The translations under genes were made by a program, and so were the position numbers. Below the pieces are notes generated by a model that worked only from the letters and a program-made list of their open reading frames with translations, did no database searches and was not told the origin of the DNA. Source: Streptomyces sp. SCUT-3 (GTDB lineage Bacteria; Actinomycetota; Actinomycetes; Streptomycetales; Streptomycetaceae). From it: 64,000 bases of DNA. Below, piece after piece: positions 1-64,000 of this stretch. The DNA lies in assembly GCF_014083985.1 (NCBI RefSeq), contig NZ_CP046907.1, forward strand, positions 3,262,501 through 3,326,500. The letters run 5' to 3'. Position 1 is the stretch's first letter. Every line of letters starts with the position of its first letter.

Positions 1-2900
<2,900 letters not shown>

Positions 2901-2991
2901 TAGCTGCTCGCGTTCACTGTGTGGTTCTGAAGTAACGGCCGCCGAGCCCACCCCCGTGCGGGGTTGGTGTTCCGGCCGGCAGCTTCACAGC

Positions 2992-3110
2992 GTTTCGGTG
3001 GTTATAGCGTTAGGGAAACGCCCGGTCACATTCCGAACCCGGAAGCTAAGCCTTTCAGCGCCGATGGTACTGCAGGGGGGACCCTGTGGGAGAGTAGGAC
3101 ACCGCCGAAC
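2992..3110 (+). rRNA. rrf: 5S ribosomal RNA
   Basis: A 119-nt 5S rRNA. The ends GTTTCGGTGG and CCGCCGAAC pair to form the terminal helix. The conserved interior CCGAACCCGGAAGCTAAG is present, as is GGGAGAGTAGGACACCGCC near the 3' end. It follows the 23S gene after about 90 bp, as expected for 16S-23S-5S order. No tRNA gene follows it. Confidence 0.97.
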
Positions 3111-3120
3111 AAATTGTGCG

Positions 3121-3169
3121 AGAAGCCCCGTGCGGGGCCCCGTCGAGGGGCCACCGCCCGGGGCTTCTC
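3121..3169 (+). terminator. rRNA operon terminator
   Basis: The inverted repeat AGAAGCCCCG / CGGGGCTTCT sits 10 bp after the 5S gene, with a GC-rich inner loop that can fold further. The position and stem strength fit the intrinsic terminator of the rrn operon. No long T-run follows, as is common in streptomycetes. Confidence 0.85.
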
Positions 3170-3306
3170 TGCGTTGTGCGTTCCGCGTTTCGCGTGATTT
3201 CCGCGGCACTCCCGCGGGGAACGCCGGTGGTGGGGAGCGGGTGAAGGATGCATACCGGTGACCCGGCTCGTGCCCTCCTCGTCCACGGAGAGGGGCGACA
3301 GATACG

Positions 3307-4488
3307 GTGGCCTGCATGAGCGGCGGCGCAAGGCTTATGTGGGACGAAGCGGTGACGGGCTACGACTTCGGGCCCGGGCACCCGATGGACCCCCTGCGTC
3401 TCGCGCTGACCATGCGCCTGGTGGAGGCGTTCGGACTGACCGGGCGGATGGAGGTCGTCGCGGCCCCGCCGGCCGGGGACTCCACACTGCGCCTGGTCCA
3501 CCAGGCAGAGTACGTGGAGGCGGTTCGCAGGGCCTCCGAGGACCCGGCGTCGGCCGACACGTCCAGGGGCCTGGGCACCGAGGACGACCCGGCGTTCGAG
3601 GGAATGCACGCGGTGTCCGCGCTCATCGCGGGACAGTCGGTGACGGCGGCGGAATCGGTGTGGAGCGGCCGGGTGCTGCACGCGGTGAACTTCGCGGGCG
3701 GCCTGCACCACGCGATGCCGGGGGCGGCGGCAGGGTTCTGCGTGTACAACGACGCGGCGCTGGCGATCGCCCGACTGCTGGAACTCGGAGCGGAGCGGGT
3801 CGCCTACATCGACGTCGACGTGCACCACGGCGACGGGGTCCAGCAGGCGTTCTGGGACGACCCGCGGGTGATGACCGTCTCGGTGCACGAGCACCCGCGC
3901 ACGCTCTTCCCGCAGACCGGCTGGCCCGAGGAGAGCGGCGGGCCGGGAGCCGAGGGGAGCGCGGTGAACGTAGCGCTGCCGGCGGGCACCGGGGACGCCG
4001 GATGGCTGCGGGCCTTCCACGCGGTGGTGCCGGAACTGGTGGAGGCTTTCCGGCCGCAGGTGATCGTGAGCCAGCACGGTGCGGACACGCACTTCGAGGA
4101 CCCGCTGGCGCACCTGGCGGTGAGCCTGGACGCGCAGCGACTGGTGGCCGAGGCCTGCCACGACCTGGCGCACCGTCACTCCGAGGGACGCTGGCTGGCA
4201 TTGGGCGGGGGCGGCTACTCGGTGGTCGAGGTGGTGCCGAGGGCATGGACGCACCTGGTGGCGATCGTGGCGGGAAGCCCGATCGACCCGACGGCCGACA
4301 CCCCCGACGAGTGGCGGCACGAGGTGTACCGCAGGACCAGGCAGATGGCCCCGCTGCGGATGACCGACGGTCGCACCCCGCAGTGGCAGGACTTCCACAC
4401 GGGGGGCTACGACCCGGCGGACCGGCTCGACCAGGCGGTCCTGGCGACCCGGCGTGCGGTGTTCCCCATGCACGGGCTGCTGCCGTAG
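3307..4488 (+). CDS. AcuC-like class I deacetylase
   Basis: Histone-deacetylase-fold protein of the AcuC/acetoin-utilisation group, zinc-dependent enzymes that remove acetyl groups from lysines, for example on acetyl-CoA synthetase. The 393-residue length is normal. Visible family motifs are FAGGLHHA (about residue 120), the metal-site segment DVDVHHGDG (about 169-177), SQHGADTH (about 255-262) and the Gly-rich GGGGYSV (about 300). The start used is GTG, with GGAGAGG about 12 bp upstream. An ATG three codons later is an alternative. It stands alone between the rrn terminator and the next gene. The substrate cannot be read from the sequence. Confidence 0.88.
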   Translation: MACMSGGARLMWDEAVTGYDFGPGHPMDPLRLALTMRLVEAFGLTGRMEVVAAPPAGDSTLRLVHQAEYVEAVRRASEDPASADTSRGLGTEDDPAFEGMHAVSALIAGQSVTAAESVWSGRVLHAVNFAGGLHHAMPGAAAGFCVYNDAALAIARLLELGAERVAYIDVDVHHGDGVQQAFWDDPRVMTVSVHEHPRTLFPQTGWPEESGGPGAEGSAVNVALPAGTGDAGWLRAFHAVVPELVEAFRPQVIVSQHGADTHFEDPLAHLAVSLDAQRLVAEACHDLAHRHSEGRWLALGGGGYSVVEVVPRAWTHLVAIVAGSPIDPTADTPDEWRHEVYRRTRQMAPLRMTDGRTPQWQDFHTGGYDPADRLDQAVLATRRAVFPMHGLLP

Positions 4489-4657
4489 GACCGGCAGGGC
4501 CGCGTGACGGGACCGGACCGGGTCCGGGCCTCCGGGAACACCCCCTGGCTGCACGGAAGGTGCCCTGAGTGCGTCGGGCGGGTTCTGGGGGCCTCGTGCG
4601 GGTGAAGCGCGCGCCGTTCGAGGCTCCGGCCGTCGGGACGGGGGCCAGGATCGTGGT

Positions 4658-5563
4658 GTGTCGGATCGTCCCTGCCCCTCCGGTGGCCCCTCCGCCCGCC
4701 TGCGCGAGGAGCTTCGCGGTCGGCTGGAGGCCTCCGGGCTCGCGGGAGCGGTGTCCGCGCGCCGGGAGAAGAGCCTGCTCCGGTACCGCATGTTCGCCGA
4801 CCGGGATCCGCGGGTGCTGTTGGGGCTGGAGCCGGAGGGGGAGTGGACGTCGGCCGAACTGCTGCGGCTGATGGCCGAGAAGTGCGGAGTCTCCGCCGAC
4901 CCGGGCTGTACGACGGGCCGCGAGACGATCGATCCGGACCGTACGCTGGCCGCTCTGGACCGCTTCGCCGACCGGTTGGGACGGGCCGCGGAGCGGCGCG
5001 AGCCGGTGCTGTTCGGCACGGGGCACCCCGGCAACCTCCTTCCCTTCTACAGGGGACTGGCGGCGGCTCTCTCGGCTGCGGGCTGCCCGGTACTCGCTCC
5101 CGTGCGGCGCGGGCACATCGACCTGCCGACGCGGTTCGGGGTACGTCCGCACCACGTGGGCCACACGGGCCGGGTGGCCGTGGTCCGTTCCGGCCCGGGA
5201 GAGACGGGAGAGACGGGGGGAACGAGAGGCCCGGAAGACCCGGAAGGCCCGGAAGACCCGGGAGGGGGCGCCGGGGAGGTGCACACCCATTCGCCCCTCC
5301 CGGTCCGAGCCGTCCTGGACGCCGCAGCCGGCACCGGGGGTCTCCTGCCCGAGCTGGTGGTGGGAGATCACGGCTGGGTCTGCGGTGCAGGCCAACTGGG
5401 CCTGGACGCGGTCGGGTTGGCCGACGCCGACGACCCGGCGGTGTTCGTCGCCGAGGAGGAGGGGCGGGTCCTCGTCGCCGTCCCGCTTGATGACGGGGTA
5501 CGGGCCCCTTACTACCGGCCACTTACTCGCTATGTACTCAATCGAGCGTGTCTGTCATGGTAG
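4658..5563 (+). CDS. conserved actinobacterial protein, putative phosphatase
   Basis: 301 residues starting at GTG. Recognisable blocks are LFGTGHPGNLLPFY (about residues 124-137), HIDLPTRFGVRPHHVGHTG and a C-terminal VVGDHGWVCGAGQLGLDA plus VAVPLDDG. This family is usually annotated as 'phosphatase' in Streptomyces, but no classical phosphatase active-site motif was found, so the name is provisional. A low-complexity Gly/Glu/Pro insert from about residue 185 interrupts the conserved part and comes from short tandem repeats in the DNA. The gene sits directly upstream of the BldC-like regulator, an arrangement recalled from other streptomycetes. Confidence 0.7.
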   Translation: MSDRPCPSGGPSARLREELRGRLEASGLAGAVSARREKSLLRYRMFADRDPRVLLGLEPEGEWTSAELLRLMAEKCGVSADPGCTTGRETIDPDRTLAALDRFADRLGRAAERREPVLFGTGHPGNLLPFYRGLAAALSAAGCPVLAPVRRGHIDLPTRFGVRPHHVGHTGRVAVVRSGPGETGETGGTRGPEDPEGPEDPGGGAGEVHTHSPLPVRAVLDAAAGTGGLLPELVVGDHGWVCGAGQLGLDAVGLADADDPAVFVAEEEGRVLVAVPLDDGVRAPYYRPLTRYVLNRACLSW

Positions 5564-5692
5564 ACGGCCGATCGCAACTCCTCTTCCCCACTCGTATCAC
5601 CCGCACCTACTCTGGAGCGGAGCGCACGTGCACGCCGAAGTCACCGGAGGGGAAGCCGGTGCCCGTCATGTGCGGAAGGTTCAGGTGTTGTC

Positions 5693-5902
5693 ATGGCTTC
5701 TGGTGAGAGGCCTCTCAGTGAGGTCGTTTTCCTGACTGTGGCCGAGGTGGCCGCGGTGATGCGAGTGTCCAAGATGACCGTGTACCGGTTGGTGCACAGC
5801 GGTCATCTGCCGGCGATCCGGGTGGGGAGGTCGTTTCGGGTGCCGGAGCAGGCGGTCCACGACTATCTCCGGGAGTCCTACGTGGGGGTGGAGACGGCTT
5901 GA
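5693..5902 (+). CDS. bdtA: BldC/excisionase-like DNA-binding protein (BdtA-like)
   Basis: A 69-residue protein that is almost entirely one MerR/excisionase-type winged helix-turn-helix. FLTVAEVAAVMRVSKMTVYRL is the HTH and IRVGRSFRVPEQAVHDYL the wing. It has no effector domain, so it probably acts as a small architectural or recruiting regulator like BldC. In S. coelicolor the equivalent gene near bldN was identified, as recalled, as BldD target A (bdtA). The symbol rests on this neighbourhood (bS22, epimerase, acyltransferase, rsbN, bldN) and on sequence type. The ATG start has GGAAGG upstream at a longish distance. Confidence 0.82.
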   Translation: MASGERPLSEVVFLTVAEVAAVMRVSKMTVYRLVHSGHLPAIRVGRSFRVPEQAVHDYLRESYVGVETA

Positions 5903-5913
5903 GGGCCTCCGGA

Positions 5914-5943
5914 TTACAACCGTCCGACATTGGCGGGTAGGCT
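5914..5943 (+). promoter_or_regulatory. candidate promoter for the bS22 gene
   Basis: TTACAA (5914-5919) and TAGGCT (5938-5943) are spaced by 18 bp, a housekeeping-type -35/-10 pair. They lie about 70 bp before the GTG of the bS22 gene, in the only non-coding stretch available for it. Prediction from sequence only. Confidence 0.45.
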
Positions 5944-6010
5944 GGGCGACCGTAGGTCGTGTGGGCTCGGACGCCCCGCACCGAGTTGTCAACGTGAGCG
6001 AGGGTACGTC

Positions 6011-6109
6011 GTGGGCTCTGTGATCAAGAAGCGCCGCAAGCGGATGGCCAAGAAGAAGCACCGCAAGCTGCTGAAGCGTACGCGCGTCCAGCGTCGCAAC
6101 AAGAAGTAG
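6011..6109 (+). CDS. 30S ribosomal protein bS22 (32 aa)
   Basis: A 32-residue, extremely basic peptide, [16 protein letters not shown] followed by [16 protein letters not shown]. It matches the actinobacterial AURKAIP1/COX24-domain protein, identified in mycobacterial ribosomes as bS22 on the small subunit near the decoding region. The start is GTG, preceded by GAGCGAGGG. It has its own candidate promoter and a perfect terminator hairpin right after it, so it is probably a monocistronic, highly expressed gene. It is easily missed because of its length. Confidence 0.92.
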
Positions 6110-6131
6110 CCGAGCAGCGCTCCGCACTTCC

Positions 6132-6172
6132 CTGCCCTCCCTCCGCCGTCCTGGACGGCGGAGGGAGGGCAG
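6132..6172 (+). terminator. intrinsic terminator after bS22
   Basis: Perfect 19-bp inverted repeat with a 3-nt loop, starting CTGCCCTCCC and ending GGGAGGGCAG and followed by TTCTGTT. It is 22 bp past the bS22 stop codon and is one of the strongest hairpins in the window. Confidence 0.9.
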
Positions 6173-6309
6173 TTCTGTTCCCGTGGGCCGTCCGGGGGGC
6201 CCGGGCACCGGGTGTGCCGTCGTGGCACCGTGGAACGGGGCCCACCGGATACGGTGCAGGAGGGGACCGGTCCCCGCACCGCTTCTGTGAGGGGAAGGAA
6301 GGCGCGGAT

Positions 6310-7359
6310 TTGGGCAAGGTCGTACTCGTCACCGGCGCGGCACGGCGGCTCTCCGGCCTGCTGGTACGCAGGATCGTGCACGAGCCGCAGGTCGACCGGG
6401 TGGTCGGCGTCGACGTCGTTCCCCCCGAGGAGCCGGTGGACGGCGCGGAGTTCGTGCAGGCCGACATCAAGCACCCGATGATCGCGAGGGTGCTCGCCGA
6501 GCACCGGGTCGACACGGTCGTGCACATGGACGTCACCGGGACACCTCTGGGGCGCTCCGGGGGCGGCAGGTCGTCGGTGAAGGAGACCAACGTCATCGGC
6601 ACCATGCAGCTCCTCGGTGCCTGCCAGAAGTCCCCGACGGTGCGGCGCCTGGTGGTGAAGTCCACGACCAGCGTCTACGGCTCCGCCCCGCGGGACCCGG
6701 CGGTCTTCACCGAGACGATGCAGGCCAAGTCGCTGCCCAGTGGCGGCTTCGCCAAGGACGCGGTCGAGGTCGAGGGCTACGTGCGCGGATTCGCCCGCCG
6801 CCGGCCCGACGTGGCGGTCTGCGTGCTGCGGTTCGCGAACATCCTCGGGCCGCGCGCGGACACGCCGCTCGCCGAGTACTTCTCCCTCCCCGTCCTGCCG
6901 ACGGTGTTCGGCTACGACCCCCGTCTGCAGTTCGTCCACGAGGACGACGTGATCGAAGTGCTGCGGCTGGCCCTGTCGGACGCCCGGCGCGGCACCATCG
7001 ACAGCGGGACGTTCAACGTGGCGGGGGACGGGGTGCTGCTGCTGTCCCAGGCCGCCAGGCGGCTGGGCAGGCCCACCGTGCCGGTGCTGCTGCCCGCCGT
7101 GACGTGGATCGGATCGGCATTGCGCACCATGGGAATGACGGACTTCTCCCCGGAGCAGATCCGGATGCTGACCCACGGGCGGGTGGTGGACACCACGCAG
7201 CTGCGCGAGACGTTCGGCTTCACACCGCGCCACGACACCGCCGGGACGTTCCGGGACTTCGTCGCGGGGCAGGGGCCGGGGCTCCTGGAACCCGAGAGGC
7301 TCGCCCGCGCCGTCGACCGGCTGTCCGAGGCCCTGCCCGCAGGGAGCGTGAAGGAATGA
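6310..7359 (+). CDS. NAD-dependent epimerase/dehydratase-like protein
   Basis: Extended short-chain dehydrogenase fold, 349 residues, starting at TTG behind GGGGAAGGA. An upstream in-frame ATG would add 32 residues in a poorly coding stretch. The Rossmann motif is VTGAARRLSG (residues 6-15), followed by VVGVDVV and the strand LVVKSTTSVYGSAP typical of sugar-nucleotide epimerases. The usual YxxxK dyad is not apparent: the aligned segment reads GGFAKDAVEVEGY, keeping Lys but with Gly where Tyr is expected. It may therefore be an atypical or non-catalytic member. Its stop overlaps a possible upstream ATG of the acyltransferase gene, suggesting co-transcription. Confidence 0.8.
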   Translation: MGKVVLVTGAARRLSGLLVRRIVHEPQVDRVVGVDVVPPEEPVDGAEFVQADIKHPMIARVLAEHRVDTVVHMDVTGTPLGRSGGGRSSVKETNVIGTMQLLGACQKSPTVRRLVVKSTTSVYGSAPRDPAVFTETMQAKSLPSGGFAKDAVEVEGYVRGFARRRPDVAVCVLRFANILGPRADTPLAEYFSLPVLPTVFGYDPRLQFVHEDDVIEVLRLALSDARRGTIDSGTFNVAGDGVLLLSQAARRLGRPTVPVLLPAVTWIGSALRTMGMTDFSPEQIRMLTHGRVVDTTQLRETFGFTPRHDTAGTFRDFVAGQGPGLLEPERLARAVDRLSEALPAGSVKE

Positions 7360-7370
7360 GGAGAGAGCCC

Positions 7371-8603
7371 ATGGCCGACGCCGAGGTCGTCCCGCTCGAC
7401 GACGACACGCGTTCGCGGCGCGGAGCGGGGGCGAAGGTGCCGAGGGGGCGCAGGGGGAGCGGCCGCAGGAACGATTCCGAACAGCGGACGCCGGCGGCGT
7501 CCCTGGCTCCCGTCCCGGACGCGGGACCGGCCGCGGAACCGGCCGCAGGGCCGGAGGCGGACCGGGAGGCCGGGGCGCCGGTGCCCGGGGAGGCGGAGGG
7601 GCCGGTGGCGGCGGAGGAGACCCCGGGACCGGTACGGGGCGGGGAAGGGCCGCAGGAGCGGCCGGAAGGGGCGGACCGGGACCTGCCCGGCCTGCCCGAC
7701 CCGGCGGCGGTACTCGCGGCGCTGGGCGACGCCCTGGGGGGCGCGGCGGACCGGCTGCTCGGCGGTCCGTGGGAGCGGAAGGTCGCCAACGGGCTGGCGT
7801 TCCTGCGCCGTCGGATCACCGGGGAGTACGAGGTCGACGACTTCGGCTACGACCGGGAGCTCACCGACCAGGTGCTGATGTCCCTGCTGCGCCCGGTGTT
7901 CGCCAAGTACTTCCGGGTGGAGGTCCGGGGGATCGAGAACATCCCGGCCGAGGGCGGCGCGCTGGTCGTCGCCAATCATTCCGGGACCCTGCCGCTGGAC
8001 GCGCTGATGACCCAGGTGGCGGTGCACGACCACCACCCGGCGCACCGGCGGCTGCGGCTGCTGGCCGCGGACCTGGTCTTCGTGCTGCCGGTGGTCAACG
8101 AGTTGGCGCGCAAGGCCGGCCACACCCTCGCCTGCGCCGAGGACGCCCGACTGCTGCTGGAGCGCGGCGAGGTGGTGGGCGTCATGCCGGAGGGGTTCAA
8201 GGGGCTGGGGAAGCCGTTCTCGGAGCGGTACAAGCTGCAGCGGTTCGGCCGGGGCGGGTTCGTCTCGACGGCGCTGCGCACCCGGGTGCCGATCGTGCCG
8301 TGCTCGATCGTCGGGGCCGAGGAGATCTACCCGATGGTGGGCAACTCCAGGACGGCGGCCCGACTGCTCGGGCTCCCGTACTTCCCGGTGACGCCCACCT
8401 TCCCCTGGCTCGGTCCGCTGGGCATGGTTCCGCTCCCCACGAAGTGGACCATCCAGTTCGGGGAGCCGATCGCGACGGACACCCACCCGCCGGAGGCGGC
8501 CGAGGACCCGATGCTCGTCTTCAACCTGACCGACCAGGTGCGGGAGACCATCCAGCACACGCTCTACCGGCTGCTGATGCAGCGGCGCTCGGTCTTCTTC
8601 TGA
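7371..8603 (+). CDS. PlsC-type acyltransferase
   Basis: 1-acyl-glycerol-3-phosphate acyltransferase family, which transfers fatty acyl groups to glycerolipids at the membrane. The catalytic NHx4D motif is visible as NHSGTLPLD (about residue 201) and the phosphate-binding block as MPEGFKG (about residue 272). The first 110 or so residues are disordered, rich in Ala, Gly, Pro and Glu, and unlike the compact catalytic part. The start chosen is the ATG with GAGGAGAG just upstream. An ATG 15 bp earlier overlaps the epimerase stop. In S. coelicolor the gene pair precedes rsbN-bldN, as recalled. The substrate is unknown. Confidence 0.85.
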   Translation: MADAEVVPLDDDTRSRRGAGAKVPRGRRGSGRRNDSEQRTPAASLAPVPDAGPAAEPAAGPEADREAGAPVPGEAEGPVAAEETPGPVRGGEGPQERPEGADRDLPGLPDPAAVLAALGDALGGAADRLLGGPWERKVANGLAFLRRRITGEYEVDDFGYDRELTDQVLMSLLRPVFAKYFRVEVRGIENIPAEGGALVVANHSGTLPLDALMTQVAVHDHHPAHRRLRLLAADLVFVLPVVNELARKAGHTLACAEDARLLLERGEVVGVMPEGFKGLGKPFSERYKLQRFGRGGFVSTALRTRVPIVPCSIVGAEEIYPMVGNSRTAARLLGLPYFPVTPTFPWLGPLGMVPLPTKWTIQFGEPIATDTHPPEAAEDPMLVFNLTDQVRETIQHTLYRLLMQRRSVFF

Positions 8604-8619
8604 GGAGACCGAGCGCCGC
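8582..8619. terminator. hairpin terminator spanning the acyltransferase stop codon
   Basis: Perfect 13-bp arms GCGGCGCTCGGTC and GACCGAGCGCCGC flank a 12-nt loop that contains the TGA stop. The hairpin lies between two converging genes (acyltransferase and rsbN), so it could end transcription from both sides. Confidence 0.7.
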
Positions 8620-8656
8620 CGCGCCCCCGCGGGGACGTACTGCCGTTCCCGCGGGG

Positions 8657-9901
8657 CTAGTCGTCGCCCCCGCCGATGCCGAGGCCGGGGAGGAGGCCGG
8701 GGAGCAGCGGGGGAAGGGTGATCTCGGCGTCGGGTTCCTCGGTGTTCCCCCCGTCGGAGGGCTCGTCGCCGTCCTCGCCGGTCCCGGGGAGGGCGGGCGG
8801 GTCGAGGAGACCGCCGCCGGTGCCGCCGTCCTCCCCGTCGGGGGCCGCGGAGCCGCTGCTGTCCCCGCCGTCCGGTTCCCCGGTGCCGCTGCCGTTCGGG
8901 CCGTTCCCGCCGGGCGTGCCGGAGGGGTCGGTGCCGCTCGGGGAGGGTGTGCCGGCGTCGGGCGACTGCGGGGCGCCGCCGGTGCGGGTCGACGACCCGT
9001 CACCGGTGGAGGAGGGGGTGGGCAGCAGGCTCTGCAGCGGTGCGACGTCCCGCTCTATGGCGTCGAGGACCGAACTGACCTGGTCGCGGACGGGGGCGAG
9101 CCGGTCGGGCAGCCTGTCGCGGAGGTCTGCCCAGGCCCCGGACTGGACGGTGGAGAAGGCGGAGAGCGACTCGATGGGCTTGAGCGAGCCGTCGCGCCGG
9201 TAGGCGTCGCTGAGCAGCCGGTGCCCCTCGGCGGCCTCGTCGTGCATGTTCGTCAGGGTCCTGCCGACCTCCTGGACCGACTCGTCGTCGAGCTCGCCGA
9301 CCCGTGCCCGGTCCATGAGGCGGCGGGCCTCCTGCATCCGGGTGGAGGCGAGGTCCAGGTGGAGCCTGCCGCGGTCGGTGCCGTCGTCGGCGAGGTCCAG
9401 GCGCAGGTCCTCCATGCCCCGTTTGAGGCCGTAGAGGGTGTCGCCGGGGAGCGCGTCCGTGCTGGCGACGGCCATTCCGCCGAAGGCGCTCGCGGCGACG
9501 CCCACGGACAGTCCGCCTGCGGCCAGCCTGCGGCCCCAGCGGGTGCGGGGCCGGTACCGGTGCAGGCCGGCCGGGCGCCGGACGTCCCGGCCGCCGCGTT
9601 GTTCGGGCACGGTTCCGTCGGACTCGAAGGCGCCCTCGGCGAAGGCCGCCTCCATCGCGGCCACCAGCCGGGCGCGCTGGACGGTCTTCACCTCGGCGGC
9701 CAGTTCGGGGGCCGGCACGCTGCCGAGTGCCTCGGCCAGGGCGACCATCCTGTCCCGTTCCGCCTCGGGGCCGTCGGTCGCGGCACGGGCGGGCGGCTCG
9801 GCCGCCTTCTCCTCCGCCCGGTCCGCACCGCGGTCCTCGAGGGCCCGGGCGAAGGCGGCCGCCCGCCGGTGCGCCGTTGCGTTCGTGATCACGGGCTGCA
9901 C
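8657..9901 (-). CDS. rsbN: RsbN anti-sigma factor for BldN (DUF5667)
   Basis: Membrane-anchored anti-sigma factor that holds the developmental sigma factor BldN inactive. The 414-residue protein has a cytoplasmic N-terminal region (1-120, including ALAEALGSVPAPELAAEVKT), one transmembrane helix at about 124-147 and an extracellular DUF5667-type region (DALPGDTLYGLKRGMEDLRL and after). A disordered Ser/Gly/Pro/Asp-rich tail fills the last third. It lies directly downstream of bldN on the same strand, with its own 222-bp promoter region holding a BldN-type promoter candidate. This is consistent with the published bldN-rsbN feedback loop in Streptomyces. Confidence 0.92.
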   Translation of the reverse strand: MQPVITNATAHRRAAAFARALEDRGADRAEEKAAEPPARAATDGPEAERDRMVALAEALGSVPAPELAAEVKTVQRARLVAAMEAAFAEGAFESDGTVPEQRGGRDVRRPAGLHRYRPRTRWGRRLAAGGLSVGVAASAFGGMAVASTDALPGDTLYGLKRGMEDLRLDLADDGTDRGRLHLDLASTRMQEARRLMDRARVGELDDESVQEVGRTLTNMHDEAAEGHRLLSDAYRRDGSLKPIESLSAFSTVQSGAWADLRDRLPDRLAPVRDQVSSVLDAIERDVAPLQSLLPTPSSTGDGSSTRTGGAPQSPDAGTPSPSGTDPSGTPGGNGPNGSGTGEPDGGDSSGSAAPDGEDGGTGGGLLDPPALPGTGEDGDEPSDGGNTEEPDAEITLPPLLPGLLPGLGIGGGDD

Positions 9902-10058
9902 CTCCTCTCGTCGTCAGCTTCGACACGCCGGCACGCCCGCGCCGTTCCACACCTTGAGGACTTCCACTCGATCGAGTGACTCGAGGCGGTGCGTGACCGG
10001 CCTGCGGCAGGTGGGGACGGAGCAGGCCGGCGTGCGGGCGCAAGGGCTTGCACAGCAG

Positions 10059-10087
10059 GGAACGAGCAGGATGCCGCTCGGGTTACG
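10059..10087 (-). promoter_or_regulatory. candidate BldN-dependent promoter of rsbN
   Basis: Read on the minus strand: CGTAAC (10087-10082), 17 bp, then CGTTCC (10064-10059). This resembles the CGTAAC / CGTT-type elements described for sigma-BldN promoters such as bldM. It sits about 160 bp upstream of the rsbN start, and published work reports that BldN transcribes rsbN. The match is by eye and from memory of the consensus. Confidence 0.45.
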
Positions 10088-10123
10088 CGGGCACGCCGGT
10101 CGTGACGCCGGGCGCCCGGCCGG

Positions 10124-10927
10124 TCACCGCGCATCGTCGGGGAGGAGTCTGGCCAGGGTGCGCACCGCCCGGTACTGGAGGGTCTTGATCGCTCCTTCGT
10201 TCTTCCCCATGATCCGGGCGGTCTCGGCGACCGAGAGGCCTTGGAGGAAGCGGAGGGTGACGCACTCCTGCTGCTGGGGGTTGAGCCTGCGCACGGCCTG
10301 GAGGAGGGACTGGTTCGACAGCAGTTCCAGGACGGAGTCCTCGGGACTGCGCTCCACCTCGTTGGCGTCGAGCATCTCGCCGGTGGTCACCTCGAGCCGG
10401 AAGCGGCTCGACTTGAAGTGGTCGGCGACCAGGTTGCGGGCGATGGTGACCAGCCAGGCGCCGAAGTCGCGGCCCTGCCAGGTGAACGTCCCGATCCTGC
10501 GGAGGGCGCGCAGGAATGTTTCGCTGGTCAGGTCCTCGGCCGTGGCCCGGCCGCCGACCCGGTAGTAGACGTAGCGGTAGACGGTGTCGGAGTAGTGGTC
10601 GTAGAGCTGACCGAACGCCTCGGCCTCACCCGACTGGGCGCGCTCGACGAGGTCCATCATCCGGCGGCTGTCGTCGTCGGTGCGCTGCTGCCGGCCGGTT
10701 CGCGCGGCGGCCGGGGCGGTCTGTGTGCGGGTGGCGGGTCCGTACGCGGTGCGGCGGGGTGCTGTGCCTGCCATCGCGTAGAGCGGGCCTGCGGGGACTG
10801 GTGCGGCGTAGGCGGGCATGGGCACGGCGAGCGCAGCGGCGTTGGGGACGACGGAACGCAGGTGCTCGCACACCAGCGCCCGCAGCGCAGCCAGGCCTGA
10901 GGCCTCAACCCCGACGTGTGGGTACAC
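10124..10927 (-). CDS. bldN: developmental ECF sigma factor BldN, pro-protein form
   Basis: RNA polymerase sigma factor required for aerial hyphae; it activates bldM and chaplin/rodlin genes. The 267-residue protein carries the diagnostic N-terminal extension of about 86 residues (MYPHVGVEASGLAALRAL and so on) that is removed by proteolysis in S. coelicolor. Sigma region 2 follows (about 90-165: AEAFGQLYDHYSDTVYRYVY, TSETFLRALRRIGTF, GAWLVTIARNLVADHF). Region 4 is about 205-260 (LNPQQQECVTLRFLQGLSVAE, MGKNEGAIKTLQYRAVRTL). The start is GTG, as the conserved MYPHVGV beginning requires. It is followed by rsbN on the same strand. Confidence 0.96.
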   Translation of the reverse strand: MYPHVGVEASGLAALRALVCEHLRSVVPNAAALAVPMPAYAAPVPAGPLYAMAGTAPRRTAYGPATRTQTAPAAARTGRQQRTDDDSRRMMDLVERAQSGEAEAFGQLYDHYSDTVYRYVYYRVGGRATAEDLTSETFLRALRRIGTFTWQGRDFGAWLVTIARNLVADHFKSSRFRLEVTTGEMLDANEVERSPEDSVLELLSNQSLLQAVRRLNPQQQECVTLRFLQGLSVAETARIMGKNEGAIKTLQYRAVRTLARLLPDDAR

Positions 10928-11212
10928 GGGACTCCCAGAGGCAGAACTTCACATCACGTGCAGTACGGGACCGATCACCCGTCGTGACGACAAGTGGGTA
11001 CCGGCGTGCGTCTGAGGAGAATAACGCTTAGTGCAGGCGGTGCTACGGCTTGTTGTCGAAACTGTCGATTAGGTCGACCAACTCATTGATTGAGGATCGG
11101 TCAATCACCGAATGACAGAAGCTTTCTGACCGTTTGTGTGCTGTTCCTGCACGGGGTGAGGGTGTGTTGTGACCGGGGAGGCCGCCGGGGGCCGTCGGGG
11201 CGCCGGGGGAGG
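10928..11212. promoter_or_regulatory. bldN upstream regulatory region
   Basis: A 285-bp gene-free stretch, noticeably more A/T-rich than its surroundings from about 11030 to 11160. It holds the bldN promoter and the tail of the HAD gene. In S. coelicolor bldN is a direct BldD target. Three near-matches to the BldD pattern TNAC-N5-GTNA, each with one mismatch, lie at 10949-10961, 10954-10966 and 10985-10997. No perfect site was found. Confidence 0.45.
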
Positions 11213-12115
11213 TCAGCGCCGGCGGCGCTGGAGGGCGACGGCCGCGGCGGCGCCGCCGGCGACCGCCCCCACCCCGGCCGCGGCCGGGATGCCGATCTTC
11301 GCCGCCTTGCGCCCGGTGCGGTAGTCGCGCAGCCTCCAGTCGTGCTCCCTGGCGTGCCGACGCAGCGCCGAGTCGGGGTTGACCGCGTAGGGGTGGCCGA
11401 CCAGGGACAGCATGGGGATGTCGTTGGCGGAGTCGCTGTAGGCGGCGCAGCGGGACAGGTCCAGCCCCTCCGCCTGGGCGAGCGCCTTGACCGCCTCGGC
11501 CTTCGCCGGGCCGTGCAGGGGCTCGCCGACGAGCCGGCCGGTGTAGACGCCGTCGACCGACTCGGCGACGGTGCCCAGCGCCCCGGTCAGGCCCATCCGG
11601 CGGGCGATGATCGAGGCGGTCTCCACCGGGGCCGCGGTGACCAGCCAGACCCGCTGCCCGGCGTCCAGGTGGGCCTGGGCCAGGGCCCGGGTGCCGGGCC
11701 AGATCCGCCCGGCCATGTACTCGTCGTAGACCTCCTCGCCGATCGCCAGCAGCTCCTCGACGCGGTGGCCCTTGACGATGGACAGGGCGCTCTCGCGGGC
11801 GTCCTGCATGTGGCCCGCGTGCTCGGAGCCGGCCAGCCGGAACCAGGCCTGCTGCCAGGCGAACCTGGCCAGTTCGCGCTTCTGGAAGAACTTGCGCTTG
11901 TAGAGCCCGCGGCCCAGGTGGAAGATGGCCGCGCCCTGCATGACGGTGTTGTCCAGGTCGAAGAAGGCGGCGGCGCGCGAGTCCCCGACGACCGGGAACT
12001 GCTCCTCGGGCTCGGGCGCGGCGGCGAGCGCCGCCTCGGCGGCAGCCTCGCCCGCCAGTACGGTCCGGGCGGTCACGGACCGCTTCCGGGAAGTGAGCCT
12101 TCTCAGCACGGCCAT
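11213..12115 (-). CDS. HAD-IB family phosphatase with C-terminal membrane anchor
   Basis: SerB-like haloacid-dehalogenase phosphatase, 300 residues. Motif I is FFDLDNTVMQG (Asp53 as likely nucleophile, Asp55 as acid). Motif II is WLVTAAPVE and motif IV AAYSDSANDIPML. The cap region between is mostly helical. The C-terminus has an Ala/Gly-rich hydrophobic segment (GIPAAAGVGAVAGGAAAAV) followed by QRRRR, which looks like a membrane anchor. The ATG start excludes 67 implausible upstream residues. It is divergent from the glutaredoxin-like gene. Likely substrates are small phosphomonoesters; the sequence does not specify which. Confidence 0.85.
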   Translation of the reverse strand: MAVLRRLTSRKRSVTARTVLAGEAAAEAALAAAPEPEEQFPVVGDSRAAAFFDLDNTVMQGAAIFHLGRGLYKRKFFQKRELARFAWQQAWFRLAGSEHAGHMQDARESALSIVKGHRVEELLAIGEEVYDEYMAGRIWPGTRALAQAHLDAGQRVWLVTAAPVETASIIARRMGLTGALGTVAESVDGVYTGRLVGEPLHGPAKAEAVKALAQAEGLDLSRCAAYSDSANDIPMLSLVGHPYAVNPDSALRRHAREHDWRLRDYRTGRKAAKIGIPAAAGVGAVAGGAAAAVALQRRRR

Positions 12116-12297
12116 GCGGTGAGCATAACCACTGCCGGAGACGATCCGGTGACGGCGCGGTTCCCCCCTGTGCACCGTCCGCGTGAACTCCTGCGGTCCC
12201 CCGGCCCCCCGGCCCCGGCCGGTCCGCCCGCCCGGGGGCGGGAGCGCGCCGGGCCCGGTCCGGGGCCGCGCCGCACCCGGCCCGGGGGGGCGGCACA

Positions 12298-12585
12298 ATG
12301 GGCCGGGTGAGCCCATTGATCGGACGCCGCACCCGCAAGGACCCCGCCCGGCACGAGGTCACCCTGATCACCAGGCCCGGCTGCCACCTGTGCCACCGGG
12401 CGCGCGCCGTGGTGGAGAAGGTCACCGCCGAACTCGGGGTCCCCTGGAAGGAACTGGACATCACCCGGGACGAGGCGCTGTACGCCGAGTACTGGGAGAA
12501 GATCCCGGTGACCCTGGTCGACGGCGAGCAGCACGGCGTCTGGCGGGTCGACGAGGAGAAGCTGCGGGCCGCACTGGAGCGGTGA
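12298..12585 (+). CDS. glutaredoxin-like thiol protein
   Basis: A 95-residue thioredoxin-fold protein of the DUF836/glutaredoxin-like group. The redox centre is GCHLCH with Cys29 and Cys32, and the cis-Pro region is KIPVTLVDGEQHGVWRVD. It probably acts as a small disulfide reductase or redox partner in the cytoplasm. ATG was chosen because GGGGGGCGG lies close upstream; a GTG three codons later (MSPLIG) is equally plausible and matches the start recalled for relatives. It precedes the exonuclease and the redox regulator rex. Confidence 0.82.
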   Translation: MGRVSPLIGRRTRKDPARHEVTLITRPGCHLCHRARAVVEKVTAELGVPWKELDITRDEALYAEYWEKIPVTLVDGEQHGVWRVDEEKLRAALER

Positions 12586-12735
12586 CGCTTCGTCGCCGGG
12601 TGGTGACGGTCCGCCCCGGAGCGGCGGCGGCCCGTCCTGCGGCGGTGCACGCGGACTTATGCCAACCTTCGCCGTTCGATTACCATCGAGACGTTTTGTG
12701 TTGTCAGGGGGCGCGTCGGTGAGGGCGGTGAGCAC

Positions 12736-13503
12736 GTGCTCCCCTGCGGCTATGCGGTCGTCGACCTGGAGGCCACCGGGCCCAGTCCGCGACGGCACCG
12801 CGTCCTCGAGGTCGCCGTCGTGCTGCTGGACGCGCAGTGCCGGACCGAGCGGGAGACCAGCACCCTCCTCGACCCCGAGGGGCCGGTGGGCCCCACCCAC
12901 ATCCACGGCATAGTCCGCGGCGACACCGCCGGGGCGCCGCGCTTCGCGCAGATCGCCGCCCGGCTCCTGGCGCTGCTGGCCGGCCGGATCCTGGTGGGGC
13001 ACAACGTCGGCTGCGACCGGTCTTTCCTGGCCGCGGAGTTCGCGCGGCTGGGAACGGCCTTCCCCCGGGGGCCCGAGCTGTGCACGATGCGGCTCGCCCA
13101 GACCTACCTGCCCGCACTGCCGGGCCGCTCGCTGAGGGCCTGCTGCGCGGCCGCCGGCCTGGCGGACTTCCCCGCCCACACCGCGCTGGGCGACGCCCGG
13201 GCGACCGCGGCGCTGCTGGCGCACTACGCGGGCCGGCACCCGGCGCGGACGGCGGACGGGGCGTGGGCCGCGGTGCTCGCCGAGGCCGTCGGTGCCGCCC
13301 GCGCGGCGGGGGCCGCCGGGGCAGGGGGCCCGGACGGAGCAGCCGTACCCGTGCCGACGGGGGCGGCGCAGGGGTGCGGGCAGGGGGCCCGGGAGGTTCC
13401 GGCCGGGGTCTCGTGGCGGCCCCGGACGCCTGTCGTGCGGCCGGTTCACGTGGACGGCTCCGGTGGGGGAATGGTTCCCCGTGCCCGGTATGGGGGTGCG
13501 TGA
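12736..13503 (+). CDS. DnaQ-like 3'-5' exonuclease domain protein
   Basis: DEDDh exonuclease fold, 255 residues from a GTG start. Exo I is VVDLEATG (Asp10, Glu12), Exo II is GHNVGCDRSFLAAEF (Asp94) and Exo III is HTALGDARAT (His148, Asp153), so all catalytic residues are present. This resembles the proofreading epsilon subunit of DNA polymerase III and related stand-alone nucleases. The last 80 residues are low-complexity Ala/Gly/Arg and probably disordered. A competing ATG-initiated frame nearby has no family support. The gene ends just before the rex operator, so it is separate from the rex operon. Confidence 0.82.
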   Translation: MLPCGYAVVDLEATGPSPRRHRVLEVAVVLLDAQCRTERETSTLLDPEGPVGPTHIHGIVRGDTAGAPRFAQIAARLLALLAGRILVGHNVGCDRSFLAAEFARLGTAFPRGPELCTMRLAQTYLPALPGRSLRACCAAAGLADFPAHTALGDARATAALLAHYAGRHPARTADGAWAAVLAEAVGAARAAGAAGAGGPDGAAVPVPTGAAQGCGQGAREVPAGVSWRPRTPVVRPVHVDGSGGGMVPRARYGGA

Positions 13504-13540
13504 TGCCTGTCACTTCGCACGGACAAAGCGGACACCATCT

Positions 13541-13569
13541 TTGTGCACACGTTCACAAACGCATAGCCT
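13541..13569 (+). promoter_or_regulatory. Rex operator (ROP) over the rex-hem promoter
   Basis: TTGTGCACACGTTCACAA (13541-13558) is an 18-bp dyad that fits the Rex operator consensus TTGTGAACGCGTTCACAA at 15 of 18 positions. Its first six bases serve as a -35 box (TTGTGC), with TAGCCT as -10 at 13564-13569 after 17 bp. Bound Rex would therefore block RNA polymerase. When NADH is high, Rex releases the site and rex-hem is expressed, as known for S. coelicolor rex-hemACD. Confidence 0.93.
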
Positions 13570-13631
13570 GGCGTGAACGGGGCGACTCTCGGGCGAGCCG
13601 CCCGCAGCCCAGCTCTACCGGCAGGAGCATC

Positions 13632-14483
13632 GTGGCATCTGGCCGTTCTCACCGACCGGCGACACGCAGCCGAGGGATCCCCGAGGCCACCGTCGCCAGG
13701 CTTCCCCTGTACCTGCGGGCACTGACCGCGCTCTCCGAACGCTCGGTGCCGACGGTCTCCTCGGAGGAGCTCGCCGCGGCAGCCGGAGTGAACTCCGCGA
13801 AGCTGCGCAAGGACTTCTCCTACCTCGGCTCGTACGGAACCCGCGGTGTCGGCTACGACGTCGAGTACCTCGTCTACCAGATCTCCCGGGAGCTGGGCCT
13901 CACCCAGGACTGGCCGGTCGTCATCGTCGGCATCGGAAACCTGGGTGCGGCGCTCGCCAACTACGGCGGCTTCGCCTCCCGCGGCTTCCGGGTCGCGGCG
14001 CTGATAGACGCCGACCACGCGCTCACCGGCCGGAACGTCGCCGGGCTGCCGGTGCGCCACACGGACGAGCTCGAGGACATCATCCGGGACAACCAGGTCT
14101 CCATCGGTGTCATCGCCACCCCGGCCGGGGCGGCCCAGGAGGTCTGCGACCGGCTGGTCGCGGCCGGGGTCACCAGCATCCTCAACTTCGCGCCCACCGT
14201 GCTCTCCGTCCCCGACGGGGTCGACGTGCGGAAGGTGGACCTGTCGATCGAGCTGCAGATCCTCGCCTTCCACGAGCAGCGCAAGGCCGGCGAGGACCTC
14301 GGCGAGGCGGTCGCGGCCGCCTCGGCCGGGGAGGAGAAGGGCGGGCTGGCCCCGCGCGCCAAGACCGCCGCGGCCAAGGCGGCCGCGGCCAGGACCGCCG
14401 CGGCCAAGGCCGTGGCGGCGGCCGCGGGCAAGACCAAGCGGCCCGGACCCGACGGGGACGTGCCCGCTGTGATGCCGGCGTGA
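13632..14483 (+). CDS. rex: redox-sensing repressor Rex
   Basis: Transcriptional repressor that senses the NADH/NAD+ ratio. Residues 15-80 form the winged helix (LPLYLRALTAL, ELAAAAGVNSAKLRKDFSYLG, GTRGVGYDVEYL). A Rossmann domain follows with GIGNLGAALANYGGF (about 100-114) and an acidic residue after the second strand (ALIDAD), which favours NAD(H). The C-terminal helix (QILAFHEQ) swaps between subunits. Beyond residue 250 is an Ala/Lys-rich repeat tail (AKTAAAKAAAARTAAAKAV), an unusual extension that may bind nucleic acid non-specifically. GTG start behind AGGAG. First gene of the haem operon. Confidence 0.97.
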   Translation: MASGRSHRPATRSRGIPEATVARLPLYLRALTALSERSVPTVSSEELAAAAGVNSAKLRKDFSYLGSYGTRGVGYDVEYLVYQISRELGLTQDWPVVIVGIGNLGAALANYGGFASRGFRVAALIDADHALTGRNVAGLPVRHTDELEDIIRDNQVSIGVIATPAGAAQEVCDRLVAAGVTSILNFAPTVLSVPDGVDVRKVDLSIELQILAFHEQRKAGEDLGEAVAAASAGEEKGGLAPRAKTAAAKAAAARTAAAKAVAAAAGKTKRPGPDGDVPAVMPA

Positions 14484-14586
14484 ACGAGCGGACGGACTCC
14501 CCGGCGGCGTGCCGGGGAGAGGGAGAAGCGACGATGAAGGGGCGCGTGATGGGCGAGGGCCTCCTCGTACTGGGCGGAGGGCACGC

Positions 14587-15936
14587 ATGAGCCTGCTCGT
14601 CGTCGGCCTCAGCCACCGCACCGCCCCGGTCAGCGTGCTCGAGCGCGCGTCCCTGACGGCGGACACCAAGGCCAAGCTCCTGCAGGACGCCGTCGCCGCC
14701 GAGCCCGCCTCCGAGGCGGCGGCGCTGGCGACCTGCAACCGCATCGAGCTCTACGCCGACGTGGACAAGTTCCACGCCGGCGTCGCCGAGCTGTCCACCC
14801 TGCTGGCCCAGCACAGCGGAGTGGGCCTGGAGGAGCTCACCCCCCACCTGTACGTGCACTACGAGGACCGGGCCGTCCACCACCTGTTCTCGGTCGCCTG
14901 CGGGCTGGACTCCATGGTCGTCGGCGAGGGCCAGATCCTGGCCCAGATCAAGGACGCGCTCGGCGGCGCGCAGGAGCTGAACACCGCCGGCCGGCTGATC
15001 AACGACCTCTTCCAGCAGGCCCTGCGGGTGGGCAAGCGGGCCCACACCGAGACCGGCATCGACCGGGCCGGGCAGTCCCTCGTCACCTTCGGCCTCGACC
15101 GGCTCGCCGCCGCCGTGGCGGGCGGACCCGCCGACGGCTGGATCCCCGGCCGCCGCGCCCTGGTCGTCGGCGCCGGCTCCATGAGCTCCCTGGCCGCCGC
15201 CACCCTGGCCCGCGCCGGGGTCGGCGAGCTGGTCGTCGCCAACCGCACCCCCGAGCGCGCCGAACGCCTCGCGGCGGCCACCGGCGGCCGCGCCGTGCCC
15301 TTCGCGGCCGTCCCCCGCGAGCTGGCCCGCGCCGACGTCGTGATCTCCTGCACCGGCGCCACCGGCCTGGTCCTGGACGGCACGGTGATCGCCCGCGCGG
15401 CCGCCGCCCGCGCCGCGGACGGCGCGAGCACCCCGCTCGGCCTGCTCGACCTGGCCATGCCCCGCGACATCGACGCCTCCGCGCACGCGGTCGACGGAGT
15501 GCACCTGGTCGACCTGGAGACCATCTCCGAGGCCGCCGCGGACGCCCCCATGGCCACCGACGTCGACGCGGCCAAGCGCATCGTCGCCGACGAGGTCACC
15601 GCCTTCGGCGCCGCCCAGCGCGCCGCCCGCATCACCCCCACCGTGGTGGCCCTGCGCACCATGGCGGCCGACGTCGTGGCCGGCGAGCTCGCCCGCCTCG
15701 ACGGCCGCCTGCCGGGCCTGGACGACAAGTCGCGCGCCGAGATCACCCAGACCGTGCGCCGCGTCGTCGACAAGCTCCTGCACGCGCCCACCGTGCGGGT
15801 CAAGCAGCTGGCGGGCGAGCCCGGCGGCGCCGGGTACGCGGACGCGCTGCGCGAACTCTTCGACCTCGACCCGCAGACGGTCGCCGCCGTCAGCAGGGCC
15901 GACACCGGCGACGACCCGAACAGAGGGCGGGCATGA
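14587..15936 (+). CDS. hemA: glutamyl-tRNA reductase
   Basis: First step of the C5 haem pathway: NADPH-dependent reduction of glutamyl-tRNA to glutamate-1-semialdehyde. 449 residues. The catalytic Cys is in LATCNRIELY (Cys50). GEGQILAQIK (about 114-123), the NADPH-binding VVGAGSMSSLAAATLA (about 195-210) and the C-terminal dimerisation helices are present. Its ATG lies about 100 bp after rex. The stop overlaps the hemC start by ATGA, showing translational coupling. Expression should be controlled by Rex through the shared promoter. Confidence 0.97.
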   Translation: MSLLVVGLSHRTAPVSVLERASLTADTKAKLLQDAVAAEPASEAAALATCNRIELYADVDKFHAGVAELSTLLAQHSGVGLEELTPHLYVHYEDRAVHHLFSVACGLDSMVVGEGQILAQIKDALGGAQELNTAGRLINDLFQQALRVGKRAHTETGIDRAGQSLVTFGLDRLAAAVAGGPADGWIPGRRALVVGAGSMSSLAAATLARAGVGELVVANRTPERAERLAAATGGRAVPFAAVPRELARADVVISCTGATGLVLDGTVIARAAAARAADGASTPLGLLDLAMPRDIDASAHAVDGVHLVDLETISEAAADAPMATDVDAAKRIVADEVTAFGAAQRAARITPTVVALRTMAADVVAGELARLDGRLPGLDDKSRAEITQTVRRVVDKLLHAPTVRVKQLAGEPGGAGYADALRELFDLDPQTVAAVSRADTGDDPNRGRA

Positions 15937-16913
15937 TGACCGAGACAACAACAACCACCACCACGGGGACGCTGAGGCTCGGCACCCGCCGCAGCAAGCT
16001 CGCCATGGCGCAGTCCGGCCTCGTCGCACAGGCGGTCCGGGACGTGACCGGGCGCCCCGTCGAGCTGGTCGAGATCACCACCTACGGCGACACCTCGCGC
16101 GAGTCGCTCGCCAGCATCGGCGGCACCGGCGTGTTCGTGTCCGCCCTGCGCGACGCGCTGCTCGACGGTGCCGTCGACTTCGCCGTGCACTCGCTCAAGG
16201 ACCTGCCCACCTACGGCGCCGAGGGCCTCGTCCTGGCCGCAGTCCCCGAGCGGGAGGACCCGCGCGACGCCCTCGTGGCCCGCGACGGCCTCACCTTCGA
16301 GCAGCTCCCCGACGGGGCCCGCGTCGGCACCGGCTCGCCGCGCCGCGCGGCGCAGCTCAACGCCTGGGCCCGCGCGCTGGGCCGCCGCATCGAGACCGTG
16401 TCCATCCGCGGCAACGTCGACACCCGGATCGGCTTCGTCCGCTCCGGGGAGCTCGACGCCGTGGTCCTGGCCGCGGCAGGACTGAACCGGCTCGGCCGGA
16501 TCGGCGAGGCCACCGAGCTGATCAGCCCCGACGCATGCCTGCCCGCCCCCGGCCAGGGGGCACTGGCGGTGGAGTGCCGCGCCGACGCGCCGGAACTCGC
16601 CGCCCAGCTCGCCGTGCTCGACGACCCCCACACCCGGGCCGCCGTGACCGCCGAGCGTTCCCTGCTCGCCGCTCTGGAAGCCGGCTGCTCCGCCCCCGTG
16701 GGCGCGCTCGCCGACGTCCTGGCCGGCGGGCCTGCCACCGAGCTGCGCCTGCGTGGCGTCGTCGGCACCGTCGACGGCACCTCGCTGGTGCAGCTGTCCA
16801 CCACCGGCCCCGTCCCGGCAACCGGCGGGGAGGCCGCGGCCCTCGGCCGCGAACTCGCCGCGGACATGCTTGCCAAGGGCGCGGCCGGTCTGATGGGGGA
16901 GCGAGCACTTTGA
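15933..16913 (+). CDS. hemC: porphobilinogen deaminase (hydroxymethylbilane synthase)
   Basis: Joins four porphobilinogens into hydroxymethylbilane. 326 residues. Conserved parts: [12 protein letters not shown], the substrate loop [52 protein letters not shown] and AGCSAPVGA with Cys252, which carries the dipyrromethane cofactor. The first residues are a Thr run ([13 protein letters not shown]). ATGA overlap with hemA and TTGA overlap with hemD. Confidence 0.97.
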
Positions 16914-18568
16914 GCCCCACCGCCGTGAACGCGAAGCCCGAGCCGACCGCCCCGACCAGCCGACGGAACGACAGGGGGAACGTCGTCTTCCTCGGCGCAG
17001 GACCAGGAGACCCCGGCCTGCTGACGCTGCGCGCCGTCGAGGCGCTCGCGGACGCGGACGTCCTGGTCGCCGACCCGCAGATCGCCGACACCCTCCGCAC
17101 CCACACCCGGGCAGGTGTGGACGTGACGGAACTTCCCGCACCCGACGAGGTGTTGGGCGCGACTTCCGCCACCGCCAAGCTTGTCACGTCCTTCGCGGCG
17201 GCCGGCAAGCGGGTCGTCCGCGCGGTGGCCGGCGACCCCGGCATGGACGGGACGGCGGCCGACGAGATGCTCGCCTGCGCCAGGGCGGGCGTGGCGTTCG
17301 AGGTCGTCCCCGGAGTGGCCAACGCCGTCGGCGTGCCCGCCTACGCGGGCGTCCCGCTGTGCGCCGGGGGCAAGGGGGTGCGGTTCCTCGACGCCGCCAC
17401 CGCCACCGACCGCTGCTGGCACGACGCCGGGACCGACGACGCCACCCTGGTCGTCAGCACCACCCTGGAGGACACCGCCGCCGTCTGCGCCTCCCTGGTC
17501 GCGGCCGGCCGCAGGGCCGACACCCCGCTGACGGTCACCATTGCCGGCACCACCACCCGCCAGCGCACCTGGTCGGCCACCCTGGCCACGATCGCCGCCG
17601 AGCTCAAGGCCACCAAGGCCCTCCCCTCGCCGGCCGGCCCGCAGCCCGCCATAGCCGTGGTCGGGGAGCAGGCCGCCGGCCGCGACCAGCTGTCCTGGTT
17701 CGAGACCAAGCCGCTCTTCGGCTGGAAGGTCCTGGTGCCCCGCACCAAGGAGCAGGCCGCCTCCCTGTCGGACCAGCTGCGCTCCTACGGCGCCGTGCCG
17801 CACGAGGTCCCCACCATCGCCGTGGAGCCCCCGCGCACCCCGCAGCAGATGGAGCGGGCCGTCAAGGGCCTGGTCACCGGCCGCTACGAGTGGATCGCCT
17901 TCACCTCGGTCAACGCCGTGCGCGCGGTCCGGGAGAAGTTCGAGGAGTACGGACTCGACGCCCGCGCCTTCGCCGGTATCAAGGTCGCGGCCGTCGGCGA
18001 GCAGACCGCCAAGGCGCTCGTCCGGTTCGGCGTCAAGCCCGACCTGATGCCCAGCGGCGAGCAGTCCGCGGCCGGCCTGCTGGAGGACTGGCCGCCCTAC
18101 GACCCGGTCTTCGACCCGATCGACCGCGTCTTCCTGCCGCGCGCCGACATCGCCACCGAGACCCTGGTGGCCGGCCTGATCGAGCTGGGCTGGGAGGTCG
18201 ACGACGTCACCGCCTACCGGACCGTGCGCGCCTCGCCGCCGCCCGCCGAGACCCGCGAGGCCATCAAGGGCGGCGGCTTCGACGCGGTGCTGTTCACCTC
18301 GTCCAGCACCGTCCGCAACCTGGTGGGCATCGCCGGCAAGCCGCACAACATCACGGTGATCGCGTGCATCGGCCCGGCCACCGCGAAGACCGCGGAGGAG
18401 CACGGCCTGCGCGTGGACGTGATGGCACCCGAGCCGTCCGTGCACGCCCTGGCCGAGGCGCTCGCCGAGTTCGGCGCAGCGCGCCGGGCCGCCGCCGTCG
18501 AGGCGGGCGACCCGGTCACCCGGCCCAGCGAGCGGCGCGCCGGATCCAGGAGGAGGGCACGCGGATGA
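16910..18568 (+). CDS. hemD: uroporphyrinogen-III synthase fused to a SUMT-like domain
   Basis: 552 residues. The C-terminal half (about 265-530) is HemD, which cyclises hydroxymethylbilane to uroporphyrinogen III ([51 protein letters not shown]). The N-terminal half has the tetrapyrrole methylase fold ([39 protein letters not shown]). However, the usual RLKGGDPFVFGRGGEE loop reads [16 protein letters not shown], so methyltransferase activity is doubtful. Such CobA-HemD fusions are common in actinobacteria. The start is taken as TTG overlapping the hemC stop. Translationally coupled to hemB by ATGA. Confidence 0.92.
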
Positions 18569-19614
18569 ACACCGCACACGGACAGCACGAGCGGTACGGA
18601 CAGCACGGGCAGTACGAGCAGGGCGGGCAGTACGGACGGTTCCCGGGTGCGCGGCCGCGCCGGCTGCGCACCACCCCCGCCGTGCGCCGCCTGGTCGCCG
18701 AGACCCGGCTGCACCCGGCCGACCTGATCCTCCCCGCGTTCCTGCGCGAGGGGATCTCCGAGCCGGTGCCGATCTCCTCCATGCCGGGCGTGTACCAGCA
18801 CACCCGCGACACCCTGAAGAAGGCCGCGGCCGAGGCGGTGGCCGCGGGAGTCGGCGGGATCATGCTGTTCGGCGTCCCCGAGCACAAGGACGCCGTCGGC
18901 TCGGCCGGCACCGACCCCGACGGCATCCTCCAGGTCGCGATCCGCGACGTGCTCTCCGAGGTCGGCGACGACCTGGTGGTCATGTCCGACCTGTGCCTGG
19001 ACGAGTACACCGACCACGGCCACTGCGGCGTCCTGGACGCGCGGGGACGGGTGGACAACGACGCCACCCTGGAGCGCTACGCCGAGATGGCCGTCGTCCA
19101 GGCCGAGGCCGGCGTCCACGTGGTCGGCCCCAGCGGCATGATGGACGGCCAGGTCGGCGTCGTCCGCCGCGCCCTGGACGGCGCGGGCCACCAGGACGTG
19201 GCCGTCCTCGCCTACACCGCCAAGTACGCCTCGGCGTTCTTCGGGCCCTTCCGGGAGGCCGTGGACTCCTCCCTCGAGGGCGACCGCAAGACCTACCAGC
19301 AGGACCCGGCCAACGCCCGAGAGTCGATGCGCGAACTCGCCCTCGACCTCGCCGAGGGCGCCGACATGGTGATGGTCAAGCCGGCCCTGCCGTACCTGGA
19401 CGTCCTGCGGCGGGTCGCCGACGCCGTCGACGTCCCCGTGGCCGCCTACCAGGTCTCCGGCGAGTACGCGATGGTCGAGGCCGCCGCGGCCAACGGCTGG
19501 GTGGAGCGCGAGCGCGTGATCATGGAGACCCTCACCGGCGTCCGCCGGGCCGGTGCCGGGAACATCCTCACCTACTGGGCCACCGAGGCCGCGGGCCTGC
19601 TCGCCCGCGGCTGA
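18565..19614 (+). CDS. hemB: delta-aminolevulinic acid dehydratase (porphobilinogen synthase)
   Basis: Condenses two aminolevulinates to porphobilinogen. 349 residues. The Schiff-base lysines are in [13 protein letters not shown] (Lys220) and [12 protein letters not shown] (Lys272). The metal loop reads [14 protein letters not shown], so two of the three zinc cysteines are present and the middle one is Asp. The first 25 residues are a Gln/Gly/His/Tyr repeat ([13 protein letters not shown]) absent from the catalytic core and encoded by a local tandem repeat. Last gene of the rex-hem operon, ended by two hairpins. Confidence 0.97.
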
Positions 19615-19640
19615 GGCCGGGGCCGAGCGGCCGGAAGGCG

Positions 19641-19668
19641 CCGCACGGGCCCGCAACGGCCCGTGCGG
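19641..19668 (+). terminator. first terminator hairpin after hemB
   Basis: Perfect 11-bp arms CCGCACGGGCC / GGCCCGTGCGG with a 6-nt loop, 26 bp past the hemB stop. Confidence 0.7.
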
Positions 19669-19726
19669 CCCCGCAGCGGCGCACATGCGGTGCCGTCACG
19701 GCCCGCACGGCGCACACGGCGCGTAC

Positions 19727-19780
19727 GAAGGGCCCGGTCCGGCGGGCGGCACCCGTGCCGCCCGCCGGACCGGGCCCTTC
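19727..19780. terminator. bidirectional terminator between hemB and lipoprotein gene
   Basis: Perfect 25-bp inverted repeat with a 4-nt loop, the longest stem in the window (arms begin GAAGGGCCCGG and end CCGGGCCCTTC). It lies between the converging hemB and the lipoprotein gene, so it can stop transcription from both sides. Confidence 0.88.
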
Positions 19781-19801
19781 GCGCGACCGGCCCCGCCGGT
19801 C

Positions 19802-20494
19802 CTACTTCTTCGCGGCCTTGTCCACCGCGGCCACGGCCTCCCCGGCCGCCTTCGCGGCACCGTCCTCGACGGTCTTCGCCTTGGGGGTCTTGCCGTCCTC
19901 GAAGCCCGCGCCGTTGTAGTTGACGATCACGACGACGTTCGCGGTCCGCGCCACCACGGTGGCCCTGCGGTACTCCTCGCCGTCGTCCTTGGCCTTCCAG
20001 CTCAGCCGGACCGCCTGGTCCCCGAGGTCCTTCAGGTCCTTGCGCGCGGCGTCCTTCGCCTCCCCGGCGGACTGCTTCAGCTGGGAGGCGAACCGCTCCT
20101 TCGCCTGCTCCTCGGCGCTGCCGATGCCCTCCACGGACTCGAACCGCTGGTAGGTGACGTCCAGCCAGCGGTACTGGTAGCCGTCCAGGCCGTTCCAGGA
20201 GCAGGTGCCGCGGCTGGAGGTGTCACTGGACTTGGAGGCCTTTCCCGCGGCCTTCTCGGCCTCGGGGACCAGGTCCTCGACCGTGCCCTTCGACAGAGCC
20301 TTGCAGGGGTCGGGGATCGTGCTGTACTTCGCCGCCGCGAGCTTCGGCGGGGCGGAGGCCGCCCCGGCCGACTCCTTGGCGTCCTGAGCCGTCCCGGAGC
20401 CGCTGTCCGAGCCGGAAGAACAACCGGCGATGAGCAGCACCGGCACGGCTGCCAGCGCCGCGAGGCGGGCGGGGCGTCGGGCTATTCGCTGCAT
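19802..20494 (-). CDS. DUF3558-like lipoprotein
   Basis: 230 residues. The basic N-terminus MQRIARRPARLAALAAVPVL leads to the lipobox LIAGCSS, so the protein is exported and lipid-anchored at Cys. The mature part has IPDPCKALS and GTCSWNGLDG, the paired cysteines of the actinobacterial DUF3558 family, whose function is unknown. A Lys/Ala-rich tail follows. The ATG start has AAGGA just upstream; an ATG 10 codons earlier would spoil the signal peptide. The neighbouring gene, in the same orientation, encodes a second protein of the same design, suggesting an old duplication. Confidence 0.82.
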   Translation of the reverse strand: MQRIARRPARLAALAAVPVLLIAGCSSGSDSGSGTAQDAKESAGAASAPPKLAAAKYSTIPDPCKALSKGTVEDLVPEAEKAAGKASKSSDTSSRGTCSWNGLDGYQYRWLDVTYQRFESVEGIGSAEEQAKERFASQLKQSAGEAKDAARKDLKDLGDQAVRLSWKAKDDGEEYRRATVVARTANVVVIVNYNGAGFEDGKTPKAKTVEDGAAKAAGEAVAAVDKAAKK

Positions 20495-20579
20495 GGGTCC
20501 TTCACTTGTCGTTCGTGGCGGCAACGGGTTCCTGCCGCAGACGTAAGCGGACAGAATACGTCGTTCCCCCGTCGGGGAG

Positions 20580-21437
20580 TCAGTCGTCGAACTGCTCGAC
20601 GAGTTCGGCGGCCACGCTCCGGGCCCGCAGCTGGAGCGCCCCGCCGGCCGGGACCACGCTCCTGTCCAGCGGCCATTGCGAGTACTCCACCGTCACCAGG
20701 ACGTTGGAGGTGCGGAAGACGAGAGTTACGTCACGGTGCGTTCCGGTGCCGCGGGCGGTGAGCCGGTCGTGGACGAACGCGGCGTCCCCGATGCCGCCCA
20801 GGAGGCGGGAGGAGGTGCCGGGCGCGCCGGTGCCGTCCGCGGCGGGGCCGGAGGCGGACGGGGCCGCGGGGGAGTCCTCGTCCGCGGGGGAGTCCTCGTC
20901 CGCGGGGGAGTCCTCGGCGTCCGGCGTCCCGTCGTCCGTCCCGTCGCCCCCGGCCTTCGCCTCGCCGCTCCGGCCGGCCGGAGCGGCGGAGGGGAGGTCC
21001 GGGATGCCGGCCCCGGTGGCCAGCGCGAGGAACTCCTGCTGCGCCTGGTCGTCGTCGCTGACCGCCGTGTCGTAGGAGACGACGCGCTCGAAGTCGACGC
21101 TCAGGTAGTGGTCCGCGGCGGAGTCCCGCCCCGACCACTTGCAGCCCGCCCGGCGGTCGGTGTCGTAGGTGAGACGGGCCTCGCCGTCGTAGTCCTCGGC
21201 CCCGGGGACCAGCCGCTTCAGCAGGGAGGGCGCCACCGAACCGCAGGGCTCGGGCAGGGTGCTGTGCCTTCCGGGCGGCGCGGGGGCGGCCGACCGGCCT
21301 GCCCCGGCCCCGGCCGGGTCGTCCGTCCCCGCGTCGTCCTCGGCGCCGGAGGTGCAGGCGGTGAGGGAGGCGGCGAGTACGGCGGCGGCCAGGAATGGAG
21401 CCGCGACCGCTCGGCGCACGCCCCTCGTCTGCAGCAC
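20580..21437 (-). CDS. DUF3558-like lipoprotein with acidic repeat
   Basis: 285 residues from a GTG start. Signal peptide with lipobox LTACTSG. The mature region has LPEPCGSVAP and AGCKWSGRD, the same Cys-containing layout as the downstream lipoprotein, and a C-terminal ELVEQFDD. The middle is disordered and carries about three in-frame copies of DSPADE, encoded by an 18-bp tandem repeat at 20865-20916. Likely located on the outer face of the membrane. Function unknown. Divergent from rtcB. Confidence 0.78.
   Translation of the reverse strand: MLQTRGVRRAVAAPFLAAAVLAASLTACTSGAEDDAGTDDPAGAGAGRSAAPAPPGRHSTLPEPCGSVAPSLLKRLVPGAEDYDGEARLTYDTDRRAGCKWSGRDSAADHYLSVDFERVVSYDTAVSDDDQAQQEFLALATGAGIPDLPSAAPAGRSGEAKAGGDGTDDGTPDAEDSPADEDSPADEDSPAAPSASGPAADGTGAPGTSSRLLGGIGDAAFVHDRLTARGTGTHRDVTLVFRTSNVLVTVEYSQWPLDRSVVPAGGALQLRARSVAAELVEQFDD
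20865..20916. repeat. 18-bp tandem repeat inside the lipoprotein gene
   Basis: Unit CGCGGGGGAGTCCTCGTC, 2.9 copies, perfect. It keeps the reading frame and encodes DSPADE repeats on the minus strand. Copy number is likely to vary between strains. Confidence 0.9.
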
Positions 21438-21548
21438 TGGCCGGCCCCTTTCGTCGTGCGCCGGGCGAAAACCCGTTGCTGTCGTTGATGGCTCCGTGAG
21501 GACAATGTCTACCGCAATCAACGAGCAGCAGTTCCACGGGGGCACTCC

Positions 21549-22742
21549 ATGACGTACACCGAGGTACCCGGCGCCCGGGTGCCGATCCGCATGTGGACCG
21601 ACCCGGCCGCGGTCGAGGGCCAGGCGATGCAGCAGCTGTACAACGTCTCCTCGCTGCCGTGGATCAGCGGACTGGCCGTCATGCCCGACGTCCACTACGG
21701 CAAGGGCGCCACCGTCGGCTCGGTCATCGCGATGCGCGACGCGGTCTGCCCGGCCGCGGTGGGCGTGGACATCGGCTGCGGGATGAGCGCGGTGAAGACC
21801 TCGCTGACCGCCAACGACCTGCCCGGCGACCTGTCCCGGCTGCGGTCGAAGATCGAGCAGGCGATACCGGTGGGCCGCGGCATGCACGCCGAACCGGTCG
21901 ACCCGGGCCGCTTCCACGGCTTCCCGACGGCCGGCTGGGACGACTTCTGGTCCCGCTTCGACGGCCTCGCCGAGGCGGTCAGGTTCCGCCGCGAACGGGC
22001 CATTGCGCAGATGGGGACGCTCGGATCGGGCAACCACTTCGTCGAGTTCTGCCTCGACGAGGAGGGCTCGGTCTGGCTGATGCTGCACTCCGGCTCCCGC
22101 AACATCGGCAAGGAACTGGCGGAGCACCACATCGGCGTCGCGCAGAAGCTCCCCCACAACCAGGGCCTGGTCGACCGGGACCTGGCGGTCTTCGTCGCAC
22201 AGACCCCGCAGATGGCCGCCTACCGCGACGACCTGTTCTGGGCGCAGGAGTACGCCCGGCTCAACCGCGCCGTGATGATGGCGCTCTTCCAGGACGTGGT
22301 GCGGCGCGAGTTCAAGAAGGCCAAGGTCACCTTCGACCCGGTCATCTCCTGCCACCACAACTACGTGGCGGAGGAGACCTACGAGGGCGTGGAGATGCTG
22401 GTCACCCGCAAGGGCGCGATCCGCGCCGGCCGCGGGGACCTGGGCATCATCCCCGGCTCGATGGGCACCGGCTCCTACATCGTGCGGGGCCTCGGCAACG
22501 AGGCGGCCTTCAACTCCGCCTCGCACGGGGCCGGCAGGAGGATGAGCCGCAACGCCGCGAAGAAGCGCTTCACCACGCGGGACCTGGAGGAGCAGACCAG
22601 GGGCGTGGAGTGCCGCAAGGACTCCGGTGTCGTGGACGAGATCCCCGGCGCCTACAAGCCCATCGAGAAGGTCATCGACCAGCAGAAGGACCTGGTCGAG
22701 GTCGTCGCGAAGCTCAAGCAGGTCGTCTGCGTCAAGGGCTGA
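21549..22742 (+). CDS. rtcB: RtcB RNA-splicing ligase
   Basis: GTP- and Mn-dependent ligase that joins RNA 3'-phosphate (2',3'-cyclic phosphate) ends to 5'-hydroxyl ends, repairing or splicing cleaved RNA. 397 residues. All signature blocks are present: MPDVHYGKGATVGSV, GVDIGCGM with the metal Cys at about 77, GSGNHFVEF, LMLHSGSRNIG, ISCHHNYV, GSMGTGSYIVRG and SHGAGRRMSR with the guanylylated His at about 326. No archease gene or RNA-cutting toxin is adjacent, so the physiological RNA is not indicated. Confidence 0.96.
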   Translation: MTYTEVPGARVPIRMWTDPAAVEGQAMQQLYNVSSLPWISGLAVMPDVHYGKGATVGSVIAMRDAVCPAAVGVDIGCGMSAVKTSLTANDLPGDLSRLRSKIEQAIPVGRGMHAEPVDPGRFHGFPTAGWDDFWSRFDGLAEAVRFRRERAIAQMGTLGSGNHFVEFCLDEEGSVWLMLHSGSRNIGKELAEHHIGVAQKLPHNQGLVDRDLAVFVAQTPQMAAYRDDLFWAQEYARLNRAVMMALFQDVVRREFKKAKVTFDPVISCHHNYVAEETYEGVEMLVTRKGAIRAGRGDLGIIPGSMGTGSYIVRGLGNEAAFNSASHGAGRRMSRNAAKKRFTTRDLEEQTRGVECRKDSGVVDEIPGAYKPIEKVIDQQKDLVEVVAKLKQVVCVKG

Positions 22743-22756
22743 CCCCGGCGGGAGGT

Positions 22757-22796
22757 CCGGCCGGGGCGGGGGCCGGCCGGTGCGGGCCCCGGCCGG
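22757..22796. terminator. hairpin between rtcB and SDR gene
   Basis: Arms CCGGCCGGGGC / GCCCCGGCCGG (11 bp, perfect) with an 18-nt GC-rich loop, located between converging genes. Confidence 0.55.
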
Positions 22797-22826
22797 TGCG
22801 TGCCGCCCGGCCCTCCCGCCGCACCG

Positions 22827-23585
22827 TCAGGAACCCGCGGTGCGGTGGACCTTGTGCTGGGCGGCCTGGGCGCGGGGGCGGACGACCAGCAGGTCGACGT
22901 TGACGTGGGAGGGCCGGGTGACCGCCCACTCCACCGTGTCCGCCACGTCCTCGGCGGTCAGCGGCTCGGCCACGCCCGCGTACACGTCCGCGGCCTTCGA
23001 CGCGTCCCCGCGGTAGCGGTTCACCGCGAACTCGTCGGTGCGCACCATCCCGGGGGCGATCTCGATCACCCGCACCGGCTCCCCGCACAGCTCCAGCCGC
23101 AGGGTCGCGGCGAGCGCGTGGGCGCCGTGCTTGGCCGCCACGTACCCGCCGCCGCCCTCGTAGGCGAGGTGCCCGGCGGTGGAGGACAGCACGACCACCG
23201 TGCCGTCGCCGGAGGCGGTCAGTGCGGGCAGCAGCGCCTGGGTGACGTGCAGCACGCCCAGCACGTTCACCTCGTACATCGCCCGCCAGTCCGCCGGGTC
23301 GGCCTCGGCGACCGTTTCGGCGCCGATCGCGCCCCCGGCGTTGTTCACCAGCACGTGGCACGTCCCGAGCCACGCGGCGAAGGCGTCGACGGCGTCCCGG
23401 TCGGTGACGTCCAGGGCGTACGCGTCGGCCCGGTGGCCGGCGGCGGTCAGCTCGGCGGCCAGGGCGTCGATGCGCTCCTTGCGGCGGGCCGTCAGCACCA
23501 CGCGGTAGCCGGCCTGCGCCAGCTTGCGTGCGGTCGCGGCACCGATGCCGCTGCTGGCTCCGGTGACGACGGCAGTGCGGGACAT
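22827..23585 (-). CDS. short-chain dehydrogenase/reductase
   Basis: Classical SDR oxidoreductase, 252 residues. NAD(P) motif VTGASSGIGAATA (8-20), followed by LTARRKERID (Arg pair suggesting NADP). LVNNAGG, the catalytic Ser in VVLSSTAGH and YVAAK (Tyr/Lys dyad) are present. IAPGMVRTD completes the fold. It resembles the YdfG/serine-dehydrogenase-type subgroup. Substrate unknown. ATG start behind GGAGGGCACCGC. It converges with rtcB. Confidence 0.88.
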   Translation of the reverse strand: MSRTAVVTGASSGIGAATARKLAQAGYRVVLTARRKERIDALAAELTAAGHRADAYALDVTDRDAVDAFAAWLGTCHVLVNNAGGAIGAETVAEADPADWRAMYEVNVLGVLHVTQALLPALTASGDGTVVVLSSTAGHLAYEGGGGYVAAKHGAHALAATLRLELCGEPVRVIEIAPGMVRTDEFAVNRYRGDASKAADVYAGVAEPLTAEDVADTVEWAVTRPSHVNVDLLVVRPRAQAAQHKVHRTAGS

Positions 23586-23814
23586 GCGGTGCCCTCCTGG
23601 CGGTGGTGCGGACGACCCTTCGTCAGAGCAGGATAGGCGCCCGCCCCGCCCCCCGGGCCGGGGGTGGCCCCCGTCCGGTACCGGTCCGCCCCGCGACGGA
23701 GGCCGGGGGCTGCGCGCGGGGCTGCGCACCGCGGCCGGGTGCGGCGGTCGCGCACCGCACCGCAGCACACCGCGCGGCCCGGTGGCGTGCAGTGCCGACG
23801 GGGTGCCGGCGGGG

Positions 23815-24459
23815 TCAGCGGCCGAACAGCCCGCCCAGCAGGTCTTCGAGGAGGTCGGTGATCCCGGTCAGCAGGCCCGTTCCCCCCGGCGCGGCCGGCG
23901 GTTGCGGGGTCTGCGCCGGAGGAGCCGGGGCCGCGGGCGGCGCCGGGGCCGCGGGGGTCGTCGGTGTGCCGGTGGAGGGGGGCCGGGGCGCCGTCCCGCC
24001 GGCGGGCGGGGCCGGTGCCCGTCCCCGGTCCGGGGCGGGGGGCCGGTCGGCCGGCCCGGGGGGACGAGGCTCCGTGTGCTGCCGGTCCGCCCGCGCGGCC
24101 GACTCCTTCCCCAGCCCGTCCGGCGCCGTGGCGTCCTCCCGCACGGCCTTGCCCCCCGCCCCCGCGCTCCTCCCCCCGCGGGCGTCCTCCCGGGAGGCGG
24201 TGTCCGCGGTCGCGCCGGGATTCGGCCCGCCCGGTCCGGCGTCCGCCGGCCCGCCCGTCGACGCGGGGGCCGGGAGGACGGAGGGGGCGGCCGCGGCCTG
24301 CGGCACCGTCCCGTCGGCCGCGGGACCGGGCGCGGTGACGAGGGCCCACGCGGCGACGCCGGCCCCCAGGGAGACGCCCGCCGCGGTGAGCGCGGTGAAG
24401 CGGGTGCGGCGTGCGGATGCGGACGGGGATACGGGTATGGAGCGGCGGTGCCTGCCCAC
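23815..24459 (-). CDS. proline-rich exported or membrane-anchored protein
   Basis: 214 residues from a GTG start with GGAAAGG upstream. A basic N-terminus is followed by a hydrophobic stretch, FTALTAAGVSLGAGVAAWALV, acting as signal peptide or membrane anchor. The rest is low-complexity Pro/Ala/Gly with acidic and basic patches, ending in an amphipathic LLTGITDLLEDLLGGLFGR. No known domain recognised. It is probably a surface or cell-wall protein; function unknown. Confidence 0.6.
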   Translation of the reverse strand: MGRHRRSIPVSPSASARRTRFTALTAAGVSLGAGVAAWALVTAPGPAADGTVPQAAAAPSVLPAPASTGGPADAGPGGPNPGATADTASREDARGGRSAGAGGKAVREDATAPDGLGKESAARADRQHTEPRPPGPADRPPAPDRGRAPAPPAGGTAPRPPSTGTPTTPAAPAPPAAPAPPAQTPQPPAAPGGTGLLTGITDLLEDLLGGLFGR

Positions 24460-24857
24460 GTGACTGCCTTTCCGGGAACGGTGCTCCGTGACGCGCACAG
24501 CGGTCACTGTGAAGAATCGGAAAGTAGCCGAGCGTGTGCGCCCCCGTGGTGCGCTCCCGGAATCCGGGGACGCGCCGCGCCCCGGCGTGGTAGGCCGGGC
24601 CGTCCGGCGGGGCCGGCGGGTACCGGGCGGCCCGGTCCGCCGCGGCCGGGCGCCCCGGGCGGGGGGCGGCCGCGGTGGCGTACGGTCGTACCGGGCGTCC
24701 GGAGCGGGGCGGCGCCGCGGGGCACGTCGCCCCGGCCGGCACCGCGGGGCCCGGCAGCCGACCGCACGACTGCGACCGCACGGCCGCGGCAGCACGACCG
24801 CGGCAGCACGACCGCGACCGCACGACCGACCGAGGAACGGAACCCCCGAGGACCAGA
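24460..24857. other. 398-bp intergenic region between divergent genes
   Basis: Holds the promoters of the proline-rich protein (minus) and the RibD-like reductase (plus). A short A/T-richer stretch lies near 24500-24530, and GCGTACGGTCGTACC near 24685 is partly palindromic. Four units of a 14-bp tandem repeat fill 24768-24823. No RNA gene and no flavin riboswitch was recognised. Confidence 0.5.
24768..24823. repeat. 14-bp tandem repeat upstream of the RibD-like gene
   Basis: Four units, two of them near-identical (GGCCGCGGCAGCAC and GACCGCGGCAGCAC), then GACCGCGACCGCAC and a preceding GACTGCGACCGCAC. The array ends 34 bp before the ATG of the reductase gene and so lies in or near its leader. 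Confidence 0.8.
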
Positions 24858-25541
24858 ATGGCCGAGCGCCCGTACGTCCTGCTCAGCGTCGCCACGTCCA
24901 TCGACGGCTGCATCGACGACACCTCCGCCGACCGCCTGCTGCTGTCCAACGCCGAGGACTTCGACCGCGTCGACCAGGTCCGGGCCGAGTCCGACGCGAT
25001 CCTCGTCGGCGGCAACACCCTGCGCCGCGACAACCCCCGCCTGCTGGTCAACAGCCCCGCGCGCCGGGCGGCCCGGGTCGCGGCGGGCAGGCCCGAGTAC
25101 CCGCTGAAGGCCACCGTCACCGCGAGCGGTGACCTCGACCCCGGGCTGAACTTCTGGCACCACGGCGGCGAGAAGGTCGTCTACACCACCGACGCCGCCG
25201 CCCCGAAGCTCCGCGAGGCCCTGGACGGGCTGGCCGACGTCGTCGCCACCGGGCCCGCCGTCGACTTCCCGGCCGTGCTCGACGACCTCGCCGTGCGGGG
25301 GGTGGGGCGCCTCATGGTCGAGGGCGGCGGCAGCGTCCACACCCAGTTCCTCGCCCAGGGCCTGGCGGACGAGGTCCACCTCGCCGTGGCACCCGTCCTG
25401 GTCGGGAGGGCGGACGCGCCCCGCTTCCTCGGCCCCGCCGACTACCCGGGCGGCCCAACCCGCCGCCTGACCCTCCTCGAAGCCCGCACCGTCGGCGACG
25501 TGGTGCTCCTGCGCTACGCGCCCAAGGAGTCCTCGGCATGA
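24858..25541 (+). CDS. RibD C-terminal-like (pyrimidine) reductase
   Basis: Dihydrofolate-reductase-fold protein of the RibD C-terminal family, 227 residues. Visible: YVLLSVATSIDGCIDD, ESDAILVGGNTLRRDNPRL, LMVEGGGSVHTQFLAQGLADE and VLVGRADAPRF. In riboflavin synthesis this domain reduces the ribosyl-amino-pyrimidine with NADPH. Here it is a separate gene, coupled by ATGA to a deaminase gene, reversing the usual deaminase-reductase order of RibD. No other rib genes are nearby, so the pair could serve another pyrimidine or pterin-like pathway. Confidence 0.85.
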   Translation: MAERPYVLLSVATSIDGCIDDTSADRLLLSNAEDFDRVDQVRAESDAILVGGNTLRRDNPRLLVNSPARRAARVAAGRPEYPLKATVTASGDLDPGLNFWHHGGEKVVYTTDAAAPKLREALDGLADVVATGPAVDFPAVLDDLAVRGVGRLMVEGGGSVHTQFLAQGLADEVHLAVAPVLVGRADAPRFLGPADYPGGPTRRLTLLEARTVGDVVLLRYAPKESSA

Positions 25542-26068
25542 CCGACCCCACCCCGGCCGCCGTCCCCGGCCCGGCCTCCGGTTCCGCAACCGTTCCCGCT
25601 CCCGGCCCGGTGCCCGGCTCCGCCGGCGCGGACCGCCACTGGCTCCGGCTCGCCGTCGACCTGGCCCGGCTCTGCCCGCCCTCCGACACCGCCTTCTCCG
25701 TCGGCGCCGTGATCGTGGCCGCCGACGGAACCGAGCTCGCCCGCGGCCACAGCCGGGAGGGCGACCCGCACTTCCACGCCGAGGAGGCCGCCCTCGCCAA
25801 GCTCCCGCCCGGCGACCCCCGCCTCGCCGGCGCCACCCTCTACAGCTCCCTCGAGCCCTGCGCCGAGCGCCGTTCCCGGCCCCGCACCTGCACCCGGCTC
25901 GTCCTCGACGCCGGGATCCCCCGCGTGGTGATCGCCTGGCGCGAGCCGGACCTCTTCGTCACCGGCTGCCAGGGCACCCGGCTGCTCACCGGCGCCGGTG
26001 TCGAGGTGATCGAGATCCCCGAACTCGCCGACGGGGCGCGGGAACCCAACGCCCACCTCGCCGTCTGA
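25538..26068 (+). CDS. RibD N-terminal-like cytidine-type deaminase
   Basis: Zinc-dependent deaminase, 176 residues. The catalytic site is FHAEEAAL (His ligand and Glu proton carrier) with SLEPCAERRSRPRTC supplying the two Cys ligands; the PC-to-C spacing is wider than the canonical PCxxC. The first 30 residues are a Pro/Gly/Ala linker. It overlaps the reductase gene by ATGA, so the two proteins probably act together as a split RibD. Confidence 0.85.
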   Translation: MTDPTPAAVPGPASGSATVPAPGPVPGSAGADRHWLRLAVDLARLCPPSDTAFSVGAVIVAADGTELARGHSREGDPHFHAEEAALAKLPPGDPRLAGATLYSSLEPCAERRSRPRTCTRLVLDAGIPRVVIAWREPDLFVTGCQGTRLLTGAGVEVIEIPELADGAREPNAHLAV

Positions 26069-26147
26069 CCGAACCCCGGGCCGGGCGTCGGCCGGGCCGA
26101 TGGCGGCCGGGCCGGGCGGACGTCGGCCGGGCCGGACGGGGGCCGGG

Positions 26148-26582
26148 TCAGGGCCAGACCAGGCAGTACAGCTGGTGGCCGTTCTCCCGGAGGCGGTGGG
26201 CGAACTGCTGCCACTCGTGCAGCATCTGGTAGATCACGAAGGCGTCGCGCGGTCCGCGACGGTCGGGCACGGTGGACCAGATGAACGCGGCGGCACCCAG
26301 CTCCTCCTCGCCGGCCCTGCGCAGCGGCTCCACGACGCTCGGCGGGAGCTTCACCACGGCGTAGTCGGGGTGCAGCACGACGAGTTCCAGCGGCGGCACC
26401 CTGGACGGAGGTATCCCCTCTATGCCGGTGAGCACCATGGCGGCCATGGTCTCCGGCTTGACCTTGGTGTACATGCCCTGGCCCAGCTCGTCCCCGCCGA
26501 GCTCCTCGGGACGCATCGTGGTCGGGACACGAGCGGCGCTGGCCCCGTCGGGCGCGCCGAAGTACTTGTAGGTCACCCCCAC
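26148..26582 (-). CDS. conserved streptomycete protein of unknown function
   Basis: About 144 residues beginning MGVTYKYFGAPDGASAARV and ending HRLRENGHQLYCLVWP. It is a compact globular protein with no motif recognised (blocks: TMRPEELGGDEL, VVLHPDYAVVKLP, EEELGAAAFIWSTVPDRRG). It is conserved next to hemL in relatives as recalled. Start uncertain: GTG at 26582 or 26576, or an ATG at 26771 that would add 63 disordered residues rich in Arg and Pro. The lower third-position GC of that stretch argues against it, but not conclusively. Confidence 0.72.
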   Translation of the reverse strand: MGVTYKYFGAPDGASAARVPTTMRPEELGGDELGQGMYTKVKPETMAAMVLTGIEGIPPSRVPPLELVVLHPDYAVVKLPPSVVEPLRRAGEEELGAAAFIWSTVPDRRGPRDAFVIYQMLHEWQQFAHRLRENGHQLYCLVWP

Positions 26583-26894
26583 GCGGCCACTCCTGCTCCC
26601 ACCCTCTTCGGTCCTTCTGCGACCGGTCTGCCTGCGCCTGCGCCGGGTGCGTCCCGCACCGGGGACGTCGTCGAACGGATCTCCCGCAGCGGGTTTCCCG
26701 GGGTAACGGGGTAGTGCGCGTCCGGGCTCCGAGTCGCCCGCCCCTTCGCCCAGCTCGTCACCGCGCTGCATTCCACTACCCGACCATCCGCAGACCCAAC
26801 CGCGCAACCCGATCATCGTCTCAGATGAAGCACTTTGCGGGGACTGCGCAACGCCCGTCCGCACATCACGTTCGGGCTTTGAGAACATGGCGGT
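26583..26894. promoter_or_regulatory. divergent promoter region before hemL
   Basis: A 312-bp stretch between the unknown gene (minus) and hemL (plus). The 26770-26890 part is relatively A/T-rich (CCGATCATCGTCTCAGATGAAG, ACATCACGTTCGGGCTTTGAG) and probably contains the hemL promoter. No clear operator was found. The Rex dyad of the rex-hem operon is not present here. Confidence 0.4.
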
Positions 26895-28202
26895 GTGACT
26901 TACCCGTATGAGGCTCCAGCTTCGCAGATTCTCTTCGACCGCGCGGCGGCCGTGACCCCCGGTGGCGTGAACTCTCCGGTGCGCGCCTTCCGCGCCGTGG
27001 GCGGTACGCCCCGGTTCATGGTGTCCGGCACCGGTCCGTACCTCACCGACGCCGACGGGCGCGAGTACGTGGACCTGGTGTGCTCCTGGGGGCCGATGAT
27101 CCTCGGCCACGCCCACCCGCAGGTCACCGAGGCAGTCCACGCGGCGGTCTCCCGCGGCACCTCCTTCGGCACGCCCGGGCAGGGCGAGGTGGAGCTGGCC
27201 GAGGAGATCGTCTCCCGGATCGACCCGGTGGAGCAGGTGCGCCTGGTCAGCTCGGGCACCGAGGCGACGATGTCCGCCATCCGCCTGGCCCGCGGCTTCA
27301 CCGGCCGCGCCAAGATCGTCAAATTCGCCGGCTGCTACCACGGCCACGTGGACGCCCTGCTGGCCGCCGCCGGGTCCGGTGTGGCCACTTTCGGCCTCCC
27401 CGACACCCCCGGCGTCACCGGGGCGCAGGCCGGCGACACGATCGTCCTGCCCTACAACGACCTGGAGGCGGTCGCCGAGGCGTTCCGCGCCAACGAGGGG
27501 CAGATCGCCTGCGTGATCACCGAGGCGTCCCCGGGCAACATGGGAGTCGTCCCGCCGCTGCCGGGCTTCAACGCCGGCCTGAAGGAGCTGTGCGAGGCCA
27601 ACGGCGCGCTGTTCGTCTCCGACGAGGTCATGACCGGCTTCCGCGTCAGCCGGGCCGGCTGGTACGGGCTGGAGGGCGTGCGCCCGGACCTGATGACCTT
27701 CGGCAAGGTCATGGGCGGCGGCTTCCCCGCCGCGGCCTTCGGCGGCCGCGCCGACGTCATGGCGCACCTGGCCCCGGCCGGCCCGGTCTACCAGGCGGGC
27801 ACGCTCTCCGGGAACCCGGTGGCCACCGCCGCCGGCCTGGCCCAGCTGCGGCTGTGCGACGACGCCGTCTACGCGACCGTCGACCGCGTGGCGGCCGAGG
27901 TGTCCTCGCTGGTCTCCGAGGCGCTGGCCAAGGAGGGCGTGGCGCACCGCGTCCAGACGGCGGGCAACATGTTCTCGGTGTTCTTCACCGAGGACGCGGT
28001 CACCGACTACGACGGGGCGCGGACGCAGGAGGCGTTCCGCTTCACGGAGTTCTTCCACTCGATGCTGGCGCAGGGCGTCTACCTGCCGCCGTCGGCGTTC
28101 GAGTCGTGGTTCGTCTCGTCCGCGCACGACGACGCCGCGGTCGAGCGGATCGCGGCCGCCCTGCCCGCCGCGGCCCGCGCGGCGGCCGGGGCCTCCCGGT
28201 GA
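26895..28202 (+). CDS. hemL: glutamate-1-semialdehyde 2,1-aminomutase
   Basis: PLP enzyme that converts glutamate-1-semialdehyde to 5-aminolevulinate, the step after HemA. 435 residues from GTG. Typical blocks: [74 protein letters not shown] and the PLP lysine in [13 protein letters not shown]. It is separate from the rex-hem cluster, 7 kb away, with its own promoter region and a terminator hairpin downstream. The ribosome site (GAGAAC) is weak. Confidence 0.97.
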
Positions 28203-28250
28203 CGTCCGCAGCAGCGGCGGGAGCGGGGACGGGAACTGCGGCAGGAGCGG

Positions 28251-28280
28251 GGACGGCGGCGCGGGTTCGCGCCGCCGTCC
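28251..28280 (+). terminator. terminator after hemL
   Basis: Perfect 13-bp arms GGACGGCGGCGCG / CGCGCCGCCGTCC with a GGTT loop, 49 bp after the hemL stop. Confidence 0.8.
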
Positions 28281-28338
28281 GGCCGGGCACGAGCACCGAC
28301 ACGGTCATGACCAGGCACGTAAGTGAGGAGAAGCCCGG

Positions 28339-29019
28339 GTGAGTGAGCAGGACATCACGGTCGTCCACCTGATGCGGCACGGAGAGGTCGCCAACCCCGA
28401 CGGCATCCTGTACGGGCGGCTGCCGGGCTACCACCTGTCCGACCTCGGCCGGGAGATGGCCGAGCGGGTCGCGGAGCACCTGGCGGGCCGGGACGTCGCG
28501 CACGTCGTGGCGTCCCCGCTGGAGCGGGCCCAGGAGACGGCCGCACCCATAGCCAGGGTGCACGGCCTGGAGACGGCCTCGGACGAGCGCCTCATAGAGG
28601 CGGCCAACGTCTTCCAGGGCAAGACCTTCGGCGTCGGGGACGGCTCCCTGCGCAGGCCGTCGCACTGGCGGCACCTGACCAACCCCTTCAAGCCGTCCTG
28701 GGGCGAGCCGTACGCCGAGCAGGTGGCGCGGATGAAGGCGGCACTGGACACCGCGCGGGACGCCGCGCGCGGGCGCGAGGCGGTGTGCGTCAGCCACCAG
28801 CTGCCGATCTGGATCCTGCGCTGCGCCGTCGAGCAGCGGCGGCTGTGGCACGACCCGCGCAGGCGGCAGTGCACCCTGGCCAGCCTGACCTCCTTCACCT
28901 ACCAGGGCGACCGGATCGTCTCGGTCGGATACAGCGAGCCGGCGCGGGACCTGGTGCCGCCGCACCTGCTGGCCGGGGCCAAGCCGGTCAAGGGGCAGGC
29001 CAAGGGCTTCGGCGCCTGA
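28339..29019 (+). CDS. histidine phosphatase (phosphoglycerate-mutase-like)
   Basis: 226 residues from GTG, with GAGGAGAAG upstream. The phosphohistidine motif is LMRHGEVANPDG (His14), the second His lies in CVSHQLPIWIL, and VVASPLERAQETAAPIA is the conserved SPLxRAxET block. This makes it a 2-histidine phosphatase, most likely acting on a small phosphorylated metabolite. The same gene recurs between hemL and the cytochrome c genes in related genomes as recalled. Specific substrate unknown. Confidence 0.88.
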   Translation: MSEQDITVVHLMRHGEVANPDGILYGRLPGYHLSDLGREMAERVAEHLAGRDVAHVVASPLERAQETAAPIARVHGLETASDERLIEAANVFQGKTFGVGDGSLRRPSHWRHLTNPFKPSWGEPYAEQVARMKAALDTARDAARGREAVCVSHQLPIWILRCAVEQRRLWHDPRRRQCTLASLTSFTYQGDRIVSVGYSEPARDLVPPHLLAGAKPVKGQAKGFGA

Positions 29020-29060
29020 CGCCGGGGAGGGCCCCGGCCCTCCCGCCCGCCGGCCCTCCC

Positions 29061-29088
29061 CCCGCCGCGGCCCGCCGTCCGCGGCGGG
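29061..29088 (+). terminator. terminator hairpin after the histidine phosphatase gene
   Basis: Perfect 10-bp arms CCCGCCGCGG / CCGCGGCGGG with an 8-nt loop in the 147-bp gap before the DJ-1/PfpI gene. Confidence 0.6.
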
Positions 29089-29166
29089 CGGTGTCCGTTT
29101 CGTCCCGGGCGGCAGGGGAAGACGCGCGGTCGGAAGACGTCTCCGACCGTGAGGAACGTGAGAAAC

Positions 29167-29730
29167 GTGGCCACTTCCCTGCAAGGCAAGACCGTCGCCT
29201 TCCTCGTCGCGCCCGAGGGGGTCGAGCAGGTCGAGCTCACCGGCCCCTGGCAGGCGGTCCTGGGCGCCGGGGGCGAGCCGAAGCTGGTCTCCGGCAAGTC
29301 CGGGCGCATCCAGGCCTTCCACCACTTGGACAAGGCGGACACCTTCCCCGTCGACACCACGTGGGAGGACGCCCGCGCCGCCGACTTCGACGCACTCGTC
29401 CTGCCCGGCGGCGTCGCCAACCCCGACTTCCTGCGGACGGACGAGAAGGCCGTCGCCTTCGCCAGGGGCTTCTTCGAGGAGGGCAAGCCGGTCGCCGCGA
29501 TCTGCCACGCCGCCTGGACGCTGATCGAGGCCGACGTGGTGCGCGGCCGCACCCTCACCTCCTGGCCGAGCCTGCGGACCGACCTGCGCAACGCGGGCGC
29601 GACGTGGGTCGACGAGGAGGTCGAGGTCTGCACCGGCGGACCCAACACCCTGATCACCAGCCGCAGGCCCGACGACCTCAAGGCGTTCCAGGAGACCTTC
29701 GTCACGCAGTTCGCCGCAGCCGGTTCCTGA
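29167..29730 (+). CDS. DJ-1/PfpI family protein
   Basis: 187 residues if started at the GTG giving MATSLQGKTVAFLVAPEGVEQVEL, the beginning expected for this family. GTGs 9 and 18 bp upstream are also in frame. The nucleophile elbow is AAICHAAW, with its Cys in the strand-turn-helix typical of PfpI/YhbO proteins; ALVLPGGVANPDFLR is the upstream Gly-Gly loop. Such proteins protect against carbonyl or oxidative damage as glyoxalase/deglycase-like or chaperone-like enzymes. A terminator directly follows. Confidence 0.88.
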   Translation: MATSLQGKTVAFLVAPEGVEQVELTGPWQAVLGAGGEPKLVSGKSGRIQAFHHLDKADTFPVDTTWEDARAADFDALVLPGGVANPDFLRTDEKAVAFARGFFEEGKPVAAICHAAWTLIEADVVRGRTLTSWPSLRTDLRNAGATWVDEEVEVCTGGPNTLITSRRPDDLKAFQETFVTQFAAAGS

Positions 29731-29734
29731 ACCG

Positions 29735-29769
29735 GCGCCCCGCCGGGCGGACGGCCCCCGGCGGGGCGC
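29735..29769 (+). terminator. terminator after DJ-1/PfpI gene
   Basis: Perfect 11-bp arms GCGCCCCGCCG / CGGCGGGGCGC with a 13-nt loop that can itself pair (GGG/CCC), starting 5 bp past the stop. Confidence 0.8.
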
Positions 29770-29775
29770 TCCCGA

Positions 29776-29819
29776 AGCTCTTCCGGAGCTTCTCCGGAGC
29801 TCTTCCGGAGCCTTTCCGG
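29776..29819. repeat. four 11-bp direct repeats upstream of the cytochrome c operon
   Basis: Units AGCTCTTCCGG, AGCTTCTCCGG, AGCTCTTCCGG and AGCCTTTCCGG are contiguous, with an 11-bp period (about one helical turn). The array ends 52 bp before the TlpA/ResA start and is the only notable feature of its promoter region. It could be a regulator binding array or a simple tandem repeat. Confidence 0.85.
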
Positions 29820-29871
29820 GATCGACGGGGGGCGCCAGAGATCCCGTACGGGCGCATGCGAAACTTTTCAC

Positions 29872-30498
29872 ATGAGTTGGACGCAGGCACTCAGCCCCCG
29901 GCCGTTCCGCAGCGCCGCCGCACTCGCCGGTGCGGCCGCGCTCGTCCTCGCCCTCGCGAGCTGCTCCACGCCCTCGGACGACTCCCCCTCGGGGAGCTCC
30001 GGCAGCGGCGCGAACTTCGTCGAGGGCACCGGGGCGGTCACCAAGGTGCCCGTGGCCGAGCGGAAGAAGGCCCCGGACATCTCCGGCGAGACCGTCGACG
30101 GCGGTGAGCTGAGCCTGTCCGACTACAGGGGCAAGGTGGTCGTCCTCAACGTGTGGGGCTCGTGGTGCGCGCCCTGCCGGGCCGAGGCCAAGCACCTGGC
30201 CAAGGTCTCCGAGGACACCAAGGCCCAAGGGGTGCAGTTCGTCGGGCTCAACACCCGCGACATGGACACCGCCCAGCCGCGCGCCTTCGAACGCACCTAC
30301 GGCATCGAGTACCCCAGCCTGTACGACCCGTACGGCAAGCAGATGCTGAAGTTCCCGAAGAACGCCCTGCCGCCGCAGACCATCCCCACCACGCTGATCA
30401 TCGACCGCGAGGGCAGGATCGCCGTGCGCCTGCTCAAGGAAGTGGGCGAGGAGGAGCTCCGCAAGGCGCTCGACCCGGTGATCGCGGAGAAGGCATGA
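29872..30498 (+). CDS. resA: TlpA/ResA-like thiol-disulfide lipoprotein
   Basis: 208 residues. Lipoprotein signal with lipobox LALASC (Cys31), so the thioredoxin domain faces the outside of the membrane. Redox centre WCAPC (Cys99, Cys102) within VVLNVWGSWCAPCRAEA. The cis-Pro loop QTIPTTLIIDREG and FVGLNTRDM mark the TlpA/ResA type. It should keep apocytochrome c haem-binding cysteines reduced, drawing electrons from the adjacent CcdA. First gene of the System II cytochrome c maturation operon; ATGA-coupled to ccdA. Confidence 0.93.
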   Translation: MSWTQALSPRPFRSAAALAGAAALVLALASCSTPSDDSPSGSSGSGANFVEGTGAVTKVPVAERKKAPDISGETVDGGELSLSDYRGKVVVLNVWGSWCAPCRAEAKHLAKVSEDTKAQGVQFVGLNTRDMDTAQPRAFERTYGIEYPSLYDPYGKQMLKFPKNALPPQTIPTTLIIDREGRIAVRLLKEVGEEELRKALDPVIAEKA

Positions 30499-31265
30499 AC
30501 CTCGCCGTCGACCTCGCCGCCACCGACCCCAACCAGACGGTCCTGACCGGGGCGCTGCTGCTCGCCGTGCCCGTCGCCGTGCTCGGCGGCCTGGTCTCCT
30601 TCTTCTCGCCCTGCGTGCTGCCGCTCGTGCCCGGCTACCTCTCCTACGTCACCGGCGTCTCGGGGATGGACATGGCCGACGCCAGGCGGGGCCGGATGGC
30701 GGCGGGGGCGTCGCTGTTCGTCCTCGGCTTCACCGCGGTCTTCGTCTCCGGCGGCGCGCTCTTCGGCGGCTTCGGCTCCACCCTGCAGGCGTACCGGGAG
30801 CCCATCTCCAAGGTGATGGGCGTCCTGGTGATCCTCATGGGGCTGGCCTTCATGGGACTGCTGAACGGCTTCGCGCAGCGCGAGTTCCGCTTCCACAACA
30901 GGCCCACGATGGGCCTGGCCGGGGCGCCGCTGCTCGGAGTGCTGTTCGGCATCGGCTGGACGCCCTGCATCGGCCCCACTCTCGTCGCGGTGAACTCGCT
31001 GGCCTTCAACGAGGCCAGCGCCGGGCGCGGCGCGCTGCTGACCGTCGCCTACTGTCTGGGACTGGGCCTACCGTTCCTGGTGGCGGCCCTGGCCTTCCGG
31101 CGGGCGCTGGGCGCGTTCTCCTGGGTCAAGCGCCACTACGCATGGGTCATGCGGATCGGCGGCGGGATGCTCGTCGCGGTCGGTGTGCTCCTGCTCACCG
31201 GCGTCTGGGACCGGATCGTCTACCAGATGCAGCTGTGGTCCGCGGACTTCACGATCGGAATCTGA
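30495..31265 (+). CDS. ccdA: CcdA thiol-disulfide interchange membrane protein
   Basis: Six-helix membrane protein, 256 residues, that moves reducing equivalents from cytoplasmic thioredoxin to the outside. Conserved SFFSPCVLPLVPGYLSYVTG and, in the fourth helix, GIGWTPCIGPTLVAV supply the two redox cysteines. It overlaps resA by ATGA and precedes resB by 4 bp. The small soluble partner is the ResA-like lipoprotein upstream. Confidence 0.94.
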   Translation: MNLAVDLAATDPNQTVLTGALLLAVPVAVLGGLVSFFSPCVLPLVPGYLSYVTGVSGMDMADARRGRMAAGASLFVLGFTAVFVSGGALFGGFGSTLQAYREPISKVMGVLVILMGLAFMGLLNGFAQREFRFHNRPTMGLAGAPLLGVLFGIGWTPCIGPTLVAVNSLAFNEASAGRGALLTVAYCLGLGLPFLVAALAFRRALGAFSWVKRHYAWVMRIGGGMLVAVGVLLLTGVWDRIVYQMQLWSADFTIGI

Positions 31266-31269
31266 GGAC

Positions 31270-32952
31270 ATGAGCACGACCAAGACCGACGCCGCCGAGG
31301 TCATGAGCAGCGCCCCGGCCGACGACACCGGCACCGGCGAAGGCCCCGGCGGCCCGCAGCTCGGCCCGGTCGGCTGGCTGCGCTGGCTGTGGCGGCAGCT
31401 CACCTCGATGCGGGTGGCCCTCGTCCTGCTCTTCCTGCTGTCCCTGGCGGCCGTCCCCGGCTCCCTGGTCCCGCAGGAGGGCTCGGACCCGGTCAAGGTC
31501 CAGGACTTCGTCGATCGGCACGAGACCCTCGGCCCGCTCTACGAGAAGATCGGGATGTTCCACGTCTACAGCTCGACGTGGTTCTCCGCCGTCTACATCC
31601 TGCTGTTCGTCTCCCTGATCGGCTGCATCGTCCCGCGCACCTGGCAGTTCGTGGGCGTCCTGCGGGCGCGGCCGCCGGCCGCCCCGCGGCGGCTGGAGCG
31701 GATGCCCGCCCACGCCCGGTGGAGCACCGACGCCCCCGCCGACGAGGTCCTGGCCGCCGCCCGCCGGATCCTGGGACGCCGCCGCTTCCGCACCGGGGCC
31801 TCCGACGGCTCCGTGGCCGCGGAGAAGGGCTACCTGCGCGAGGCCGGGAACCTGGTCTTCCACATCGCGCTGATCGTGATGCTGGTGGGCTTCGCCGCCG
31901 GGCAGCTGTACATGTCCGAGGGCACCAAGCTGGTCGTCGAGGGCGACGGTTTCGCCAACAACCTCACCCAGTACGACGACTTCAAGGACGGCAACCTCTT
32001 CGACCGCGACGACCTCGGGGGCTTCGGCTTCACCCTCGACGAGTTCACCGGCACCTACGAGCGCTCCGGCCCGCAGCGCGGCAGCGCCCGCGACTTCCGG
32101 GCGGACATCACCTACTGGGAGGCCGGGGGCGAGGAGAAGAAGGCCGTCGTCTCCTCCAACCACCCGCTGGAGGTCGCCGGCTACAAGGCCTACCTGACGG
32201 GCCACGGCTACGCCCCAGTGGTGACCGTCCGGGACGGGCAGGGCGACGTCGCCTACCGCGGCCCGGCGCCCTTCCTGCCGATGGACGGCAACGTCACCTC
32301 GCAGGGCGTCGTCAAGGTCACCGACTACGTCGGCAAGGACGGCGAGCGCGACCAGCTGGGCTTCTCCGGCATCTTCGTGCCCACCTTCGAGGGCGCGTCG
32401 GCGACCCGCGGCATGGTCTCGGCCTTCCCCGCCCTGGACAACCCCGTGCTCTTCCTGACCGCCTACCGCGGCGACCTGGGCGTGGACTCCGGGATCGCCC
32501 AGAACGTCTACCAGCTCGACAACGAGCGCATGGAGCAGTTCACCGACGCCGACGGCACCCCGCTGGCGCAGATGATGAAGCCCGGGGACACCATGGAGCT
32601 CCCCGACGGGGCCGGGTCGCTCACCTTCGAGCGCATCGACGAGTGGGCCACCTTCCAGGTCACCAGCAAGCCCGGGACCGATCTCGCCCTGGCCGGCGCG
32701 ATCGCCGCGATCGCGGGCCTGAGCGGCTCCCTGTTCATCCAGCGGCGCCGCGTGTGGGTGCGCGCGACGCCGGACGGGCACGGCCGCACCGTCGTGGAGA
32801 CGGCCGCCCTGGGCCGCAGCGAGTCCGCCCGGGTGGCGGAGGAGCTGGGCGACATCGCCGCACTGCTGCACAACGAGGCACCCGCCGTACCGGAACAGCA
32901 GCCTGAACAGCGGCCGGACACCGACCCGGACACCGACAAGGAGCGCGCGTGA
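31270..32952 (+). CDS. resB: ResB cytochrome c biogenesis protein (Ccs1)
   Basis: 560 residues. Large subunit of the System II haem-delivery/ligation complex. N-terminal transmembrane helices at about 45-65 and 95-120, one at about 195-215 (LVFHIALIVMLVGFAAGQLY), a long external domain and a C-terminal helix near 475-495 (LALAGAIAAIAGLSGSLF). Family blocks LTSMRVALVLLFLLSLAAV and GFTLDEFTGTYE are seen. It pairs with CcsB immediately downstream (ATG/GTG overlap) to attach haem to apocytochromes c. Confidence 0.94.
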   Translation: MSTTKTDAAEVMSSAPADDTGTGEGPGGPQLGPVGWLRWLWRQLTSMRVALVLLFLLSLAAVPGSLVPQEGSDPVKVQDFVDRHETLGPLYEKIGMFHVYSSTWFSAVYILLFVSLIGCIVPRTWQFVGVLRARPPAAPRRLERMPAHARWSTDAPADEVLAAARRILGRRRFRTGASDGSVAAEKGYLREAGNLVFHIALIVMLVGFAAGQLYMSEGTKLVVEGDGFANNLTQYDDFKDGNLFDRDDLGGFGFTLDEFTGTYERSGPQRGSARDFRADITYWEAGGEEKKAVVSSNHPLEVAGYKAYLTGHGYAPVVTVRDGQGDVAYRGPAPFLPMDGNVTSQGVVKVTDYVGKDGERDQLGFSGIFVPTFEGASATRGMVSAFPALDNPVLFLTAYRGDLGVDSGIAQNVYQLDNERMEQFTDADGTPLAQMMKPGDTMELPDGAGSLTFERIDEWATFQVTSKPGTDLALAGAIAAIAGLSGSLFIQRRRVWVRATPDGHGRTVVETAALGRSESARVAEELGDIAALLHNEAPAVPEQQPEQRPDTDPDTDKERA

Positions 32953-34034
32953 ACATCGCCGCCGCGGCCAACGAGAACATGGCCCAACTCAGCAACTACC
33001 TCGTGTACTCGGCCCTGGCCGTCTACACGCTCGCCTTCCTCGCGCACATCGCCGAGTGGGCGTTCGGCAGCCGGAGCCGGATCGCCAAGCAGTCCGCGGC
33101 GCTGACCGCGCAGGAGCAGGAGGCGAAGGCGTCCGCGGCCGCGCCCGCGGTCACCGTGCGCGCCGCCGGCGGCACCGCGACCCTGGAGCGGCCGAAGGTC
33201 GTCACCCGCAACCGCGGCCGGGACGTCGCCGACGGCCTCGGCGCGGCCGGCGAGGACGAGAAGGGCGAGCTCCTCGGCCGGATCGCGATCTCGCTGACCA
33301 CCCTGGCCTTCCTGATCCACCTCGCCGGCGTGGTCACCCGCGGCCTGTCGGTGGAGCGCGCCCCCTGGGCCAACATGTACGAGTTCTCCACCACCTTCTC
33401 GATGGTGGCGGTGGGCGTCTACCTGGGCCTGCTGGCGGCGGGGAAGAAGGTCCGCTGGATCGGCCTGTTCCTGATCACCACCGTGCTGCTCGACCTCGGG
33501 CTGGCGCTGACCGTGCTGTACACCGAGTCCGACCAGCTGGTTCCGGCCCTGCAGTCGCCGTGGCTGATCGTCCACGTCGCCTGCGCGATCATCTGCGGCG
33601 CGTCCTTCTACGTCGGCGCCGTCTCCAGCCTGGCCTACCTGGTGCGCGACTCCTACGAGTCCCGCCTGGAGGCCGGCCGCACGATGCGCCTGTCGACCGT
33701 GTGGCGCCGCCTGCCCTCCGCCGCGACGCTCGACAAGCTCGCCTACCGGGTGAACGCGATCGTCTTCCCGCTGTGGACCTTCACCATCATCGCGGGCGCG
33801 ATCTGGGCCGAGGCCGCCTGGGGCCGCTACTGGGGCTGGGACCCCAAGGAGACCTGGTCCTTCATCACCTGGGTCGTCTACGCCGCCTACCTGCACGCCC
33901 GCGCCACCGCCGGCTGGAAGGGCCGCAAGGCCGCCTACCTGGCGCTGATCGCCTTCGCCTGCTGGATCTTCAACTACTACGGGGTCAACATGTTCGTCAC
34001 CGGCAGCCTGCACTCCTACGCCGGGGTCGAGTGA
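32949..34034 (+). CDS. ccsB: CcsB/ResC haem-handling protein
   Basis: 361 residues from GTG overlapping resB (GTGA). Multi-pass membrane protein of the CcsA/CcmC family. The tryptophan-rich haem motif is WGRYWGWDPKETWSFITW at about 296-313. Candidate haem-ligand histidines lie in FLIHLAGV, LIVHVACA and AYLHARA. It has a 60-residue variable loop after the first helix. Completes the resA-ccdA-resB-ccsB operon. Confidence 0.95.
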   Translation: MNIAAAANENMAQLSNYLVYSALAVYTLAFLAHIAEWAFGSRSRIAKQSAALTAQEQEAKASAAAPAVTVRAAGGTATLERPKVVTRNRGRDVADGLGAAGEDEKGELLGRIAISLTTLAFLIHLAGVVTRGLSVERAPWANMYEFSTTFSMVAVGVYLGLLAAGKKVRWIGLFLITTVLLDLGLALTVLYTESDQLVPALQSPWLIVHVACAIICGASFYVGAVSSLAYLVRDSYESRLEAGRTMRLSTVWRRLPSAATLDKLAYRVNAIVFPLWTFTIIAGAIWAEAAWGRYWGWDPKETWSFITWVVYAAYLHARATAGWKGRKAAYLALIAFACWIFNYYGVNMFVTGSLHSYAGVE

Positions 34035-34128
34035 CCCCTCCCGCCCCGGCCGGCCCCTCCCGCCCGCCCCGGCCGGGGCGGGCCCGGACCGGTGTGCGGA
34101 CCGTCGTGCCCCGGGCCACAGTGGAGGT

Positions 34129-34728
34129 ATGAACACTCCCGCGCACGGCACCGGCCCCGTCGGACACGACTTCGCGCAGGCCCCCGGCCGGGGCCCCGAC
34201 TACGGCCGCTACGAGACACGCCCCGGCGGGGTGCACGTGCTGGGCTACGAGCGCAGCTTCGAGCACCCCGTCGAGCGCGTCTGGGCGGCGGTCACCGATC
34301 CCGAGCTGATGGGGGACTGGCTGGCCGAGGCGGAGGTCGACCTCCAGGAGGGCGGCACGGTAGAGCTGCGCTGGCTGGACACCGACAGCGAGGGCAGGCA
34401 CACCGTGGCCACCGGCCGGATCACCGCCCTGGTCCCGCAGCGCCTGGTCGAGTACACGGTCAGCGTGCACGGCGTACTGCGCTTCGAACTGCGGCCCGAG
34501 GACGGCGGCACCCGGCTGAGCTTCACCTGCGAGATGCCCGGCTCCGACAGCTACCTGCGGGAACGCCTGGCGGGCTGGCACATGCACCTGGACCTGCTGG
34601 CCGACGCCCTGGGCGGCGGCACCGCCAGGCGGGCCCACTGGTTCCCGCAGCGCCTGCAGAAGCTGTTCGAGGTCTACGGGGCCGCGGGCCCGGCGTTCGA
34701 GCACCCCCGCGACCGCCGCGACCGCTGA
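34129..34728 (+). CDS. SRPBCC/AHSA1-family protein
   Basis: 199 residues. START-like ligand-binding fold: GYERSFEHPVERVWAAVTDPELMGDWLAEAEVDL is the classic N-terminal strand-helix of the activator-of-Hsp90/polyketide-cyclase superfamily, followed by VATGRITALVPQRLVEYTV and LSFTCEMPG. It could bind a hydrophobic ligand; no enzymatic residue can be assigned. A 40-residue flexible N-terminus precedes the fold. Monocistronic, converging with the next gene. Confidence 0.82.
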   Translation: MNTPAHGTGPVGHDFAQAPGRGPDYGRYETRPGGVHVLGYERSFEHPVERVWAAVTDPELMGDWLAEAEVDLQEGGTVELRWLDTDSEGRHTVATGRITALVPQRLVEYTVSVHGVLRFELRPEDGGTRLSFTCEMPGSDSYLRERLAGWHMHLDLLADALGGGTARRAHWFPQRLQKLFEVYGAAGPAFEHPRDRRDR

Positions 34729-34737
34729 GCCGCGCCC

Positions 34738-34782
34738 GGGACCCCCGGGACCCCCGGGACCCCCGGGACCCCCGGGAACCCC
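34738..34782. repeat. 9-bp tandem repeat between convergent genes
   Basis: Unit GGGACCCCC, four perfect copies plus GGGAACCCC, beginning 10 bp after the stop of the SRPBCC gene. Each unit junction forms CCCGGG. It may help end transcription or be a replication-slippage product. Confidence 0.9.
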
Positions 34783-34792
34783 AGGCCCCCGG

Positions 34793-35143
34793 TCAGCCCT
34801 TGGCGCCGCCGGCCCCTCCGGTGCCCCCGGTGCCGTCCTCGTCGCTCTCCTGCTCCTCGTCCTTCTCCTTGCCCAGGGAGCGCAGGAACTCGGGGTTGTC
34901 GTCCGGGGCGATCCACTGCCGCTGCTCGCGCGGCCGGGCCCCGTAGGCGCGGGAGGAGGAACGCGGACGGCCGACGGCCAACCAGGCGACCGGGCCGATC
35001 AGGACCTGGCCGAACAGCAGGATGATGAAGACCCAGGCGAGCTTGGGCAGCTTGCGCACCTGGTCCTCGGGCGTGTTCAGGCAGTCGATGAACGTGTAGA
35101 TCCACAGCGCCAGCACCAGCAGGAACGGCAGATACCTGAGCAT
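34793..35143 (-). CDS. small membrane protein with PLD-nuclease-N-type domain
   Basis: 116 residues. Two transmembrane helices (YLPFLLVLALWIYTFIDCL and LAWVFIILLFGQVLIGPVAWLAVG) with PEDQVRKLPKLAW between them match the PLDc_N (cardiolipin-synthase N-terminal-like) domain. The tail is acidic and disordered. No phospholipase active site is present, so it is probably a small membrane subunit or regulator. The ATG has no purine-rich ribosome site upstream (CACCTTCCTCC), so a leaderless mRNA is possible. Confidence 0.82.
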   Translation of the reverse strand: MLRYLPFLLVLALWIYTFIDCLNTPEDQVRKLPKLAWVFIILLFGQVLIGPVAWLAVGRPRSSSRAYGARPREQRQWIAPDDNPEFLRSLGKEKDEEQESDEDGTGGTGGAGGAKG

Positions 35144-35231
35144 GGAGGAAGGTGCCCCTCGACTAGCGGCGGAGGGTCGTGCAGCAACCCTGTCTCCCTC
35201 ACAGGTTAGTCGGTGGCGGATACTGTCCCTC

Positions 35232-36689
35232 ATGGCATACGACGATCTCCGCTCGTTCCTGCGCGCACTCGAGAGGGACGGCGACCTCAAGCGGATCAAG
35301 GCCGAGGTGGACCCCTACCTGGAGGTCGGTGAGATCGTCGACCGGGTGAACAAGGCCGGCGGTCCGGCCCTGCTCTTCGAGAACGTCAAGGGCTCGGACA
35401 TGCCCCTGGCGATGAACGTCTTCGGCACCGACCGCCGCACCCTCAAGGCGCTCGGCCTGAAGTCCTACGACGACATCGGCGAGAAGATCGGCGCGCTGCT
35501 GAAGCCGGAGCTGCCGCAGGGCTTCACCGGCATGCGGGAGGCGTTCGGCAAGCTCGCCGGCATGGCGCACGTGCCACCCAAGAAGGTCAAGGGCGACCAG
35601 GCGCCCGTGCAGGAGGTCGTGCTCACCGGGGACCAGGTGGACCTGGACCGGCTGCCCGCGCTGTTCACCTGGCCGCAGGACGGCGGCGCGTTCTTCAACC
35701 TCGGCCTGACGCACACCAGGCACCCCGAGACCGGGGCGCGCAACCTGGGCCTGTACCGGCTGCAGCGCCACGACCGCCGCACCATCGGCATGCACTGGCA
35801 GATCCACAAGAACTCGCACAACCACTACCAGGTCGCCGCCCGGCGCGGCGAGCGGCTGCCCGTGGCGATCGCCTTCGGCTGCTCGCCGTCCGTCACCTAC
35901 TCCTCGACGGCCCCGCTGCCCGACGGCATCGACGAGTACCTGTTCGCCGGCTTCCTGCAGGGCAGGCGGGTGGAGATGGTCGACTGCAAGACCGTGCCGC
36001 TGCAGGTCCCGGCCAACGCCGAGGTGGTCCTGGAGGGCTGGCTGGAGCCGGGCAGGATGCTCCCCGAGGGCCCCTTCGGCGACCACACCGGCTTCTACAC
36101 CCCGCAGGAGCCGTTCCCCGCGCTGACGATCGACTGCGTCACGATGCGCCGCCGGCCGCTGCTGCAGTCCATCGTGGTCGGCCGGCCGCCGACCGAGGAC
36201 GGGCCGCTGGGGAAGGCCACCGAACGGTTCTTCCTGCCCCTGCTGAAGATCATCGTCCCGGACATCGTCGACTACGACCTGCCCGAGGCCGGCGGCTTCC
36301 ACAACTGCGCGATCGTCTCGATCGACAAGAAGTACCCCAAGCACGCGCAGAAGGTCATGCACGCCATCTGGGGCGCCCACATGATGTCGCTGACCAAGCT
36401 GATCATCGTGGTGGACTCCGACTGCGACGTGCACGACTACCACGAGGTGGCCTGGCGGGCGTTCGGCAACACCGACTACAGCCGCGACCTGACCGTCGTG
36501 GAGGGCCCGGTCGACCACCTCGACCACGCCTCCTACCAGCAGTTCTGGGGCGGCAAGGCCGGTATCGACGCGACCCGGAAGCTGCCCGAGGAGGGCTACA
36601 CCCGCGACGGCGGCTGGCCGGAGATGGTGGTGTCCGACCCGGAGACCGCCGAGCGGGTCACCCGGCGCTGGAAGGAATACGGACTGTGA
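35232..36689 (+). CDS. UbiD-family decarboxylase of the futalosine menaquinone pathway
   Basis: 485 residues. Prenylated-FMN-dependent decarboxylase: VGRPPTEDGPLGKATERFFLP holds conserved UbiD residues, and SVTYSSTAPLPDGIDEYLFAGFL is typical. In Streptomyces this UbiD-like gene acts with the adjacent UbiX-like and prenyltransferase genes in late menaquinone synthesis, removing the carboxylate of prenylated 1,4-dihydroxy-6-naphthoate. The ATG is only 5 nt after TACTGT, a possible -10 box, and has no ribosome site, so it is a leaderless candidate. GTGA overlap with mqnP. Confidence 0.9.
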   Translation: MAYDDLRSFLRALERDGDLKRIKAEVDPYLEVGEIVDRVNKAGGPALLFENVKGSDMPLAMNVFGTDRRTLKALGLKSYDDIGEKIGALLKPELPQGFTGMREAFGKLAGMAHVPPKKVKGDQAPVQEVVLTGDQVDLDRLPALFTWPQDGGAFFNLGLTHTRHPETGARNLGLYRLQRHDRRTIGMHWQIHKNSHNHYQVAARRGERLPVAIAFGCSPSVTYSSTAPLPDGIDEYLFAGFLQGRRVEMVDCKTVPLQVPANAEVVLEGWLEPGRMLPEGPFGDHTGFYTPQEPFPALTIDCVTMRRRPLLQSIVVGRPPTEDGPLGKATERFFLPLLKIIVPDIVDYDLPEAGGFHNCAIVSIDKKYPKHAQKVMHAIWGAHMMSLTKLIIVVDSDCDVHDYHEVAWRAFGNTDYSRDLTVVEGPVDHLDHASYQQFWGGKAGIDATRKLPEEGYTRDGGWPEMVVSDPETAERVTRRWKEYGL

Positions 36690-37654
36690 GCGGCGAGGCG
36701 GGCACCGGGACCGGGGCCGCGCCCGGGGCCGCGTCCGGGGCCGCGTCCGGGACCGGGGCGGCGCCCGGCACGGGCCCGGCGCGGGGGAAGGTCAAGGGCT
36801 TCCTGCGGGTGGTGATGATCGAGCACTCGGTCTTCGCCCTGCCCTTCGCCTACATCGCGTCCCTGACCGCGATGTTCCTGGCCGACTCCCGGGTCCACTG
36901 GACCGAGCTGCTGCTGGTCACCGTCGCCATGGTGGGCATGCGGACCTTCGCGATGGCGGCGAACCGGATCATCGACCGGGAGATCGACGCCCGCAACCCG
37001 CGCACCGCCGGCCGCGAACTGGTCACCGGCGCGGTGTCGGTGCGCACCGCCTGGACCGGCGCCCTGGCGGCGCTGGCCGTCTTCCTGGCCGCCGCGGCGC
37101 TGCTCAACCCGCTGTGCCTGATGCTGGCACCGCTCGCCGTGGTGCCGATGGTGGTCTACCCCTACGGCAAGCGGTTCACGAACTTCCCGCACGCGATCCT
37201 GGGCCTGGCCCAGGCGATCGGCCCGGTCGGCGCCTGGCTGGCGGTGACCGGGGCCTGGTCGTGGGAGGCGGTGGTCCTGGGGCTGGCGGTCGGCGTCTGG
37301 ATCGGCGGTTTCGACCTGATCTTCGCCTGCCAGGACGTGGCCGCCGACCGGGCGCACGGCGTGAAGTCGGTGCCGGCCCGGTTCGGCATCGCGGCCGCCC
37401 TGTACGGCGCACGGGCCTGCCACGCGGTGACCATGGGCCTGCTGGCCTGGTACGGGCTGCTCACCGGGGCCGGCGCCCTGTGGTGGGCCGGGCTCGCGGT
37501 GGCGGCGGCGGCCTTCGTCTACGAGCACTCCATCGTGCGGCCGGGGGACCTCTCCCGGCTCAACCGGGCGTTCTTCACGGTCAACGGCGTGATCGGGATC
37601 GTGCTGTTCGTGTTCGCCCTGCTGGACCTGGTGGTGCGCGGCCTCGGCGTGTGA
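36686..37654 (+). CDS. mqnP: menaquinone prenyltransferase MqnP (UbiA family)
   Basis: 322 residues. Membrane prenyltransferase that attaches the isoprenoid chain to 1,4-dihydroxy-6-naphthoate. First Asp motif AANRIIDREIDARNPRTAGR and second DVAADRAHGVKSVPARFG, with seven or more helices between and after. The N-terminus (about 33 residues) is a Gly/Ala/Ser repeat. Called MqnP because it lies between the UbiD-like and UbiX-like genes of the futalosine pathway. GTG start overlapping the upstream stop. Confidence 0.92.
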   Translation: MSGEAGTGTGAAPGAASGAASGTGAAPGTGPARGKVKGFLRVVMIEHSVFALPFAYIASLTAMFLADSRVHWTELLLVTVAMVGMRTFAMAANRIIDREIDARNPRTAGRELVTGAVSVRTAWTGALAALAVFLAAAALLNPLCLMLAPLAVVPMVVYPYGKRFTNFPHAILGLAQAIGPVGAWLAVTGAWSWEAVVLGLAVGVWIGGFDLIFACQDVAADRAHGVKSVPARFGIAAALYGARACHAVTMGLLAWYGLLTGAGALWWAGLAVAAAAFVYEHSIVRPGDLSRLNRAFFTVNGVIGIVLFVFALLDLVVRGLGV

Positions 37655-37672
37655 GCCGCGCCGGGCCGGGGC

Positions 37673-37698
37673 GTGCCGGGTGTGCCGGGTGTGCCGGG
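37673..37698. repeat. 9-bp tandem repeat after mqnP
   Basis: Unit GTGCCGGGT, 2.9 copies, starting 18 bp after the mqnP stop and lying between convergent genes. Confidence 0.85.
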
Positions 37699-37746
37699 CC
37701 CGGTGCGGTCCGGAACCGGGAGGGCCGGGCCCGGGGCGGATACGGC

Positions 37747-38352
37747 TCAGCCGGCCACCGGTGCGGACGCCGGAGCGCCGACCGCCCGGCGGCGGAAGAC
37801 GAAGGCCGCGAGCACCCCGCCGGCCAGGCCGAACAGGTGCCCCTGCCAGGAGACGCCCTCCGCGCTGGGCAGCACCCCCCACAGGATCGACCCGTACAGG
37901 ACCGCGACCACGGCGCCGATCGCCACGTCCGTCGGCCGGCGGTCCACGAAGCCCCGCACGACCAGGTAGCCGAACAGGCCGAAGACCAGGCCGGAGGCGC
38001 CGGCGGTGTTGGTGCCGGCCGGGGCGATCAGCCACACGCCCAGCCCGCTGACCACGACGACCAGGCCCGCGATGCCGACGAACCGGCCGATCCCGCGCAG
38101 GGCGGTCAGGAAGCCCAGGACGAGCAGCGGGAGGCTGTTGGCCGCCACGTGCTCGAAGCCGAAATGGGTGAAGGCGGCCGGGACGACGTCGGCGAGCTCG
38201 TCGACGCGGCGCGGCACGATGCCGTAGCCGTCGAGGGAGTGCCCGGAGGCGGTGTCCACGGCCTCCAGGATCCACAGCAGCGCCACCATGCCGAGCATCA
38301 GCAGCCCCGCGGCCTTCGCCCCGCCGGGCCTCGTCGTCGTTCGGTGTGCCAC
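37747..38352 (-). CDS. rhomboid-family intramembrane serine protease
   Basis: 201 residues from GTG. Six predicted helices. Catalytic serine in GASGLVFGLFGYL (GxSG) and catalytic His in WQGHLFGLAGGVLAAF. FEHVAANSLPLLVLG is the conserved helix-2 block with His and Asn of the oxyanion hole. It cleaves transmembrane substrates within the membrane; the target is unknown. It lies antisense within the menaquinone cluster. Confidence 0.9.
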   Translation of the reverse strand: MAHRTTTRPGGAKAAGLLMLGMVALLWILEAVDTASGHSLDGYGIVPRRVDELADVVPAAFTHFGFEHVAANSLPLLVLGFLTALRGIGRFVGIAGLVVVVSGLGVWLIAPAGTNTAGASGLVFGLFGYLVVRGFVDRRPTDVAIGAVVAVLYGSILWGVLPSAEGVSWQGHLFGLAGGVLAAFVFRRRAVGAPASAPVAG

Positions 38353-38469
38353 GGCCAGTCCCCCGGTTCCGAGCGGTCGGTGCGCGCCCGCGCACTTCCT
38401 TACACCGTAGAGAACGCCCGCGGCATCTGTCCGGGTTCCGTCGGACACCTGCCGGGATAGGCTCGCGGA

Positions 38470-39222
38470 GTGGAGCAGCACGACCGGTCCGGCCCCCGAG
38501 GCCGGCACGAGCAGCACGAGCAGTCCGGACGGCACGGGGATCCCGGACGGCAGGAGCGGGACGGCCGCGGCGGCCGGGTCCGCCGTCCGTGGGTCGTCGG
38601 GGTCTCCGGCGCGTCCGGCACCCCCTACGCGGCCGCGACGCTGCGCGCGCTGCTGGACGCCGGCGAGGCGGTGGACCTGGTGGTCAGCCGGGCGGCCCGG
38701 CTGACCGTCCTGGACGAGACGGGAATCTCCTTCCGGGACGGGCACTGGCGCGACGACCTCGCCGGCTGGCTCGCCCGCGGCGCCGACGGCAAGGACCACT
38801 TCGCCCCGGACCTGTCCGACGTGCGGTACTGGCCCGCCGGGGACCTGGCGGCCGGCCCCTCCAGCGGCTCGTACCCGGCCAAGGGCATGATCGTCGTCCC
38901 CGCCAGCACCGCGTCGGTGGCCGGGATCGCGCTGGGCCTGTCCAAGGACCTGCTGCAGCGCGCGGCGAGCGTGACGCTCAAGGAGCGCAGGGCGCTGGTG
39001 GTCGCGGTCCGCGAGACCCCGCTGTCCGGGCCGACGCTGCGGCAGATGGTGGCGCTGGACGAGGCGGGCGCGGTGGTGCTGCCGGTCTCGCCCGGCTTCT
39101 ACGCCGGCGCCTCGCACATCCAGGACCTGGTGGACTTCGTGGCCGGCCGGATCCTGGACGCGGTGGGGGTGCCGCACGCGCTGTACCGCAGGTGGGAGGG
39201 CGAACTCGGCGCCCACGGCTGA
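38470..39222 (+). CDS. UbiX-like flavin prenyltransferase
   Basis: 250 residues from GTG. Makes prenylated FMN, the cofactor of the UbiD-family decarboxylase encoded 1.8 kb upstream. FMN-binding block WVVGVSGASGTPYAAATLRAL, then LVVSRAARLTV, the GSYPAKGMIVVPASTASVAGIALGLSKDLLQRAASV core and PVSPGFYAGASHIQDLVDF. The first 40 residues are a His/Gln/Arg-rich disordered extension (EQHDRSGPRGRHEQHEQSG), unusual for UbiX. Confidence 0.93.
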   Translation: MEQHDRSGPRGRHEQHEQSGRHGDPGRQERDGRGGRVRRPWVVGVSGASGTPYAAATLRALLDAGEAVDLVVSRAARLTVLDETGISFRDGHWRDDLAGWLARGADGKDHFAPDLSDVRYWPAGDLAAGPSSGSYPAKGMIVVPASTASVAGIALGLSKDLLQRAASVTLKERRALVVAVRETPLSGPTLRQMVALDEAGAVVLPVSPGFYAGASHIQDLVDFVAGRILDAVGVPHALYRRWEGELGAHG

Positions 39223-39316
39223 TCCGTGGGCAGGGGAATGGTGGGCGGGACGGCCCGCTTGCCTTAGATTCTCTATCGGAATCCGGATTCGTGGTGAGAA
39301 CGAAAGGCTCCAGCTC

Positions 39317-39772
39317 ATGGACGCGGTGGACAGGCAGCTCATCCAGGCCCTGCGCGAGAACGGCCGGGCCTCCTACGCGGAGCTGGGCCGTCTGGTGGGA
39401 CTCTCCGGTCCCAGCGTGACGGACCGCATCAACCGCCTCGAACAGGCCGGGGTGATCACCGGCTACCGGGCCACCGTCGACCCCGCCTCCCTCGGACTGG
39501 GCGTGACCGCCCTGGTCGGCCTGCAGCTGTCGGACGCCGCCGACCACGAGGAGGTCGCCGAGCGGCTGCGCGACCTAGACGAGATCGAGGACTGCTGGTT
39601 CATCGCCGGGGACGACTCCTACATGCTCAAGGTCCGCGTGGCGAACGTGGACGGCCTGGAGAACACGATCCGCAGGCTCACCGGCACCAAGGGCGTCTCC
39701 CGCACCCGTACCACCGTCGTGCTCTCCGCCAAGTGGGAGAGCCGGGTCGGGCCGCTGCCGGAGAACGTCTGA
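39317..39772 (+). CDS. Lrp/AsnC-family regulator
   Basis: 151 residues. N-terminal helix-turn-helix (MDAVDRQLIQALRENGRASYAELGRLVGLSGPSVTDRINRLE) and C-terminal RAM ligand-binding domain (ALVGLQLSDAADH, CWFIAGDDSYMLKVRV). It is located between the UbiX-like and mqnE genes, so it may tune menaquinone or amino-acid metabolism. Target and effector are unknown. Confidence 0.92.
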   Translation: MDAVDRQLIQALRENGRASYAELGRLVGLSGPSVTDRINRLEQAGVITGYRATVDPASLGLGVTALVGLQLSDAADHEEVAERLRDLDEIEDCWFIAGDDSYMLKVRVANVDGLENTIRRLTGTKGVSRTRTTVVLSAKWESRVGPLPENV

Positions 39773-39897
39773 CGGGACCGCCGGGCGGGTGCAGGACGGC
39801 CGCCGGGCGGGTGCCCGGGTGGGTGCCCGGAGGCCCGGGGGCGGAGGAGTACGCTCAAGGCTGCTGTACGCAGGAGGACGATGTGGAGGACGGGCGC

Positions 39898-41061
39898 ATG
39901 GACGCTGGGCTCAAGCGCGAGCTGGAGGCAAAGGTCTTCGCCGGTGAGCGGCTGACCCGTGAGGACGGCATCGCCCTCTACGAGTCCGACGACCTGGCCT
40001 GGCTCGGCGGTCTGGCGCACCACGTGCGGACGCAGAAGAACGGCGACGCCGTCTACTTCAACGTCAACCGCCACCTGAACATGACGAACGTGTGCACCGC
40101 CTCGTGCGCCTACTGCTCGTTCCAGCGCAAGCCGGGCGAGAAGGACGCGTACACGATGCGCATCGAGGAGGCCGTCCGCCTCGCCAAGGCGATGGAGAAC
40201 GAGAACCTCACCGAGCTGCACATCGTCAACGGCCTGCACCCCACCCTGCCGTGGCGCTACTACCCGCGCTCCCTCAAGGCCCTCAAGGAGGCGCTGCCGA
40301 ACGTCTCCCTCAAGGCGTTCACCGCCACCGAGATCCACCACTTCGAGACGATCTCCGGCCTGTCCGCCTCGGAGATCCTCGACGAGCTGATCGAGGCCGG
40401 CCTGGAGTCGCTGACCGGCGGCGGCGCGGAGATCTTCGACTGGGAGGTGCGGCAGCACATCGTCGACCACCGCACCCACTGGGAGGACTGGTCGCGCATC
40501 CACCGCCTGGCGCACTCCAAGGGCCTCAAGACTCCGAGCACCATGCTCTACGGCCACATCGAGGAGCCGCGCCACCGCGTGGACCACGTGCTGCGGCTGC
40601 GCGAGCTGCAGGACGAGACCGGCGGCTTCCAGGTCTTCATCCCGCTGCGCTACCAGCACGACTTCGTCGACATGAAGGACGGCAAGGTCCGCAACCGGCT
40701 CCAGGCCCGCACCACCATGGCGACCGGCGCCGAGGCGCTGAAGGTCTTCGCCGTCTCCCGGCTGCTCTTCGACAACGTGCCGCACGTCAAGGCGTTCTGG
40801 GTCATGCACGGCCTGTCCACCACGCAGCTGGCGCTCAACCACGGCGCCGACGACATGGACGGCTCGGTCGTCGAGTACAAGATCACCCACGACGCGGACA
40901 GCTACGGCACCCCCGACAAGCTCACCCGCGAGGACCTGCTGGGGCTCATTCGCGACGCCGGCTTCCGCCCGGTGGAGCGCAACACCCGCTACGAGACGGT
41001 GCGCGAGTACCCGGGGCCGGACCCCGACCGCCGGGAGTCGCCGCAGCCCATGCGGGTCTGA
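39898..41061 (+). CDS. mqnE: aminofutalosine synthase MqnE
   Basis: 387 residues. Radical SAM enzyme that adds the adenosyl radical to the MqnA product, giving aminofutalosine. The [4Fe-4S] motif is CTASCAYCSFQRKPGEKDAY (CxxxCxxC). GLHPTLPWRYY, SLKAFTATEIHHFE, GAEIFDWEVRQHI and VFIPLRYQHDF match the MqnE/MqnC family. ATG start; an upstream ATG in GACGATGTGGAGG is possible. Confidence 0.95.
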   Translation: MDAGLKRELEAKVFAGERLTREDGIALYESDDLAWLGGLAHHVRTQKNGDAVYFNVNRHLNMTNVCTASCAYCSFQRKPGEKDAYTMRIEEAVRLAKAMENENLTELHIVNGLHPTLPWRYYPRSLKALKEALPNVSLKAFTATEIHHFETISGLSASEILDELIEAGLESLTGGGAEIFDWEVRQHIVDHRTHWEDWSRIHRLAHSKGLKTPSTMLYGHIEEPRHRVDHVLRLRELQDETGGFQVFIPLRYQHDFVDMKDGKVRNRLQARTTMATGAEALKVFAVSRLLFDNVPHVKAFWVMHGLSTTQLALNHGADDMDGSVVEYKITHDADSYGTPDKLTREDLLGLIRDAGFRPVERNTRYETVREYPGPDPDRRESPQPMRV

Positions 41062-41102
41062 ACCGCCGCCCCTCCGGGGGCGCGACGCCGGCGCCGAGGG
41101 GC

Positions 41103-41129
41103 CCCGGCGGGCCCGGCGGGCCCGGCGGG
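41103..41129. repeat. 9-bp tandem repeat after mqnE
   Basis: Unit CCCGGCGGG, three perfect copies, 42 bp after the mqnE stop. Each unit is itself nearly palindromic. Confidence 0.85.
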
Positions 41130-41205
41130 ACCCTCGCGCCGGGTACGTCCGGGCCCGTGTTTCACTTGAAGTGCCGAACCGCATCCCCAGGACGGAAGAG
41201 TCGAA

Positions 41206-41520
41206 GTGAGCAGCAAGTCGCACGCCGCCCTCCGCTACACCGCGATGCGCCTGGGCGTCTTCGTCCTGTGCTTCTTCGCCGTGTGGGCCCTGACCGCCTT
41301 CGGGATCCTCCCGGCCGGTGTCGGCGAGTCCAATTTCCTGTGGGTGATCCTCCTCGCCCTGGTGATCTCCGCACCCCTCAGCTACGTGCTGCTGCGCAGG
41401 CAGCGCGAGGAGATGTCGGTGCAGATCGCGGAGCGGATGGAGAACACCAAGCAGCGCATCGCCGCCAACCGCAGCCAGGAGGACGAGGCCGACGACGCCG
41501 CCAGGAACACCCGCGGCTGA
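41206..41520 (+). CDS. DUF4229 small membrane protein
   Basis: 104 residues from GTG, with GGACGGAAG upstream. Two transmembrane helices (RLGVFVLCFFAVWALTAFGIL and FLWVILLALVISAPLSYVLL) are followed by the charged cytoplasmic tail RRQREEMSVQIAERMENTKQR. This is the DUF4229 family, restricted to actinobacteria and found next to mqnE in streptomycetes. Function unknown. A terminator hairpin follows directly. Confidence 0.88.
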   Translation: MSSKSHAALRYTAMRLGVFVLCFFAVWALTAFGILPAGVGESNFLWVILLALVISAPLSYVLLRRQREEMSVQIAERMENTKQRIAANRSQEDEADDAARNTRG

Positions 41521-41542
41521 GACCCGCATCACAGCGCAACTG

Positions 41543-41578
41543 CGCCCCGCCGTGGAATGAACGTCCACGAGCGGGGCG
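41543..41578 (+). terminator. terminator after the DUF4229 gene
   Basis: Stem CGCCCCGC-CGTGGA / TCCACG-A-GCGGGGCG, 14 bp with a single bulged A, 7-nt loop, followed by TTGGTGCTTT. Confidence 0.8.
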
Positions 41579-41701
41579 TTGGTGCTTTCCCGAAGGTGTG
41601 AACCACAGTCGGCCTTCGAACGCATCGGATTTCGCTGTTGCCGTGACAGACACCCTCTTCAGCGGCACGTCGGCGGACCCCCGCCACCCCCTGGAGGACC
41701 C

Positions 41702-43033
41702 GTGACACCGACCGCTCCCGAGCCCGGTCCGTCCGTACCGCGGACGCGCACACGCATGCCCCGGGTGCCCTTCTGGGCGCAGATCGTCGCCGGCCTCGTC
41801 CTGGGCGTCCTGCTCGGCTGGATCGCCCGGAGCAGCGACACGGCCTGGCTGACCACCGCCCTGGAGAAGACCGGCGGCATCTTCGTCCAGCTGCTGAAAC
41901 TGGTCGTGGCCCCCCTGGTCTTCGCCGCCATCGTGGTGAGCATCACCAACCTGCGCAACGTCACCGACGCGGCCCGCCTCGCCACCCGCACCCTCCTGTG
42001 GTTCCTGGTCACCTCGCTGATCGCCGTGCTCATCGGCATCGGCCTGGGCCTGGCCACCGACCCGGGCGCCGGCACCGGCCTGACCCCGGCCGACGGCTCG
42101 AAGCCCGAGACCACCGGCTCATGGCTGGACTTCCTCACCGGCATCGTCCCCACCGACGTGATCACGCCGTTCACCGAGCTGAAGGTGCTGCAGATCGTCT
42201 TCATGGCCGCCGTCACCGGCGCCGCCCTGCTGAAGATCGGCGAGAAGGCCCGCCCCCTGCTCATCCTGGGCGAGTCCGTGCTGGAACTGCTGCAGAAGGC
42301 CCTGTGGTGGGTCATCCGGCTCGCCCCGCTCGGCACCCTCGGCCTGATCGGCAACGCGGTGGCCACCTACGGCTGGGACCTCGTGCGGCCCTACGCGACC
42401 TTCACCGTCGACGTCTACGTCGGCTGCGCCCTGGTGATGTTCGTCGTCTACCCGCTGCTGCTGGCCGTGTTCGCCCGGGTCAGCCCGCTGCAGTTCTTCA
42501 AGGGGGCCTGGCCGGCCATCCAGCTCGCCTTCGTGTCCCGTTCCTCGGTCGGCACCATGCCGCTCACCAAGCGGGTCACCGAGCGCCTCGGCGTTCCGGC
42601 CGAGTACGCCTCCTTCGCCGTGCCGTTCGGCTCCACCACCAAGATGGACGGCTGCGCCGCCGTCTACCCGGCGCTCGCGGCGATCTTCGTGGCCGAGGTC
42701 TTCGGCATCGACCTCGGCGTCGCCGACTACGTGCTCATCGCCTTCGTCTCGGTCGTCGGGTCCGCGGCCACCGCCGGCCTCACCGGCGCCACCGTGATGC
42801 TCACCCTGACCCTGTCCACGCTGGGCCTGCCGCTGGAGGGCGTCGGCCTGCTGATGGCCGTCGACCCGATCCTGGACATGATGCGCACCGCGACCAACGT
42901 CGCCGGCCAAGCGGCCGTGCCGGTCGTCGTCGCGGCCCGCGAGGGGATCCTGGACCGCGAGGCGTACGGCAGCGCCCACACCTCCCCGCTGGACGACGAG
43001 CCCGCGGGCGCGCCCGCCCCGCAGGCCGCCTGA
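41702..43033 (+). CDS. dicarboxylate/amino-acid:cation symporter (DAACS family)
   Basis: 443 residues from GTG behind GGAGG. Sodium- or proton-coupled transporter of the GltP/DctA family for glutamate, aspartate or C4-dicarboxylates. Family blocks: FVQLLKLVVAPLVFAAIV, the hairpin-loop serines SRSSVGTMPLT, the helix-7 motif FGSTTKMDGCAAVYPALAA (variant of NMDGT) and the helix-8 aspartate region AVDPILDMMRTATNVAGQ. Eight helices and two re-entrant loops are expected. It has its own promoter and terminator and is unrelated to the menaquinone genes around it. Confidence 0.92.
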   Translation: MTPTAPEPGPSVPRTRTRMPRVPFWAQIVAGLVLGVLLGWIARSSDTAWLTTALEKTGGIFVQLLKLVVAPLVFAAIVVSITNLRNVTDAARLATRTLLWFLVTSLIAVLIGIGLGLATDPGAGTGLTPADGSKPETTGSWLDFLTGIVPTDVITPFTELKVLQIVFMAAVTGAALLKIGEKARPLLILGESVLELLQKALWWVIRLAPLGTLGLIGNAVATYGWDLVRPYATFTVDVYVGCALVMFVVYPLLLAVFARVSPLQFFKGAWPAIQLAFVSRSSVGTMPLTKRVTERLGVPAEYASFAVPFGSTTKMDGCAAVYPALAAIFVAEVFGIDLGVADYVLIAFVSVVGSAATAGLTGATVMLTLTLSTLGLPLEGVGLLMAVDPILDMMRTATNVAGQAAVPVVVAAREGILDREAYGSAHTSPLDDEPAGAPAPQAA

Positions 43034-43077
43034 CGGCCCCCGGGCACTCCCCGCCCGGTCCCGCCCGGGCCCGCCCG

Positions 43078-43120
43078 CCGGCCCCGGTCCGCCCCCGCCG
43101 CGGGAGCGGACCGGGGCCGG
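43078..43120 (+). terminator. terminator after the symporter gene
   Basis: Perfect 15-bp arms CCGGCCCCGGTCCGC / GCGGACCGGGGCCGG with a 13-nt loop. Confidence 0.82.
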
Positions 43121-43175
43121 GCCGCGGGACCCGTAAGCTGACACGACGTTGGACCGGCCTGCGGAGGTTGCGGAG

Positions 43176-43871
43176 TTGGGCGGTAGGAAGCGGGTGCCCC
43201 GGCACGTGCGCGAGCAGCAGATGCTCGACGCGGCGGTGCGCACCTTCGCGGAACGCGGCTACCGGGCCGCCTCCATGGACGACATTGCCGAGGCCGCGGG
43301 CGTCTCCAAACCGCTGGTGTACCTGTACCTGAACTCCAAGGAAGACCTGTTCACCGCCTGCATCCGCCGGGAGTCCGACGCCCTGGAGGCGGCCGTGCGG
43401 GCGGCGGTCGAACCCGGCGCGGCCCCCGACCGGCAACTGTGGAAAGGACTGCACGGGTTCTTCTCCCACGTCGCCGATCACCCGTACGGGTGGGCCGTCC
43501 TCCACCGGCAGGCCCGCACCCACGGTGAGCCGTTCGCCGCGGAGGTCCAGCTGCTGCGGGACAAGCTGGTCGACCTGGTGACCGGCCTGATAGCGGACGC
43601 CTTCAGCCGCGCCGCGGTGCCCGCCGCCGATCCCGCCCCCGATCCCGACTCCGCCGCCGATCCCGCCTCCGGCTCCGCCCCCGGGGGGCTGCCCGAGGAG
43701 GAGGTCGCCGCGCTGGCGCACGCCCTGGTCGGGGCGGCGGAGTCCCTGGCGATCCGGGAGAACGGCAGGCCCGGCCGGTCGGCCGAGGACGCCACGTCGA
43801 CGCTGATGAACTTCGCCTGGGCCGGCCTGGACGGCCTCATGAACGGACGGCGCTGGTCGCCGGACCGCTGA
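43176..43871 (+). CDS. TetR-family repressor
   Basis: 231 residues if started at the TTG that follows GGAGG at 8-bp spacing; a TTG 27 bp upstream is in frame but has no ribosome site. N-terminal HTH: MLDAAVRTFAERGYRAASM, DIAEAAGVSKPLVYLYLNSKEDLF. The C-terminal ligand domain contains an insert of acidic Pro/Ala/Asp repeats (about 155-185) encoded by short tandem repeats. Target unknown; the symporter gene upstream is the nearest candidate. Confidence 0.9.
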   Translation: MGGRKRVPRHVREQQMLDAAVRTFAERGYRAASMDDIAEAAGVSKPLVYLYLNSKEDLFTACIRRESDALEAAVRAAVEPGAAPDRQLWKGLHGFFSHVADHPYGWAVLHRQARTHGEPFAAEVQLLRDKLVDLVTGLIADAFSRAAVPAADPAPDPDSAADPASGSAPGGLPEEEVAALAHALVGAAESLAIRENGRPGRSAEDATSTLMNFAWAGLDGLMNGRRWSPDR

Positions 43872-43938
43872 GGACGGGGGAAGGCCGGAAAGGGCGGTGG
43901 AGTACCGGGGCGGGCGGGGCGCCGGCCGGGCAGTGACC

Positions 43939-43971
43939 GCCGGAAGGGCGCCGGAAGGTCGCCGGAAGGGC
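43939..43971. repeat. 11-bp tandem repeat before the cold-shock gene terminator
   Basis: Units GCCGGAAGGGC, GCCGGAAGGTC and GCCGGAAGGGC lie between convergent genes, adjoining the cold-shock terminator. Confidence 0.8.
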
Positions 43972-43972
43972 A

Positions 43973-44007
43973 GGAGCCCCCGTGCCGACGAGCGGCGCGG
44001 GGGCTCC
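43973..44007 (-). terminator. terminator of the cold-shock gene
   Basis: Arms GGAGCCCCCG / CGGGGGCTCC (10 bp perfect, extendable by one) with a 15-nt loop, 22 bp beyond the stop of the cold-shock gene. Confidence 0.8.
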
Positions 44008-44029
44008 TTGGTGAAGCGGTGAGGCGCGA

Positions 44030-44233
44030 TCAGGCAGGCGTGACGTTCTCGGCCTGCGGGCCCTTCGGGCCCTGCGTGACGTCGAAGGTCACGGGCTGGT
44101 TCTCCTCGAGCGAGCGGAAGCCCGACGCGTTGATCGCGGAGTAGTGGACGAAGACATCGGGACCGCCGCCGTCCTGGGCGATGAAGCCGAAGCCCTTTTC
44201 GGCGTTGAACCACTTGACGGTTCCGGTAGCCAT
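44030..44233 (-). CDS. cold-shock domain protein
   Basis: 67 residues, one OB-fold domain that binds single-stranded RNA/DNA and acts as an RNA chaperone. RNP1 is KGFGFIAQ and RNP2 DVFVHYSAI; both aromatic sets are intact. It starts [17 protein letters not shown] with AAGGAG at ideal spacing. It has a leader of roughly 170-190 nt with several strong hairpins, the usual design for cold-shock genes controlled after transcription starts. Which of the several streptomycete Csp paralogues this is cannot be said. Confidence 0.96.
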
Positions 44234-44420
44234 AACATTCTCCTTGGCACAGGGACGCCGGATATTCACCCTGTGCGAATATCCGGTTCGCTGCTGTTTC
44301 CGCCCTGCTCCAGAACCCCCGGGAAGAGCCTGAAAACACAAAACCCTGCGGTCACATGCTCCGCAGGGTTTGAGTACTGCAAGGGAAAGCAAACTGCAAC
44401 TTGCTTCGAGCGTAGCACGG
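44234..44420 (-). promoter_or_regulatory. structured 5' leader of the cold-shock gene
   Basis: In order on the minus strand: (1) a hairpin AAACCCTGCGG / CCGCAGGGTTT (44371-44341, 11 bp, 9-nt loop) followed by TGTGTTTTC, like an intrinsic terminator or attenuator. (2) A perfect 10-bp hairpin CCGGATATTC / GAATATCCGG (44286-44258). Its 9-nt loop contains GCACAGGG, complementary to CCCTGTGC located immediately 3' of the hairpin and next to the AAGGAG ribosome site. The loop and tail can form a pseudoknot or an alternative hairpin. A promoter with TACGCT as -10 (44417-44412) and TTCCAC 17 bp upstream is plausible. Confidence 0.7.
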
Positions 44421-45486
<1,066 letters not shown>

Positions 45487-45591
45487 GCGGAACGGCCCCG
45501 CCGGGCCCCGCCGGGGACCCGGAGAGGCCGAACGGCCCCTGGCGTACGCTGGAGCGGTCGTTGCCCCCTGTCCGGAAGGGACCCTCCCACG

Positions 45592-46788
45592 GTGCCCGAG
45601 AACGCCGACCTGCAGCCTGTCCTCGACCGCGCCGCGGCGGGCGGCCGCATCACCCCGGACGAGGCACTGGAGCTGTACCGCTCCGCCCCCCTGCACGCCC
45701 TGGGCGCGGCGGCGGACGCGGCCCGGCGCCTCCGCTACGCCGGCACCGAGCACATCGCGACGTACATCATCGAGCGGAACATCAACTACACCAACGTCTG
45801 CGTGACCGCCTGCCGGTTCTGCGCCTTCTACGCCCCGCCGAAGAGCGACAAGGGCTGGACGCGCGACCTCGACGACATCCTGCGCCGCTGCGCGGAGACC
45901 GTCGAACTGGGCGGCACCCAGATCATGTTCCAGGGCGGCCACCACCCGGACTTCGGCGTCGAGTACTACGAGGAGCACTTCTCCGCGATCAAGGAGCGCT
46001 TCCCGCAGCTGGTCATCCACTCCCTCGGCGCCTCCGAGGTCGAGCACATGGCCCGCATCTCCAAGGTGTCGGTGGAGGAGGCGATCAGCCGGATCCACGC
46101 GGCCGGCCTGGACTCCTTCGCCGGGGCCGGCGCCGAACTCCTCCCGGAGCGGGCCCGCAGGGCCATCGCCCCGCTGAAGGAGTCCGGCGAGCGCTGGCTG
46201 GAGATCATGGAGACCGCCCACCGCCTGGGCGTGGAGTCCACCTCCACCATGCTCATGGGCACCGGCGAGACCAACGCCGAGCGGATCGAGCACCTGCGGA
46301 TGATCCGCGACGTGCAGGACCGCACCGGCGGCTTCCGCGCCTTCATCCCGTACACCTACCAGCCGGAGAACAACCACCTGAAGGGGCAGACGCAGGCCAC
46401 GCAGTTCGAGTACCTGCGGATGATCGCGATCGCCCGCCTCTTCCTGGACAACGTGGCCCACATCCAGGGCTCGTGGCTGACCACCGGCAAGGAGATCGGC
46501 CAGCTCTCCCTGCACTACGGCGCCGACGACCTCGGCTCGGTGATGCTGGAGGAGAACGTCGTCTCCTCGGCCGGCGCGAAGCACCGCTCCAACCGGCTGG
46601 AGCTGCTCCACCTCATCCGCACCGCCGGACGGGTCCCCGCCCAGCGCTCGACCACCTACGAGCACCTGGTCGTGCACGACGACCCGGCGCACGACCCGGT
46701 CGACGACAAGGTCGTCTCCCACCTGTCCTCCACCGCGATCGAGGGCGGCACGGCCCACCCCGAGCTGAAGCTCGTCGACGCCGACTGA
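45592..46788 (+). CDS. mqnC: cyclic dehypoxanthine futalosine synthase MqnC
   Basis: 398 residues from GTG. Radical SAM enzyme that cyclises dehypoxanthine futalosine. [4Fe-4S] motif CVTACRFCAFYAPPKSDKGW. GGTQIMFQGGHHPDFG, SLGASEVEHMARIS, STSTMLMGTGETNAERIEHL and FIPYTYQPENNHL are typical. It shares fold and some motifs with MqnE, but the motif surroundings and the GHHP segment separate them. The MqnB and MqnD steps are not encoded in the window. Confidence 0.95.
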   Translation: MPENADLQPVLDRAAAGGRITPDEALELYRSAPLHALGAAADAARRLRYAGTEHIATYIIERNINYTNVCVTACRFCAFYAPPKSDKGWTRDLDDILRRCAETVELGGTQIMFQGGHHPDFGVEYYEEHFSAIKERFPQLVIHSLGASEVEHMARISKVSVEEAISRIHAAGLDSFAGAGAELLPERARRAIAPLKESGERWLEIMETAHRLGVESTSTMLMGTGETNAERIEHLRMIRDVQDRTGGFRAFIPYTYQPENNHLKGQTQATQFEYLRMIAIARLFLDNVAHIQGSWLTTGKEIGQLSLHYGADDLGSVMLEENVVSSAGAKHRSNRLELLHLIRTAGRVPAQRSTTYEHLVVHDDPAHDPVDDKVVSHLSSTAIEGGTAHPELKLVDAD

Positions 46789-46807
46789 CCCGCGCGGGAG
46801 CCGCCGC

Positions 46808-47536
46808 ATGCTGACCGTCCACGCCGCCCCCGTCGTCCAGGCCTCCGCCACCGCCCTGCCCCTGCCGGACGGTGCGGTGGCCGTCGAGGACGGCAGGGTC
46901 GTCTCCGTCGGGCCGCTCGCCGACCTGACGGACCAGTACCCCGGGGCGCGGGTGCGCCACTGGCCCGGGGTCCTGCTGCCCGGACTCGTCAACCGCAGCG
47001 GGCACGCCCTGCTGGAGGAGGCCTACCACCCGGACCCGCGCGAGGCCGACGAGCTCGGCACCCTTCCCCTGCGCGGGGAGGCGCTGGCGGCCCTGGGGAT
47101 GACCGAGGAGCGCTGGGGCGCCGGTGCCCGGCGCGGGCTCCAGCGGATGATGAGCCACGGCGCCACCGCCGTCTCCGGGCCCTTCCACCGCCCCGCCGTG
47201 CGTACGGCGGTGGCCCGTTCCGGCCTCGTCGTCGTCCCCCGGGAGGCACCGCCCGGCGTCCCCGCCCGCCTCCCGGCCCCCGGGGAGGGGCCGGCCGAAC
47301 TCGCGCCGCTGGCCATGGGCCACCCGCGCTCCGTGCTGGGCGGGGCGCTCGCGCCCGGCGCCCGCGCCGACCTGGCGGTCTTCGACGTCCCCGTCGACCG
47401 CGACGCCGTCGTGCGCGCCGCGGAGGAGGGCCTCAACGCCCTGTGGGACGTGCTGAGCGAGTACGGTTCCGGCGCCCCGGCCCGCGCCGCCACGGCCACG
47501 GTCCTGGGCGGCCGCCTCGTCCACCGCCTGCGGTGA
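46808..47536 (+). CDS. imidazolonepropionase-like (amidohydrolase-related) protein
   Basis: 242 residues. Looks like a shortened amidohydrolase: LPDGAVAVEDGRVVSVGP is the N-terminal sandwich strand pattern, and LGGALAPGARADLAVFDVP the C-terminal one. Where active enzymes have PGFVNAHTH, this one reads PGLVNRSGHALLEE, lacking the HxH metal ligands, and the barrel between is short. It is therefore probably not a metal hydrolase. Located 19 bp after mqnC, so likely in the same operon; its role is unknown. Confidence 0.68.
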   Translation: MLTVHAAPVVQASATALPLPDGAVAVEDGRVVSVGPLADLTDQYPGARVRHWPGVLLPGLVNRSGHALLEEAYHPDPREADELGTLPLRGEALAALGMTEERWGAGARRGLQRMMSHGATAVSGPFHRPAVRTAVARSGLVVVPREAPPGVPARLPAPGEGPAELAPLAMGHPRSVLGGALAPGARADLAVFDVPVDRDAVVRAAEEGLNALWDVLSEYGSGAPARAATATVLGGRLVHRLR

Positions 47537-47638
47537 ACCCGCCGCGGCCCGCCCCCGGTGCGCCGCGTCCCCGCCGCGGCCCGGCCGCCGCGCCTCCCTC
47601 GGACCCCTGAGCCCCGCGGCGCCCCCCGACGGTGAACA

Positions 47639-48340
47639 ATGGGCAGCGTGACCCGAGCCTCCCTGGACAAGCAGCCGCAGGAAGTCGCCCAGATGTTCGA
47701 CGGCGTGGCGGCCAAGTACGACCTCACCAACGACGTGCTGTCCCTGGGGCAGGCCCGGTTGTGGCGCAGGGCCGTCGCCCGGGCCGTGGACGCCCGCCCG
47801 GGCATGCGCGTCCTCGACCTCGGGGCCGGCACCGGCACCTCCTCCCTGCCCTTCGCCGAGGCCGGGGCGGACGTCGTCCCCTGCGACTTCTCCCTCGGCA
47901 TGCTGCGCGAGGGCAAGCGCCGCAACCCCTGGCTGCCGCTGACCGCCGGCGACGCCACCCGCCTGCCCTTCGCCGACGACGCCTTCGACGCCGTCACCAT
48001 CTCCTTCGCCCTGCGCAACGTCCACGACCCGGACGCCGCCCTGCGCGAGATGCTGCGGGTGACCAGGCCCGGCGGCCGGGTCGTGGTCTGCGAGTTCAGC
48101 CACCCCACCTGGGCGCCGTTCCGCACCGTCTACACCGAGTACCTGATGCGGGCCCTGCCGCCGGTGGCCACCGCCGTCAGCAGCAACCCCGACGCCTACG
48201 TCTACCTCGCCGAGTCGATCCGGGCCTGGCCGGACCAGCCCGCCTTCGCCCGCCGCATGCAGCAGGCCGGCTGGGGCAAGGTCGCCTGGCGGAACCTCAC
48301 CGGCGGCGTCGTCGCCCTCCACCGCGCCACCGCACCCTGA
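47639..48340 (+). CDS. menG: demethylmenaquinone methyltransferase
   Basis: 233 residues. SAM-dependent methyltransferase that performs the last step of menaquinone synthesis. Signature blocks: [20 protein letters not shown], the SAM-binding [46 protein letters not shown] and [15 protein letters not shown] start; a GTG three codons later ([10 protein letters not shown]) is an alternative. Belongs with the surrounding Mqn genes and the downstream MenJ-like reductase. Confidence 0.94.
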
Positions 48341-48419
48341 ACGGCCCTGCCCTGAACGGCCCTGCCGGGGGCGGGTGGTGACGCGGGCCGGGGCATGACG
48401 CGGGACCGTCCGTGACGCG

Positions 48420-48460
48420 GCGGGAGGGCCGTTCCGCCGGCGCGCGGACGGCCCTCCCGC
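48420..48460 (+). terminator. terminator after menG
   Basis: Perfect 13-bp arms GCGGGAGGGCCGT / ACGGCCCTCCCGC with a 15-nt loop. Three TGACGCGG copies about 17 bp apart lie just before it (48379-48419). Confidence 0.78.
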
Positions 48461-48615
48461 CTCCCGTACGCCGCGAACACCCGACCGCGCGCCGCGAACA
48501 CCCGTTCCCGAAGCCCCCGGTGGCCGCCCGACCGCCTCTCGGCAGGGGGTCGGCGGCCTCATAGACTCGACCAGCCGAACCCTGAACAGCCGAACCGCCC
48601 GACGGGAGAACCGCC

Positions 48616-49902
48616 GTGTCCGAGTCCCTCGCCTCCGACCGCAGCGCCGATGTGATCGTCGTCGGGGCCGGCCCCGCCGGTTCGGCGACCGCCTACCACC
48701 TGGCCAGGGCAGGGCTCGACGTCCTCCTCCTGGAGAAGACCGCCTTCCCGCGCGAGAAGGTGTGCGGCGACGGCCTGACCCCGCGCGCCACCAAGCAGCT
48801 CGTCGGCATGGGCATCGACATCTCCGAGGAGGCCGGCTGGCTGCGCAACAAGGGCCTGCGGATCATCGGCGGCGGGCACCGCATCCAGTTGGACTGGCCC
48901 GAGCTGTCGGCCTACCCGAACTACGGACTGGTGCGCCGCCGCGAGGACTTCGACGAGATGCTGGCCCGCCAGGCCCAGAAGGCCGGCGCCCGCCTGTACG
49001 AGCGGTGCAACGTCGGGTCCCCCATCCTGGACGACCGCACCGGGCGGATCATCGGCGTCGAGGCCAAGCTCGGCGAGGAGAAGGCCCCCGCCTCCTTCCA
49101 CGCCCCGATCGTGGTCGCCGCCGACGGCAACTCCACCCGGCTCTCCCTCGGCATGGGCCTGCACCGCCGCGAGGACCGCCCGATGGGCGTCGCCGTGCGC
49201 ACCTACTTCACCTCGCCCCGGCACGACGACGACTACCTCGAGTCCTGGCTGGAACTGTGGGACCGGCGCGGCCCCCAGGACCGCCTGCTGCCCGGCTACG
49301 GCTGGATCTTCGGCATGGGCGACGGCACCTCCAACGTCGGCCTGGGCATCCTCAACAGCAGCAGCGCCTTCAAGGAGCTGGACTGGCGCGAGGTCCTCAA
49401 GGCCTGGTGCGCCTCCATGCCGGAGGAGTGGGGCTACTCCGAGGAGAACATGACCGGCCCCATCCGCGGCGCCGCCCTGCCGATGGCCTTCAACCGGCAG
49501 CCGCACTACACCCGCGGCCTGCTGCTCGTCGGCGACGCCGGCGGCATGGTCAACCCGTTCAACGGCGAGGGCATCGCCTACGCGATGGAGTCCGGTGAGA
49601 TCGCCGCCCGGGTCATCGTCCAGGCACACGCCCGCGCCACCGCCGCCCAGCGCGAACTGGCCCTCCAGAGCTACCCGCGGGTCCTCAAGGACACCTACGG
49701 CGGCTACTACACGCTCGGCCGGGCGTTCGTGAAGCTCATCGGCAACCCGACGGTCATGAAGATCGCCGCCCAGCGCGGCCTCTCCCACCCCCTGCTGATG
49801 AAGTTCACCCTCAAGATGCTCGCCAACCTCACCGACCCCACCGGCGGCGACGCCATGGACCGCATCATCAACGGCCTGGCCAAGGTCGCCCCCCGCGCCT
49901 GA
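48616..49902 (+). CDS. geranylgeranyl-reductase family flavoprotein, MenJ-like
   Basis: 428 residues from GTG. FAD-binding GAGPAGSATAYHLARAGLDV, then EKTAFPREKVCGDGLTPRA and GLLLVGDAGGMVNPFNGEG, the hallmark of geranylgeranyl reductases. In Mycobacterium the equivalent next to the menaquinone methyltransferase is MenJ, which saturates one isoprene unit of menaquinone. The same neighbourhood (menG, then this gene, then nuo) supports that role. Other polyprenyl substrates cannot be excluded. Confidence 0.9.
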   Translation: MSESLASDRSADVIVVGAGPAGSATAYHLARAGLDVLLLEKTAFPREKVCGDGLTPRATKQLVGMGIDISEEAGWLRNKGLRIIGGGHRIQLDWPELSAYPNYGLVRRREDFDEMLARQAQKAGARLYERCNVGSPILDDRTGRIIGVEAKLGEEKAPASFHAPIVVAADGNSTRLSLGMGLHRREDRPMGVAVRTYFTSPRHDDDYLESWLELWDRRGPQDRLLPGYGWIFGMGDGTSNVGLGILNSSSAFKELDWREVLKAWCASMPEEWGYSEENMTGPIRGAALPMAFNRQPHYTRGLLLVGDAGGMVNPFNGEGIAYAMESGEIAARVIVQAHARATAAQRELALQSYPRVLKDTYGGYYTLGRAFVKLIGNPTVMKIAAQRGLSHPLLMKFTLKMLANLTDPTGGDAMDRIINGLAKVAPRA

Positions 49903-49972
49903 CGCCCTTCCCCCTGCCCCCGCCCTCCCGCGGCGGATCGGCACGGCCGCACCCCGCCGACCGGTACGCGGA

Positions 49973-50007
49973 TCCCGGCAGTCGTCCGGACCGGACGACT
50001 GCCGGGA
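49973..50007 (+). terminator. terminator palindrome after the MenJ-like gene
   Basis: A 35-bp perfect palindrome with one central base (arms begin TCCCGGCAGTCGTCC). In RNA it would fold to a long hairpin with a small loop. Position 70 bp past the stop favours a terminator. Confidence 0.75.
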
Positions 50008-50078
50008 CCTGACATGACCGCGGCGGCCCGCCCGTCCTTACGGTGAACCCGCATCCGTGGAGCACCCGGGAGGGGGAC

Positions 50079-50651
50079 ATGGCGGGGAAACACCGGCGGA
50101 GGAAACCGTGGCTGCGGTGGCGGCCGGTCTGGGACGAGCGGCTCACGACTCCCCGGCAGGACTGGCCCACAGCCCGCCTCTGGGGCATACGCGTCTGCCT
50201 CGCCCTCGTCGGCGCGGCGATGGCGCTGCTGGGGGTCTGCCTCGCGGCCCTCGGGGCGGTCGGCCTCACCGTGCTCGCCGGGGCCGCGGGCACACCGGGG
50301 ACGCTGGAGGTGGCCGAGTGCGGGGAGAGGCATGAGGGCAGGGGCGGCACTTACGAGTGGTGCACGGGTCGCTTTGTCCCCGACGGGGGCGGGGCGGTCG
50401 ACGAGGACGCCGAGGTGAACGTGGGCGGCGTCCGTACCGGGGACGTCCTCGCCGTCCGTCGCACTCCCCACGGCGACCACCTGTTGCCGGGCCCCGCCGT
50501 CGTCGGCGAGCTCGTGGTCCTGATTCTCGCCGGGGCGGTCGGCGGGATCGTTCCCGGTGCGGGGGCCGTCCGGCGGGCCGTCCGGGTGGGGTTCCAGGAC
50601 CAGTGGCTGCCCTACCGGGAGCGGGAGGGGGCCGGAGGAGCAGCGGCCTGA
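50079..50651 (+). CDS. hypothetical membrane protein
   Basis: 190 residues from ATG behind GGGAGGGGG; an in-frame GTG 36 bp upstream is less likely. Basic N-terminus, one hydrophobic region of two merged helices (about 40-72), an external-looking loop with two Cys (VAECGERHEG, YEWCTGRF) that may form a disulfide, and a last helix at about 140-160 (VVGELVVLILAGAVGGIVPGA). No family recognised. The layout recalls the DUF3592-type small membrane proteins. Function unknown. Confidence 0.68.
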   Translation: MAGKHRRRKPWLRWRPVWDERLTTPRQDWPTARLWGIRVCLALVGAAMALLGVCLAALGAVGLTVLAGAAGTPGTLEVAECGERHEGRGGTYEWCTGRFVPDGGGAVDEDAEVNVGGVRTGDVLAVRRTPHGDHLLPGPAVVGELVVLILAGAVGGIVPGAGAVRRAVRVGFQDQWLPYREREGAGGAAA

Positions 50652-50806
50652 CGGAGGTCCGGACGGGGGAACGTGACGTCTTCGGCGGCGGGGAAGGGCC
50701 GGCCCGGGCCGCTGCGCGCAGCGCGGACCGCCCGGGAGACGGGCCGGGCGTATCACATCGCGGAAAACTACGTGGGTCGTACATCTTCCTTTCGTAAGGT
50801 GGAGGC

Positions 50807-52009
50807 ATGACCCGTGCCGCCCTGCCCCCGATCGCCGCCCGCGCCGCCTCCGTCGGCTCCTCGCCCGTGCGCGACATCCTGGCGCTCACCGCCCGCCCCG
50901 AGGTGGTCTCGTTCGCGGGCGGCCTGCCCGCGCCCGAACTGTTCGACGCCGAGGGCATCAGGGCCGCCTACGACCGCGTCCTGGCCGAGGCCCCGGCACG
51001 GGCCCTGCAGTACTCGACCACCGAGGGCGACCCGCAACTGCGCGCGGCCGTGGCGGCCCGGCTGAGCGGGCGCGGCCTGCCCACCGCCGCCGGCGACCTG
51101 CTCGTCACCACCGGCTCCCAGCAGGCGCTCACCCTGGTCGCCCACACGCTCCTGGAACCCGGGGACACGGTGCTCGTCGAGGACCCCGGCTACCTCGCCT
51201 CGCTCCAGTGCTTCGCCGCCGCGGGCGCACGGGTGGTCCCGGTGCCTACCGACGACGACGGCCTCGAACCGGCGGCCCTGGAGGAGATCGCGGCCCGGGA
51301 ACGCCCCAAGCTGCTCTACCTCGTGCCGACCTTCCAGAACCCCACCGGCCGCACGCTCCCCGCCGCTCGCCGCCGGGCGGTCGCAAAGGCCGCCGCCCGG
51401 CACGGCTTCCGGATCGTCGAGGACGACCCGTACGGCGAACTGCGCTACGACGGCGAGCCCGTGCCGTGGATCGCCGCGCTGCCGGAGGCGTCGGACCGCA
51501 CGGTCCTGCTCGGCTCGTTCTCCAAGATCATGGCCCCGGGGCTGCGGCTCGGCTTCCTGCGGGCCCCCGCCGGGCTGCTCCGGGCCTGCGCGGTCGCCAA
51601 GCAGTCGGCCGACCTGCACACCTCGACCGTCGACCAGGCCGCCGCCGCCCGCTACCTGCGCGACCGGGACCTCGACGCGCACGTGGCGCGCGTCCGCACC
51701 GCCTACCGCGAGCGCCGCGACGCGCTGCTCGACGGCCTGCCGGACGCCCTGCCGCCCGGCAGCCGCTGGAACCGGCCGGAGGGCGGCATGTTCGTCTGGG
51801 TGCGGCTCCCCGACGGCCACGACGCGACACGGCTGCTGCCGGCCGCGGTCGCCCACGACGTGGCGTACGTGCCGGGCGCCCCCTTCTACGCCGGCGAACC
51901 GGACCCGGCGACCCTGCGCATGTCCTTCACCGCACACCCGCCGGAGGAGATCCGCGAGGGCCTGCGCCGCCTGGCGAAGGCGTTCGCCGAAGGGCCCTCG
52001 GAGGACTGA
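50807..52009 (+). CDS. PLP-dependent aminotransferase (class I, 2-aminoadipate/MocR-like)
   Basis: 400 residues. Fold-type I aminotransferase. VSFAGGLPAPELFD near the start and LQYSTTEGDPQLRAAVAARL are the start pattern of the AAT/2-aminoadipate-transaminase subgroup. PTFQNPTGRTLP, IVEDDPYGELRYDG and the PLP lysine in LLGSFSKIMAPGLRLGF complete the site. No DNA-binding domain is attached. Substrate uncertain: aminoadipate, aromatic or branched-chain amino acids. Stands alone on the plus strand. Confidence 0.9.
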   Translation: MTRAALPPIAARAASVGSSPVRDILALTARPEVVSFAGGLPAPELFDAEGIRAAYDRVLAEAPARALQYSTTEGDPQLRAAVAARLSGRGLPTAAGDLLVTTGSQQALTLVAHTLLEPGDTVLVEDPGYLASLQCFAAAGARVVPVPTDDDGLEPAALEEIAARERPKLLYLVPTFQNPTGRTLPAARRRAVAKAAARHGFRIVEDDPYGELRYDGEPVPWIAALPEASDRTVLLGSFSKIMAPGLRLGFLRAPAGLLRACAVAKQSADLHTSTVDQAAAARYLRDRDLDAHVARVRTAYRERRDALLDGLPDALPPGSRWNRPEGGMFVWVRLPDGHDATRLLPAAVAHDVAYVPGAPFYAGEPDPATLRMSFTAHPPEEIREGLRRLAKAFAEGPSED

Positions 52010-52160
52010 CCGGCCGGGACGGTGACGGAACGGGCCGGGGGAGCGGGGGGAAACACGGAGGCGGTGCGGCGGGGCGATCGGCTGCCCGTGCCGGCGGCCC
52101 GCGAACGTGACCGTCCGCGGGACCGTCCCTGCGCCCACCGGCCGGGAGGCGCGGCGCCGG

Positions 52161-52220
52161 CCCCGCGGGAGCGTGACGTGCTTCGCGGAACCGTGACGTG
52201 CCCCGCGGGAGCGTGACGTG
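52161..52220. repeat. 20-bp tandem repeat, three copies
   Basis: Copies 1 and 3 are identical (CCCCGCGGGAGCGTGACGTG); copy 2 is CTTCGCGGAACCGTGACGTG. Shorter variants (CGCGAACGTGACCGT) precede the array. It lies between the convergent aminotransferase and ferredoxin genes, just before their shared terminator. Confidence 0.88.
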
Positions 52221-52230
52221 CGCCGCGCAC

Positions 52231-52268
52231 GCGGGAGCCCCCGCCGACGCACGGCGGGGGCCTCCCGC
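52231..52268. terminator. bidirectional terminator between aminotransferase and ferredoxin genes
   Basis: Arms GCGGGAGCCCCCGCCG / CGGCGGGGGCCTCCCGC pair over 16 bp with one bulge and a 5-nt loop. Confidence 0.78.
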
Positions 52269-52290
52269 CCCGGGTGCGGCCGCCCCGGCG

Positions 52291-52512
52291 TCAGGAGCCG
52301 CCGGACTCCGGCTCGTGGAGGGTGATCGCCCCGGAGGGGCAGAGACCGGCGGCCGTCCGCGCGGCCGCGCGACGGGCGGTGGACGGCTCGGTGCGCAGCA
52401 GGAGCACGCGGCCGTCGTCGGGGTCCTGGTCGAAGACCTCGGGGGCGGTCAGAGCGCACATCCCGGCGCCGATGCAGCGCTCACGGTCGACGCGCAGGCG
52501 CGTCGGCCTCAT
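52291..52512 (-). CDS. [3Fe-4S] ferredoxin, P450 redox partner
   Basis: 73 residues. LRVDRERCIGAGMCALTAPEVF and GLCPSGAI give a C-x5-C...CP pattern that binds a [3Fe-4S] cluster, the standard electron donor for class I bacterial P450s. Its ATG overlaps the P450 stop (ATGA), so both are translated together and the pair forms a functional unit. No ferredoxin reductase gene is adjacent. Confidence 0.94.
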   Translation of the reverse strand: MRPTRLRVDRERCIGAGMCALTAPEVFDQDPDDGRVLLLRTEPSTARRAAARTAAGLCPSGAITLHEPESGGS

Positions 52513-53708
52513 GCGTCCTCCTCGCCCCAGGCGACCGGCAGGCTCTTCACCCCGTAGATGTCCGCGGTCTCCGGGCGCAGGCCGACCTCTTCGGCCGGCA
52601 CGGCCAGGCGCAGCGTGGGGAAGCGGTCGATCAGCGCGCGGAACGCGACCCGCATCTCCACGCGGGCCAGTTGCTGACCCAGGCACTGGTGGATGCCGTG
52701 GCCGAAGGCCAGGTGCCCGCCCTGCCGCCTCCGGAGGTCGAGCACGTGGGGATCGGCGAAGCGCTCGGGGTCGCGGTTGGCGGTGTTGTACGACAGGACG
52801 ACCGTCGTGCCGGCCTCGATGGTCCGGCCGTCCAGCTCGACGTCCACCAGTGCCGTCCGCATGAACGTCTTGGCGACGCTCAGGTACCGCAGCAGTTCCT
52901 CCACGGCCCCGTCGACGAGCGCGGGATCGGCGCGCAGCGCGGCCAGTTGCCCCGGGTTCTGCAGCAGGGCGAAGGTGCCGAGGGCGAGCATGTTCGCGGT
53001 GGTGTCGAACCCGGCCGCCAGCAGGATCAGGCTGATCCCCTTCAGCTCCTCGTCGGTCAGATCGCTGTGGGTGAGGTCGCTGAGCACGTCGTCGGTGGGG
53101 TTCGCGCGCTTGGCGGCCACCAAGTCCGCGAGGTACTCCTGGGTCGCGGTGTAGGCCGCGATCAGCTCCTCCTCGCCCGTCTCCCCGCCGAGGAACGTCT
53201 CGATCTGCTCCTGGAAGGAGCCCCGGTCCCCGTACGGCACGCCGAGGAGCTCGCAGATGACGATGGCGGGGACGGGCCTGGCGAACGCGGTCACCAGGTC
53301 CGTCGGCGGCCCGGCCTCCTCCATGGCGTCCAGGCAGTCCGCGGTGACCTGCTCGACGCGCTCTGTGAGCAGGCGCATCCGCCGCACGGTGAACCTGCCC
53401 GCCAGGGGTTTGCGGTAGCGCCCGTGCTGCGGCTCGTCCATGAGGAGGAACTCGCCGGGCGGGGCCGGAGGAAGCTCGTGGTCGACCACGTTCAGGAGCT
53501 CTTTGCGCGAGCTGAACCGCGGGTCGGCCAGGACCGACCTGACGAGGTCGTACCCGGTGATCAGCCAGCCGGGCTTTCCGCCGGGGTGGGTGAAGCGGCT
53601 GACGGGGCCGTGCCGGCGGGCGTCGAGCAGCTCGGCCGGAGGGTCGAAGGGGCAGCCGGGCCGACGCGCCGTCGGCAGCGTCGTGACGGCGTGGAGGGAT
53701 TCACCCAT
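52509..53708 (-). CDS. cytochrome P450 (CYP105-like)
   Basis: 399 residues starting at the second ATG, which has GAGGA at 6-nt spacing; the ATG 6 bp upstream abuts it. Oxygen-activation motif LLAAGFDTTANM in helix I, EELLR as the ExxR motif of helix K, and haem loop FGHGIHQCLGQQLAR with the Cys thiolate ligand. FLLMDEPQHGRYRKPLAGRFT is the typical B-C region of soluble bacterial P450s. Partner ferredoxin downstream, divergent regulator upstream. No biosynthetic cluster is nearby, so it may detoxify or modify an environmental compound. Confidence 0.94.
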   Translation of the reverse strand: MGESLHAVTTLPTARRPGCPFDPPAELLDARRHGPVSRFTHPGGKPGWLITGYDLVRSVLADPRFSSRKELLNVVDHELPPAPPGEFLLMDEPQHGRYRKPLAGRFTVRRMRLLTERVEQVTADCLDAMEEAGPPTDLVTAFARPVPAIVICELLGVPYGDRGSFQEQIETFLGGETGEEELIAAYTATQEYLADLVAAKRANPTDDVLSDLTHSDLTDEELKGISLILLAAGFDTTANMLALGTFALLQNPGQLAALRADPALVDGAVEELLRYLSVAKTFMRTALVDVELDGRTIEAGTTVVLSYNTANRDPERFADPHVLDLRRRQGGHLAFGHGIHQCLGQQLARVEMRVAFRALIDRFPTLRLAVPAEEVGLRPETADIYGVKSLPVAWGEEDA

Positions 53709-53891
53709 GGCCATTCCTCGTCTCGCGGCAGCATCTGTTTAACATATTTCGAAAGCTACGGTGCATTCATAATTTCGTCAATTGACTTCATGTTGTTTTC
53801 CCAGTTCAAGGGCGTTAAATTGATGCAATGGCGCTGGGTGCGAATGCAATAGTTCGTTGCAATGGATGACGACGAAGGCAATACTGGAGGC
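53709..53891. promoter_or_regulatory. divergent promoters and operators of the P450 operon and its regulator
   Basis: The most A/T-rich short region in the second half of the window. Minus-strand promoter for the P450: TTGACG (53781-53776), 17 bp, TAGCTT (53758-53753). Plus-strand promoter for the regulator: TTGTTT (53793-53798), 17 bp, TAAATT (53816-53821). The palindrome GTCAATTGAC (53777-53786) overlaps the P450 -35 box. Several TGCAAT elements follow, including the inverted pair TGCAA-N7-TTGCA (53845-53861) just before the regulator start. Good candidates for binding sites of the divergent regulator. Confidence 0.65.
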
Positions 53892-54584
53892 ATGCCAGGA
53901 GGACGATTGACCCAGCAGGAGCGCCGGCGCATCGCGGCCGGACTCGCCGAGGGGCTCCCCTATGCCGAGATCGCCCGGCGGCTCGGCCGGCCGACCTCGA
54001 CGGTCAGCCGGGAGGTCGGACGCAACGGCGGCCCCGGCGGCTACCGGCCCCAGCAGGCGCACCAGGAGACGCTCCGGCGGGCGCGGCGCGGCACACCGGC
54101 GCCCCCGCGCGCGGCCGGAACGCCGGACGGTGCGACGGGCGGTGCGACGGAGACGGAGGAGGAGATCGTCGAACTGGCGGTCAGGTCGGGGATGCCGAGG
54201 ATGACGGCGCGCGTGCACGTCGCCCTGCTGCTGTCCGAGGACGGCAGCTGCACCGCGGCCGAGTTGACCCGCAGGCTGAAGGTCAGCCCGGCCTCCGTCT
54301 CCGTGGCCGTGAACTTCCTGGTCCAGCAGGGGTATGTCCGGCGCGAGCGCGATCCGCGGCGGCGCCGCGACATCTACGTGATCGACGACGACGCCTGGTA
54401 CCACTCGATCGTGGTCAGCTCGCGGCAGACGCTCGACTCGGCGCGGGCCGCGATCACGGCGGCGGAGGAGTTCGGGCCCGACAGCCCCGTGGGGCAGCGG
54501 CTGGCCAGGGCGGGGACCTTCCTGGAGCGGGTCGTCCTGGACATGAGGGCGTCGGCCGACCGCTGGCGCACCCTCCTGGCGTGA
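53892..54584 (+). CDS. GbsR/MarR-type regulator with extra N-terminal HTH
   Basis: 230 residues. Residues 1-60 resemble the HTH of IS30-type transposases (LTQQERRRIAAGLAEGL, AEIARRLGRPTSTVSREV). A MarR/GbsR winged helix follows at about 90-170 (EDGSCTAAELTRRLKVSPASV, FLVQQGYVRRERDPRRRRDIY). Two DNA-binding units in one chain suggest recognition of long or repeated sites. The ATG used gives MPGGRLTQQERRR as in relatives, but GGAGG is only 1 nt away. A TTG 15 bp later behind AGGAGG is another candidate. It divergently flanks the P450 operon and is its likely repressor. Confidence 0.85.
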   Translation: MPGGRLTQQERRRIAAGLAEGLPYAEIARRLGRPTSTVSREVGRNGGPGGYRPQQAHQETLRRARRGTPAPPRAAGTPDGATGGATETEEEIVELAVRSGMPRMTARVHVALLLSEDGSCTAAELTRRLKVSPASVSVAVNFLVQQGYVRRERDPRRRRDIYVIDDDAWYHSIVVSSRQTLDSARAAITAAEEFGPDSPVGQRLARAGTFLERVVLDMRASADRWRTLLA

Positions 54585-54720
54585 CGGCCCCCGTGTCCCT
54601 ACCCCCCGGACGAAGGCGTGAACGACGGCGTGCACACGCGCAACGCGGGCAGGGGCGCGGCACTGGACCGGGAGAAGCCCCCGCCGCGGGAGGACGGGGA
54701 CGGGCACCGGTGACGCCGCG

Positions 54721-54770
54721 GCCCTCGCCGGACCCGTCGCGCCCTCGCCGGACCCGTCGCGCCCTCGTCG
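54721..54770. repeat. 20-bp tandem repeat after the regulator gene
   Basis: GCCCTCGCCGGACCCGTCGC twice, then half of a third unit (GCCCTCGTCG). It lies between convergent genes, adjoining a terminator hairpin. Confidence 0.9.
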
Positions 54771-54789
54771 GCGCGGAGTGGCCGACGAG
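54764..54789. terminator. hairpin between the regulator and NlpC/P60 genes
   Basis: Arms CTCGTCGGC / GCCGACGAG (9 bp perfect) with an 8-nt loop, between convergent genes. Confidence 0.6.
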
Positions 54790-54813
54790 GACGCGGTGTG
54801 CGCGGGGTGCGGG

Positions 54814-55620
54814 TCAGACGCGGCCGGCGAAGTCCGGGGGCCAGTCGTTCAGGTTCTGCTCCACGACGCCCTTGGAGGGGTTGGCGGCGTCGATGTACTT
54901 GCCGCCCCCGACGTAGACGGCGACGTGGTACGCGCTGCCCTGTCCGCCCCAGAAGATCAGGTCGCCGGGCTGGAGGGAGCCCAGCGGGACGGGGGTGACG
55001 GCGGAGGACTGGGCCTGCGAGGTGCGCGGCAGGTTGACGCCGACGGTCCGGTAGGCGGCCTGGACGAGGCCGGAGCAGTCGTAGGCGCCGGGGCCGGTGG
55101 CGCCCATGACGTAGGCCTTGCCGAGCTGGGCGCGCAGGAAGCCGAGGACGCCCGAGCCGGTGCCGGGCGAGGAGGCGGTGGCCAGGTCGGCGCGCCCGGA
55201 GCTGCGGGAGGCGGCGGCCTCGGCGGCGCGTTCGGCGGCGGCCTTGCGGGCCTCCTCCGCCTTGCGCTTCTCCTCGGCCTTCTTGAAGGCGGCGGCCTCC
55301 TCGCGGGCGGCCCGGTCGGCCTCCTGCGCGGCCGCGTCGGTCTCCAGGTCCTGCGCGGTGCGGGCGGTGGCCTCTGCCGCCCGGTACAGGCCGGTGGAGT
55401 CGAGGTCGATGACCGGGACGGAGGTGGGGGTGGTGTCGGGGGCCTCGGAGGCCTCCCCGACCACGGGCAGGGAGCCGGTGGAGGCGAGGGCGGAGGTGGG
55501 GGCGAGCACCGTGCTCAGTGCGAGCGTGCCGATGGCACCGCCGGCGACGCGGGGACGGGTACGCGCGCGCCGGCGGGACCTATGGGACTCGGCGGTCGGC
55601 AGGCCATGACGTGAAGACAT
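54814..55620 (-). CDS. secreted NlpC/P60 cell-wall hydrolase
   Basis: 268 residues with the start at the second ATG (better spacing from AGG); the ATG 6 bp upstream is possible. Basic twin-Arg-rich N-terminus and hydrophobic GGAIGTLALSTVLAPTSALAS form the signal peptide. A charged coiled coil follows (about 75-135, AAQEADRAAREEAAAFKKAEEKRKAE and on, shown here only in part), then the NlpC/P60 peptidase with AYDCSGLVQAAY (catalytic Cys) and YHVAVYVGGGKYIDA (His). It should cut peptidoglycan stem peptides. In S. coelicolor a protein of this kind also lies just before nuoA, as recalled. Confidence 0.92.
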   Translation of the reverse strand: MSSRHGLPTAESHRSRRRARTRPRVAGGAIGTLALSTVLAPTSALASTGSLPVVGEASEAPDTTPTSVPVIDLDSTGLYRAAEATARTAQDLETDAAAQEADRAAREEAAAFKKAEEKRKAEEARKAAAERAAEAAASRSSGRADLATASSPGTGSGVLGFLRAQLGKAYVMGATGPGAYDCSGLVQAAYRTVGVNLPRTSQAQSSAVTPVPLGSLQPGDLIFWGGQGSAYHVAVYVGGGKYIDAANPSKGVVEQNLNDWPPDFAGRV

Positions 55621-55740
55621 GGCCATCTGCCTACCAGGAAAAAAGACTTGATGACAAAAAGAGTGGGATCTGCCACATGGACGCTCTGCATGTGCATTGC
55701 CCGGATTGAGTGACCTTCTGCAGGTCAGGCCGGGGGCGGC

Positions 55741-56385
55741 TCACGGAACCGGATCCGCACCGGATTCCGAGCCGGGACGGCAGCGGGAGATCCGCCGGAC
55801 CGTCAGCAGTCCGCCCTTCAGGGCCCCGTGGCGCCTCAGCGCGACGACCCCGTACTGGGAGCAAGTGGGCGAAAAGCGGCAACGCGCCCCGTACCTGGGG
55901 CTGATGCGGAGCTGGTAGTAGCGGACGGCGGCGTGCAGCCGGCCCGCCAGGGGGCCGGTGGGCGCGCCGGGCTCGTGCCGGACCCGGCGGACCGTCCGGC
56001 CGAGGCCGAGCGCGGAGAGCGCCAGGGCGGCCAGCACGCGGAGCGAGAAGAGGCCGATCAGGCAGGGGTTGTCGCAACCGCACCCGTCGCACCCGTCGCA
56101 GCCGCTGCTCTTGTTGCGGTTTCCTCCGCCGCAGCCGCAGTTGCCGTCCGAGGACGACGACTTCCCGCCGCCGGACCCGGACCCGGAGCCGGACCCGGAC
56201 CCGGACCCGCCGGAACTGGAGCCGGACCCGCCGGTCCGGTCGAGCAGTGCCTCCGCGGGGTCCTGGGCCTCCTCCGCCGCATCCAGTGCGTTCTCGCGCC
56301 GTTCCTTCCGGCGCCGGCGCTCCTCCTCCCGCCGGCGCCGCTGCTCCTCGGACTCGCCGCGGTCTCCCCCCGGATGCCCGGTCAT
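55741..56385 (-). CDS. YidD-domain protein with charged and Cys-rich N-terminal extension
   Basis: 214 residues, about twice the usual YidD length. The C-terminal third (about 145-205) is the YidD domain: AVRYYQLRISPRYGARCRFS, PTCSQYGVVALRRHGALKGG and ISRCRPG. YidD helps YidC insert membrane proteins. Before it come an Arg/Glu-rich segment (15-40), a Gly-Ser linker, a Cys cluster (CGCGGG, CDGCDGCGCDNPC) and a hydrophobic helix (CLIGLFSLRVLAALALSALGLG). The normal yidD lies beside rnpA/yidC at the origin, which is not in this window, so this is probably a second paralogue. Confidence 0.82.
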   Translation of the reverse strand: MTGHPGGDRGESEEQRRRREEERRRRKERRENALDAAEEAQDPAEALLDRTGGSGSSSGGSGSGSGSGSGSGGGKSSSSDGNCGCGGGNRNKSSGCDGCDGCGCDNPCLIGLFSLRVLAALALSALGLGRTVRRVRHEPGAPTGPLAGRLHAAVRYYQLRISPRYGARCRFSPTCSQYGVVALRRHGALKGGLLTVRRISRCRPGSESGADPVP

Positions 56386-56791
56386 GATCGTTCCCCCTCG
56401 TGCGCGGTTTCACGGACTGCCCGGAGCGACAGCCGTGCCCGCTCGGTATCACAACATCATCCGCAGATCCAATTTGTTGTGAAACATATTTCCTTGATAA
56501 AGGGACCACCGTTTTGACCTGCGGCGATGCGACTGCTTGTGACGTTTGGTGATCATGCGCGCACTTCTTGTATGAAGATCATTGCTCATGTGGCTTCATG
56601 ATCGTTCGTCAGGTGTCGGAGATCACAAATATGGTGGTGCACCCGTGTCGCAGATCACAGAGCGAGGGGCATAGGATGCAGGCGGCTCGGGCTTGTGAAC
56701 TGCCTCACATGTGCACGATCTTCGTGACGCGCGGGGCACGCCCGGGTGCGGACCGTCATGCAGTCATCGTCGACTGGAAGGAGCCGGGACG
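56386..56791 (+). promoter_or_regulatory. nuo operon upstream region
   Basis: About 400 bp without a gene, A/T-rich from 56440 to 56640, holding the complex I promoter. Two 15-bp direct repeats, GTGTCGGAGATCACA (56613-56627) and GTGTCGCAGATCACA (56645-56659), start 32 bp apart. Each has a GTG-N8-CAC dyad. An inverted pair ATGAAG-N16-CTTCAT lies at 56572-56599. TTGTGA half-sites (56477, 56538) recall Rex sites but lack the second half. No clear -10/-35 could be chosen with confidence. Confidence 0.5.
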
Positions 56792-57151
56792 GTGAACGCC
56801 TACGCGCCCATCCTCGTGCTCGGAGGCCTCGGTGCCGGATTCGCGGTGTTCTCCGTGGTGATGGCGACGCTCGTCGGCCCCAAACGGTACAACCGGGCCA
56901 AGCTGGAGGCCTACGAGTGCGGCATCGAGCCGACGCCCCAGCCGGCCGGCGGAGGCCGTTTCCCGATCAAGTACTACCTGACGGCGATGCTCTTCATCGT
57001 CTTCGACATCGAGATCGTCTTCCTCTACCCCTGGGCCGTCTCCTTCGACGCCCTGGGGCTCTTCGGGCTCGTGGAGATGCTCCTCTTCGTGCTCACCGTC
57101 TTCGTCGCCTACGCCTACGTGTGGCGCCGCGGCGGTCTGGAATGGGACTAG
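56792..57151 (+). CDS. nuoA: NADH-quinone oxidoreductase subunit A
   Basis: 119 residues from GTG behind GGAGCCGGG. Three-helix membrane subunit of complex I. LEAYECGIEPTPQP is the conserved Cys-containing loop near the quinone channel; FPIKYYLTAMLFIVFDIEIVFLYPW is the core helix with acidic residues. First gene of the nuo operon. Confidence 0.96.
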   Translation: MNAYAPILVLGGLGAGFAVFSVVMATLVGPKRYNRAKLEAYECGIEPTPQPAGGGRFPIKYYLTAMLFIVFDIEIVFLYPWAVSFDALGLFGLVEMLLFVLTVFVAYAYVWRRGGLEWD

Positions 57152-57166
57152 GGGCGTGAACAGCTG

Positions 57167-57717
<551 letters not shown>

Positions 57718-57721
<4 letters not shown>

Positions 57722-58452
57722 GCGAGAGCAACGGGGTCAACCCCGACGAGGAGCTCAACGCCTCCAACCTCCCCGGGCAGCGCGGCGACGGCGGCGAGGT
57801 CGTCGACGTGCGCCGCGGCATGTTCGGCGCCCACGACGGCGGGGACACCACCGGCTACGGCGGCCTGGTCCGCCCGATCCGGATGCCCGGCGGGAGCAGC
57901 CGCCCCTACGGCGGCTGGTTCGACGAGGTCGCCGACGAGCTCGAGGGAGCCCTGGAGGAGCAGGACCTCCTCCCGGGGAACGCGATCGAGAAGACGGTCG
58001 TCGACCGCGGCGAACTGACCTTCCACATCGCCCGCGAGCACCTGGAGCGCGTCGCCCGCACCCTGCGCGACGACCCGGCCCTGCGCTTCGAGCTGTGCAC
58101 CGGGGTCAGCGGGGTGCACTTCCCCAACGACACCGGCCGCGAACTGCACGCCGTCTACCACCTGCGGTCGATCACCCACAACAGGGTGCTGCGGCTGGAG
58201 GTCTCCGTCCCCGACGCCGACCCGCACGTCCCCTCGCTGGTGAAGGTCTACCCGACCAACGACTGGCACGAGCGGGAGACCTACGACTTCTTCGGGATCG
58301 TCTTCGACGGCCACCCCGCGCTCACCCGGATCATGATGCCGGACGACTGGTCCGGCCATCCGCAGCGCAAGGACTACCCGCTCGGCGGCATCCCCGTCGA
58401 GTACAAGGGCGCCCGGATCCCGGCTCCCGACCAGCGGAGGTCGTACTCGTGA
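57718..58452 (+). CDS. nuoC: NADH-quinone oxidoreductase subunit C
   Basis: 244 residues from GTG. Connecting-arm subunit. Conserved [42 protein letters not shown] and [23 protein letters not shown]. It has an N-terminal acidic extension of about 50 residues before the core fold. GTGA overlap with nuoD; C and D are separate genes here, not fused. Confidence 0.96.
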
Positions 58453-59783
58453 GCAACCACACAGCCCCGCAGCAGGCGGCCGGGCGCGAGACCACCGAGG
58501 GCCGCGTCTTCACCGTCACCGGCGGCGACTGGGACGAGCTCGCCGCCGCCGTCGGCAAGGCCGACGACGAGCGGATCATCGTCAACATGGGCCCGCAGCA
58601 CCCGTCCACCCACGGCGTGCTGCGGCTGATCCTGGAGATCGACGGCGAGAACGTCGTCGAGGCCCGCTGCGGCATCGGCTACCTGCACACCGGTATCGAG
58701 AAGAACCTCGAGTACCGCACGTGGACCCAGGGCACCACGCTCGTGACGCGCATGGACTACCTGACGCCGCTGTTCAACGAGACGGCGTACTGCCTGGCGG
58801 TCGAGCGGCTCCTGGGCATCGAGGACGACGTCCCGGACCGGGCCAACGTCATCCGCGTCATGATGATGGAGCTCAACCGGATCGCCTCCCACCTGGTGGC
58901 CATCGCCACCGGCGGCATGGAGCTGGGCGCCACCACGATCATGATCTACGGCTTCCGGGACCGCGAACTGATCCTGGACGTCTTCGAGCTGATCACCGGC
59001 CTGCGGATGAACCACGCCTACATCCGCCCCGGCGGCCTCGCCCAGGACCTGCCCTCCGGCGCCGTCGACCAGATCCGCGAGGCGGTGAAGACCTTCCGCA
59101 AGCGGCTCCCGGAGTACGACAAGCTCGCCACCGGCAACCCGATCTTCAAAGCCCGCCTGCAGGACGTCGGCCACCTCGACCTGGCCGGCTGCATGGCCCT
59201 GGGCGCCACCGGCCCCATCCTGCGCGCCGCCGGCCTCCCGCACGACCTGCGCAAGGCCCAGCCCTACTGCGGCTACGAGGACTACGAGTTCGAGGTCCCC
59301 ACCGCCGACACCTGCGACTCCTACGGGCGGTTCCTGGTCCGCCTGGAGGAGATGAGGGAGTCGCTGAGGATCGTCGAGCAGTGCCTGGACCGGCTCGAGC
59401 CCGGCCCGGTCATGGTCGCCGACAAGAAGATCGCCTGGCCGGCCCAGCTCGCCCTCGGCCCCGACGGCCTGGGCAACTCCCTCGACCACATCAAGAAGAT
59501 CATGGGCACCTCCATGGAGGCCCTGATCCACCACTTCAAGCTGGTCACCGAGGGCTTCCGGGTCCCGCCCGGCCAGGTGTACGCGGCCGTGGAGTCGGCC
59601 AAGGGGGAACTGGGCGTGCACGCCGTCAGCGACGGCGGCACCCGGCCCTTCCGGGTCCACTTCCGCGACCCGTCCTTCACCAACCTGCAGACCATGGCGG
59701 CGATGTGCGAGGGCGGCCAGGTCGCCGACGTCATCGTCGCCGTCGCCAGCATCGACCCCGTGATGGGAGGTGTGGACCGGTGA
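58449..59783 (+). CDS. nuoD: NADH-quinone oxidoreductase subunit D
   Basis: 444 residues from GTG. Forms the quinone-reaction cavity with NuoB. Conserved [21 protein letters not shown], the [NiFe]-hydrogenase-related core [34 protein letters not shown] and the C-terminal DPVMGGVDR. Overlaps nuoE by GTGA. Confidence 0.97.
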
Positions 59784-60679
59784 CCGACACGGATCTGGGG
59801 ATGCCGCAGCTCCCGGCCCCCGACTACCCCGCCGACGTGCGGGCGCGGCTGGACGCCGACGCCGCCGCGATCGTCGCCCGCTACCCCGGCTCCCGCTCCG
59901 CGCTGCTGCCGCTGCTGCACCTGGTGCAGTCCGAGGAGGGCCACGTCACCCGCACCGGCATCCGGTTCTGCGCCGAGACCCTCGGCCTGACCACCGCCGA
60001 GGTCACCGCGGTCGCCACCTTCTACACCATGTACCGGCGCAGGCCCGGCGGCGACTACCAGGTCGGGGTGTGCACCAACACCCTGTGCGCGGTCATGGGC
60101 GGCGACGCCATCCTCGAGACCCTGCAGGAGCACCTGGGCGTCGGCAACGGGGAGACCACCGACGACGGCAAGGTCACCCTCGAGCACATCGAGTGCAACG
60201 CGGCCTGCGACTACGCCCCCGTGGTGATGGTCAACTGGGAGTTCTTCGACAACCAGACCCCCGGCTCGGCCAAGCGGCTCGTCGACGACCTGCGCGCCGG
60301 CCGGCCCGTCGAACCCACCCGCGGCGCACCGCTGTGCACCTTCAAGGAGACAGCCCGCATCCTGGCCGGCTTCCCCGACGAGCGCCCCGGCGCCGTGGAG
60401 GCCACGGGCGGGGCCGGGCCCGCCTCCCTGGCCGGGCTGCGCCTGGCCAAGGGCGAGACAGGGGCCCACCGGGTCGTCCCCCAGCGGGGTGCCGGCGCGC
60501 CGGAGGCCGCCCCCCACGACGCACCGCCCCCCGGAGCCCCCGGCGAGGCACCCGCGACCCGTCCGAGCTCGCACGACGCGCCGCGGGCCACCGCCGACTC
60601 CGACCCGGCCAACCCCGCGGGACGGTCCCGGACGGCCGGCGGGTCCGGCGGGTCCGGCGGAGAGGAAGGGAAGCGATGA
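59780..60679 (+). CDS. nuoE: NADH-quinone oxidoreductase subunit E with long C-terminal tail
   Basis: 299 residues from GTG. Thioredoxin-like [2Fe-2S] subunit (N1a) of the NADH-input module. Ligands in [11 protein letters not shown] and [16 protein letters not shown]. Core ends near residue 190; the rest is a low-complexity Pro/Ala/Gly/Ser tail (ending [15 protein letters not shown]) likely disordered. Overlaps nuoF by ATGA. Confidence 0.95.
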
Positions 60680-62022
60680 CCGTGCAGTCCCCCGAGAAGC
60701 TCTTCTCACCCGTCCTGACCGCCTTCTGGGACCAGCCCGAGTCCTGGACCCTGGAGACCTACCGCAAGCACGACGGCTACGAGGGCCTGCGCAAGGCGCT
60801 GGCCATGGACCCGGACGACGTGATCGCCCTGGTCAAGGACGCCGGGCTGCGCGGACGAGGCGGCGCCGGCTTCCCCACCGGCATGAAGTGGCAGTTCATC
60901 CCGCAGGGCGACGGCAAGCCGCACTACCTCGTCGTCAACGCCGACGAGTCCGAGCCGGGCACCTGCAAGGACATCCCGCTGCTGTTCGCCAACCCGCACA
61001 GCCTGCTCGAGGGCATCGCGATCGCCTGCCACGCGATCCGCTCCTCCCACGCCTTCGTCTACCTGCGCGGCGAGGTCGTCCCCGTCCTGCGCCGGCTGCA
61101 CGAGGCGGTGCGCGAGGCGTACGCGGCCGGGCTGTTCGGCAAGGACGCCCTCGGCCCCGGCAAGGACCTCGAGGTCACCGTCCACGCCGGCGCGGGCGCC
61201 TACATCTGCGGCGAGGAGACCGCCCTGCTGGACTCCCTGGAGGGCCGGCGCGGCCAGCCCCGCCTGCGGCCCCCGTTCCCCGCGGTCGAGGGCCTGTACG
61301 CCTGCCCGACCGTGGTCAACAACGTGGAGTCCATCGCCTCGGTGCCGGCGATCCTGCACCGCGGCAAGGAGTGGTTCCGCTCCATGGGCAGCGAGAAGTC
61401 CCCCGGCTTCACGCTCTACTCCCTCTCCGGCCACGTCGCGGCCCCCGGCCAGTACGAGGCGCCGCTGGGCATCACCCTGCGGCAGCTGCTGGACGCCACC
61501 GGCGGCATGCGCCCCGGCCACCGGCTGAAGTTCTGGACCCCCGGCGGCTCCTCCACCCCGCTGTTCACCGCCGAGCACCTCGACGTCCCCCTGGACTACG
61601 AGGGCGTGGCCGCCGCCGGCTCCATGCTCGGCACCAAGGCCCTGCAGTGCTTCGACGAGACCACCTGCGTGGTGCGCGCCGTCACCCGCTGGACCGAGTT
61701 CTACGCCCACGAGTCCTGCGGCAAGTGCACCCCCTGCCGGGAGGGCACCTACTGGCTCGTCCAGCTGATGCGCGACATCGAGGCCGGCAAGGGCAGGCCG
61801 TCCGACCTCGACAAGCTCCTCGACATCGCCGACAACATCAACGGCAAGGCCTTCTGCGCCCTGGGCGACGGCGCGGCCAGCCCCATCTTCTCCTCGCTGA
61901 AGCACTTCCGCGACGAGTACGAGGAGCACGTCACCCGAGGCGGCTGCCCCTTCGACCCGGCCCGGTCCACCGTCTGGGCCGACGACCACAACGCCACCGC
62001 CACCGAGGGGGTGCTCGCTTAA
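60676..62022 (+). CDS. nuoF: NADH-quinone oxidoreductase subunit F
   Basis: 448 residues. NADH- and FMN-binding subunit. Motifs: [16 protein letters not shown] (NADH loop), [16 protein letters not shown] (FMN region), [21 protein letters not shown] and the N3 [4Fe-4S] motif [13 protein letters not shown] with a final Cys in [11 protein letters not shown]. Followed after 2 bp by nuoG. Confidence 0.97.
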
Positions 62023-62024
62023 CC

Positions 62025-64000
62025 ATGACCGTCACCACACAGCCCCCCGCCGGAGGGCAGGCGCCGGTACCGCCCGAGGACCTGGTCACCGTCACCATCG
62101 ACGGCGTCGAGGTCAGCGTGCCCAAGGGAACGCTCGTCATCCGGGCCGCCGAGCTCGTCGGGATCGAGATCCCGCGCTTCTGCGACCACCCGCTGCTCGA
62201 CCCCGCCGGCGCCTGCCGGCAGTGCATCGTCGAGGTCGAGGGGCAGCGCAAGCCCATGGCCTCGTGCACCATCACCTGCACCGACGGCATGGTGGTGCGC
62301 ACCCAGCTCACCTCGCCGGTCGCCGAGAAGGCGCAGCGCGGCGTGATGGAGCTGCTGCTCATCAACCACCCGCTGGACTGCCCGGTCTGCGACAAGGGCG
62401 GCGAGTGCCCCCTGCAGAACCAGGCCCTCTCCCACGGGCAGGCCGACAGCCGCTTCGACGGCACCAAGCGCACCTACCCCAAGCCGGTGCCGATCTCCAC
62501 CCAGGTCCTGCTGGACCGCGAACGCTGCGTGCTGTGCGCGCGCTGCACCCGCTTCTCCCAGCAGATCGCCGGCGACCCGTTCATCGACATGGTCGAGCGC
62601 GGCGCGCTCCAGCAGATCGGCACCGGGGAGGGCGACCCGTTCCGGTCCTACTTCTCCGGCAACACCATCCAGATCTGCCCGGTCGGCGCCCTGACCTCGG
62701 CCGCCTACCGGTTCCGCGCCCGCCCCTTCGACCTGGTCTCCACACCGGGCGTGTGCGAGCACTGCGCCGGCGGCTGCGCCACCCGCACCGACCACCGGCG
62801 CGGCAAGGTCATGCGGCGCCTGGCCGCGAACGACCCCCAGGTCAACGAGGAATGGATCTGCGACAAGGGCCGCTTCGCGTTCCGCTACGCGCAGCAGCAC
62901 GACCGGATCACCGCCCCCCTGGTCCGCGACCCGGCCACCGGCGAGCTGGAACCGGCCTCCTGGCCCGAGGCGCTGGAGCTCGCGGCCCGCGGGCTGACCG
63001 GCGCCGTCGGCGGCGCCGCGGTCCTGACCGGCGGCCGGCTCACCCTCGAGGACGCCTACGCCTACGCCAAGTTCGCCCGCGTCGTCCTGCGCACCAACGA
63101 CGTCGACTTCCGCGCCCGGGCGCACAGCGCCGAGGAGGCCGACTTCCTCGCCGCCCGCGTCGCCGGCCGCGGCGTCGGGATCGACGGGCAGGGCGTGACC
63201 TTCACCGACCTGGAGAACGCCCCCGCCGTCCTCCTCGTCGGGCTGGAGGCCGAGGAGGAGGCCCCCGGCGTCTTCCTGCGCCTGCGCAAGGCTCACCGGA
63301 AGAAGCGGCAGGCCGCCTTCGCGATCGCACCCTTCGCCACCCGGGGCCTGACCAAGGCCGGCGGCACCCTGCTGCCCGCCGCCCCCGGCACCGAGCCCGA
63401 GTGGCTGGACGCCCTCGCCTCCGGCTTCGGCCTGGAGGGCGAGGGGGTCCGGGCCCACGAGGCGCTGCACGCCGGCGGCGCGGTCGTCCTGGTCGGGGAG
63501 CGGCTCGCCGCCGTCCCCGGCGCGCTCACCGCCGTGCTGCGGTTCGCCACCGCCTCCGGCGCGCGGATCGCCTGGATCCCCCGCCGCGCCGGGGAGCGCG
63601 GCGCCGTCGAGGCCGGCGCCCTGCCCGGCCTGCTGCCCGGCGGCCGCCCGGCCACCGACCCGCAGGCCCGCGCCGAGACCGCCGCGGCCTGGGGGATCGG
63701 CGCACTGCCGGTGCGCACCGGCCGCGACACCGGCCAGATCCTCGACGCCGCCGCCCGCGGCGAGGTGGGCGCGCTGCTCGTCGGCGGCGTCGACCCCGAC
63801 GACCTGCCGGACCCGGCCCGGGCCCTGGAGGCACTGGAGTCGGTCGGCTTCCTGGTCAGCCTGGAGCAGCGGCCCTCGGCCGTCACGGAGCGCGCCGACG
63901 TCGTCCTGCCGGTCGCCGCGGTCGCCGAGAAGCCCGGCACCTTCCTCAACTGGGAGGGCCGCCCCCGCCCGTTCGAGGCCGCGCTCGGGCCCGACCGGTC
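62025..64000 (+). CDS. nuoG: NADH-quinone oxidoreductase subunit G, 3' end outside window
   Basis: At least 658 residues, cut by the window edge. Iron-sulfur subunit. N-terminal [2Fe-2S] ferredoxin domain ([24 protein letters not shown]), then the His-Cys [4Fe-4S] site ([19 protein letters not shown]), then [16 protein letters not shown] and QICPVGAL. A fourth set of cysteines ([27 protein letters not shown]) marks the N7-type cluster of molybdopterin-oxidoreductase-like NuoG. The remaining part is the inactive molybdopterin-type domain. Confidence 0.96.

Follow-up and report, generated by a model that had tools for sequence, protein, structure and literature searches.

A conserved leader of actinomycete cold-shock genes, predicted to form a structured RNA with a terminator-like stem

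Cold-shock proteins are RNA chaperones, and the post-transcriptional control of their genes (csp) in actinomycetes is unexplained. The window, by which we mean the whole analysed stretch of 64,000 nucleotides, carries on its minus strand a csp gene whose leader brings this question down to concrete, mutable parts: which of its possible helices are maintained in related leaders, and what might they do? The initial annotation had read the leader as an attenuator-like stem followed by a hairpin beside the ribosome site, the loop of which could pair with a downstream tail and so switch ribosome access with temperature. Our comparisons identify it, on sequence grounds, as a conserved leader RNA of actinomycete csp genes that is predicted to be structured. 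The architecture of this leader is new; cis-regulatory csp leaders as a kind are already known. The parts referred to below are the following, all on the minus strand.

44409..44417: extended −10 promoter element TGCTACGCT (TGnTAnnnT is present in 218 of 221 collected leaders)
44374..44401: 5' box A-GTTGCAGTTTGCTTTCCCTTGCAGTAC, near-invariant in aligned family leaders, with its start placed at about +1
44341..44371: P1, an 11-bp terminator-like stem with loop AGCATGTGA, identified by covariation; arms read as AAACCCTGCGG (44371-44361) and CCGCAGGGTTT (44351-44341)
44332..44340: T-rich run TGTGTTTTC 3' of P1, identified by T enrichment across the 221 leaders
44302..44316: possible small hairpin GTTCTG-GAG-CAGGGC, its 3' arm overlapping the P2 5' strand; any function is conjectural
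44301..44308: P2 5' strand GCAGGGCG, from its duplex energy with the tail and similar helices in divergent lineages
44258..44286: P3, a 10-bp hairpin, identified by covariation; arms read as CCGGATATTC (44286-44277) and GAATATCCGG (44267-44258), loop GCACAGGGT (44276-44268)
44247..44257: tail CGTCCCTGTGC, both the P2 3' strand and the partner that the initial annotation gave to the P3 loop, from reading and duplex energies
44254-44247: loop-complementary segment CCCTGTGC, read from the sequence
44240..44245: Shine-Dalgarno sequence AAGGAG, read from the sequence
44233: csp start codon ATG, read from the sequence
44233-44030: csp coding sequence, a cold-shock protein of 67 aa

The two stems proposed earlier, P3 and P1, are found in the sequence as they had been written. 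P3 does lie near the ATG, at a spacing of 24 nt and not 27 nt, and the loop partner does stand upstream of AAGGAG, with a gap of 1 nt after CCCTGTGC in place of the 2 nt given. The P3 loop could close further through C-G and G-U pairs, leaving an ACAGG loop. Over a 169-nt piece of the leader, the folding z-score is −2.7 and 1 of 200 shuffles does as well; the 64 kb as a whole contains 38 perfect stems of at least 10 bp, each register being counted, compared with 0–10 across 8 shuffles. The proposal of a structured csp leader is upheld by this folding score together with the covariation of P1 and P3 in relatives; it is this covariation, as read from aligned sequences, that provides the strongest evidence that the leader is structured beyond chance. 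Elsewhere in the window, 23S and 5S rRNA genes (Rfam matches) occupy its start (positions 1-3110), and a terminator-like site with six T stands just upstream of the csp promoter (44450-44464, minus strand).

We examined how far the leader extends among actinomycetes. A query covering the leader and the start of csp (44420-44200, and thus partly coding) gave a match in every one of the 249 genomes of the window's family, and the best among the matches listed begin at query positions 1–20, that is, in the promoter and leader. In the window's own genome, each of the csp paralogs L002 and L003 is preceded by the box, by a terminator-like P1 and by a hairpin upstream of the ribosome site. Among 200 genomes of the family, 132 contain the paralog-type box pattern and none contains it read backwards. 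A looser pattern is present in 29 class genomes out of 296, covering 4 of 115 genera, and its backwards reading in 2; of 150 genomes from a second family, f17, 15 contain the looser pattern. The same leader stands before csp in named records of Embleya and Nonomuraea gerenzanensis, which is why we read the window's family as probably Streptomycetaceae and f17 as probably Streptosporangiaceae. One box variant was followed in named genomes, where all 14 matches precede csp (12 in Jiangella or Phytoactinopolyspora, two in MAGs). Four genomes (G054, G078, G093 and G131) hold five or six paralog-type box copies each; some copies may be assembly duplicates, since G054, G093 and G131 are many-contig drafts.

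A covariance model of the box and P1 (R2; 77 positions, 59 training rows) gave matches in 77 of 296 class genomes, spread over 32 of 115 genera and 13 families. We fetched 60 of these matches: from outside the window's family 40 of the roughly 55 listed, and from within it 20 weaker matches. A script placed 56 of them before a csp start, reading revealed a csp frame at two more (L229 and L249), and at L247 and L257 it revealed none. A csp gene behind the match was verified in 12 families, the window's own counted, and the match in f35 is not csp: there, at L247 (genome G330), the box and P1 precede a non-csp frame (MGLGCARSEWDD...). Six csp-like genes were counted in the window's own genome, of which R2 finds three (E ≤ 0.01), all with csp leaders; the other three gave no R2 match. 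The window's leader itself is matched at E 1.6e-12, by construction, as this leader (L001) is among the training rows of R2 and likewise of model R1. At E ≤ 10, R1 found in the own genome two csp leaders and a terminator-like stem before a tRNA gene (E 0.6), and did not find L002. Across 246 genomes of the phylum, R2 matched nine genomes, none outside the window's class. In plasmid and phage collections, neither the window leader nor the L003 leader had a match; the L110 leader matched 10 records, and the box precedes csp in three of the four examined, no box being found by script in the fourth (L300, Streptantibioticus cattleyicolor).

A box pattern, similarity to the leader, and the models R1 and R2 were the routes into the collection of leaders, so the conservation of the box and P1 is in part an artefact of selection. 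None of the models or patterns used for collection contained P3, but P3 lies inside the 44420-44200 query. At gathering score, nothing in Rfam 15 matched the window's leader or any of 17 related loci, and no description of such a csp leader family was found in the main texts of the published literature searched. A leader common to the csp genes of 12 families would add a new family of RNAs to genome annotation.

As far as the aligned sequences tell, the box and P1 are the best-conserved parts of the leader. In the collected leaders that have it, the −10 element ends 5–11 nt (mode 7) before the box, which is why the box should begin at about +1. When 121 leaders were aligned blind to structure, 977 of the 1069 P1 cells were paired (91.4%) and 24 double-compensatory events were inferred, compared with 1–7 when the partners are slid. 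In the model-fitted alignment A5, which includes one reverse-strand row (from L011), pairing reaches 95.6% and 10 of 11 pairs have two-sided support. A T-rich run follows the stem: taking the best of seven 8-nt windows beside it, 199 of 221 leaders have at least 5 T; single windows elsewhere in the leader contain at least 5 T in about 0.5% of cases, a figure not like-for-like with the best-of-seven measure. P1 thus has the layout of an intrinsic terminator, a stable G+C-rich stem and then a T-rich run, between the inferred start and the gene. The upstream attenuator-like stem and T-rich run first noticed in one genome are features of the family, P1 covarying and the run recurring. In the window itself, the T run is only moderate. 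A simple terminator scan listed P1 neither in the window nor in L003; for the window the reason is the loop limit of the scanner, which is 8 where the P1 loop has 9.

A few candidate partners were tried, and among these no conserved antiterminator pairing was found. Pairing of the box with csp start codons, which the folds of L003 had suggested, was rejected on inspection of the table alone, which revealed no covariation. Between the box and the motif upstream of P3, duplex energies are −8.52 kcal/mol for own partners, −8.23 for swapped and −7.14 for shuffled ones, both sides varying too little to tell own from swapped partners. In L013 (genome G008), the P1 loop contains three tandem CATGTRACCGG-like units, a repeat expansion of the loop motif.

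P3 was assessed in a second structure-blind alignment (A6) of 124 leaders, in which 89.7% of its cells are paired and two-sided changes occur in 10 of 10 pairs; sliding the partners by 1–3 columns lowers pairing to at most 56.4%. Parsimony on the A6 tree infers 69 double-compensatory events, versus 2–15 for slid partners. This set comprises 75 of 95 plus 49 of 56 segments, and the 27 omitted were near-duplicates and awkward segments without a clean P3 (among the latter L143, L145-L147, L170, L180, L241, L266 and L269). Because some of those omitted had no clean P3, the test was repeated with all 151 segments, the helix being picked as the best-paired run, and gave 90.4% pairing with 82 double events compared with 6–11 for slid partners. 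The check suggested at the outset, covariation across homologous leaders, thus comes out positive for P1 and P3 alike, and the hairpin beside the ribosome site proves to be real and covarying. When all pairs were scanned for covariation under a tree-based null, those of P1 and P3 ranked high, with E < 0.5 for one pair only; we attribute this to the deep split between two groups of leaders, and directed tests were then used. The scan, like the 98-leader swap tests given below, omits 13 leaders with long middles and no P3.

P3 cannot be essential everywhere, since it is absent from 67 of the 165 leaders of the first set (54 short ones and the 13 with long middles). Streptomyces sp. BHT-5-2 (L302) is a named example of a leader without it. 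The exact 15 letters of GTTCTG-GAG-CAGGGC occur in 39 of the 54 short leaders and, on paper, three pairings compete in many of these: GTTCTG:CAGGGC, GGGC:GCCC and GCCC:GGGC, the last over the Shine-Dalgarno sequence. Just 5' of P3, many long leaders carry a conserved, apparently unpaired motif of the GCRGCRAC type; in the window, the motif GCAGCGAAC (44286-44294, minus strand) lies directly 5' of P3 and overlaps its first base.

The covariation of P1 and P3 bears on one alternative, that the box acts at the DNA level, as an operator or as an initial-transcribed sequence for promoter escape, and that the stems matter little. The box does adjoin the extended −10 element, and kinetic modelling places two S. 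coelicolor csp genes under putative HrdB-RbpA control (PMC6344877). A DNA operator does not predict that P1 and P3 covary as RNA helices, and we regard this explanation as very unlikely.

The tail that follows P3 has two potential partners. With the P3 loop of the window it can form 8 pairs, a run whose length has a probability of 0.004 with shuffled tails, and the resulting duplex (−11.5 kcal/mol) is the strongest among 98 long leaders, followed by that of L013 (−9.1 kcal/mol). The tail can pair better with the upstream strand GCAGGGCG, the P2 pairing, at −16.5 kcal/mol versus −11.5 kcal/mol for the loop. When loops and tails were swapped between leaders, 40 of 5000 permutations were as good as the true partners in the redundant set of 98, a result in favour of a conserved device that we attribute to related sequences having one loop and tail in common; among 39 representatives, 425 of 5000 were as good. 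Moreover, CCCTCGC persists as the tail throughout a set of relatives whose loops differ (GAGG, GCAG, GGGG, GCGG, ACGG). The pseudoknot or competing hairpin that had been put forward as a switch finds no support in this constant tail with changing loops or in the swap test in representatives, and we rejected it as a conserved device, there being no coevolution once redundancy is removed. From the sequences compared, the complementarity of loop and tail appears to be largely a peculiarity of the window.

P2-like helices recur in diverged sequences, as CGTGGG/CCCACG in L002, AGGGGCC/GGCCCCT in L110, GTGGGAGC/GCTCCCAC in L231 and TTCTGAAG/CTTCAGAA in L255. Own and swapped P2 strands did not differ in 98 leaders (2376 of 5000 permutations as good) or in 39 representatives (1079 of 5000), and differed weakly in 42 representatives (293 of 10000). 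We consider a helix P2 around P3 to be probable, and grade it no higher because these swap statistics are weak.

Could the leader nevertheless sense temperature by itself? We computed thermodynamic equilibrium folding from 10 to 42 °C; kinetic or protein-dependent effects may come on top of what such folding captures. At 10, 30 and 42 °C, predicted mean exposure of the Shine-Dalgarno sequence was 0.36, 0.38 and 0.39 in 98 long leaders, 0.76, 0.77 and 0.77 in 56 short-form leaders, and 0.38, 0.38 and 0.39 in 11 short paralog-form leaders; in the window, it was 0.60, 0.58 and 0.51. Between 10 and 42 °C, predicted opening of the start codon rose from 0.38 to 0.44 in long leaders and from 0.35 to 0.53 in the window, whose minimum-energy fold at 30 °C differs from that at 37 °C. 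Equilibrium folding of this kind is weak evidence at best for a thermometer, and at the start codon the predicted shift runs opposite to what a cold-induced one would need. With Shine-Dalgarno exposure nearly flat from 10 to 42 °C, the idea of a thermosensor receives little support from computation.

The temperature direction of E. coli cspA is opposite to the efficiency gain of S. coelicolor csp mRNAs upon heat shock. In a polysome study of S. coelicolor, six csp mRNAs are reported to be translated more efficiently after heat shock as their transcripts fall, and very little is said to be known of the molecular basis of such translational control (PMC6009599). We infer a link between this control and the present leader. 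An RNA thermosensor, in which the loop-tail pseudoknot or an alternative hairpin shifts ribosome-site access with temperature, would draw on the 8 pairs and exceptional duplex of the window, on the swap result in the redundant set, on the window's start codon and its change of fold between 30 and 37 °C, and on the published shift of translational efficiency with temperature. We nevertheless hold it to be improbable: the tail stays fixed as loops vary, the redundancy-reduced swap test is non-significant, Shine-Dalgarno exposure hardly changes in long and short leaders and falls in the window, and the published effect is a higher efficiency after heat shock (PMC6009599).

A second alternative gives P1 no role as a terminator: 5' hairpins would protect the abundant csp mRNA, and P2 and P3 would set ribosome loading, so that the leader would act purely on translation or mRNA stability. 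Stem-loops at the 5' end stabilise mRNAs in other systems, and P3 is positioned directly 5' of the ribosome site. The observation that csp mRNAs hold their ribosome occupancy as transcripts drop (PMC6009599) agrees with this reading as well. It leaves both the T-rich run after P1 and the strongly conserved box unexplained, and we think it rather unlikely.

We prefer a reading of the conserved csp leader RNA in which P1 is an attenuator, the box a sensor, and P2 and P3 a translational layer, and would put it at an even chance; the function of the leader is inferred. P1 would be a conditional terminator controlling the amount of transcription that enters csp and, behind some csp paralogs, a DEAD-box helicase gene as well. 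The box, in the nascent RNA, would do the sensing, most likely through an RNA-binding protein that reads it. The first candidate would be Csp itself, which would close an autogenous loop; E. coli Csp is an RNA chaperone and antiterminator, and it is by analogy with E. coli alone that Csp is possibly the sensor here. P2 and P3 would keep the ribosome site in a defined context, as a second, translational layer.

A helicase-like open reading frame lies 3' of csp in 6 of the 15 loci examined. Among these are both leader-bearing csp paralogs of the window's genome, L002 and L003, each followed by a DEAD-box helicase-like frame. The leader of L111 (at 1500 in genome G362, family f17) is intact, and the csp gene behind it has decayed to a short frame starting MTTGTAPRSHH, after which a DEAD-box helicase-like frame follows, as expected for a cold-shock unit.

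Taken further, the leader would be an undescribed riboregulator in which Csp or another RNA-binding protein reads the box and thereby governs termination at P1, giving an autogenous circuit of csp, or of csp and helicase, with P2 and P3 acting on translation. We offer this fuller version tentatively, as possible but doubtful. If true, all leader-bearing csp and csp-helicase units would be coupled through a single leader RNA whose box occurs in up to six copies per genome, and the translational control seen for csp mRNAs under temperature stress, so far unexplained, would come from P2 and P3.

Among known systems, S. clavuligerus offers the kind of product that P1 would give, 150 premature transcription units having been reported there (PMC8269248); the main text of that paper contains no word beginning with csp. 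In C. glutamicum, cg0215 (cspA) likewise has an actinobacterial csp leader: two studies describe its 5' UTR in RNA-seq, of about 180 nt from the table coordinates (PMC3890552), and list the leader among those in the small-RNA fraction (PMC4046766). It differs in that the cg0215 5' UTR was assigned to the Rfam cspA motif in both (PMC3890552, PMC4046766).

The leader of E. coli cspA, represented by RF01766, is likewise a long structured leader of a cold-shock gene. Its "cold box" is conserved and sits near +1; the box of the present leader is a conserved element at a similar place. No close relation had been claimed, and none appears: with 134 nt of coding sequence included, RF01766 reaches 19.7 bits, far below its gathering score of 78, and at E ≤ 10 it is not listed for the leader alone. 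Unlike E. coli cspA and RF01766 in both sequence and layout, the present leader combines a terminator-like stem and its T run with a covarying P3.
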